DNA of 32,255 nucleotides. Origin: Methanomicrobiales archaeon HGW-Methanomicrobiales-3 (lineage in GTDB: Archaea; Halobacteriota; Methanomicrobia; Methanomicrobiales; Methanospirillaceae). The DNA lies in the NCBI GenBank assembly GCA_002839605.1, contig PGYK01000014.1, positions 1 through 32,255 of the forward strand, written 5' to 3'. The position numbers and the translations under genes were made by a program. This document shows, one piece after another, positions 1-32,255 of the stretch; position 1 is the first letter of the stretch, and every line of letters starts with the position of its first letter. The notes beneath the pieces are model-generated. The model was not told where the DNA came from. It did no database searches and saw only the letters and a program-made list of their open reading frames with translations.

Positions 1-6
1 GGGGCG

Positions 7-498
7 GTGACGCCCCACAAAGGAAAGACTGCTGAACAGAAGATGACGAAAAAGCTGGCGCAAAGGAACCCGGACCAGGAGGAGAACGACACCCCGGTAC
101 CGGAGATCATCATCCATTCTCCGGTGGATGTAACCACTGAGCCGGATCCCGGGCGGACGCGGAGCACCGTGATCGTGTACGAGGCGATGAAACTCCTCCG
201 GAAATACGGGTATGAACCAGCAAAAATCCAGGAACCCTCGCTTCCCATCAATATCATGGGCATGAAGAAGAGCGGCACGCTCCTCATCTGTGCGATCCGC
301 TCGCGCCTGCCGGTGCCGAACGCGGCAAAGTTCCGCGAGAAAAATACCGGTAAGGTGGACTATCTCCGCCGTCTTGCCGGGCAGGTCAGGGACCGGATCA
401 TGATCTGGGTCTACTCACCGGCCTGCGGGTGGCGGTACTATCTTGTGTACCCGGGAGGTCTCCGGTATGATCTCGACTTCCCGAAGTCGATCCAATAA
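7..498 (+). CDS. Unrecognised basic protein, possibly 5'-incomplete
   Basis: I do not recognise this family. The frame is open to the left window edge, so the true start may lie outside. Inside the window the candidates are a GTG at 7 and an ATG at 43, and neither has a well-spaced ribosome binding site. The first 50 residues are charged and probably disordered. From about residue 55 there is a compact domain: a helix (VYEAMKLLRKYGYEP), strands containing INIMGMKKSGTLLICAIRSR, a lysine-rich helix, then IMIWVYSPACGWRYYLVYP near the end. The helix-strand-strand layout with a hydrophobic IWVYSP strand recalls restriction-endonuclease-like folds, but I see no certain PD-(D/E)xK triad, so this is only a guess. 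A T-rich stretch just after the stop could end transcription. Sure that it is coding; function unknown. Confidence 0.7.
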   Translation: MTPHKGKTAEQKMTKKLAQRNPDQEENDTPVPEIIIHSPVDVTTEPDPGRTRSTVIVYEAMKLLRKYGYEPAKIQEPSLPINIMGMKKSGTLLICAIRSRLPVPNAAKFREKNTGKVDYLRRLAGQVRDRIMIWVYSPACGWRYYLVYPGGLRYDLDFPKSIQ

Positions 499-516
499 CC
501 CCCTTCTCTTTTTTCC
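496..516 (+). terminator. T-rich transcription stop
   Basis: Directly after the stop codon of the first gene the coding strand reads as a pyrimidine tract with a run of six T (about 506-511). Archaeal RNA polymerase often terminates at such oligo-T tracts without a strong hairpin. This is inferred from position and composition only. Confidence 0.4.
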
Positions 517-922
517 TCCAATGAAAGCCGTGTTAGGAAATGCTGCCCCCCCGTACGCCAGCCTTCCCCAAGTGGGGGCGGGGGCGTTTGCGGGAAAACG
601 AGTCCGGTTCGGGCACTCCGTCATTATCGTTAAACAGGGATTGCCATACGCGTGCGGACCAGAGTGAACGCGGAGCCCCCGAACGCGTCATCAGTTCCGC
701 AATTTTTCCGATCAATTCTTTGTAATTTACGCCCCGATCAATCCCGATCCGCGCCGAACCGCCCGGAATCACGTACCGGGCCTGCATCACCTCCCGATTG
801 CCCCCCCGGGAATTATCGGTTATATCTCAACTGCCCATGCTTGTATGTCAAAGGGCGCCCCGCGACACAAAACAAGGAAGATCCGGAGGATCTCCCGCAA
901 GACAAAAACGGAGAGAAAAAAC
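517..922. other. Non-coding gap with a possible promoter
   Basis: No convincing gene lies here. Short open frames on both strands are low in complexity and overlap each other. A TATA-like element (TTATATC, about 818-825) sits roughly 25 nt before an ATG at 845 and about 100 nt before the preferred ATG at 923, and is the likely promoter of the next gene. GC-rich inverted segments (around 547-580) may form weak hairpins. Confidence 0.4.
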
Positions 923-1426
923 ATGGCAGACTTTACCACAAGCAACACCACGAAGAGCGCGGTCCGCAAGCTCGCGGAACCGCTCGCAGATGTGACTGCC
1001 TTTGACAACATTGTCCAGGGCGTCGTAACGAACAACTCCTTCCAGTGTACGATGTACAACCAGGGAGGGGCCGACTACCCGGGGGTATTCCGCAGCAAAC
1101 AGGGATACACTGCACGGGTCATCTACCAGGATGAATTTGCAAAGACCATTGCCCTGATCACGGTCCGGGCACCCACCATCGCGGCATTCACCGCGGTCGC
1201 CAACCAGATCGCTGCCGACCCCGACCTCGCAACCGCCCTTGGCGGAACCCCGGTCCGGGACTACGGTGGCGAGAAGTACGCGGCAACCCTGAAATGCCAC
1301 GATGCCAACGGGGAGCTCTACTTCGTGAACTTCAGCCGGGAGCAGGTGACCCTCACCTCCTACTCGGACGAAGCGATCCGGAGCAGGGTCGAGACCTGGG
1401 CGGACACCGTAGCGGCACTGGCCTGA
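923..1426 (+). CDS. Unknown 167-aa protein, paralogue of the gene at 30100-30603
   Basis: Family not recognised. The start ATG at 923 is chosen because GGAG lies 9 nt upstream, giving 167 residues, exactly the length of the paralogue near the right end of the window. An in-frame ATG at 845 about 25 nt after a TATA-like element would add 26 basic residues as a leaderless start. The two paralogues share an N-terminal M-x-DF start, the pattern ADVTAF...V..N, a central YTA strand, and a C-terminal block including LKCHDANGELYFVNFSREQ, then TLTSYSD and RVETW. No signal peptide or membrane segment is visible, so it is probably cytosolic. The conserved Cys-His (CHD) pair could bind metal or be catalytic, which is speculation. 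A 39-aa membrane peptide follows 10 nt downstream in the same transcription unit. Confidence 0.8.
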   Translation: MADFTTSNTTKSAVRKLAEPLADVTAFDNIVQGVVTNNSFQCTMYNQGGADYPGVFRSKQGYTARVIYQDEFAKTIALITVRAPTIAAFTAVANQIAADPDLATALGGTPVRDYGGEKYAATLKCHDANGELYFVNFSREQVTLTSYSDEAIRSRVETWADTVAALA

Positions 1427-1436
1427 GGAAAAAGAG

Positions 1437-1556
1437 ATGGAAACCGAACTCATCATCACCGCCTCCTTCCTCGGCGCAGGGCTGATCGCCTACGTGATCG
1501 TGCCCGGCCTCCTCGTGGTCTGGGACCGGGTCCTCGACCACATCGGCAAGGTATAA
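1437..1556 (+). CDS. Tiny single-pass membrane protein (39 aa)
   Basis: A short frame starting METELIITASFLGAGLIAYV and ending in a charged tail (WDRVLDHIGKV). Residues 4-29 form one hydrophobic helix, so this is a predicted single-span membrane peptide. The ribosome binding site GAGG overlaps the stop codon of the preceding gene and the spacing to ATG is 8 nt. This close coupling, and a terminator hairpin about 20 nt downstream, make it likely to be a real gene cotranscribed with the 167-aa protein. No function can be assigned; a membrane anchor or partner for the upstream protein is an inference from linkage only. Confidence 0.6.
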   Translation: METELIITASFLGAGLIAYVIVPGLLVVWDRVLDHIGKV

Positions 1557-1577
1557 CGTACAGCAGGATGAACAACC

Positions 1578-1614
1578 GGGGCGGGGGGCTCACCCCCTGC
1601 CCTTACCCTTTTTT
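1578..1614 (+). terminator. GC hairpin followed by T-run
   Basis: A left arm GGGCGGGGG (1579-1587) and a right arm CCCCCTGCCC (1593-1602) pair with one mismatch or bulge around a short loop. A run of six T follows at 1609-1614. It lies about 20 nt after the stop of the 39-aa membrane peptide and looks like the end of that two-gene transcript. Confidence 0.6.
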
Positions 1615-1841
1615 CGCGCTCTCTCCCGGCGCGCGATTGCCCCCCATTCTTCGACAGGACGATATCTCTCTTCAAAAAAATTCCCCGGGCACGGCGGTTT
1701 TTCTCAGGTCCGTTGCATCCGAAAAATCCGGTTTGCTGGTGCAACCGGGACCGGGATCGCGGGAGTGCGGGTTTCAGCCATGATCCGGTTCTTCTAAAAA
1801 AAACCGGACCGTGATGGAAAAAGAAAAACCGGATCGTGATT

Positions 1842-1881
1842 GATCCGGAATTGTTTTTCAATCGCGATCGTGATCGCGTTT
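1842..1881 (+). repeat. 40-mer direct repeat, copy A
   Basis: This 40-nt segment, starting GATCCGGAATTGTTTTTC and ending in a near-palindromic stretch (CGCGATCGTGATCGCG), recurs at 2123-2162 in the same orientation with a single base difference (A versus G at position 19). It forms the left border of the 25-bp repeat array. Confidence 0.85.
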
Positions 1882-1887
1882 GATTTT

Positions 1888-2122
1888 TCAAAATCAAAGT
1901 CTGCTTGAAATTTTTCAATCAAAGTCTGCTCAAAAAATTTCAATCAGGGTCCGGTTGCGAAATGGTAAGCTGATCTGTATGGGTTCCGGCCGGATGCTCA
2001 CGTCAGAGCAACTGGACCATACAACGGATTTCAATCAAAGTCCGCTCAGAAATTTTCAATCAAGGTCTGCTCAAAAAAATTCAATCACGATCCGGTTGAA
2101 AAAAGAAAATCAAAGTCCGATC
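1888..2122 (+). repeat. 25-bp iterated direct repeats, two groups
   Basis: Degenerate units with approximate consensus TCAATCAAAGTCYGCTCARA plus an A/T tail begin at about 1890, 1915 and 1940, then at 2031, 2056, 2081 and 2106. Within each group the spacing is exactly 25 nt. The two groups are separated by about 66 nt of unrelated sequence. Units 3 and 6 carry GGTCCGGTTG or GATCCGGTTG in place of the AGTCTGCTC core. There are no unique spacers, so this is not a CRISPR array. The regular spacing resembles iterons or clustered protein-binding sites. Confidence 0.75.
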
Positions 2123-2162
2123 GATCCGGAATTGTTTTTCGATCGCGATCGTGATCGCGTTT
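2123..2162 (+). repeat. 40-mer direct repeat, copy B
   Basis: The second copy of the 40-mer, same orientation as 1842-1881, differing at one base and lying 281 nt downstream. It closes the right side of the iterated block, 25 nt before the 3' end of the minus-strand prenyltransferase gene. Confidence 0.85.
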
Positions 2163-2186
2163 ACAAAACCAAAACCGGAACCCGGC

Positions 2187-3089
2187 TCAAACCCCCACGA
2201 GTGCCCCGGCACAGATCCCCGCAGCATACAGCACCATTGCGACGTGGAAACACGGCAGGACTCTCAACGCTGCGTCCGGCGACTTGTCCCGCAGGATGAC
2301 ACCATTCGCGCACAGGAGCAGTACCAGCCCCGCGAGAATCCCCATGCGGGCAAGCCAGCCCAGCTCTGCCATGAAGAGGAACGCAGTAACGATATGAAGC
2401 GCGGTGAACCCGAAGATCCAGTATGCCGTCGCGGTCTCGCTGAATAATACCGGTACCGATTTCATCCCCCGGGCCCGGTCGTTTGCCACATCGATCAGGT
2501 CATTCACACCCAGATGAGCAAGAGCGAACGGGTAGAAGAAGACAAAGAACAACAGCGCGGTCACATCCGGGCTCCCCACGCAGAGATAGCCGGCCACCGG
2601 AAAGAGGGCAAAGTCCGTCCGGCCGATGATCTGGGCAAACGGACGCTTCTGCTCCCGCTTCTCCTCCTGGTAGAAGATCTCGATCGCATAACAGTAGAAC
2701 ATCAGGAGGAGGACGTAGATGGAATGCGGGTACGGGAGCGTCAGGATGAGCCCCGCAGTGAGGGTGACAAGGCCGATGACAAGCCCTGCCGCAACCCGGG
2801 GGGAGATGAGCCCGTCGGGAATTGGTCGGGTGCCAAAGAGCCGCCAGTAGCGGGTGAGCCGGTTGCGCTCCACGTCCTTTGCATCGAAGGTGCGGTCAAT
2901 GTAATCGTTCAGGACGAGCCCGGCTTCGAAGCCGAAGAACCCGATCAGGGCGACTTTTCCAAGCGCAAACCACGAGAATCCGCCATACGTTGTCGTGGCA
3001 AGGAGATAGCCGGAACAGAAGAGGAGTGGCCAGGCAAAGAAGAACTGGAGCCGGAACAGGTCCACGTACGCCCGGAGGGTTGCATGCAT
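2187..3089 (-). CDS. UbiA-family membrane prenyltransferase
   Basis: Integral membrane protein of about 300 residues with eight or nine hydrophobic helices. The first Asp-rich motif is NDYIDRTFD (about 62-70) and the second lies in NDLIDVANDRARG (about 197-209). These bind the Mg-diphosphate of the polyprenyl donor in the UbiA family. The length fits that family. The acceptor cannot be told: archaeal members make the ether lipid digeranylgeranylglyceryl phosphate, quinones or haem A. The insertion after the first motif (KDVERNRLTRYWRLFGTRPIPDG) departs from the usual compact form, so I do not call it the lipid enzyme. The ATG at 3089 is preferred; a GTG at 3092 is directly adjacent. A TATA-like CCTAAAT lies about 28 nt upstream, so a nearly leaderless mRNA is likely. 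It is divergent from the GNAT gene. Confidence 0.85.
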   Translation of the reverse strand: MHATLRAYVDLFRLQFFFAWPLLFCSGYLLATTTYGGFSWFALGKVALIGFFGFEAGLVLNDYIDRTFDAKDVERNRLTRYWRLFGTRPIPDGLISPRVAAGLVIGLVTLTAGLILTLPYPHSIYVLLLMFYCYAIEIFYQEEKREQKRPFAQIIGRTDFALFPVAGYLCVGSPDVTALLFFVFFYPFALAHLGVNDLIDVANDRARGMKSVPVLFSETATAYWIFGFTALHIVTAFLFMAELGWLARMGILAGLVLLLCANGVILRDKSPDAALRVLPCFHVAMVLYAAGICAGALVGV

Positions 3090-3200
3090 CACGAAAAGAT
3101 AGGCGCTATTGCCTCATTTAGGCTTTCCTCCGCTTCTTTTTACCGTTTTTTATGGAATTCTGGGGTGCCCCTTATCTTGCCTGCCATCCAAGAGAGAAGG

Positions 3201-3737
3201 ATGGATTCCTATATCATCCGGCCGGAACTTCCAACCGATGCAGCTGCGATATTCGAAGTCCACCTCCAGGCATTTGCGCAGGACGGGGAATCCCGGCTCG
3301 TAAATGCCCTTCGGGAAGACGGAAATATCAACCCGGACCTCTCTCTTGTCGCCGTCCATGACGGGAGGATCATCGGGCACATCCTCTTTTGCAGGATTGC
3401 CATCATCTCCGGAACCGTCGAGACCGCCGCGCTTGCGCTCGCCCCGCTCGGTGTTCACCAGGACTACCAGTGCCGGGGCATCGGTGCTGCCCTCATCGAG
3501 ACGGGACTGGAGGAATGCCGGCGTCTCGGTCACCGAATCGTGATTGTGGTCGGCCACCCCGGGTATTACCCCCGCTTCGGCTTCACCGCTGCAAAGGAGT
3601 CCGGCATCTCCGCTCCTTTCCCGTGCCCGGACGATGCGTTCATGGCACTGCCCCTCCGGCCCGGCGCCCTCGATGGTATCGGCGGCACCGTCCGGTACCC
3701 GGTCGCATTCGATACCGTTGGCGCCCACACGTCATAA
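3201..3737 (+). CDS. GNAT N-acetyltransferase, YhbS-like
   Basis: A 178-residue acetyltransferase of the GNAT fold, which moves an acetyl group from acetyl-CoA to an amine. The start MDSYIIRPELPTDAAAIFEV is the typical N-terminal GNAT strand. The acetyl-CoA binding motif A is LGVHQDYQCRGIGAALIETG (Q-x-x-G-x-G/A type) at about 85-105. The segment VVGHPGYYPRFGF is characteristic of the YhbS branch. The frame stays open far upstream, opposite the prenyltransferase gene, but homology starts at the ATG at 3201, so the shorter form is used. A TATA-like TTTTTTATGG lies about 50 nt upstream. The substrate is unknown. Confidence 0.85.
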   Translation: MDSYIIRPELPTDAAAIFEVHLQAFAQDGESRLVNALREDGNINPDLSLVAVHDGRIIGHILFCRIAIISGTVETAALALAPLGVHQDYQCRGIGAALIETGLEECRRLGHRIVIVVGHPGYYPRFGFTAAKESGISAPFPCPDDAFMALPLRPGALDGIGGTVRYPVAFDTVGAHTS

Positions 3738-3812
3738 GGGAGATACGGATCAGGCGTCTGTTCTGTATCCATACCCATTTTACCTTCTTCTGCCAACCTA
3801 CCATACGATAGC

Positions 3813-5054
3813 GTGACGCCCCACACCCCGCATCCCGATCCGGATCTCATAACCATTCTCCGTACCGTGCGGGGTCACGAGGGCTCACCAATATCGTCGG
3901 ATATGCTGGATTGCGGGGATTTGAAAATACCCCGGTATACCGCCGAGTTCTGGACCTCCCGCCAGCGGCAGGCCTCCTCCATCCACGAGATCTCCTACCG
4001 GGCCTGCTTCAAGCCCCAGCTCCCCCGGTTCTTCATCGAACGCCTGACAAGCGCAGGCGATCTGGTGTATGACCCGTTCAGCGGGCGAGGAACGACCGTC
4101 ATCGAGGCCGGCCTCTGCGGGAGGAATGTTGTGGCAAACGATGCCAACCCGCTCTCGCGGATCATGACAGAACCCCGGTTCTTTCCCCCGGATCCGGCAG
4201 CTCTTGAGAAGCGCCTGAGTGCCATTCCGAAGCTGTCAAAGACCGCGGATATCGACCTGTCCATGTTCTTCCATCCCGACACGGAGAACGAGATCGTCTC
4301 AATAAAAGAGTATCTTATTGACCGGAACGAGCATGCACGGATGGACCAGATCGACCGCTGGATCGCGATGGTTGCAACCAACCGGCTGACCGGCCATTCA
4401 AAAGGGTTCTTCTCGGTCTATACCCTGCCCCCCAACCAGGCAGTCTCGCAGCAGAGCCAGCAGCGGATCAACAAAAAACGCGGGCAGGTTCCCGAGTACC
4501 GCGACACCCACCAGATCATCCAAAAAAAGAGCCGGAGCCTGCTGCGTTCGATCACCCCCCCAGAATCGGCAAACCTCACCCGTGCCGGAAAGAGTGCGCT
4601 CTTTTTGACCGGCGATGCCCGCGATACTCCGAAAATCCAGGACAATTCCGTCCAGCTCACGGTCACCTCCCCGCCATTCCTTGACATCGTCCAGTACCAT
4701 GAGGATAACTGGCTGCGCTGCTGGTTCAATAATCTTGACGGTGACGGTATCGCAAAGGAGATCACCATGGCACGAACCGTTGATTCGTGGTGTTCCGTCA
4801 TGGGCCGGGTATTTGCAGAACTCTATCGCATCACAAAGCCCGGGGGGTACGTAGCCTTCGAAGTCGGCGAGGTGCGCCGGAAGTCGGTCCGGCTCGACGA
4901 GCAGGTCATCCCGCCCGGCACTGCCGCCGGGTTCACCTGCCTGGGCGTCCTCATCAACCAGCAGGTCTTCACCAAGACCTCGAACATCTGGGGCATTGAC
5001 AACAATTCCTGCGGTACGAACACGAACCGGATCGTGGTCTTCAAAAAAGACTGA
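3813..5054 (+). CDS. SAM-dependent DNA methyltransferase (N4-cytosine/N6-adenine type)
   Basis: A 413-residue amino-methyltransferase. The SAM-binding motif is DPFSGRGTT (residues 87-95) followed by an acidic strand (VVANDAN). The catalytic motif is TSPPF (285-289), the (S/T/D)PP(Y/F) signature; the TSPP form is common in N4-cytosine enzymes, so m4C is a fair guess. The SAM motif precedes the catalytic motif, with about 190 residues between them that may hold target recognition. No restriction endonuclease lies beside it, so it looks solitary; regulatory or protective methylation is possible. The start is uncertain: GTG at 3813 has no clear ribosome binding site, and an ATG at 3903 is the next option. 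It lies 75 nt after the GNAT gene on the same strand. Confidence 0.85.
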   Translation: MTPHTPHPDPDLITILRTVRGHEGSPISSDMLDCGDLKIPRYTAEFWTSRQRQASSIHEISYRACFKPQLPRFFIERLTSAGDLVYDPFSGRGTTVIEAGLCGRNVVANDANPLSRIMTEPRFFPPDPAALEKRLSAIPKLSKTADIDLSMFFHPDTENEIVSIKEYLIDRNEHARMDQIDRWIAMVATNRLTGHSKGFFSVYTLPPNQAVSQQSQQRINKKRGQVPEYRDTHQIIQKKSRSLLRSITPPESANLTRAGKSALFLTGDARDTPKIQDNSVQLTVTSPPFLDIVQYHEDNWLRCWFNNLDGDGIAKEITMARTVDSWCSVMGRVFAELYRITKPGGYVAFEVGEVRRKSVRLDEQVIPPGTAAGFTCLGVLINQQVFTKTSNIWGIDNNSCGTNTNRIVVFKKD

Positions 5055-5169
5055 TGGGATCCCGGTCAGCAATCCGTACCCCCCCAAATCTTGATATTTC
5101 CTTAAAAGGAATACGATAAGCAGCAGATTCGGGCCGGGCCCCGTTTTGCCGGATTTGAGGGACGATAAA

Positions 5170-6231
5170 ATGCCTGTGGGTTCTTGTCTGATGAAGCGGT
5201 ATGGCCGGTATCTCCTCCTTCTTCTCGTCGTCCTGTCAGCCCTCTGCGCCCCGGCTTTTGGCGAACAGGGCAGCCCGGGCGAGTTTGAGATCCGGCAGGC
5301 ACATCTCGACTGGGTTGCGTTCACTACGGAAACCGAGATGAACGCTGCCATCACCTACATCTTTCCCCTCTACAGCACCGACACCGCCCGGCTGAACGCG
5401 CTGCTTGCAGACTATAAAGAGCAGGAAGCGCTCATCGCACCGGCAACCAGCAAACGGGATCTTGAGAACATCACGGCACGGCTGCGGGTGATAACCGCAG
5501 AGTTCCGGAACGAGTCCAACGTCCAGATGGAGATCGGGCACGGGAAACCGGATCTCCTTTCCGGGCAGGTCGGGGCAGCCACAACCAGTAACCCGTATAT
5601 CGTGGAGAGAGAGCAGGCCTACTGGAGCATCCGCAGGACAAACCAGGTCAGGGATTTCGATGCATGGGTAAAGGAATCGCAGGCGTCCCTTGATACCCTG
5701 AAAACGCAGGGCTTTGATGCCGCACAAGCACAGCGGACGCTCGATGTTATCGGGTCAAAACGACCTGATCTTGATGCAGCGCTTGCCGCAAAGAGCGGGG
5801 AGCGGATCGCTGATATCAACGGGGAGATCCTGCCCCTCACCCGCCAGCTGGGAGAGCAGGTGCAGGAAGCGCAGGCAGGGGTCTCCGAGACAGAGCGGAT
5901 GCAGTTCTTTGTAGAACAGGGGTACCGGGCAGTGGCACAGGCGGACCAGATCAACAACGATCTTATCGTCATCCTTCTCGATATCGGCCCCCCGGAAACC
6001 AGCCTGCGCCAGCTGAAGATCGATCTTGCTGCAATGGACCGGATGCTCAAAGCCGGAAACCCTTCCCTGGCAAAGACACCGTTCCTGAAAGTCAAAAAGG
6101 ATCTCAAGGACCTCTCGATGGCATACCGCGATACCGCAAACTCCGCGTCTCTCCCTCCCGATCTCACTGCTGCGTTACGGATCATGGTCATCACGCTCGA
6201 TAATGCCGCAGACCAGATGGAGGTGCAGTGA
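5170..6231 (+). CDS. Exported alpha-helical protein of unknown function
   Basis: The start ATG at 5170 follows GAGGG with an 8-nt spacer; an ATG at 5191 and a TTG at 5146 are less favoured. Residues 8-31 (MKRYGRYLLLLLVVLSALCA) form a signal peptide with a likely cleavage after APAFG. The mature part, about 320 residues, is almost entirely polar helix with heptad-like stretches, without cysteines or an enzyme motif. I do not recognise the family. It should lie outside the membrane. A palindromic AT-rich element (about 5100-5113, CTTAAAAGG) is a plausible TATA box. The stop codon overlaps the start of the next gene, so the two products are made together. Confidence 0.75.
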   Translation: MPVGSCLMKRYGRYLLLLLVVLSALCAPAFGEQGSPGEFEIRQAHLDWVAFTTETEMNAAITYIFPLYSTDTARLNALLADYKEQEALIAPATSKRDLENITARLRVITAEFRNESNVQMEIGHGKPDLLSGQVGAATTSNPYIVEREQAYWSIRRTNQVRDFDAWVKESQASLDTLKTQGFDAAQAQRTLDVIGSKRPDLDAALAAKSGERIADINGEILPLTRQLGEQVQEAQAGVSETERMQFFVEQGYRAVAQADQINNDLIVILLDIGPPETSLRQLKIDLAAMDRMLKAGNPSLAKTPFLKVKKDLKDLSMAYRDTANSASLPPDLTAALRIMVITLDNAADQMEVQ

Positions 6232-6695
6232 TGCAAAAGAATCGTCTTTTGGGAATGGTCATTGCATCCCTTCTTATCCTCTGCCTGCTCGTCACGGCCG
6301 GGTGCACCAGCATTCCCGGGCCCGAGCCCCGGAAAACGACGGCGCCGCAGCAGCCAACCGCCCCGGTCACGCCCCAGGGCACGATCGCGGTCCTGAAAAC
6401 CGCGACCCCGGTCACCGCCACGCCCGGGCCTGCGGTAACGCCGGTTGCCGTGCAGACCATGATCCCCCCCACCACCCCGCAGGGCACGTACGAGACCCGG
6501 ACATGTGCTGAACAGGGTGGCGCGATAGCCCGGCCCGGCGAGATGTGTCCCGGTACCTGGATCCGTGCAACGGACAGCTTCAGCTGCTGCAAGGAGATGC
6601 CGGTACCTTCCCTTGACCGCAACAGCACCCTCTCCATCGAACCGCTCGACCTGGAGATCGTGATGGACGATGCACCGGGCACCATCGTGCCCTGA
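6231..6695 (+). CDS. Cysteine-rich surface lipoprotein
   Basis: The ATG overlaps the upstream stop by one base (TGATG) and GGAGG lies 7 nt before it, showing translational coupling. The N-terminus is a lipoprotein signal: a hydrophobic helix then LLVTAGC, so cysteine 25 is the probable lipidated residue. A Pro/Thr-rich linker (about 28-85) with several TPT/PVT stretches follows and is likely glycosylated or extended. A small C-terminal domain has four cysteines in the order TCAEQGG...GEMCPGTW...DSFSCC. This pattern suggests two disulfides and matches small Cys domains common on surface proteins of these methanogens. 154 residues. The function, and any complex with the upstream exported protein, is inferred from linkage. 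Confidence 0.8.
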   Translation: MQKNRLLGMVIASLLILCLLVTAGCTSIPGPEPRKTTAPQQPTAPVTPQGTIAVLKTATPVTATPGPAVTPVAVQTMIPPTTPQGTYETRTCAEQGGAIARPGEMCPGTWIRATDSFSCCKEMPVPSLDRNSTLSIEPLDLEIVMDDAPGTIVP

Positions 6696-6781
6696 GGTCT
6701 CGTTTTTCCCGTAACGGGCCATAATCCCCCCGCCCGTGGTAAGAAGCACGCATTAAGTATGACCAGCGCAAATCTTTACCT

Positions 6782-8440
6782 ATGGTAACCCGTATCAGGC
6801 GATATGCGCAGATCGTTGACGTGCTGAGCCAGTACGGTTTTGGTATCGGTCTTGAGAAGGTTTTTCCGGGCAAGACGCGCTTCAAACTCCCGACAACGGG
6901 AAAGACGGTCGACACACTGACGGTTTACGAGCGGATCCGGCTGGCGCTTGAAGATCTCGGCCCGACATTTGTCAAGTTCGGCCAGATCATGAGCACGAGG
7001 ACCGAACTGCTGCCTCCCGAGATGATCGACCAGCTCAAGAAGCTGCAGGACCATGCCAAACCGATCCCGTTCTCAGAGGTTATGGAGGTCATCAGGGAGA
7101 CCTGCCCGAACTGCGAGGAATGGTTCCTTGAGATCGATGAGACACCGGTGGCTTCCGCCTCGATCGGGCAGGTTCACCGGGCGGTGATGCGGGACGGCAC
7201 GGTTGTTGCCTTCAAGATCCAGCGCCCGGGTATCGGGGAACTCATCGAGACCGACATCGGCATCCTGCAGTCCATGGCAGAGCGGATCGAGACCGTCTTT
7301 CCCGAGACCCGGCTCTACAACCCGACGGGAATGGTCGATGACTTTGCCCACCAGATCGTCAAAGAACTCGACTTCACCCGCGATGCGAGGAACGCGGACC
7401 GGATGGCACGGAACTTCCGCGACGTGCCCGGGATCCGGTTCCCGAAGATCTACTGGGAGTTCTCCTCGCCCCGCCTGCTGGTGATGGAATTTATCGAAGG
7501 GGTGAGGATCGATGACCGCGAGGCCATCATGGCGATGGGTCTTGACCCGCACGAGATCGGGGTCCGCGGGTTCCACGCGTACCTCAAGATGATCTTCGAA
7601 GACGGGTTCTTCCACGGGGACCCCCATCCCGGAAACCTCCTGGTGACAAAAGAAGGAGACATCATCTTTCTGGACTTTGGTATCGTCGGTATCCTCCGGC
7701 CCGAGAAACGGCAGAACTTCATCAACCTCCTGTTTGCCCTCTCAACCGACGACATCGAACTCATGATCCGGTCGCTTGAAGGATTCGGGATTGTTATCGC
7801 CGAGGTTGACCGGGAACCCTTAAGGGACGATCTCTACATCATGATGCACGACTTCGGCGGCGGCGAGGTGGATGTCGGCCAGATGAACTTTGGTCTTGTC
7901 GTGACCGAGCTCACCGAGTCCATGCGCCGCTACCGGCTTAAAGTCCCGATGAACCTCATGCTTCTTTTGAAGGTCTTCATGATGGTTCTCGATATCGGGA
8001 TCCGGCTCGACCCGAAGTTCAACTTCGGCAAGGAAGTCACCCCCTACTTGATGAAACTTGCCGACACCAACACGCTCTCGGCGGGATACATCAAACGGGC
8101 ATCGATGTCCCTTCTTGAGGGTGCCGATGCGCTTCTCGATATGCCCCGCAACCTCAACCTGATGCTGCGGCGGCTCTCCACGGGGTCATTCAAGCTCGAG
8201 GTCGAGGATGCGAATATCCAGAAGATCCAGATGGCGGCTGACAAGGTGAGCGACAAGCTGATGATCGGGATGGTTGTTGCTGCCCTGGTTATCGGGTCAT
8301 CCCTGGTCCTCCAGCAGAGTCCGGTTGAGCTGCCGTGGTGGATCTCCTATCTCGCCCTTGCCGGGTATACGGCTGCCGTCCTCACCGGGTTCTATGCCAT
8401 CTACCACGTGATCTTCTTAAAGTTCCGGATGGAGCGGTAA
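6782..8440 (+). CDS. ABC1/UbiB (AarF) atypical protein kinase-like ATPase
   Basis: A 552-residue member of the UbiB/ABC1/COQ8 family, which uses ATP to assist the handling of isoprenoid lipids such as quinones. Seen in order: the family's KxGQ motif as KFGQ (65-68); the alanine/serine-rich loop replacing the P-loop, VASASIGQ (123-130); the lysine of FKIQRP (145); the ExD motif ELD (195-197); the catalytic loop HGDPHPGN (278-285); and the DFG metal motif (298-300). Two hydrophobic helices at the C-terminus (about 495-545) anchor it in the membrane. All key residues are present. Methanogens of this order are not known for quinones, so the lipid partner is open; the UbiA-type prenyltransferase 4 kb away is a candidate partner. 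No ribosome binding site is seen and an AT-rich element lies about 26 nt upstream, so the mRNA may be leaderless. Confidence 0.9.
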   Translation: MVTRIRRYAQIVDVLSQYGFGIGLEKVFPGKTRFKLPTTGKTVDTLTVYERIRLALEDLGPTFVKFGQIMSTRTELLPPEMIDQLKKLQDHAKPIPFSEVMEVIRETCPNCEEWFLEIDETPVASASIGQVHRAVMRDGTVVAFKIQRPGIGELIETDIGILQSMAERIETVFPETRLYNPTGMVDDFAHQIVKELDFTRDARNADRMARNFRDVPGIRFPKIYWEFSSPRLLVMEFIEGVRIDDREAIMAMGLDPHEIGVRGFHAYLKMIFEDGFFHGDPHPGNLLVTKEGDIIFLDFGIVGILRPEKRQNFINLLFALSTDDIELMIRSLEGFGIVIAEVDREPLRDDLYIMMHDFGGGEVDVGQMNFGLVVTELTESMRRYRLKVPMNLMLLLKVFMMVLDIGIRLDPKFNFGKEVTPYLMKLADTNTLSAGYIKRASMSLLEGADALLDMPRNLNLMLRRLSTGSFKLEVEDANIQKIQMAADKVSDKLMIGMVVAALVIGSSLVLQQSPVELPWWISYLALAGYTAAVLTGFYAIYHVIFLKFRMER

Positions 8441-8459
8441 CTCCCGCCCGTCCCTGTTT

Positions 8460-8975
8460 TCACTCCCTTTCGTCCCGTATCACGGACCAGCGCCGGATCT
8501 TCTCGTCAGGAGTCATGCGGGCATTGGCCGGGCTTGTTGACGGCAGGGCAACCGATGGAACAGCGATGGTACCGGCAATGCGCGAGTAGAGCCGCGTTGC
8601 CGTGCTCCCGTTTAAGGCAATGAGCCGCAGGGTGGGATGGCTCGCGACAAAACCCGCGATATCGTTGAAGACCGGCCGGGTGATCTGTGCATCCGCGCTG
8701 CCCGGCCGGGAACAGGATGCTACCACGTCCCAGAGGGCGATATGGTGTTCTGCGAGCAGCCCGATCCGTTCCGGGTACGGGAGTGCAGGATCCAGGTCGA
8801 ACAACGCTTCCATGATCCGCCAGAAATGGTTCTTCGGGTTGCCGTAATACCGGGCATGGCGGAGGGAGAGCTGGCTTGGGAAACTGCCAAGGATCAGGAT
8901 TTTGGGGGTATCGCCCGTGACCGGGAGCAGACCGGTGGAAACCGGAGGCGGGCAGGGATCCTGCGGGGCGGTCAT
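8460..8975 (-). CDS. DNA-deoxyinosine (hypoxanthine) glycosylase, UDG superfamily
   Basis: A 171-residue base-excision repair enzyme that removes deaminated adenine from DNA. The N-terminal active-site motif is ILGSFPSQLSL, followed by RYYGNPKNHFWRIM, the signature of the hypoxanthine-DNA glycosylase branch (family 6) first described in Methanosarcina. The middle contains IALWDVVASC, and the C-terminal part has LNGSTA and LPSTSPAN, matching the second superfamily motif. The ATG at 8975 is chosen over one at 9050, which would overlap the upstream gene and add sequence with no family match. It lies 25 nt behind the ferredoxin-thioredoxin-reductase-like gene, is probably cotranscribed with it, and is convergent with the UbiB-like gene. 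Confidence 0.85.
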   Translation of the reverse strand: MTAPQDPCPPPVSTGLLPVTGDTPKILILGSFPSQLSLRHARYYGNPKNHFWRIMEALFDLDPALPYPERIGLLAEHHIALWDVVASCSRPGSADAQITRPVFNDIAGFVASHPTLRLIALNGSTATRLYSRIAGTIAVPSVALPSTSPANARMTPDEKIRRWSVIRDERE

Positions 8976-9000
8976 AAAAAAAGCGGATACCGGGTTTTTT

Positions 9001-9282
9001 TCAGGTGCCCTTGAAAAACAGGTTGCAGTGGCACTGGCCACGGGTTGCAATCTCTTCTTTGTGGAAGGTGCAGGGACACTCTATTGCCCGGTCTTTCTCC
9101 TCGTCCCCGCTGCGGAGGCGGCACGGGCAGTAAGGCCTGCCGAACTTGTTCTTGTTCCGCACCAGCCCCTTAATGACCGTAGTGAGCTGTTTTTCATCGG
9201 TATTGAGGGTAAAGCCCTGTTTGTGGGCATAGGCTTTCACCCACTTGAGCATGTCCGCTTCTTCTGCTGTAAATTCTGTCAT
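9001..9282 (-). CDS. Ferredoxin-thioredoxin reductase catalytic-subunit-like protein
   Basis: A 93-residue protein with the iron-sulfur and disulfide motifs of the catalytic subunit of ferredoxin-thioredoxin reductase: CPCR (about 52-55), CPC with a following FH (69-73), and CHC (about 84-86). In the family these hold a [4Fe-4S] cluster next to a redox-active disulfide and pass electrons from ferredoxin to a thioredoxin-type target. The usual variable (alpha) subunit is not in the window, as is normal in archaea. A short AGG lies 5 nt before the ATG. It leads a two-gene unit with the deoxyinosine glycosylase. The partner protein is unknown. Confidence 0.88.
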   Translation of the reverse strand: MTEFTAEEADMLKWVKAYAHKQGFTLNTDEKQLTTVIKGLVRNKNKFGRPYCPCRLRSGDEEKDRAIECPCTFHKEEIATRGQCHCNLFFKGT

Positions 9283-9353
9283 GATGCCTGACCGTGTTTG
9301 TCTGTTTCTGATTCGATATTCACATACAAGACGTTAGTCTTTCCGCTTGCCCC

Positions 9354-9359
9354 AAAAAA
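9354..9359 (-). terminator. Oligo-T stop after purC
   Basis: On the minus strand the purC stop codon is followed at once by six T and a GGGG. This is a plausible oligo-T termination site for the cofG-purC transcript. Evidence is composition and position only. Confidence 0.35.
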
Positions 9360-10079
9360 TCAGGGTCTCTTTTTTGCATGGACGATTCGTGCGGCAACAG
9401 TGTTGTAGGTTGCCATGACATCGCCCTTATTAAACCGGTACACGTCCTTGTCGAGCGATTCGCCGGTCTTTTTGTCCCAGAGGCGCATCGAGTCCATGCT
9501 GATCTCGTCCCCGAGGCAGATCGTCTTGCCCTTCCTCCCGAACTCGATCTTGAAGTCCACGAGGGTGATTCCCTGGGCGGCAAGGAGTTTCACAAGCAGG
9601 CGGTTGACCTCAAGGGCAATTTTCTTGATCTTTTTGAGTTCCGCAGGTGTACAGAGCCCGAGGGCAACGATCAGGTCGTCGTTGAGCATGGGATCGTGCC
9701 GGGAGTCGTCCTTGTAATCGATGACGATGACCGGGGGGTTCAGTTTCGACCCCTCCTTAAACGGATAGTTCCTGACAATAGAACCGGCAGCGATGTTCCG
9801 GACGATCACTTCAAGCGGGATCATCGAGAGCTCGTGGACAACCATGTGGCGGGGATCGAGCATCTTCACAAAATGGGTTTTCACCCCGTTCTCTGCAAGG
9901 TACCCAAAGAAGAACGCGGATACTTCGGCATTGTAACTGCCCTTGTTCTTCAACACATCCTTCTTCCCGCCGTCAAACGCGGTGATGTCGTCACGGAACT
10001 CGACGATGAGTTTGCCTTTCGTGTCGGTACGGTATACGGTCTTTGCCTTACCGGCATAGAGGAGTTTTTTCTGTTTCAC
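9360..10079 (-). CDS. purC: Phosphoribosylaminoimidazole-succinocarboxamide synthase (PurC)
   Basis: SAICAR synthetase, the purine-pathway enzyme that joins CAIR and aspartate using ATP. The 239-residue length is standard. Visible family motifs are KKLLYAGKAKTVYRTD at the N-terminus (ATP lobe), FRDDITAFDG, the conserved VVRNIAAGS-type stretch (EVIVRNIAAGSIVRNYPF), and LVDFKIEFGR with GDEISMDSMRLWD near the C-terminus. The start is a GTG that overlaps the cofG stop (GTGA). AAGGAG lies upstream inside the end of cofG. The overlap shows that purC is translated from the cofG message. Confidence 0.96.
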   Translation of the reverse strand: MKQKKLLYAGKAKTVYRTDTKGKLIVEFRDDITAFDGGKKDVLKNKGSYNAEVSAFFFGYLAENGVKTHFVKMLDPRHMVVHELSMIPLEVIVRNIAAGSIVRNYPFKEGSKLNPPVIVIDYKDDSRHDPMLNDDLIVALGLCTPAELKKIKKIALEVNRLLVKLLAAQGITLVDFKIEFGRKGKTICLGDEISMDSMRLWDKKTGESLDKDVYRFNKGDVMATYNTVAARIVHAKKRP

Positions 10080-11068
10080 AATCCCCCGCTCCTTTCCTGT
10101 ACTGTTTGGCTGAGCCGGTTTATTAGTGGTTGCAATCCCGCGTCAAACCATCCCCGCTCAATATACCGGGGATAGATGCAGAGCCGCTCCCGGAGAACGG
10201 CGTCCCCCGCGATCCGTTTGAGCTCCTCAAACGCCGGCCACGGGTGCTCGGGGTTGACGTAATCGATGGTGAGCGGGGAGACCCCGCCAAGGTCGTCCAC
10301 GCCGCAGGCAATGAGCGCGGCGGCATCGATCAGGTTCGGTGGGATCTGGATGGCGATCTCCGGCTGGAGGATATCCTTTGCCATCCGGATCGTGGCGCAG
10401 ATCTCATCGGTTGTTGGGGCGGGCTGGTGCGCGAGCGCGGTGCCGGGCTTGGGGCAGAGGTTCTGGATGATGATCTCCTGGATATGGCCATAGCGTTTGT
10501 GGAGATCGCGGATGGCAAAGAGCGAGTCCTCCCGGTCTGCCATGGTCTCCCCGATCCCGAGCAGGAGGCCGGTGGTGAACGGGATTTTGAGTTTGCCGGC
10601 ATCCTCCATCATGGCGAGCCGGATATCGGGAGATTTTCCCGGTGAGGTGGCGTGGGCCGGAATCTCAGCAGTTGTTTCGAGCATGAGCCCCATGCTGGCA
10701 TTGACCGGCCGGAGGCGTTCCATCTCCTCGTACGTGAGGATCCCCGCATTCGTGTGGGGGAGGATACCGTATTCAATGCTCTTTTTGCACATCGCCTCGC
10801 AATAGTCGAGGATTGTAGTGTAACCCGCGGCCCGGATCCGTTCGGGAAAGCCCGGCTCTTGTTCCGGCCGTTCCCCGAACGTGAAGAGCGCCTCGGTGCA
10901 CCCGAGCGCAGCACCGTTCCGGAGCGTCTTTTCGACCTCCCCCTGCTCCATCAGGCACCCGGGCTGGACGGGGGTCCTGAAACAGCAGTACCCGCACCGG
11001 TTGTGGCAGACAGTGGTGAGGGGCAAAAAGACATTGCGCGAGAAGGTGATGATGCGGGGATGTGGCAT
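10076..11068 (-). CDS. cofG: 7,8-didemethyl-8-hydroxy-5-deazariboflavin synthase subunit CofG
   Basis: A radical SAM enzyme that, with CofH, makes the deazaflavin chromophore Fo of coenzyme F420 from tyrosine and a ribityl-diaminouracil. The iron-sulfur motif CxxxCxxC is CHNRCGYC (Cys 21, 25, 28). Further CofG features are FTFGERPE, the GLLLGIGET segment and QNLCPKPGT, with PPNLI toward the C-terminus. 330 residues, a full-length CofG. cofH is not in this window. The stop overlaps the GTG of purC. Upstream, GGGAG lies about 13 nt from the ATG. The gene is divergent from the small histidine kinase. Confidence 0.96.
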   Translation of the reverse strand: MPHPRIITFSRNVFLPLTTVCHNRCGYCCFRTPVQPGCLMEQGEVEKTLRNGAALGCTEALFTFGERPEQEPGFPERIRAAGYTTILDYCEAMCKKSIEYGILPHTNAGILTYEEMERLRPVNASMGLMLETTAEIPAHATSPGKSPDIRLAMMEDAGKLKIPFTTGLLLGIGETMADREDSLFAIRDLHKRYGHIQEIIIQNLCPKPGTALAHQPAPTTDEICATIRMAKDILQPEIAIQIPPNLIDAAALIACGVDDLGGVSPLTIDYVNPEHPWPAFEELKRIAGDAVLRERLCIYPRYIERGWFDAGLQPLINRLSQTVQERSGGL

Positions 11069-11117
11069 AAGAAAAGGTTCACTCCCAACCTATTGAAAGC
11101 TGATCCCCTGCACCGGG

Positions 11118-11128
11118 AAACATAAATA
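11118..11128 (+). promoter_or_regulatory. Candidate BRE/TATA box of the histidine kinase gene
   Basis: A purine-rich GGAAA followed by CATAAATA resembles an archaeal BRE/TATA element. The predicted transcription start, about 25 nt downstream, would leave a leader of roughly 40 nt before the ATG at 11191. It lies in the divergent spacer shared with cofG. Confidence 0.5.
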
Positions 11129-11190
11129 TCGGGTGGCATAACATTCACCATACCAGCATTACCGGAAATGAACAGAACGGGTGCAGAACT

Positions 11191-11919
11191 ATGTCTTCAG
11201 AGGAACAATCCGCAAGCGAAATACCCTCCCCGGAAAAAGAGATTGCCGACCTGAAGGCAAGAATCTCGTTCCTCGAAAACAAGATTCATCTTGTGGGCAG
11301 CATCACCCGCCACGATGTTCTCAACCAGTTGACGGCCATTCTTGGGTATACCGAGCTGCTCGGCATGATGATCGAGGATCCCAAGCTCAAATCATTTATT
11401 GAAAAAGAGCAATCTGCCCTTGACAAGATCCGGCGCCAGTTCCAGTTCGCCAAGGATTACCAGAACATCGCCGTGGAACCCCCACGGTGGCAGAACATCC
11501 ACAACCTCTCGGTTCGGGTAGCGGAAAATGTCGATCTGAACACGGTGCAGATCCTTGCCGATACAGAGAAAGCCTCGGTTCTTGCAGATCCGCAACTTGA
11601 GAAGGTGTTCTTCCATCTCTTTGAAAACACGATCCGTCATGGTGAATCTGCGAGCGTGATTCGGGTGAGTATTGAGAAGCGGGGCGATGATGATATTCTG
11701 GTCGTGGAGGACAATGGCCGCGGGATCCCTGCTGCGGAGAAGGAGAAGATCTTCGAAATGGGGTATGGCGGGGGTCTTGGCTGGGGGCTCTTCCTCTCCC
11801 GTGATATCCTTGCCGTTACCGGAATGACCATCACCGAATGCGGAATACCCGGAACTGGCGCCCGGTTTGAGATCCGCATTCCCCCGGGTCATCTCCGGCA
11901 GGATGGCGAATACCCGTAA
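11191..11919 (+). CDS. Soluble histidine kinase, methanogen type
   Basis: A 242-residue kinase without membrane segment or PAS domain. A short coiled coil (about 15-33) leads into the phospho-acceptor box SITRHDVLNQL with His 41. The ATPase part has the N box FENTIRHG, the G1 box VEDNGRGIP and the G2 region GLGWGLF, so ATP binding looks intact. The RHDxxNQL form is frequent in methanogen kinases. Its core closely matches that of the PAS kinase at 14652-15965, including the segments for DYQ...WQN, LEKVFF and GARFEI. No response regulator lies nearby, so its target is unknown. With no sensor domain, it may be driven by a partner protein through the coiled coil. Confidence 0.88.
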   Translation: MSSEEQSASEIPSPEKEIADLKARISFLENKIHLVGSITRHDVLNQLTAILGYTELLGMMIEDPKLKSFIEKEQSALDKIRRQFQFAKDYQNIAVEPPRWQNIHNLSVRVAENVDLNTVQILADTEKASVLADPQLEKVFFHLFENTIRHGESASVIRVSIEKRGDDDILVVEDNGRGIPAAEKEKIFEMGYGGGLGWGLFLSRDILAVTGMTITECGIPGTGARFEIRIPPGHLRQDGEYP

Positions 11920-12140
11920 CCCTGAAGGATTCACCGGTTTGTATCACGATCGGCAGTGGATGCATCCTCCAATCCTGATCCCGACAGGTTTTCCCTCTCC
12001 AGAAAAAAAGGGTAATCCTGCACCATCGCAACCATCGCGCCGGGCACCCCCGTATCTGTGATACCCGTGACGGTCGCAGAAGCGAAAAAAGATTATCCGT
12101 GCTCTGTAGAAACGCACATGAAAGGGCGTTCACACCCGAA

Positions 12141-12316
12141 GCATGAAAAATGCTAATCGGGGGATTTCTTTTAAGCACCCCGATTCTGGCTCCCTCATAG
12201 AGTACGGCGGAGCAATTTCCGGTTCGGGAAACCGGCAATTGAAGCCGCCGCGGGAGCGCCCCCGCGGGGGCGGCGGCAGGAATCGCAAATGGGGGCATGG
12301 GGGCATCAGCCCCCAT
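12141..12316. repeat. Chain of inverted repeats (possible structured RNA)
   Basis: Consecutive stem-loops occur: GCAT/ATGC (12141-12153); AATCGGGG (12155-12162) with CCCCGATT (12178-12185); GCTCC (12189-12193) with GGAGC (12209-12213); CCGGTT (12219-12224) with AACCGG (12230-12235), extended by an outer AATT pair; GCCGCCG (12244-12250) with CGGCGGC (12271-12277); and ATGGGGGC (12297-12304) with GCCCCCAT (12309-12316). The order without large gaps suggests a folded transcript or a mosaic of repeat elements. No known RNA family is recognised. Confidence 0.55.
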
Positions 12317-12465
12317 AATCTATTCTTCTGGAAATTCGTTTTTCATTTAGAAAACCTGCCAGAAATCATAAAATTGATCTGCGATGGGGATGTGGGCGCC
12401 CGGGGTCTCATCGACCCTCGCCTTTGTGGAGCAGGCGGTAATTGCGCACTTGAAATTAAAATGAT

Positions 12466-12533
12466 AGAACCGGGGGTTCTGGGGGGCTTGCCCCCTTGGG
12501 AAGCCACCCCCTCTTTAGGGAGAGTGGGGGTCA
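12466..12533. repeat. Second hairpin group
   Basis: AGAACC/GGTTCT around GGG (12466-12480) is followed directly by GGGGG-CTTG-CCCCC (about 12482-12495), and then by a stem made by ACCCCCTCT and AGAGTGGGGGT (about 12506-12533). It lies just downstream of the minus-strand GyrI-like gene, so part of it could end that transcript, though no clear T-run follows on that strand. Confidence 0.5.
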
Positions 12534-12583
12534 CCCTCGCAATTCCACAAAATGACACCTTGGGAATGATTTCTAGAGAGCAA

Positions 12584-13093
12584 TTATCCGGTCTGTTCCG
12601 GAACCGCGTCCATCCTGTCCGCATGGACTGCCACGTACACATCGATCTCCTTGTTTTCGGGGCGGGTGAACCGCTGGTCATACACCTCAAAATCGAAGGT
12701 ATAGGCGCGGGGAAGATCGGAGAGCCAGATGGTACTCCAGACATTGAGGAGCGACTGGGGCATCTCACCCTTTGCCACAAAATGGGCATACGTCTGTTCC
12801 GGGATCTTTCGCACTTCCATACCTTCCGGCACGTCCGGGGCACGGGTGACCCCGCACCCGATCAGAAATGCATACTCCTTTGTCCAGTCCTTCTCGTAAT
12901 CGGAATAGACCGCATACATCTTCGGGGGAACGGCCCGGTTCTTGATCTGCACTGCGGCGTTTTTTGTCAAGAAATCCCGCCAGACTGCCGGAATATCCTC
13001 AATGCTCCGGCCGTCCGCATTGCAGGTCCTGCGGGAGACGCCCACGACCGTGAACCCGGGAATTTTCTTTAGGGTAAACGAATGATCTTCCAT
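12584..13093 (-). CDS. GyrI-like/AraC effector-binding domain protein
   Basis: A stand-alone effector-binding domain of the GyrI/SOUL-related fold, about 169 residues. Typical features: the opening strand FTLKKIPGFTVVGVSRRT, the middle MYAVYSDYEKDWTKEYAFLIGCGV, the strand RKIPEQTYAHFVAKGEMPQSL with VWSTIWLSDL, and the closing DFEVYDQRF...EIDVYVAV. Such domains bind small, often cationic or hydrophobic ligands. No DNA-binding domain is attached. The ATG at 13093 is preferred because family members begin just before the KIPGF strand; ATGs at 13120, 13132 and 13150 are in frame. It is divergent from cofC. Ligand unknown. Confidence 0.8.
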   Translation of the reverse strand: MEDHSFTLKKIPGFTVVGVSRRTCNADGRSIEDIPAVWRDFLTKNAAVQIKNRAVPPKMYAVYSDYEKDWTKEYAFLIGCGVTRAPDVPEGMEVRKIPEQTYAHFVAKGEMPQSLLNVWSTIWLSDLPRAYTFDFEVYDQRFTRPENKEIDVYVAVHADRMDAVPEQTG

Positions 13094-13192
13094 CCTATGG
13101 ATCTCGGCATGGAACCTCATAAACCGTGCCATCTTCCCGAATGGATGCATATCAGCACCTTTTTTTCATTCCCCGGCGTATCTGGCTGTATC

Positions 13193-13819
13193 ATGTGTCC
13201 GCATGCCCTGATCCCGTATAAGCCAAAGAACCCCAAGACCCGCCTCTCCTCTGTCCTTGAACCCGAAGAACGGGAGAAACTCGCATCCGCGATGCTCGAG
13301 GACGTGCTCCAGTTGATGCGGGAGATGTGCTGTATGCCGGTGGTGGTGGCTACGGAACTCTTCGAGAACGAGGTCGTCCAGATCACGGTTGCGGATGCTG
13401 ACCTCAACCAGACCCTCAACGAGATCCTCCCGGATACCAAGCGGGATCTCTTGATCATCATGGCCGATCTCCCGCTTGCGGATGCAGCCTCGATCAAACG
13501 GGTGCTCGCAACCGACAAGGACATGGCAATCGTGCCCGGCCGGGGCGGGGGGACCAACGTCATCTACCTCAGGGAACCCTGGAAGTTCCGGGTAAACTAC
13601 TATGGTGCCAGTTTTTTAAAGCACCTCCAGATCGCAGAGGATGCCAGGTTCTCGGTGGAAGTCATCGACTCCTTCCGGCTCCATACCGATATCGACGAAC
13701 CGGAAGATCTTGTCGAACTTCTCATTCATGGAACGGGCCGGAGCCGTGCCTGCCTTGGTGATCTCGGTTTTGTCCTTTCCGATGAGAAAGGGCGGGTCGG
13801 GGTACAACGCAAACGATAG
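13193..13819 (+). CDS. cofC: 2-phospho-L-lactate guanylyltransferase CofC
   Basis: A nucleotidyltransferase that activates 2-phospholactate (or a related three-carbon acid) with GTP for F420 synthesis. The 208 residues start MCPHALIPYKPKNPKTRLS, with the NTP-binding A-x-(I/V)P(Y/F)K...K(T/S)RLS signature. The metal-binding aspartate is in LLIIMADLPLAD (about 97-108), followed by VPGRGGGTNV and the DIDEPEDL motif (about 180). The frame runs on upstream, but the ATG at 13193 matches the family start. The upstream spacer is AT-rich with a T-run. An RNase III gene follows within 35 nt and may be cotranscribed. Confidence 0.93.
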   Translation: MCPHALIPYKPKNPKTRLSSVLEPEEREKLASAMLEDVLQLMREMCCMPVVVATELFENEVVQITVADADLNQTLNEILPDTKRDLLIIMADLPLADAASIKRVLATDKDMAIVPGRGGGTNVIYLREPWKFRVNYYGASFLKHLQIAEDARFSVEVIDSFRLHTDIDEPEDLVELLIHGTGRSRACLGDLGFVLSDEKGRVGVQRKR

Positions 13820-13851
13820 GATTATGAATCTGCGTGGCAGAATGCCATGCT

Positions 13852-14565
13852 ATGAAGCAAGGGCCGGGACAATCTCTGATCGAACTCCTGCGATCCCAGG
13901 ATCCTGACATCGGCTCCATCATCCCCGTTTTTGTTGTGCGGTTCAATGCGGCCTATGGTGACCCGCAGGCCGAACGCTGGGACATATCCGCGGAGGACTG
14001 GCAGCGCTACGAGTTCCTTGGTGATCGTGTCCTGAACCTGATCGTTGCTCAGACTCTCTTCACCCAGCGGCCGGTTGCTCTTGATGAAGGCGAGATGACG
14101 GAGATTTTATGCACGGTCGTATCCAACAAATCGCTCGACCTCCTCTCCCGCGACCATGATGCCTTAAATCTTCTTATCCCCCGCACGATCGGGGAACAGA
14201 ACTGTTACGGGGAACGGATCACGGGCGGGGCGTTCGAGGCCTTCATCGGCGCCCTGTACTGCGAGGTTGGACTGGACGATGTCGCCTATTTTGTCAATGA
14301 AGTTCTTGCCGGGCCCCTTGCAAACTACAACCCCCGCCATAATGCGATCGGGATCCTCCAGGAGTATTGCCAGAAAGAAAAAAAACCCCTGCCGGAATAT
14401 ACCCTCATCGAAAGGAGCGGCCCGGACCATAAACCCCTCTTCAGGGTTGCCGTTACCGTAGATGGGGAAAAGACCTTCGAAGGGACCGGCCCCTCCCTTT
14501 CCATGGCAAAGAAATCGGCTGCAAAAAACGCCCTTGAATCGCTTGAGCGCACCTTCACCTCTTGA
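13852..14565 (+). CDS. rnc: Ribonuclease III with dsRNA-binding domain, altered active site
   Basis: A class I RNase III architecture: nuclease domain (about 1-150) then a dsRNA-binding domain (about 160-235). The signature helix is RYEFLGDRVLNLIVAQTLF, which keeps the E-x3-D pair. The second catalytic helix reads TGGAFEAFIGALY where the family has A-D-x-F-E-A: the glutamate is present but the aspartate equivalent to E. coli D114 is glycine. The dsRBD is canonical: LQEYCQKEKKPLPEYTL, GPDHKPLFRV and AKKSAAKNALESL. So it should bind dsRNA, but cleavage may be weakened or altered. RNase III is patchy in archaea. Start uncertain: ATG at 13852 is used; a GTG at 13834 adds six residues. It follows cofC by 32 nt. 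A T5 tract after the stop (about 14581-14585) may end the transcript. Confidence 0.88.
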   Translation: MKQGPGQSLIELLRSQDPDIGSIIPVFVVRFNAAYGDPQAERWDISAEDWQRYEFLGDRVLNLIVAQTLFTQRPVALDEGEMTEILCTVVSNKSLDLLSRDHDALNLLIPRTIGEQNCYGERITGGAFEAFIGALYCEVGLDDVAYFVNEVLAGPLANYNPRHNAIGILQEYCQKEKKPLPEYTLIERSGPDHKPLFRVAVTVDGEKTFEGTGPSLSMAKKSAAKNALESLERTFTS

Positions 14566-14610
14566 ACGGATCCGAACCCTGTTTTTATTCATCGCTCAAA
14601 TAAAAGCACA

Positions 14611-14622
14611 CCTATTAATATA
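14611..14622 (+). promoter_or_regulatory. Candidate TATA box of the PAS kinase gene
   Basis: CCTATTAATATA lies 30-40 nt before the ATG at 14652. With a start of transcription about 25 nt downstream, the leader would be only about 10 nt. This supports the ATG at 14652 over the GTG at 14628, which would fall before the transcription start. Confidence 0.5.
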
Positions 14623-14651
14623 ACCGGGTGGGAATCATCTATCACGCAACC

Positions 14652-15965
14652 ATGGTTCTCATTCCCGATCCTCTGGTAATTGCCAACCTGATCCTCTGCA
14701 TCATCATCATCGTTGTGAGCATCTGGAGTTACCATAAGACCGATGATCCTGCCCCGCTCTATGTCGGAGCGGCGTTTGGCCTCTTTGGGATCACTCACGT
14801 AGCCACGCTTCTGGGGTATAAGGAGATCCTTGAACCCGGCCTCATCATGATACGGATCCTTGCGTATCTCATCGTCATCCTGGGGCTCGGTTTAACCGCC
14901 CGCATCCTCTTTGACCGAAGGAATGCCGAGCAGGCTCTCCGGGAGAACGAGGCCAAGTACCGGGCCCTCTTTACCGCGGAACTGGATGCCATCATCGTTA
15001 TCGACAAGGAGAACGGGATGATCCAGGAGGCCAATGCCTCTGCCTCAGACCTGTACGGGTATGCTCCCGAAGAACTGCGGTTTATGCATATCACCGATCT
15101 CTCCGATGAACCCGAGAAGACCCGGAGTGCTCTTGTACAGGAGCAGGCACGCGTCCCGCTCCGCTATCACCGGAAAAAGGACGGGACGGTCTTTCCCGTG
15201 GAGGTCACCATGAACACCTTCCAGCTCGGAAGCGTTGCAATGATGGTCTGTGCAGTGCGGGACATATCAGAACACACCCGGACTTTGCAGGCGCTTCTCC
15301 AGGCAAACCGCAAACTCCACCTCCTCGCAACCGTCACCCGGCACGACATCAACAACCAGCTCACCTCCCTGTCTGGCAACCTCGAGCTCGCAAAACAGCG
15401 GACTTCCGACACAACCGCGTCCGATTTCTGTACGCGCGCGGAGATGGCAGCAGAAGCGATCCAGCAGCTCATCGCGTTCACCAGGGACTACCAGGATGTT
15501 GGCGGCCACAACCCCCAGTGGCAGAACCTTGACGGGATCATACGGCGGGTGATCGCTATCACCGTGGCAGACGGGGTCAGCATCAGTGCCGATGTGGATG
15601 CGCTGGAGGTCTTCTCTGACCCGATGCTCGAGAAGGTGTTCTTCAATCTCATGGATAATACCCTGCGCCATGGAAGGACTGCAACCAAGATCCGGATCTC
15701 CCACCGGTTCATTGAGACCGGTGCGGTCGTGATTTATGATGATAACGGGGTAGGGATCCCGTACAGCGACAAGGAACAGATCTTCGGGCGGGGTATCGGG
15801 CAGAATACCGGGTATGGCCTTTTCATAGCGCGGGAGATTCTCGGTATCACCGGAATGTCGATTCGCGAGACCGGGACTCCCGGTGAAGGAGCGCGGTTCG
15901 AGATCCATATCCCCGAAGGACAGGTGCGGGTCCCGTCCGGTGATGGGCGTGTTCCCCCGGTGTGA
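14652..15965 (+). CDS. Membrane-bound PAS-domain histidine kinase
   Basis: A 437-residue sensor kinase. Three hydrophobic helices (about 7-27, 36-56 and 65-87) anchor it with very short loops. A PAS domain (about 100-208) includes YRALFTAELDAIIVID, ASDLYGYAPEEL and the closing VRDISE. The phospho-acceptor box is TVTRHDINNQL with His 231. The ATPase has the N box MDNTLRHG, G1 YDDNGVGIP and G2 GYGLFIAREILGITGMS. From His 231 onward it closely resembles the small kinase at 11191-11919, so the two arose by duplication or recruit the same partners. No response regulator is in the window. The ligand of the PAS domain is unknown. Confidence 0.9.
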   Translation: MVLIPDPLVIANLILCIIIIVVSIWSYHKTDDPAPLYVGAAFGLFGITHVATLLGYKEILEPGLIMIRILAYLIVILGLGLTARILFDRRNAEQALRENEAKYRALFTAELDAIIVIDKENGMIQEANASASDLYGYAPEELRFMHITDLSDEPEKTRSALVQEQARVPLRYHRKKDGTVFPVEVTMNTFQLGSVAMMVCAVRDISEHTRTLQALLQANRKLHLLATVTRHDINNQLTSLSGNLELAKQRTSDTTASDFCTRAEMAAEAIQQLIAFTRDYQDVGGHNPQWQNLDGIIRRVIAITVADGVSISADVDALEVFSDPMLEKVFFNLMDNTLRHGRTATKIRISHRFIETGAVVIYDDNGVGIPYSDKEQIFGRGIGQNTGYGLFIAREILGITGMSIRETGTPGEGARFEIHIPEGQVRVPSGDGRVPPV

Positions 15966-16051
15966 TCTGGCTCCTTCGTAAAATACCACAGCTTTTATGA
16001 CAATTCAGGCAAACGTTCAATCATAACGCCCGGATACGGGCAGGCACTCCC

Positions 16052-16438
16052 ATGTTCGAACGGTTCTTTCGTCGCGACACGAGCGGCACAGTCAAAGGTC
16101 TCACGCTTGAATGGCAATGCCCGGACTGTGCCGGCCTGAACTTCCGGATCCTGAGCCGGGGGGTTCGGCATGCCGGTGAATACGGGACGCACTGCCGTTA
16201 CTGCAGGGCAAAGTTCCGTGTTCTCTTTGCGCCGCCCGGTTGCCCGGTTGAAGGAGAAGATACTTTCATGGACCAGCTGGATGCAGAAGATTTCTCCGAT
16301 GATGAGAAGACTGACATGATCCGTGACTTTGCGGAAATTGCCGCGCTCCGGGCAGATGCAGCCCCGCAAAAGACAATTTTGGAGAAAGAAAAAGCGCTGG
16401 AATTAAAGATTGATTTTGCCAAGCGGCGGAGACGCTAA
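16052..16438 (+). CDS. Small zinc-ribbon protein of unknown function
   Basis: A 128-residue protein beginning MFERFFRRDTSG. Two CxxC knuckles, CPDC (about 23-26) and CRYC (48-51), form a likely zinc ribbon within the first 60 residues. The rest is an acidic segment (about 72-95) and a helical C-terminus ending in a basic KRRRR tail, which suggests nucleic-acid contact. I do not recognise the family. It stands 86 nt after the PAS kinase and is convergent with the universal stress gene, from which it is separated by 18 nt. Confidence 0.72.
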   Translation: MFERFFRRDTSGTVKGLTLEWQCPDCAGLNFRILSRGVRHAGEYGTHCRYCRAKFRVLFAPPGCPVEGEDTFMDQLDAEDFSDDEKTDMIRDFAEIAALRADAAPQKTILEKEKALELKIDFAKRRRR

Positions 16439-16456
16439 GATCCTTTGCGGCAGGGG

Positions 16457-16888
16457 TTATTTTACCACGAGGATACGGCAGGGTGCCGACCGGATAACGC
16501 TCTCTGCAACACTGCCGAGCAGGAGGCGTTCGATGCCCTTCTTTCCCTGGGTTCCGATAACGATGAGATCGATCTTCTGTTCGGTTGCATATTTGACGAT
16601 CTGTGCTGCCGGGTGACCTTCGAGAATGACGGTTTCGAGAGTAACACCATCAGCCTTTGATTTGACCTGCGCAAGTGCGGTGGCAGCCTCGCTCTGTAAC
16701 AGGGCCCATGCGTCTGCCGCAGATGCCCCGGCCGATGCGGACTCGAAGATACCAATGTCGATGACATAGGCGGCATGGACCTCTGCTTTGCATTCGCGGC
16801 CAATCCGCAGCGCCTCGGCAATTGCCGGCTTGTTCTTCTCCGACCCGTCGGTTGCAACCAGAATCTTTTCAAAGAGTTTTTGCGTCAT
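16457..16888 (-). CDS. Universal stress protein (UspA family, ATP-binding type)
   Basis: A 143-residue single-domain Usp. It starts MTQKLFEKILVATDGSEKN, the standard first strand and loop. The nucleotide-binding motif G-x2-G-x9-G-S is visible as GTQGKKGIERLLLGSVAE, so it should bind ATP. These cytosolic dimers modulate stress survival; the client is not known. The ATG at 16888 is preferred to one at 16918 because GGAAGG lies about 9-13 nt before it and homology begins here. It is a single gene between the cofE operon and the zinc-ribbon gene. Confidence 0.93.
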   Translation of the reverse strand: MTQKLFEKILVATDGSEKNKPAIAEALRIGRECKAEVHAAYVIDIGIFESASAGASAADAWALLQSEAATALAQVKSKADGVTLETVILEGHPAAQIVKYATEQKIDLIVIGTQGKKGIERLLLGSVAESVIRSAPCRILVVK

Positions 16889-17008
16889 GGTATGTTCCTT
16901 CCGGTAGTTGTGTTCCACCGTGATAATCTCGCGCTTCTCTTTAATACCTGTTGCGGATACGACCGGAACCGGTTGGCTGATACGAGTGCAGGGATGAACC
17001 GCGCCTGC

Positions 17009-17782
17009 TCACTTCCGGCTCTTGGCAAAGACCCCCATAAAGAGGCACTCGTCGGCGGCGATGGACTCGACACCGGCAAGGTCATCTGACACGGGGAGCC
17101 CGAGTCCCCGCACGATGGCAGCCGGGGTGCATTCGTCCGCCTCGCCCATGACGAGTTCTGCGGCGGAGGTGATGTTGTCGGCAACAGCCCGCTTCGTGAC
17201 CTCGAGTTTCCGGCCGAAAAGGTCGCTCCTGCCACGGTCATCGATGACCGAGGGGATGCCGGCACAGCCGATGGCAACCCCGCTGCATCCCGCCCGCATC
17301 GCGTGCGTCCGGCTGTCGGCAACGATAACCCCGATTTTCGATCCGGTTGCCCGTTCGATCGCTTCCTTTATCCTCCGGGCACTGGCAGTGGGATCCTTCG
17401 GGAGCGGGGTGACGCAGCCGGGCGGGGCATTGGATGCATCCACCCCGGCATTGGGGAGGAGCGTCCCGCCTTTCATGCAGAGGAGGAAGCCGGGGATGCC
17501 CCCGACTATGGAATCGCTCTCCCGGAGAACGATCTCGGTTACTGCCGCATCGATCCCGTACTTCTCCGCAAGGTGGAGGGCGCGTGGCGTTGGGGTGATA
17601 TCCTCAAGCCGGATCACGGTGCCCTCCGATGTGGCGACAGCGGTCTCAGCAATCACGAGGATATCCCCGTCCCGGAACCCCCCGCATACCTGCCCGGCTG
17701 CTTCGATGATCCGTTCAGTAAGCGGATCGTTTTCTGCGATGATGCCCGTTGCCAGTGCAAAAACGGTATAGGTGTTATTCAT
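17009..17782 (-). CDS. cofE: Coenzyme F420-0:L-glutamate ligase CofE
   Basis: GTP-dependent ligase that adds gamma-linked glutamates to F420-0, the last steps of F420 synthesis. 257 residues, standard for the archaeal single-domain form. Visible family motifs: the N-terminal ALATGIIAENDPL, ILVIAETAVATSEG, PNAGVDASNAP (about 110-120), IVADSRTHAMRAGCSGVAIG (metal and GTP region), DDRGRSDLFGR and SAAELVMGEADE. The ATG overlaps the folP stop by 4 nt (ATGA), making it the last gene of glyA-folD-folP-cofE. Pairing an F420 gene with folate genes probably reflects a shared need for pterin or GTP-derived cofactors, which is an inference. Confidence 0.95.
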   Translation of the reverse strand: MNNTYTVFALATGIIAENDPLTERIIEAAGQVCGGFRDGDILVIAETAVATSEGTVIRLEDITPTPRALHLAEKYGIDAAVTEIVLRESDSIVGGIPGFLLCMKGGTLLPNAGVDASNAPPGCVTPLPKDPTASARRIKEAIERATGSKIGVIVADSRTHAMRAGCSGVAIGCAGIPSVIDDRGRSDLFGRKLEVTKRAVADNITSAAELVMGEADECTPAAIVRGLGLPVSDDLAGVESIAADECLFMGVFAKSRK

Positions 17783-18591
17783 CCCTGCCTCACCAGACGC
17801 TCGAATACGCGGATGGTGTCGACGGTCTCACGGACATCGTGCGTGCGGACGATGGATGCCCCTTTCATAAGGAGGGTCATGGTGACGGCAAGGCTTCCTG
17901 CCAGCCGGTCGGCAGGTTCCCGGTTGACGAGATCGCCGATGAAACTCTTGCGGGAGACCGCGGCAAGCACCGGCCGATCGTACTTTTGGAAACTCTCGAA
18001 GTTCCGGCAGAGTTCCCAGTCATCCTCAAACGACCGGAGCGGAACCCAGAGCCCGACAGCGGGATCGAGAATGTAATTGTCCACGCCGGCATCCGCGCAC
18101 CGTTTCACGACCGTGGCAAGAGCCGCGTGGGTTGCTGCAAGACCCACGGCATCCCCCGGCTGGTAGTCGGTTGCCATCAGGATGGCGGGGAGACCGGCAT
18201 CGGCAACCCGCTTTGCGTATGCGGCCGAGGCGAACCCGGTGATGTCGTTGGCGGCATGGATTTCGTGCTTCAAGCAGACGTCCAGCACCCACGGGCTCAT
18301 GGTGTCGACCGAGATGGTGAACCCGGTGCCTTTGAGTTCTTTGAGTGCGGCATCGATCCGTTCTGCCTCCGTGGTCTGGCTGATGGCCTGTGCATGGGGT
18401 GCCGTGCTCCGCGCACCGACATCGATGATATCGGCCCCTGCCTCCACCATCTCCACCGCCTTTTTATGGATCTCGTTTGTCGGGATGAAGGAATCGTTGT
18501 AAAAGGATTCCGGGGAACAGTTGATGACCCCCATGACCCGGACGGGGGCGTCTCCCCCGATATCGGTCTTGTTTATTCTGCACTGCCGCAT
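17779..18591 (-). CDS. folP: Dihydropteroate synthase-type pterin-binding enzyme
   Basis: A 270-residue TIM-barrel of the dihydropteroate synthase family, which couples a pterin diphosphate to p-aminobenzoate. The first signature is [17 protein letters not shown] (about 19-35), the second [13 protein letters not shown] (about 53-65), then SVDTM, NDITG, and SRKSFIGDL for the pterin/phosphate site. Motif order is conserved. In methanogens a homologue may serve folate or tetrahydromethanopterin synthesis; the neighbours glyA and folD favour folate. It overlaps the end of folD by 19 nt and cofE by 4 nt, so translation is coupled. The start could be slightly downstream, as the first 15 residues are not conserved. 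Confidence 0.9.
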
Positions 18592-19421
18592 ACCTGCTCC
18601 TTTGCTGCCATGAAGGTGTTCTCCATCAGGGTGGCGATGGTCATGGGTCCGACCCCGCCCGGAACCGGGGTTATTGCCGATGCAATCCCGCTCACGGCAG
18701 CAAAGTCCACATCCCCGACCAGTTTGCCGTCCAGCTGGTTGATGCCCACATCGATGACGACGGCGCCCTGCTTTACCATGGCGGGCGTGATGAAATGAGC
18801 TTTTCCGATAGCGGAGACGAGGATATCTGCCCGTTTGAGTTCCTCGGCAAGATCCTTTGTCCTGCTGTGGCAGATGGTGACCGTGGCGTCGGCATTCAGG
18901 AGCAGTGCTGCCATGGGCCGGCCAACATCGATACTCCTGCCAACCACGACTGCCCGTGCCCCGGAAAGCGGGATCTGGTATTCCTCAAGGAGCGTCATGA
19001 TCCCTTTGGGGGTGCAGGACGAAAACCGGGGTTTTCCCGAGAAGAGAAGTCCCATGTTCTCCGGGTGGTACCCGTCCACATCTTTTGCCGGGCTGATCGC
19101 ATCGATGATCTGCTCGGTATCGATCCCCTTTGGCAGGGGCAGCTGGACGAGGATGCCGTTGATATCGTCATCCGCGTTCAGCCTCCGTACCGCATCAAGG
19201 ACGGCATCGGTGGTCGCATCTTCCGGAAGCTCGATCCCGACAGATCCGATCCCGACACGCTCGCAGGCCTTGTGCTTCATCCGGACATACATCTGGGATG
19301 CCGGATCGCTTCCCACGATCACGGTTGCGAGCCTTGGGTACAGGCCGGACTCCTCGATCTTCTCTTTCGTGAGTTCAAGCCGTTTCTCCGAACATTTTTT
19401 TCCGTCAAGGATCGTGGTCAT
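18573..19421 (-). CDS. folD: Bifunctional methylene-THF dehydrogenase/methenyl-THF cyclohydrolase
   Basis: FolD interconverts methylene-, methenyl- and formyl-tetrahydrofolate with NAD(P). 282 residues, full length. Seen: the catalytic region [14 protein letters not shown] with the conserved Yxxx[34 protein letters not shown], the nucleotide loop [16 protein letters not shown], and the C-terminal [14 protein letters not shown]. The Lys of the YxxxK motif is present. FolD is not universal in methanogens, which mostly use methanopterin, so its presence next to glyA and folP indicates a folate-type one-carbon route that can feed purines. It starts 17 nt after glyA. Confidence 0.96.
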
Positions 19422-19438
19422 GGGAGTGCTCCGCAGGA

Positions 19439-20677
19439 TTATTCGGGGTAGAGCGTAAACTTCGAAGACAGCTCAACGACTTTTGCGTGAATGTCCTTAA
19501 TCGTTGCCTCATTTCCGGTATTCTTGATAACGGTTGCAATCCAGGAACCAATAAGGCGCATCTCGGCCTCTTTCATGCCCCGTGAGGTGACGGCGGGTGT
19601 GCCGACCCGGAGACCGCTCGTGATGAACGGGCTCTTGGTCTCGTTGGGGATGGTGTTCTTGTTGACCGTGATTGCGGCTTTCCCGAGCGCAGTCTCGGCT
19701 TCAAGACCGGTGATGCCCTGCTCGGTCAAGTCAAGGAGCATGAGGTGGTTGTCGGTACCGCCGGATACGAGCCGGAGGCCGTTTGCCATGAGGGTCTCAG
19801 CAAGGACCTTGGCATTCTTAATGATCTGCTGGTTATATTCCCTGAACGAGGGCCTGAGGGCTTCCTCGAAACAGACCGCCTTTGCCGTGATCGTGTGCAT
19901 CAGGGGGCCGCCCTGCATGCCGGGGAAGACTGCCTTGTCGATGGCAACGCCAAGGTCGGCATTGCACATGATGGCGCCGCCGCGGGGTCCGCGGAGGGTC
20001 TTGTGGGTGGTGGTTGTCGTATAGTTGACCACGCCGACCGAGGTCGGGTGGAGGCCGGTGGCAACGAGGCCGGCGATGTGGGCGATGTCGGCAAGGCAGA
20101 CCGCGCCAACGTCATCGGCTATCTCCTGGAATGCTTTGAAGTCGATGGTACGGGGGTAGGCCGATGCACCGCAGACAATGATCTGGGGCTTCTCTTTCTT
20201 TGCCATCTCTGCAACAGCGCCGTAGTCGAGCATCTCGGTCTTCGGGTCAACGCCATACTGGGCAACCTGGTAAAATTTACCGGTGAAACTGACCGGGGAA
20301 CCATGGGAGAGGTGTCCCCCCTGGTTCAGCTTCATGGAGAGGATCTTGTCTCCCAGCTTGATGGCTGCAAAATAAACCGCCATGTTTGCCTGGGTACCGG
20401 AGTGTGCCTGCACGTTCGCATACTCTGCCCCGAAGAGCTTTTTCAACCGGTCGCGGGCAAGGTTCTCGGCCATATCGTGGAACTCGCAGCCGCCATAGTA
20501 CCGCTTGCCGGGGTAGCCCTCGGCATACTTGTTGGTCATGATCGATCCCATGGCTTCGAGTACCGCTCTCGAAACAACGTTCTCGGATGCGATCAGCTCC
20601 AGTCCATTCACCTGTCGGAGCCTTTCCTTTTCAATAATATCTGCAATTGCTGGATCCGATTTTGCCAGATACGACAT
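19439..20677 (-). CDS. glyA: Serine hydroxymethyltransferase
   Basis: The PLP enzyme that splits serine into glycine and a one-carbon unit carried on a pterin. 412 residues. The PLP lysine lies in [14 protein letters not shown] (about 222-235). Other family segments are [35 protein letters not shown] and [14 protein letters not shown]. It is the first gene of glyA-folD-folP-cofE. In archaea SHMT may use methanopterin or folate; adjacency to folD and folP favours folate here. No ribosome binding site stands right before the ATG, and a weak AT-rich box about 30 nt upstream (minus strand) may give a short leader. Confidence 0.97.
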
Positions 20678-21185
20678 ATGGAGAAGGGTTCGTTGTGAAA
20701 AGGTAATAGACTTTCGAGCGGAAAAGATCGAAGAATTAGTAACTGGTGAAGAATAGCATTTTTTCGACTTCGCCGTTTTCTCGTGGGGAACATTCCTCGG
20801 AATTTTGTCTTGAGGTTATTCTTGACCCTATGTATCCTAATGATTCGATAGGATGGAAAAAGTGGTATAATTGAATTTTTTGTCAATGCTTTTCCTTTGA
20901 ACACGGACTTAAGGCCGAAGGGCCATAATCAGAAAGGATGAAAAATATCAAGGACGTTACCCTTGTAAAATTGGATTTTCGTGATGGGATAATGGGGTTG
21001 CCGCCCTTAAATCCCTGCATATGTGTTATACAGTCGCCCCGAAGGGCGCCCCGCGGAGGTATTAACGGGGTACCCCTATTTCAATCCCCAAATTTGGTTC
21101 GCCATAATTCATAGTAATGCAGGGCTGGAACAATTCGCTCTGCGTTTTACTTAGATTGGGTGCGAACTATCGTTCATGCCTGTTT
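20678..21185. other. AT-rich intergenic region with two small hairpins
   Basis: No gene is supported. The first 200 nt are AT-rich compared with the neighbours. Two hairpins share a CGAAGGG loop side: GGCC-GAAG-GGCC (20913-20924) and CGCCC-CGAA-GGGCG (21035-21048). GGGGTACCCC near 21070 is palindromic. These could be transcription stops for the minus-strand membrane protein, or remnants of repeat elements. Confidence 0.4.
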
Positions 21186-21596
21186 TTATCTCAAATACTT
21201 CAATTCCTCAATGGAAAACGTCGTAGTTTTGCACTTTTCACAAGCTGCGATCAAAGTCACGTTATAGTTATTGATCACATTGGAAACAGGATAACTGCAA
21301 TTTTCATAGACGTTTGTTGTATTGCTCAATACCGAAGGTGGCGAATTCAGGATAAATGTTAGGACGTACGCTCCGAGAATCACAATAATTAACAAGACAA
21401 ATATAATACTGGCGCAGGTAATCAGTGTGGTATATTTTTCCAGTGCTTTCTCGTCTGATATTTTTCCCATTTTAAGCGACAAATCTTCAATTCGTAGCCA
21501 TGTTTGAACAATAAGGGTTGCAAAAAAACTAAAACCAATTGTAATTATTGCTGCCGCGAAAATTGCACTCCACGTTGCTGGATCAATTGGCATCAT
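21186..21596 (-). CDS. Small two-span membrane protein in an AT-rich island
   Basis: A 136-residue protein with two hydrophobic helices (about 8-30 and 57-83), a charged cytosolic loop between them, and a C-terminal domain of about 50 residues rich in Asn and Thr with cysteines in ENCSY and ACEKCK. The tail could be disulfide-linked outside the cell. I do not recognise it. Codons favour A/T endings, unlike the neighbouring smc and glyA genes, so it may be acquired. Two ATGs are adjacent at the start. It is isolated, with no tight neighbour on its strand. Confidence 0.6.
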   Translation of the reverse strand: MMPIDPATWSAIFAAAIITIGFSFFATLIVQTWLRIEDLSLKMGKISDEKALEKYTTLITCASIIFVLLIIVILGAYVLTFILNSPPSVLSNTTNVYENCSYPVSNVINNYNVTLIAACEKCKTTTFSIEELKYLR

Positions 21597-21910
21597 GTTA
21601 ATTGTTTATGTCATAATCTCGTTAACTTTTGCACAACCGTATCGAGATTCGCTCATGCTCCAATGTACTCCTCTGGTTTGTGGCCCGGCTCGCGCGAACT
21701 GGCGCGGAAGAGCAAAACTGGGGTAAATGCGGCACTCTTTTTGCAGGATAAGGAAGCACAAACCTTTTTTCTTTGTCCGGCGACCACTACTATTATTTAA
21801 GGAGAACGTCGCACATTAAGTTAAGGACTCCCGCTCGCGCACGTCTTTATAAAACAGGTCGAATCGCAGACGCGGAACAGCAATCCCGATACAAGGAGTG
21901 TATGATACTG
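21597..21910. other. Spacer with promoter of the smc operon
   Basis: No gene is seen in the first 240 nt. CTTTATAAAAC at about 21845-21855 is a good archaeal TATA box, with an expected transcription start near 21875. GGAG at 21895-21898 is the ribosome binding site for the coiled-coil protein that follows. Confidence 0.55.
21845..21855 (+). promoter_or_regulatory. TATA box of the coiled-coil-smc-scpA operon
   Basis: TTTATAAAAC matches the archaeal TATA consensus. It lies about 66 nt before the preferred ATG, leaving a leader of about 35 nt that contains the Shine-Dalgarno sequence AAGGAG. Confidence 0.6.
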
Positions 21911-22396
21911 ATGATGGAAACCGGAATCGGTGCTGCAACCGAGGACCGCATTGCAGCCCTTGAAAAGAAGATGAGAGAGATGGAAGCCCTTGTCAAGGGT
22001 TTAACCCAGGAACTGCTCGATCTCAAGTCTGTCACGATGAAGATGTCCAAACAGACCGACGAACGCTCCCGGCAGGAACTCCGCAGGCCCTCCGTTGTCC
22101 AGCAGAATAGTCAGCCCCCGCAGGCACCCGCACCCGCCATGTCTCCAACCGGCAGCACGGTCATCCGCCCCAAGGCAGCCCGGCAGGCGGAAGCCCCGCA
22201 GGCACCCCCGGAACCGGAGATGGACTGGATCATGCAACCGGACGGCACCATGAAACAGGAACCCCGGCGCGGAGACAAGGACTATATCGTTGCATCGGCC
22301 GGTTACGGGAAGAAGAAAGGTGCGGCAGGAAAAGGCAAACAGAGCGACCTGATCTATGCCACAGAAGAGTCCAAAAAAGATCCTGCAAAGAAGTAA
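21911..22396 (+). CDS. Coiled-coil protein preceding smc
   Basis: About 161 residues. Residues 10-55 (DRIAALEKKMREMEALVKGL and onward) form a coiled coil, followed by a Pro/Ala/Gln-rich linker (about 65-110) and a C-terminal part with MDWIMQPDGTMKQE, KDYIVASAGYGKKKG and a Lys-rich end. I do not recognise the family. AAGGAG lies 12 nt before the ATG at 21911 and 3 nt before one at 21902; both are possible. The stop codon is immediately followed by the Shine-Dalgarno of smc, so it is the first gene of the smc-scpA operon. A role as an accessory to the SMC complex is a guess from position and coiled coil. Confidence 0.75.
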   Translation: MMETGIGAATEDRIAALEKKMREMEALVKGLTQELLDLKSVTMKMSKQTDERSRQELRRPSVVQQNSQPPQAPAPAMSPTGSTVIRPKAARQAEAPQAPPEPEMDWIMQPDGTMKQEPRRGDKDYIVASAGYGKKKGAAGKGKQSDLIYATEESKKDPAKK

Positions 22397-22408
22397 GGAG
22401 CCCGATCT

Positions 22409-25400
22409 TTGCATATCACCGGACTTGAGATCGACAATTTCAAGTCTTTTTCCAAAAAGACCAAAATTCCCTTTTTAGAGGGTTTCACCGTTATCTCCGG
22501 CCCGAACGGCTCGGGGAAAAGCAATATCATCGACTCCATCCTTTTTGTCCTTGCCTTATCGAGCTCCCGCAATCTCCGGGCCGAGAAACTCACCGATCTT
22601 ATCAACCTCAACTCGGGCCGGAACACTGCCGAGGTTGCCCTTGAATTCTCTGACGGGACCAAGATCCGGAGGCGGATCAAGCGGACCGGCAACGGCTATT
22701 ACAGCTATAACTACCTCAATGAACGGCTCTGCAAACAGAGCGATATCGTTGACCACCTGGCAAAGCACGGGATCAAACCCCATGGCTACAATGTCGTGAT
22801 GCAGGGCGATGTCACCCGGATCATGGAGATGAGCGACTTCGAGCGCCGGAAGATCATCGACGAGATCGCCGGGGTTTCAGAGTTTGATACCAAGAAACAG
22901 CAGTCCCTTGCCGAACTGGAGATCGTGAGGGAACGCATCGAGCGGGAGGAGCTCCTCTTGATCGAACTGGCCCGGCGGGCAAACGAGCTCAAGAAGGAGC
23001 GGGAACATGCCCTCGAATACCAGAAATGGCAAAAGGAACTTGCCTTCTTCCAGAACTGCCGGGCTGCCGCTACCCTCAATGAGCGGGAGAAGGAGCTCGG
23101 CCATCTTGTGCGTTCAACCGAAGAGCACAAGATCCAGCTCACCCGTATTGCCTCGGACCGGGGGATCGAGGAGAACGAACTCTCCTATCTCCAGGCTGAC
23201 TTAAAGGACATCGACGACCTGATCAACAAGAAGAGCGGGTCGGACTACCTCAAGCTCATCGCGGAACTGGAGGAGGCAAAGAGCGGGATCAAGCTTGCCG
23301 AGACCGGTATCGTGCGCCTCAAAAAGGAGAAGGAGACGAACCTCGAGGCCATCAACCGGGTCTACATGGATACCAAACGGGCCGAGGCCCGGGTGGCTGA
23401 ATGCACCGACCAGATCCGGACCCTCACCATCGACCGCACCAACATCGCCATGGAAGTTGCCACGGCAAAGGCGGTCTTGGAGAAACTCGAAATCGAGATT
23501 AAGCAGCACAGCGAGGACACCGAAGGTTCCCGCGACCGGCTCTTTGCCCTGTTAAAAGAGATGGAGGAGAAGAAAGGGCAGCGCTCAGGGATCCTCCACC
23601 AGCAGGACCTCTTCATCGAGAAGAGCCGGATGCGGACCACCGAGCTTGAACGCTTAACCGGCCTCCTCCGGCAGCTTGACGAGGAGTATGCAGCAAAGCA
23701 GGCCCAGCTCACTGACAGCGATAAGAACCTCGACGACCTTGCCCGGGAGAAGAAGGAACTTGACCGGAACCTCTCCGAGCTCGAAGGCTCGCTCTTTGCC
23801 CAGCGCAATACGCTTGAGCGGCTCCGCGCCGAGATGAAGGATCTTGAGCAGGATGCGTTCCGGCTCGAAGCTGCCCAGCAGGCCCGGGGCGAATCGGGTG
23901 GGAAAGCCCTTGAAGCCGTGCTCGCCCTTGAAGGGGTGCACGGCACGATCATGGACCTTGGCAAGGCGCCAAAAGAGTATTCGATGGCCCTCAATGTCGC
24001 GGCGGGCAACAAGCTCCAGTTCGTGGTCTGCGACGACGACCAGATCGCCTCCGACGCGATCCGGTTCTTAAAAGAGGAGCGGCTCGGCCGGGTCACTTTC
24101 CTCCCCTTGAACAAGCTCAAACCCCCGGCCCTCCCACCCTTAAAAGAGCCGGGGGTCATCGACTATGCGGTGAACCTGCTCGATTACGACCCGAAGTACG
24201 ACCGGGCCTTCGCGGTAGCCCTTGGGGGAACCGTTGTCGTAGATACCTTAGAGCGGGCCCGGAAACTGATCGGAAAGTACCGGATGGTGACGCTGGATGG
24301 CGAACTCCTTGAAAGGAGCGGGGCCATCACCGGCGGTTCGGCAAGAAAGCAGGCCATCCGCGGGTTCGGCGCCGCAGTCGATGACGAGATCATGCGCCTG
24401 CGGTCCCGGCTCGGGGAGCTCCAGGGGCAGGCCGGCACCATCGAGGCCGGTGTGAAACGGCTCACCGAAGAGGTTGATGCCAAACGCACGCAGCGGAACG
24501 AGATCGACCAGAAGGTTGCCCGTTTCGGGATGTTCAGTGAAGAATTTACCAAGCGTTTCGACGCAATCACGGTCGAGAAGCAGACCATTGAGGCGGCGGT
24601 TGCCCGGCAGGCCGAAGAGACGAAGAACGGCGCTGCCGAACTCGCCGCCCTTGAGACGGAACTGGACGGGATCACCGATCAGATCAATGGCCTGAATACC
24701 CGGATCGAGGAGATCAAGAAACGCCTTGACGATACCAATATCCCCCTCCTTACCGAGCAGATGGAGAAGAAACGTAAGGAGATCGAGGAGTCCGAGCGCC
24801 GCCTGCGCAACAAGGATGCCGATGTCAACGATGCCCAGCGCGAACGGCAGCACTTCAACTCCCGGCTCGGGGAACTGGGCGAGGACCGGGCCCGGCAGGA
24901 CGAGCGGAACCGGCAGATCGATGGCGAGATTGCGGCTGCAAACGAGCAGATCGCCGCCCATACGGCGCAGATCGCGGCCCTCGATGAGCGGCAGAAGGAG
25001 TTTTCCGGCGAACTGGACGAACTGCGGGGGAAACGGGCAGATGTATCCAAAGCCATCCACGAGTCCGAGCTGAATTTGATGAAGCTCGATGCGGACCGGG
25101 AGCGGATCACCGCACAGGTTGCAGCCGTTGAGGAACGTGCCCGCACGCTCGGCCTTGAGATCGAGATGCTCAAACAGCAGGTGGGCGAGATGGAAACGGA
25201 TCTCTCGCTCAAGGATATCGAGGGGAAGATTGCCGAAGCCGACGGGGCTCTCCGGAAGATCGGGGCCGTGAATATGCTCGCCATCGAGGAGTACGAGAAA
25301 GTCGACCGGCAGGTGGGCGAGCGGACGGAGAGGAAGGAGACGCTCTCCACCGAGCGGGAGACCCTGATTGCCCGGATCGAGCAGTTCGAGAAGATGAAAT

Positions 25401-25858
25401 ACGAGGCTTTCACAACCGCGTTCAGGGCCATTGACGGGAACTTCCGGGAGATCTTTGCCCGGCTCACGAGCGGGAGCGGGCATCTCGTCTTGGAGAACGA
25501 AGAGGATCCTTTCACCGGCGGGATGACCTTTGCTGTCCAGCCCCGGGACAAGAAGGTTCACCTTCTCAACTCGCTGTCGGGAGGGGAGAAGTCGCTCACC
25601 ACCCTTGCATTCATCTTCTCCATCCAGCGGTACATCCCCGCCCCGTTCTATGCGTTTGACGAGGTGGACATGTCGCTTGACGGGGCGAACGTGGAGCGGA
25701 TCGCCTCGATGGTGACGGAACTTGCCCCCAAGACGCAGTTCATCATCATCTCGCTGCGAAAACCCATGATCGAGGCAGCCCAGCGGATCATGGGCGTAAC
25801 GCTCCGCCCCGACAAGAGCACGCTTGTAACGGGGGTGAAGGCCCATGTCACCGGATGA
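22409..25858 (+). CDS. smc: Chromosome segregation ATPase SMC
   Basis: The SMC subunit of the condensin-like complex that compacts and separates chromosomes. 1149 residues. The Walker A GPNGSGKSN is at 31-39, two long coiled coils flank a hinge (about 505-650, with GVHGTIMDLG and LPLNKLKPP), and the C-terminal head has the ABC signature LSGGEK (1056-1061) and Walker B with FYAFDEVD (about 1080). All ATPase motifs are intact. The start is a TTG at 22409, chosen because AAGGAG lies 8 nt upstream and HITGLEIDNFKSF is the normal SMC beginning. It overlaps scpA by 14 nt. No scpB is in the window. Confidence 0.97.
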   Translation: MHITGLEIDNFKSFSKKTKIPFLEGFTVISGPNGSGKSNIIDSILFVLALSSSRNLRAEKLTDLINLNSGRNTAEVALEFSDGTKIRRRIKRTGNGYYSYNYLNERLCKQSDIVDHLAKHGIKPHGYNVVMQGDVTRIMEMSDFERRKIIDEIAGVSEFDTKKQQSLAELEIVRERIEREELLLIELARRANELKKEREHALEYQKWQKELAFFQNCRAAATLNEREKELGHLVRSTEEHKIQLTRIASDRGIEENELSYLQADLKDIDDLINKKSGSDYLKLIAELEEAKSGIKLAETGIVRLKKEKETNLEAINRVYMDTKRAEARVAECTDQIRTLTIDRTNIAMEVATAKAVLEKLEIEIKQHSEDTEGSRDRLFALLKEMEEKKGQRSGILHQQDLFIEKSRMRTTELERLTGLLRQLDEEYAAKQAQLTDSDKNLDDLAREKKELDRNLSELEGSLFAQRNTLERLRAEMKDLEQDAFRLEAAQQARGESGGKALEAVLALEGVHGTIMDLGKAPKEYSMALNVAAGNKLQFVVCDDDQIASDAIRFLKEERLGRVTFLPLNKLKPPALPPLKEPGVIDYAVNLLDYDPKYDRAFAVALGGTVVVDTLERARKLIGKYRMVTLDGELLERSGAITGGSARKQAIRGFGAAVDDEIMRLRSRLGELQGQAGTIEAGVKRLTEEVDAKRTQRNEIDQKVARFGMFSEEFTKRFDAITVEKQTIEAAVARQAEETKNGAAELAALETELDGITDQINGLNTRIEEIKKRLDDTNIPLLTEQMEKKRKEIEESERRLRNKDADVNDAQRERQHFNSRLGELGEDRARQDERNRQIDGEIAAANEQIAAHTAQIAALDERQKEFSGELDELRGKRADVSKAIHESELNLMKLDADRERITAQVAAVEERARTLGLEIEMLKQQVGEMETDLSLKDIEGKIAEADGALRKIGAVNMLAIEEYEKVDRQVGERTERKETLSTERETLIARIEQFEKMKYEAFTTAFRAIDGNFREIFARLTSGSGHLVLENEEDPFTGGMTFAVQPRDKKVHLLNSLSGGEKSLTTLAFIFSIQRYIPAPFYAFDEVDMSLDGANVERIASMVTELAPKTQFIIISLRKPMIEAAQRIMGVTLRPDKSTLVTGVKAHVTG

Positions 25859-26777
25859 TCCTCCTGCCGGTGAAAGCGGGATGAACCCGGGCCTCCCGCA
25901 TCCCGGCGGGATCCCCGCAGAGCCGGTCCCTGATGAGAATGCCGTCACGGTTCCTGCGGAATCCGGTGAGGGGACAGCTCCTGCGGCAGGGGCCGGGGGG
26001 GAACCGATCAGGACCGAAGGTGTGGTCGAGGACCCGGTGGAGATCCTGGTCGGGCTTGCCGAGAAAGGCGAGATCGACCCGTGGAATATCGACATCATCG
26101 AGGTGACCGACCGCTTCCTGGGTGAGCTGGAACGCCGGCGGGAACTCAACCTCCAGCTCTCGGGCAGGACCCTCTTTTATGCTGCAACCCTTATCCGGAT
26201 GAAGTCCGAGCAGCTTGTCATCATCGAGCCCCCGGAGATCGAGGACGATGGCGAAGGAGACGATCTCTTTGGCGATGACTTCGGTGCCGGACTCCCCGAG
26301 GATATCGATTACAGCGGGAGGCTTGGGCCCATCGAACGGCTGGAGCACGAGATCCAGCGCCGGCTTGACCGGAAGAACATGAGGAAGAGTCCCATCACGC
26401 TCTTTGAGCTCATCATTGAACTCAAGAACATCGAGAAGGAAGAGCGCCGGCGCCGCAGGATGAACGCCGACCATGGCGATGATTCGTTCCTGATCGATGC
26501 CGATGACGTGGTGAGCATTGCCCATGAAGAGGGGTTCCAGGAGTCGTCCATGACCCGGCTCGCGGAGTATCTCGAAGGGCTGGAACTGGACGAGGAGATG
26601 ACCCTTGCGGAGCTCTGCGAGCGGATGGAGTGGGGGATTCCGGAAGTGTTCATCCCGCTCCTCTTCCTTGCGCTTGACGGGCGGTGTACCCTGCGGCAGG
26701 AAGAGTTCTACGGCGACATCTGGGTGCAGATCTGCCGGGGGGAGGAGAACGACTCCCCCGCTCACGCGGATGTTTGA
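25845..26777 (+). CDS. scpA: Segregation and condensation protein A (kleisin)
   Basis: The kleisin that bridges the SMC heads. 310 residues. After an N-terminal Pro/Gly/Ala-rich tail of about 58 residues, unusually long for ScpA, the conserved domain starts at VEDPVEILVGLAEKGEIDPWNIDIIEVTDRFL. FYAATLIRMKSEQL follows, then an acidic stretch (about 125-150). The C-terminal winged helix includes TLAELCERMEWGIPEVFIPLLFLAL and LRQEEFYGDIWVQ. It begins inside the end of smc (14-nt overlap), so production is coupled. It is convergent with the MFS gene, with a 16-nt overlap of the two 3' ends. Confidence 0.94.
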   Translation: MSPDDPPAGESGMNPGLPHPGGIPAEPVPDENAVTVPAESGEGTAPAAGAGGEPIRTEGVVEDPVEILVGLAEKGEIDPWNIDIIEVTDRFLGELERRRELNLQLSGRTLFYAATLIRMKSEQLVIIEPPEIEDDGEGDDLFGDDFGAGLPEDIDYSGRLGPIERLEHEIQRRLDRKNMRKSPITLFELIIELKNIEKEERRRRRMNADHGDDSFLIDADDVVSIAHEEGFQESSMTRLAEYLEGLELDEEMTLAELCERMEWGIPEVFIPLLFLALDGRCTLRQEEFYGDIWVQICRGEENDSPAHADV

Positions 26778-28192
26778 TCTTTTTTATTCCTGCCCGCAAA
26801 GAACGAGCAGCCGGCCGAGAGGGCGGCAAGAGCGCAGCATACGAGGAGTCCCGCCTGGAACACTCCCGGGTCCACCCTGCCGGCCGCAGCCAGCATGTCG
26901 GGTGGGATCCCCGGACGGATAACTGCCTCCACAAGGACGACACCGATTGGCTGCCCGATATAGAAGAAGAACCGTATGATCCCCGAGGCTGTCCCCTGTT
27001 TCTCATCGGGAGCAAGGTGCAGGATCTGCCGGTTGTTGGGGGAGAGGTACGTGCCGTAGGCAATCCCCATCAGGATGAGAAATGCGATGGGGATCACAAG
27101 TGCAGAAGAGCCGGCCGTGGCTGCTGCGAATGCCAGGGCGAGCACCGCAAGAGCCATTCCCCCGGTGGTCAGAACCCGGTTTCCGATCCGGTCGGAGAGC
27201 CTGCCAGTCACCGGGCTCACCAGGATGTAGACGCCGCTGAAGAGGAGCAGGATCCCGCCGGTAGCGGCCTGGGAGAGCCCGCTCACGAGAATGAGATAGA
27301 ACGGCATGAGGAAGAGGAACCCGCCCACCATCATCGAAGTACAGACATTGGCAAGGTTTGCAAGGCAGAACCGCGGGTCATGGAACAGGTCAAGGTCAAG
27401 GAGCGGGTCGCTGCACCGGCTCTCATGGATGAGGAACACGCACAGCAGGATGGCAGCAAGGAGAAAGCCGCCCAGGATGACGGGCGAAAACCATCCGGTC
27501 TCCGACCCCCGGCTGAGGACAATAAGGAACGTGGTGAGTGTTGCGATGCTGAGCAGGACACCGGAAAGGTCCGGAACCTTCGGGCGGGGTTCGGTGCTAT
27601 ACTCTGGATCGGGCGGGAACCGGCAGGTGACGATCCACAATGCCAGAAGACCTACCGGGATGTTGACAAGGAAGATCCACCGCCACCCAAGGGTCTCGGA
27701 GATGATCCCGCCCAGCGGTGATCCAAGCGTTGCACCCAGTGCCGAGGCTGCACTGATGATCCCGATACCCGTACCCCGGGATGCTGAGGAAAAGTAGTAG
27801 CCGATGGCCCCAAGCGAGGTTGCCGAGAGCATGCCGCCGCCAATACCCTGGATGAGCCGGCCAAGGACCAGCACCGGAAGGGAGGGGGCAAGCCCGCAGA
27901 CAAGGGAGCTTGCCACAAAGAGGAGAAAACCGGCAATCATCACCCGCCGCATCCCCCACCGGTCTGCCATCCTGCCAAACATGAGGACGGTGCCGGCCAG
28001 CATGATGGTGTAGGCAAGGAGCACCGCGATGCCGAGAGCCGTATCGACCGAGAGGTCGTGCATCATGGTGGGGAGCGAGACGGTAACGATGGTCCCGTCA
28101 AGGATGTTCATGAACGCGGCACACCCGGCGCCGATGAGGATCATCCTGCCGGTTCTCCCCGATGCTGCCGTTTCGGAAAGTATCGGGGCCAT
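26762..28192 (-). CDS. MFS drug-type exporter, DHA2 (14-helix) family
   Basis: A 476-residue integral membrane transporter with about 14 hydrophobic helices. Family motifs: LDGTIVTVSLPTM in helix 1 (motif D1 of DHA2), GRMADRWGMRRV (motif A), LGRLIQGIGGGML (motif B) and SPLGGIISETLGWRWIFLVNIPVG (motif C), which marks proton-driven exporters. The substrate is unknown. The ATG lies 3 nt after the stop of the ATPase-GNAT fusion, so the two are one operon; this suggests that the fusion protein controls or works with export. Its 3' end overlaps scpA on the other strand. Confidence 0.9.
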   Translation of the reverse strand: MAPILSETAASGRTGRMILIGAGCAAFMNILDGTIVTVSLPTMMHDLSVDTALGIAVLLAYTIMLAGTVLMFGRMADRWGMRRVMIAGFLLFVASSLVCGLAPSLPVLVLGRLIQGIGGGMLSATSLGAIGYYFSSASRGTGIGIISAASALGATLGSPLGGIISETLGWRWIFLVNIPVGLLALWIVTCRFPPDPEYSTEPRPKVPDLSGVLLSIATLTTFLIVLSRGSETGWFSPVILGGFLLAAILLCVFLIHESRCSDPLLDLDLFHDPRFCLANLANVCTSMMVGGFLFLMPFYLILVSGLSQAATGGILLLFSGVYILVSPVTGRLSDRIGNRVLTTGGMALAVLALAFAAATAGSSALVIPIAFLILMGIAYGTYLSPNNRQILHLAPDEKQGTASGIIRFFFYIGQPIGVVLVEAVIRPGIPPDMLAAAGRVDPGVFQAGLLVCCALAALSAGCSFFAGRNKKDQTSA

Positions 28193-28195
28193 GAT

Positions 28196-29704
28196 TTATT
28201 TCCGGACTGCGGCTATCGCTTCTGTCACGTATTCCACCAGTTCCTCGCCAAAGCCCGGATAAATACGCAGGTGGCCCATATCGAACGGGACAGAGAGCCG
28301 CTGCAACCGGGCACTGTCCCCGTCCGGGGACTGGCAGGGGCGGATGCCGGTGAAGACGAACCCCGCATCTTCCGCCAGATTCATGAGCAGGGCCGTGGCA
28401 GGCTGGGCAAGCGGCAGGTCGATGTCCACGACTTCGGCACCGGCCAGATCCTCCATGTCCTGCGCCACCCGCAGGATCTCCGGCCATTGGTGCTCATCTG
28501 CGGTTATCACGGTTATAATCCCTTTCTGCAGGGACCGGTCGAAATGGACCCGGAAATCGCCAGCAGATGTTGCGGGTCCCGGTTCGCCCATCGTGCAGGG
28601 TTGCTTGAAGTTGTCGTAGATCCTCGCAACCATCGCACGATGCCGTGTGGGGACATGGGCCGTGACAGGCGGGGGCGGAGTCAGGTATTTGAAGCAGTGG
28701 ATATAGGACTCGCGCTGGGGCCTGGCATCCCCGCTGACCAGTGCCCTGAACTCGCGGGGGGGACAGGCAGCAAGGTCAAGATCGCAGGGGACAAATCCAA
28801 ACCGGTATGTCTCCTTCTGGCTGATGGGATGGCTGGTGACCGGGTTTCCCGAGAGGCCGCACAGCCCCATTGCTCCAGCCCTGTCAGCAAGAGCATGCAG
28901 GAGCGATTCCATGATATGGCGGCCGCGGTGGGCCGGAGAGACTACGAGAAGGGCCAGTTCGGCCATGGGAACCGGGTCCGGCCGGAGGAGGCCGGCATGT
29001 CCTGCCACCTCGCCGTCTTCCCCGACTGCAACGTAACTGATGACATGGCCGCTCCCGATGAGATGGAGCAGGCCTTCCGGCCGGTAAAAGTCCTCGTTCT
29101 TGTAGCTGTACCCATAGGCAAGCCAGAAGAGGCGGGAGACCTGCGCTGCCTCCTCGGGGCGCATGGGCCGGATCTCATAGTTCTGTTCGGGAGCAGGAGG
29201 TATCGCAAAAACCTCCTGTACCGGTTCGTTTGTGGTGGGTTCCGCGAGCCTTTTTATGAGGCGGAGCACCTTTCCCCGCCTTCCAAGGTTCTCGAAACGG
29301 ACCTCATCGGCAGCGTTCCTTATAAGCCGGAACCCGAGGCCGCGCTCCGTCACCTCCCCGTCTTCTGTATCGGTACCGGGATACTGGTCGGGGCCTGTCT
29401 CGAAGGGAATGCCCTCGTCCCGGAACGAGATCTCAAGTTCGCTCACACCCAGCACGCCGCCGATATAAATGTCGCCTGCCCTGCACCCGGGATAGGCATG
29501 CTCAAGAATGTTGTCGAACGCTTCCTCACTTGCAACCTCAAGGAGCAGGACCTCGTCGGACGGGAGGCCGGCAGCCCCGGCCAGTTCCCGGACAAACCCC
29601 TGGACGATCGCAAGGAAACGCCGGTCGGGAGGAACCGTGAGGTTCAGGGTAAGGGGCTGGCCCGTCCCGGGCCTTTTTGCGGGGCTTGTGGAGGTCTCGG
29701 ACAT
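28196..29704 (-). CDS. Anti-sigma-type ATPase fused to a GNAT domain
   Basis: About 502 residues. The N-terminal 150 residues are an RsbW/SpoIIAB-like ATPase: LTVPPDRRFLAIVQGFVREL, the N box EEAFDNILEHAY, the G1 DEGIPFE and the G2 ERGLGFRLIRNAADEVRFE. A GNAT domain follows (about 172-330): YEIRPMRPEEAAQVSRLFW, then motif A LLVVSPAHRGRHIMESLLHA. The last 170 residues (from about 330) contain TARHRAMV-like and FRVHFDRSLQKGIITV stretches that I do not recognise, perhaps a second degenerate GNAT-like part. Archaea have no sigma factor, so the ATPase must act on another partner. The ATG at 29704 is used; one at 29725 adds seven residues. It is the first gene of an operon with the MFS exporter. Confidence 0.83.
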   Translation of the reverse strand: MSETSTSPAKRPGTGQPLTLNLTVPPDRRFLAIVQGFVRELAGAAGLPSDEVLLLEVASEEAFDNILEHAYPGCRAGDIYIGGVLGVSELEISFRDEGIPFETGPDQYPGTDTEDGEVTERGLGFRLIRNAADEVRFENLGRRGKVLRLIKRLAEPTTNEPVQEVFAIPPAPEQNYEIRPMRPEEAAQVSRLFWLAYGYSYKNEDFYRPEGLLHLIGSGHVISYVAVGEDGEVAGHAGLLRPDPVPMAELALLVVSPAHRGRHIMESLLHALADRAGAMGLCGLSGNPVTSHPISQKETYRFGFVPCDLDLAACPPREFRALVSGDARPQRESYIHCFKYLTPPPPVTAHVPTRHRAMVARIYDNFKQPCTMGEPGPATSAGDFRVHFDRSLQKGIITVITADEHQWPEILRVAQDMEDLAGAEVVDIDLPLAQPATALLMNLAEDAGFVFTGIRPCQSPDGDSARLQRLSVPFDMGHLRIYPGFGEELVEYVTEAIAAVRK

Positions 29705-29725
29705 GGTGGTTACTCGAATGATCAT

Positions 29726-30099
29726 CCGGAACTGATCGTTTTAGGGGATGTCTCCTTTACGAATTCTGGGAGACGTTCATGGAGATAGTACAGGATGCTC
29801 AAAAAGCCTTGTGAAATACGTTTGGGCGTTCTCAATGATCGGGTTTGCAGATTATTGCAATAGTAAGAGACAGATAAGGCTATGAGGCCTTTGGGACGCT
29901 CCAGGCGAAGGCAGGGGAGCTGTCTGGATTGGTTGAGCGCTCTTCATCAGTAGTGCAGTTGTTTCAAGGCAGCACACCGTAACCGGCCGCTTTTTCACAA
30001 CCTGGTATAAATCTTCGGAGATGCAGGGGTTCGGAATGGGCAACCGGGCCGGCAGCAAATCTGTCTGACAGGTTAATGGAATCGTGGCAGCAGGTCGAT
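29726..30099. other. Non-coding gap with an isolated TATA-like box
   Basis: No gene is supported on either strand. GGTATAAAT at 30004-30012 on the plus strand matches the TATA core of the three rRNA promoters at the right end, but no plus-strand gene follows; transcription from it would run antisense through the 167-aa paralogue. Otherwise nothing recognisable. Confidence 0.4.
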
Positions 30100-30603
30100 C
30101 TATACCAGTTCCTTCACTCCCGCCACCCATGCCTCCACCCGCTCCCGGATCCGCGGGTCGGTGTAGGATGAGAGGGTGAACCGGTCCCGTGCAAGGTTGA
30201 GGTAGTACAGTTCCCCGGACGGGTCGTGGCACTGGAGCATGACGGAAAAGAGGTCTTTTTCCGGCAGGTGCCGGGGCTTGCCGCGGTGGGAGGCGATGTT
30301 TGCCATGTTCGAGATGACCGCGGCAATGCCGGTCTCGTAGCCTTCCACGGAATCATACATCTCAATGGTCGTGCCGATGCGTTTGCCCCCGGCATTGCGG
30401 TACTCGAACTTTGCCGTGTACATCTCCCGGACCTTCCGGACCGGTGGAAAGCCCTTTCTTGCGTGACCATAGCGGATACACCCCAGCGGGTTGTCGTATA
30501 CCAGTGTGCGGATGATGGCACTGAACGCGGCGATATCGGCTATCGGCTTTTTGAGCCGGTAGGCAGTGGTTGTTGTGCCCGGGCGCGGTCTGAAATCCGG
30601 CAT
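30100..30603 (-). CDS. Unknown 167-aa protein, paralogue of the gene at 923-1426
   Basis: Same length (167 aa) as the protein at 923-1426 and clearly related: MPDF at the start, IADIAAF...V..N, GCIRYG, YTAKFEY, then LQCHDPSGELYYLNLARDR, TLSSYTD and RVEAW. The CHD motif and the GELY strand are kept, which marks them as the core. The central segment (about 45-110) has diverged. The ATG at 30603 is chosen to match the paralogue; no purine-rich ribosome site precedes it, and AAGCATATGG about 28 nt upstream fits a TATA box of a leaderless mRNA. No 39-aa membrane peptide follows here. Function unknown, probably cytosolic. Confidence 0.78.
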   Translation of the reverse strand: MPDFRPRPGTTTTAYRLKKPIADIAAFSAIIRTLVYDNPLGCIRYGHARKGFPPVRKVREMYTAKFEYRNAGGKRIGTTIEMYDSVEGYETGIAAVISNMANIASHRGKPRHLPEKDLFSVMLQCHDPSGELYYLNLARDRFTLSSYTDPRIRERVEAWVAGVKELV

Positions 30604-30652
30604 ATACAAGGGAGGTTGGCAGGGTTCGCCATATGCTTGGTGGTCGCGGGGG

Positions 30653-30669
30653 GGGGTCGGGCAGGGGCA
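30653..30669 (+). repeat. G-rich element, copy 1
   Basis: GGGGGTCGGGCAGGGGC, also present in the same orientation at 30913-30929 and inverted at 30812-30830. It lies upstream of the minus-strand 167-aa paralogue. Confidence 0.6.
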
Positions 30670-30811
30670 CTGCACGTGCCTGCTTTGGAGAGACAACAGG
30701 GGATTGTGGGGGGCAAACCCTCGCGCTACGGGGGGATTGGGTGGTATTTCCGGCTCATGAGCGGGAAATTTTTGATGCACGGATCCCGGTTTTACCAACA
30801 AAAAAAGTCAC

Positions 30812-30830
30812 TGCCCCTGCCCGACCCCCC
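30812..30830 (-). repeat. G-rich element, copy 2 (inverted)
   Basis: TGCCCCTGCCCGACCCCCC on the plus strand, the reverse complement of copies 1 and 3. It can pair with either, forming a stem of about 17 bp. Confidence 0.6.
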
Positions 30831-30910
30831 TTTGCGGAGAGCCAAAAAACACCTTTGTTTCCTGTGGAGATTATGACGCGATTTTCATAAATTTTCCTCC
30901 ATGCGAACCC

Positions 30911-30930
30911 GAGGGGGGTCGGGCAGGGGA
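30911..30930 (+). repeat. G-rich element, copy 3
   Basis: GAGGGGGGTCGGGCAGGGGA, same orientation as copy 1, about 82 nt from the inverted copy. Confidence 0.6.
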
Positions 30931-31540
30931 TGAAGGCGAATTTTTCTTGCGCGATCCTGCGCTGATACACCTGAACCCGGAAAACCGGATCAATGCAGCA
31001 TGGAAGTGTGCCGCACCCCCTCCAGGTTTCCCGCTCCGGCCCGGAAAAATATGCGCGATCGGTTTCGTGAATTTGCACATACTAAGGAGGTGGTGCATCT
31101 CACATTGAGCAATTCCAGGAGCTGCCCGAAGATGCGTCAGGTTGCGGCACCTTCACAAAATTTCCTGCTCCGGACCCGGAATTCATGCGCGATTGTGCGG
31201 TCCTGCAGAAAACCGGACCGGGGACAACCAGCCGGAATCCCGATTGCAGGGATTCCGCAGGTCCATGCGCGACCTGGGGCAGGATCCGGGCTGCAAACCC
31301 CCCTGGCGGGCGTTTACAGTCGGTGGGAGGATTTTTTCCACCATGCGCCGGGATTGCGCCCGGGCAGGATGTATGCACGGGAAAACCCGGTTTTTGCGGA
31401 TCGCGCAGGTTGGGAATCTGGTGTACAAATCGGAAAAAATACCCGGTAATTGATGTTTGGGTGCCGAAATAAGATTATCGGGATCCCGTATATTTTCCCG
31501 GCAATACAACCGCAGAAAAAAGGTGATTTTTCGCCGGAGA

Positions 31541-31567
31541 TCATCTTTAAATGCCGGCCTGTGCAAT
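31541..31567 (+). promoter_or_regulatory. Possible weak upstream rRNA promoter
   Basis: CTTTAAATG (about 31543-31551) could be a TATA box, followed by GTGCAATATG (31561-31570), similar to the TGCAA-type initiators of methanogen stable-RNA promoters. The match is weaker than in the three later promoters and the spacing to the first of them (about 117 nt) is shorter than the later period. Confidence 0.3.
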
Positions 31568-31592
31568 ATGTAGATCCACAAAATCTGATGAC

Positions 31593-31700
31593 AAACCGAC
31601 GAAACCGCTCCTCCGTGGAGCAGGTGTCGGTTTCGAGGGAAAAACAATGCAGGAAACAAGGTATAAATACCCCCACATCCTACATTGTAAGCCCGTGAAC
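31593..31700 (+). promoter_or_regulatory. rRNA promoter module 1 (hairpin, TATA, initiator)
   Basis: A two-step stem-loop (AAACCGAC 31593-31600 with GTCGGTTT 31626-31633; inner GCTCC with GGAGC) is followed 29 nt later by the TATA box GGTATAAATAC (TATA core 31662-31669) with BRE-like AAACAA before it. The likely start of transcription is about 31687-31691 in TTGTAAGCCCG. The first transcribed bases, GCCCGTGAACGCGTGAAA, recur in module 2 and form a small hairpin (CGTGAAATTTCACG). Confidence 0.8.
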
Positions 31701-31749
31701 GCGTGAAATTTCACGTCGGAGTTCGCTGATCAGGTTCGCCTGATACAGG

Positions 31750-31845
31750 GCAGGACAGCCGGTTTTCCGGTCCTGCTCTGGTGACAAACGATGCAGGCAA
31801 GAAGGTATAAATACCTCCGCGCCCTACATTGTAAGCCCGTGAACG
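31750..31845 (+). promoter_or_regulatory. rRNA promoter module 2
   Basis: The stem-loop GCAGGA (31750-31755) with TCCTGC (31771-31776), inner CCGG/CCGG around TTTT, precedes the TATA box GGTATAAATAC (core 31806-31813) by 30 nt. The likely start lies at about 31831-31835 (TTGTAAGCCCG). The sequence around TATA and initiator is nearly identical to module 1, offset by 144 nt. Confidence 0.8.
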
Positions 31846-31892
31846 CGTGAAAATCACGACGAAGATTCACACCATCAGGCATCCCTTATGAA

Positions 31893-31995
31893 GGGCCAAA
31901 CAAGCCAGGTTCCCTGGCCTTGGTCCCGATGGAAAAGACTGCATGCAACAAGGTATAAATATCCTTGAAACATACAGTAATAGCCCGTGTTCAGT
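31893..31995 (+). promoter_or_regulatory. rRNA promoter module 3
   Basis: The stem-loop GGGCCAA (31893-31899) with TTGGTCCC (31920-31927), inner GCCAGG/CCTGGC, precedes the TATA box GGTATAAATAT (core 31954-31961) by 27 nt. The initiator is less conserved (CAGTAATAGCCCG, start near 31980). It is the promoter closest to 16S rRNA, with a leader of about 175 nt. Confidence 0.8.
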
Positions 31996-32157
31996 CAAAC
32001 AACACGACGAACACACACAATCTTTCTTTGATGGAGATCCAACGATACCCGGCTTGACCGGAGTTGGTTCTGACGTTGGCATTGGCAATGCGGAAATTTG
32101 TTTAATAACCGCTCAATTCCTTAAGAACAGTTCAGTAAGTGTGCGTATATTTGAAGA

Positions 32158-32255
32158 ATTCTGGTTGATCCTGCCAGAGGCCACTGCTATCGGAGTTCGA
32201 TTAAGCCATGCGAGTCGAGAGGTGCAAGACCTCGGCATACTGCTCAGTAACACGT
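32158..32255 (+). rRNA. rrs: 16S ribosomal RNA, 5' end
   Basis: The sequence from ATTCTGGTTGATCCTGCCAG onward is the universally conserved 5' end of small-subunit rRNA, in its archaeal form. It continues with GGCCACTGCTATCGGAGTTC and AAGCCATGCGAGTCGAGAGG, typical of Methanomicrobiales. Only the first 98 nt are inside the window. The mature 5' end is placed by similarity. Confidence 0.98.

Follow-up and report, generated by a model that had tools for sequence, protein, structure and literature searches.

Can an RNase III that has lost one of its four catalytic carboxylates still cleave double-stranded RNA (dsRNA)? The question is raised by an rnc-like gene in a 32,255-nucleotide stretch of contig PGYK01000014.1 from Methanomicrobiales archaeon HGW-Methanomicrobiales-3, here called the window. 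A first-pass annotation had read the second catalytic motif of the encoded protein as carrying glycine where RNase III has aspartate, and the codon bears this out (Gly126, GGG at 14227-14229). Judged largely by analogy with known enzymes, the protein is likely to be an RNase III of class I architecture that still cleaves dsRNA from a three-carboxylate site, with Gly in the place of Asp.

Architecture of the protein

The coding sequence runs from 13852 to 14562, with the stop codon extending through 14565. There is an in-frame GTG at 13834, ahead of this start, and the Met at 13852 is matched in the orthologue alignment. The gene, its domains and its upstream neighbor are as follows.

13082..13819, + strand: cofC (2-phospho-L-lactate guanylyltransferase-like), directly upstream on the same strand (PF01983, 1.7e-46)
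13852..14565, + strand: rnc-like gene, RNase III domain plus dsRNA-binding domain (dsRBD), 237 aa (ORF, Pfam, orthologue alignment)
14002..14265, + strand: RNase III domain, residues 51-138 (PF00636 match)
14347..14544, + strand: dsRNA-binding domain, residues 166-231 (PF00035; fold match 1di2)

The catalytic domain matches PF00636 (5.4e-13, 50.0 bits, cut-off 27) and PF14622 (5.6e-13, 49.6 bits, cut-off 35). The C-terminal dsRBD is intact, as had been supposed: it matches PF00035 at 1.7e-18 (67.4 bits, above the cut-off), and its modelled structure fits 1di2 with Z 13.6 and rmsd 0.7. An AlphaFold2 model was built on 40 sequences as a single chain. Its mean pLDDT is 81.8 and its pTM 0.69, and every stretch below 50 precedes residue 44. 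The top structural match of this model is E. coli RNase III, 7r97 (Z 15.2, 203 residues aligned, rmsd 5.1; Foldseek E 3.5e-12).

The Pfam matches, the dsRBD and the predicted structure give the protein an RNase III fold and class I architecture. Its 237 residues hold a single RNase III domain, not the two of Dicer and Drosha, and the presence of a dsRBD separates it from Mini-RNase III, a catalytic domain without one. Bacterial class I enzymes (E. coli, A. aeolicus) share its domain order with a dsRBD, the EFLGD sequence, the motif-2 Glu and the fold. Unlike them, it has Gly for the motif-2 Asp, Gln for the outer Glu, non-bacterial residues at N92 and R122, a shorter loop ahead of motif 2, and no H-x-S motif in the N-terminal half. 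The NCBIfam equivalog model for RNaseIII, TIGR02191, gives it 133.9 bits, below the 166.25 required, which weighs against reading it as an active enzyme.

Among 121 loci searched with flanks of mostly 1-3 kb, cofC adjoins the RNase III gene in every one of the 25 loci L001-L025, in L029 and in L032. A GyrI-like/Cass2 effector-binding gene (12584-13150, - strand) is divergent and overlaps the start of the cofC frame (13082-13819, +). In most members of the clade, both of these genes stay next to the one for RNase III.

Active-site residues

Motif 1 reads WQRYEFLGDRVL and holds E54 and D58. Motif 2 reads ITGGAFEAFIGALY and holds G125, G126 and E129. Relative to the E41/D45/D114/E117 quartet of E. 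coli, three carboxylates are kept and D114 has become Gly126, so the annotation was also right that the motif-2 Glu and the E-x3-D pair of motif 1 (E54, D58, E129) are retained. In A. aeolicus and E. coli numbering, respectively, E54 corresponds to E40/E41, D58 to D44/D45, G126 to D107/D114 and E129 to E110/E117; PMC4632822 is the source of the A. aeolicus signature, 37-ETLEFLGDA-45, and of the catalytic positions in that enzyme.

14002..14004, + strand: Q51, outer Glu position (E. coli E38 / A. aeolicus E37), by alignment
14011..14013, + strand: E54 (E. coli E41), metal ligand, GAG/GAA in 23/23 orthologues
14023..14025, + strand: D58 (E. coli D45), metal ligand, GAC/GAT in 23/23 orthologues
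14086..14088, + strand: E79 (E. coli E65), 23/23 orthologues
14125..14127, + strand: N92, aligned with the eukaryotic catalytic Asn by alignment to both Drosha domains
14137..14139, + strand: D96, one helical turn past N92, candidate substitute carboxylate, 22/23 clade rows
14215..14217, + strand: R122, at the alignment position of the eukaryotic catalytic Lys, four residues ahead of the motif-2 Asp site, R/K in 23/23
14227..14229, + strand: G126, motif-2 Asp position (E. coli D114 / A. aeolicus D107), Gly in 23/23
14236..14238, + strand: E129 (E. coli E117), essential metal ligand, 23/23 orthologues

The outer position is Gln in 20 orthologues and Glu in three; 79 bacterial relatives have Glu in 68 and Gln in 11. 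Loss of one carboxylate in four, together with Q51 in place of the outer Glu, would fit a dead or nearly dead enzyme that acts as a dsRNA-binding regulator, protecting or sequestering dsRNA through its dsRBD. Engineered E. coli EEQ shows such behavior, binding tightly without cutting (PMC9291653). The model also matches RNase III-fold proteins of the mitoribosome (9hcg, Z 13.9). Those mitoribosomal proteins are not known to be active. A regulator, proposed in the first-pass annotation, is nonetheless disfavored by the conservation described next, and we consider it unlikely.

Gly126 is fixed and under selection

Of 100 relatives searched, 56 have homologues. The orthologue clade, L001-L023, comprises 22 genomes of the same genus and one from a neighboring genus; a further fragment, L024, stops short of motif 2 and is not among the 23 counted. 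All 23 orthologues carry GG in motif 2, which excludes a sequencing error and shows that the Gly, whose fixation the annotation had wanted checked, is fixed among these orthologues. GG is also found in two further loci, L232 and L233. A Methanoregula fragment, L122, is 88% identical. In locus L234, motif 2 has GT and position 54 is Ala, so that both the motif-1 Glu and the motif-2 Asp (here Thr) are gone; the carboxylates left are the same two as in Mini-RNase III.

All four Gly codons are in use at position 126 (GGG 13, GGA 4, GGT 4, GGC 2). E54, D58, E79, N92 and E129 are likewise unchanged in all 23 orthologues while their codons vary synonymously, in an alignment with 58 invariant columns out of 237. 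E54, D58, E79, N92, G126 and E129 are under purifying selection across the clade. Constancy of E54, D58, E79 and E129 despite synonymous drift argues against a regulator without catalysis. The codons bear equally on the suggestion that Gly126 is a neutral accident of the lineage, without consequence. Such an accident would suit a site that is labile across the family, but four Gly codons with no other residue in 23 orthologues indicate that Gly itself is constrained here and kept by selection. We regard neutrality as quite improbable.

Locus L032, from another genus and also linked to cofC, has Asp at site 126 (SDDFEA). It is sister to the Gly clade in trees that are unrooted and carry a long-branch warning at that node. 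Its Asp, its sister position and the shared synteny together suggest that Gly126 was probably gained inside the cofC-linked lineage.

Could another acidic residue have taken over from the lost Asp, leaving a rearranged four-carboxylate site with ordinary kinetics? The candidates are D96 and E121. D96 lies one turn beyond N92 in a modelled helix (92-101) and is nearly private to the clade, being present in 22 of 23 rows, in none of the other non-Asp rows and in 3% of Asp rows. It is missing, however, from L017, L025 and L233, all of which have GG, and it is present in L032, which retains the Asp of motif 2. L013 has Ala in place of E121, and the other Gly, Ser or Ala lineages have no such acidic residue. 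A full takeover is thus rather unlikely.

Site 126 varies among archaea and bacteria

Calling out the Gly as a variant site had implied that the substitution is rare, and the wider alignments speak against this. From 120 archaeal loci we obtained 95 rows by removing 14 single-domain proteins, three fragments (L024, L029, L067) and eight duplicates. Bacterial relatives were chosen by the patterns [WNY][QE]R[YL]EFLGD or [GA][GD]AFEA[FL][IV]G, taking the best 80 of 546 loci; the 80th row was the Methanoregula fragment L122, leaving 79. Since rows were selected by pattern or similarity, the counts that follow are not prevalences. The archaeal rows have D 44, G 37, N 5, S 5, A 3 and T 1 at site 126, and the bacterial rows D 56, N 14, S 3, C 3, G 2 and A 1. 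Residues other than Asp thus occupy 51 of 95 and 23 of 79 rows, while the partner Glu is constant. E54, D58, E79 and E129 are each present in all 79 bacterial relatives, with the archaeal L122 left out.

The same picture emerges from a 128-row tree, in which 33 bacterial rows had been chosen so that 17 were non-Asp. Site 126 changes at least 30 times in this tree, 23 of them between Asp and non-Asp, against two changes at E54, one at D58, seven at E79 and none at E129, which is kept in all 128 rows. With the 95 archaeal rows alone, there are 16 changes, 11 of them Asp/non-Asp. Two RNase IIIs of Gammaproteobacteria are non-Asp with otherwise standard motifs (SILAGALEA, SILAGTLEA). Gly126 is a genuine variant, fixed in the clade and kept by selection, and it falls within the known natural variation of RNase III. 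That relatives so commonly lack the same Asp again argues against a dead regulator and points to a protein that probably still works as an enzyme.

C. jejuni RNase III was considered as a precedent because other Campylobacterota carry Asn, and was set aside since its PDB sequence has Asp (SILSDALEA). This enzyme complements E. coli rnc and prefers Mn2+, as described in PMC3839596.

An order-level table was made with 90 of the 92 rows remaining after duplicate removal; it excludes eight archaeal rows that are distant, as well as L247 and L261, which are partial. Asp58 with a non-Asp residue at 126 occurs in 56 rows, Asp at both sites in 17, and Asn58 with Asp126 in 15; the other two rows have Asn at both. 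Most rows therefore have three carboxylates, not four. E. coli D45, the motif-1 Asp, is commonly regarded as essential. One group, all from Methanomicrobiales and bearing EFLGNYVLD or EFFGNYxLD (L042, L043, L044, L049, L050, L079, L250, L254-L264), has Asn for this motif-1 Asp and retains the motif-2 Asp; L043 and L260 have Asn at both. With several lineages having lost the Asp of motif 2 or of motif 1, the family offers a natural experiment on the number of carboxylates required for RNase III catalysis.

Precedents and proposed mechanism

In the post-cleavage structure of the E. coli enzyme, E41 and E117 hold MgA, D45 and E117 hold MgB, and the remaining carboxylate, D114, makes no direct contact with Mg2+ (PMC9291653). 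Against this second-shell view, the equivalent Asp binds metal 2 in the Mn2+ structure of the E. histolytica enzyme (PMC5357909). Taken together, the two structures suggest that the motif-2 Asp is helpful and that its role is not uniform.

Natural enzymes without this Asp are known. B. subtilis Mini-RNase III (class IV / MrnC) lacks the equivalents of both E40 and D107 (PMC4632822), and Mini-III cuts dsRNA and is inactivated by E106Q (PMC5141509). Some RIIIDa domains of class III, the Drosha class, have Asn for Asp (PMC5357909), as seen in the Drosha motif 2, MANCFEA. The likeness has limits. Mini-RNase III resembles our protein in an active site without the motif-2 Asp (PMC4632822), but it has neither E40 nor a dsRBD, whereas E54 and a dsRBD are present here. 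Drosha RIIIDa shares a replaced motif-2 Asp, a basic residue at -4 (His) and the eukaryotic Asn; in contrast, our protein has one RNase III domain, Gly instead of Asn, and none of Drosha's other domains. As both architectures differ from that of our protein, they serve as precedents by analogy. Mutant enzymes count against activity: a review table lists E. coli D114A as weakly active, with the row "n.d. / weak / low" (PMC8708148), and another review has A. aeolicus E40Q, D44N, D107N and E110Q binding RNA without cleaving it (PMC8138440).

The activity of Mini-RNase III and the weak activity of E. coli D114A lead us to prefer the reading of a still active enzyme whose metal site is weakened. 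The protein would act as a homodimer, with metals held by E54, D58 and E129 and with Gly replacing a fourth, second-shell Asp. N92, whose counterpart makes a water-mediated metal contact in yeast enzymes, probably supports the weakened site. R122 probably does so as well, through a phosphate or water contact analogous to that of the eukaryotic Lys, and D96 may partly make up for the lost charge. Binding of dsRNA through the dsRBD is expected to be normal. Cleavage is expected to be slower, to need more Mg2+ or to go better with Mn2+. Altered metal use or slow cleavage, two outcomes the annotation had listed, would be the most likely consequence of Gly126.

A eukaryote-type Asn and a basic residue

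In alignments with Drosha, N92 falls on an Asn in each of the two RNase III domains; R122 falls on Lys in RIIIDb and on His in RIIIDa. Position 122 is Lys in four of the 23 orthologues and otherwise Arg. Of the 95 archaeal rows, 90 have Asn at position 92; none of the 79 bacterial relatives does. A catalytic Asn and Lys are described as conserved in eukaryotic RNase IIIs and not in bacteria; the Asn contacts a metal by way of a water molecule, and the Lys makes contact with either the nucleophilic water or the phosphate of the product (PMC5357909). Changing either residue to Ala in HsDicer or KpDcr1 significantly reduces cleavage (PMC5357909), so residues at these positions matter in those enzymes. 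Yeast class II enzymes carry Asn and a basic residue at the two positions (KpDcr1 N184/K217, Rnt1 N278/K313; PMC5357909); they differ from our protein in keeping the motif-2 Asp and in having an N-terminal dimerization domain.

Within the 90-row order-level set, position 122 is basic in 47 of the 58 rows that lack Asp126 and in none of the 32 that have it. Phylogenetic pairs for this coupling were non-significant (five starred pairs, median p 0.25; two pairs, p 0.5), and Lys occurs with Asp in 12 archaeal rows outside that set. A link between basic 122 and loss of Asp126 is only hinted at.

These residues raise the possibility, which we find doubtful, that Methanomicrobial RNase IIIs are a distinct catalytic type, marked by the eukaryote-type Asn, by only three carboxylates and, in many cases, by a basic residue at 122. 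The type would have two groups, one having lost the motif-2 Asp (Gly/Ser/Ala) and one having lost the motif-1 Asp (Asn58) with motif 2 kept. If the Asn reflects common descent, archaeal enzymes, not bacterial ones, would be the closer prokaryotic relatives of the Dicer, Drosha and Rnt1 RNase III domains, contradicting the published view that Euryarchaeota received RNase III from bacteria. The scores do not support an overall closeness to Drosha over bacteria: the window protein scores 43.8 bits with its best Drosha domain and 57.2 with T. maritima. The A1 profile puts Drosha first by summing two domains; per domain, it gives Drosha 137 and T. maritima 173 bits. The main interest lies in the labile carboxylate and the eukaryote-type Asn rather than in the single Gly.

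RNase III in archaea

Two reviews describe RNase III as absent or most likely absent from archaea (PMC8708148, PMC3432209). Acquisition by some mesophilic Euryarchaeota has been allowed for in PMC4571572, so presence in archaea is not in itself new. Our exact-phrase literature search on archaeal RNase III found no papers. TIGR02191 matches 150 of 392 genomes of the phylum, eight of them above the curated cut-off, in keeping with the patchy archaeal distribution assumed at the outset. Despite the reviews, RNase III is thus found in many methanogens, in enzymes that carry an Asn thought to mark eukaryotes. Within the order, the A1 profile has matches in 210 of 232 genomes, and in many of these the match comes from a second family that lacks a dsRBD; among 30 loci from this order-wide search, L231 alone was analyzed.

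The dsRBD-less family, of about 150-210 aa, is common in the order (L096-L100, L109-L114, L118-L120, L265-L271). It has xxTLGDAV, from which the motif-1 Glu is missing, and its motif-2 site is occupied by Asp or Glu (AETLEA, AECMEA, ADTVEA). The window's genome also encodes a second RNase III (L031, 5336-6112 of contig C16) with EFSGD and RAGAFEA, hence Gly at the site. This paralogue has Asp in place of Asn at the N92 position and a weak dsRBD match (22.0 bits, cut-off 23), and its type recurs in genome G013 (L048). A further archaeal group in the phylum, family f10 (L088-L092, L104-L107, L115-L117), bears KVIADVFEAICGAIY. Its motif 2 resembles that of Dicer and Drosha, with Lys at -4 in most rows, and the best PDB match of L088 is Drosha (1.7e-24).

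Follow-up and report, generated by a model that had tools for sequence, protein, structure and literature searches.

A hairpin repeated after each tandem promoter in the rRNA leader of Methanomicrobiales archaea

Four promoters and four hairpins precede the 16S rRNA gene

The window (the whole stretch of 32,255 nucleotides analyzed here) is a contig end from an archaeal genome of 2.6 Mb and stops 98 nt inside the 16S rRNA gene. Upstream of this gene, four promoters and four hairpins follow one another, with hairpin H1 after promoter P0, H2 after P1, H3 after P2, and H4 after P3 (Table 1). The promoters are predicted by sequence match; the series of TATA boxes on the sense strand 5' of 16S is as expected for tandem rRNA promoters of archaea. 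Elsewhere in the window, positions 28196-29725 (minus strand) encode one protein in which Pfam domains of a histidine-kinase-like ATPase and a GNAT acetyltransferase are joined. No relative was found when viral contigs were queried with a neighbouring protein.

An earlier note on this DNA had described three GGTATAAATA boxes 144 and 148 nt apart, each preceded by a stepped hairpin. Both the boxes (P1, P2, and P3, with exactly this spacing) and the three hairpins were found where it had placed them, while P0, H4, the leader stems after P1-P3, and the inverted repeats around the P1-P3 TATA boxes had been overlooked.

Table 1. Features of the rRNA leader region, in window positions
Feature	Position	Strand	Sequence or description	Basis
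P0	31546..31553	+	first TATA-like box, TTTAAATG	sequence
H1	31584..31639	+	P0-leader hairpin; kink-turn-like flanks TCT-GAT-GA-C ... C-GA-AGG, asymmetric internal loop, inner arm	R1 match and fold
H1 outer stem	31593-31600 / 31626-31633	+	AAACCGAC / GTCGGTTT	sequence, fold
P1 inverted repeat	31644..31688	.	centred on P1 TATA, ACAATGCAGGA / TCCTACATTGT	sequence, pairing tests
P1	31660..31669	+	GGTATAAATA	sequence
P1 leader stem	31690..31726	+	AGCCCGTGAACGCGTGAAATTTCACGTCGGAGTTCGC, at predicted RNA 5' end	fold (-20.3 kcal/mol, z -2.2)
H2	31746..31780	+	P1-leader hairpin; stem retained, GATGA/GA flanks gone	inverted repeat and fold
H2 stem	31746-31756 / 31770-31780	+	CAGGGCAGGAC / GTCCTGCTCTG	sequence, fold
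P2 inverted repeat	31788..31832	.	centred on P2 TATA, ACGATGCAGG / CCTACATTGT	pairing tests
P2	31804..31813	+	GGTATAAATA	sequence
P2 leader stem	31834..31871	+	CGTG..CACGACGAA	fold, motif
H3	31887..31929	+	P2-leader hairpin, TATGA-A-GGGCCAA ... TTGGTCC-C-GA; stem inside 31893-31926	R1 match
P3 inverted repeat	31938..31978	.	centred on P3 TATA, ACTGCATG / CATACAGT	pairing test
P3	31952..31961	+	GGTATAAATA	sequence
P3 leader stem	31982..32014	+	GCCCGTGTTC..AACACGACGAACAC	fold, motif
H4	32030..32073	+	terminal hairpin of the pre-16S leader, GATGG-AGATCCAAC ... GTTGGTTCT-GA; adjoins 16S processing stem	R2 match
16S processing stem, 5' strand	32074..32112	+	bulge-helix-bulge stem	pairs with 16S trailer in complete relative L114
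16S rRNA	32158..32255	+	start of gene, at contig end	Rfam RF01959, E 1.3e-18

Compared with 200 dinucleotide shuffles each, H1 and H2 fold with z-scores of -3.0 and -3.7, respectively. In a search of the whole genome, model R1 matched H1 at 31578-31642 (E 3.7e-10) and H3 at 31878-31935 (E 3.2e-4), and did not detect H2. The fold of H3 has a z-score of only -1.05, with 31 of 200 dinucleotide shuffles folding equally well, but R1 matches it; thus, this hairpin is secured by comparison and not by energy. A second model, R2, which was built from the terminal hairpins of one family, matched H4 at 32021-32081 in the same genome (E 8.3e-13). All matches of R1 and R2 in this genome are confined to the rRNA locus. 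An Rfam search of 31450-32180 returned no known RNA family at E<=1, and membership of such a family was rejected.

Stable hairpins between promoters might act as transcription terminators or insulators, a role that the earlier note had considered. A terminator scan of 31450-32170 yielded zero terminator-like sites, and termination is unlikely because no T-tract follows any of the hairpins. Moreover, the rRNA leader itself contains the same hairpin, and stopping transcription at that point would leave no rRNA. We consider this explanation highly improbable.

Every hairpin forms a unit with the preceding promoter

We compared the DNA 5' of 16S from about 60 genomes within the family and then from other families. 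Relatives are referred to as Methanoregula-like genera or as Methanoculleus-like (family f4), the genus assignments being inferred. In the family as a whole, the start of the hairpin is found 36-42 nt 3' of the TATA box; units with an inserted extra stem have 66-90 nt instead. Nearly all first-promoter hairpins of the Methanoregula-like genera, and many upstream ones in other genera, show a distance of 40-42 nt; in relatives of genera g1 and g8, a P0-type box precedes the first hairpin by 40-41 nt. Of 34 terminal hairpins from other genera, 30 have their start 36-38 nt 3' of TATA. For the weaker promoters of these genera, the best-matching sequence within 30-95 nt of the hairpin was assigned as TATA, which is partly circular, although the pile-up at 37 and 41 nt is not. 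Deviating distances come mainly from units with an inserted stem, and values of 66-90 nt occur only in g1/g8 units bearing this CGTG..CACGACGAA stem, a motif that follows 40 distinct g1/g8 promoters and is found only in these two genera.

Between the hairpin end and the next TATA box, Methanoregula-like genera mostly have 23-28 nt (with outliers of 35, 52, and 66 nt), and the family's other genera mostly 35-104 nt. The earlier note had placed each hairpin 27-30 nt before TATA. In the window, this spacing holds (approximately 24-27 nt from stem end to GGTATA), but it does not generalize: a constant distance before TATA is fixed only in some genera, and it is the distance from TATA to the following hairpin that is constant. 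On these distances, the hairpin as a general pre-TATA element was rejected outside a few genera. Since the distance from TATA to the following hairpin is constant and that from the hairpin to the next TATA is variable, the hairpin belongs to the promoter before it, and each hairpin is part of the leader RNA of its upstream promoter.

The Methanoculleus-like arrays comprise about five promoters. They are at odds with a strict start-proximal rule, since their upstream hairpins are distant from the start site; for 32 of 46 promoters, 15 nt separate the end of such a hairpin from the next TATA box. The terminal hairpin keeps its usual spacing. No such hairpin is present upstream of the first promoter in these arrays; thus, the hairpins are confined to the transcribed leader here as well.

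The fold is conserved beyond the family

Selection for shape, as the differing stem sequences had suggested in the earlier note, is supported by compensatory base changes in relatives. In the upstream hairpins, 92% of outer-stem cells are paired, two-sided changes occur in all eight of eight pairs, and the covariation score is 0.424 (0.217 after shuffling), and the terminal hairpins are 96% paired, both sets coming from a scan that required a stem and GA...GA, so that pairing and the conservation of GA are overestimated. Three checks less affected by this bias support the fold. In the first, RNAalifold, applied to ten whole three-promoter leaders with no structure preselection, recovered the hairpins, with two-sided changes in 13 of 67 pairs.

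The other two checks were covariance searches. Model R3, trained only on P0 hairpins from two genera, recovers the element in further genera and families; 43 of its 44 matches lie on the rRNA-sense strand. R2 matches 106 of the 135 genomes of the class, covering all six families, and an R2-type element was weakly matched in two genomes outside the class. Two contigs labelled Methyloversatilis and Deltaproteobacteria (L137 and L167) carry a Methanomicrobiales rRNA leader motif and are probably mis-binned.

Three groups (Methanoregula-like P0, Methanoculleus-like, and other-genus terminal) show a folding signal of z about -2 at +40..+89 after TATA. For P0 leaders selected by an anchor only, the mean z-score is a modest -1.1 (control, -0.3), and folding z-scores were rejected as sole proof because a mean of this size is too weak. 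A comparison of G-U with A-C in the hairpin stems was not decisive for strand. Taken together, hairpin position, homology, fold conservation, and restriction to rRNA operons are well supported. One hairpin design recurs throughout the order Methanomicrobiales, and in relatives its fold is preserved through paired base changes.

Inverted repeats around the TATA boxes

The arms of the TATA-centred inverted repeats co-vary between units and genomes; for example, both sides have changed between P1 (AATGCAGG/CCTACATT) and P3 (ACTGCATG/CATACAGT). At P1-P3 of the Methanoregula-like genera, 246 cells form Watson-Crick pairs versus 216 +- 4, and the pairing has a z-score of 7.5 relative to swapped partners. 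Local alignment detected a comparable dyad in Methanoculleus-like arrays (p 0.0007). The same test was not significant at P0, where the dyad is weak or absent, or at other-genus terminal promoters, and the TATA-spanning dyad was rejected as a general feature. The G-U versus A-C strand test weakly favours RNA in this dyad. The dyad would be better explained by read-through RNA that starts at upstream promoters and folds than by a protein site.

It had been suggested in the earlier note that the hairpins may form cruciforms read by a regulator. Such a DNA-level element before each promoter would agree with the dyad at P1-P3 and with the fixed distance from hairpin end to TATA in Methanoregula-like (approximately 25 nt) and Methanoculleus-like (15 nt) genomes. 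However, this spacing is lost in other genera, first promoters have no upstream hairpin, and one hairpin lies 3' of the last promoter. The one-sided strand distribution of the cross-model (R3) matches also speaks against it, and strand-specific matches together with restriction to the transcribed leader disfavour a cruciform. We regard a DNA-level element as very unlikely.

With regard to the origin of the array, promoter and leader appear to have been duplicated together as tandem units, the copies then diverging. A single-contig genome, L034, contains three near-identical tandem promoter-leader units of 132 nt (positions 710-1146). They represent a recent expansion of the promoter array.

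Kink-turn-like ends and the relation to 16S processing

Hairpin copies open with (G)ATGA and close with GA, which is a kink-turn or box C/D-like signature. GA on both strands beside the NC helix, a feature of kink-turns, is found in H1 and H3 and has been lost in H2; H4 has GATGG. By inspection, 5' TGA and 3' GA are also present in 22 P0 leaders picked solely by their ATCCACA anchor. A kink-turn would also have a three-nt bulge and then a paired C helix; the C helix of the proposed kink-turn is 73% paired in P0 hairpins and, more weakly, 55% paired across the family. Internal C'/D' boxes and guide stretches, which a box C/D guide sRNA would have, are absent, and the interior is a covarying helix that leaves no room for a guide.

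These ends suggest another possible role, in which the hairpin would act in cis within the 16S leader, as a box C/D-like or U3-like element, to aid 16S folding or maturation, with upstream copies kept through co-transcription with the leader. The GATGA/GA and GATGG/CTGA flanks and the position beside the 16S processing stem agree with such a role, as do a C/D-like leader-trailer fold (Tang et al. 2002, as cited in PMC7038931) and U3-like leader sequences (Dennis 1997, as cited in PMC3608112), both proposed earlier. It is quite unlikely in our opinion, given the helical interior devoid of C'/D' boxes or a guide and the redundancy of several upstream copies for this purpose.

The hairpin might instead be a processing site, that is, a cleavage signal by which P0, P1, and P2 transcripts are trimmed to the P3 5' end before 16S maturation. 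In read-through RNA, RNAalifold predicts structure for both the hairpins and the internal-promoter regions, and the terminal copy adjoins the 16S processing stem. However, this copy is located 3' of the last promoter, where nothing is left to trim to, and the hairpins do not resemble bulge-helix-bulge substrates by inspection. A processing site seems unlikely.

A proposed signal in nascent rRNA transcripts

On balance, we think it somewhat probable that the hairpins constitute an RNA element in the 5' leader of pre-rRNA, with one copy per promoter, which serves as a docking site on the nascent transcript and has spread by unit duplication. Each promoter would start its own transcript, whose leader would fold the two-step hairpin approximately 10-15 nt after the expected start, or later where an extra stem has been inserted. 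The fold, flanked by GATGA and GA, would resemble a kink-turn. Promoter-plus-leader units would duplicate in tandem and drift in sequence with the fold kept, the last copy being placed directly beside the 16S processing stem. The nascent hairpin may dock an RNA-binding protein, most plausibly a kink-turn binder; L7Ae, whose binding is predicted, is the first candidate because of the kink-turn-like ends. The docked protein could mark the transcript for rRNA-specific elongation, processing, or both. We propose that every promoter has its own hairpin copy because the signal must sit near the 5' end.

A bolder version, which is possible but doubtful, is that this is a dedicated archaeal rRNA-transcript signal: a kink-turn-like hairpin that would start every rRNA transcript, be functionally comparable to the bacterial antitermination leader, and be kept separately at each tandem promoter across a methanogen order. 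The bacterial leader (Nus/SuhB complex; PMC6614801) would likewise be a signal near the transcript start; the resemblance would be a functional analogy.

Some components of this locus are already known. In PMC4983044, tandem rRNA promoters are described for haloarchaea, with five in Halobacterium cutirubrum and three start sites in Haloferax volcanii; these also lie in series before 16S, 100-150 nt apart in Haloferax. The passages concerned do not mention a hairpin repeated per promoter, whereas here each promoter has a copied leader hairpin. The 16S leader-trailer RNA with its predicted C/D box-like fold, as cited in PMC7038931, shares the location in the pre-16S leader by the bulge-helix-bulge stem and the C/D-like ends, but it is made by ligation, while the hairpin is complete within the leader and repeated upstream. 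Kink-turns bound by L7Ae in archaeal leaders (PMC5539422, PMC6298567) are also 5'-leader hairpins with box C/D-like strands and tandem G-A flanks; they control mRNA translation, whereas the present element lies in rRNA leaders and its L7Ae binding is putative. In the searchable literature, no account of a hairpin recurring at every rRNA promoter was found, and within this scope the repeated leader hairpin looks like an undescribed RNA signal carried by rRNA transcripts.

Little is known about how the archaeal polymerase completes long untranslated rRNA without premature termination, or how leaders feed into 30S maturation. The conserved hairpin, copied with every promoter, is a defined element to mutate in this regard. 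Moreover, the array shows a route to tandem rRNA promoters, in which promoter-plus-leader duplication would be followed by drift under structural constraint.
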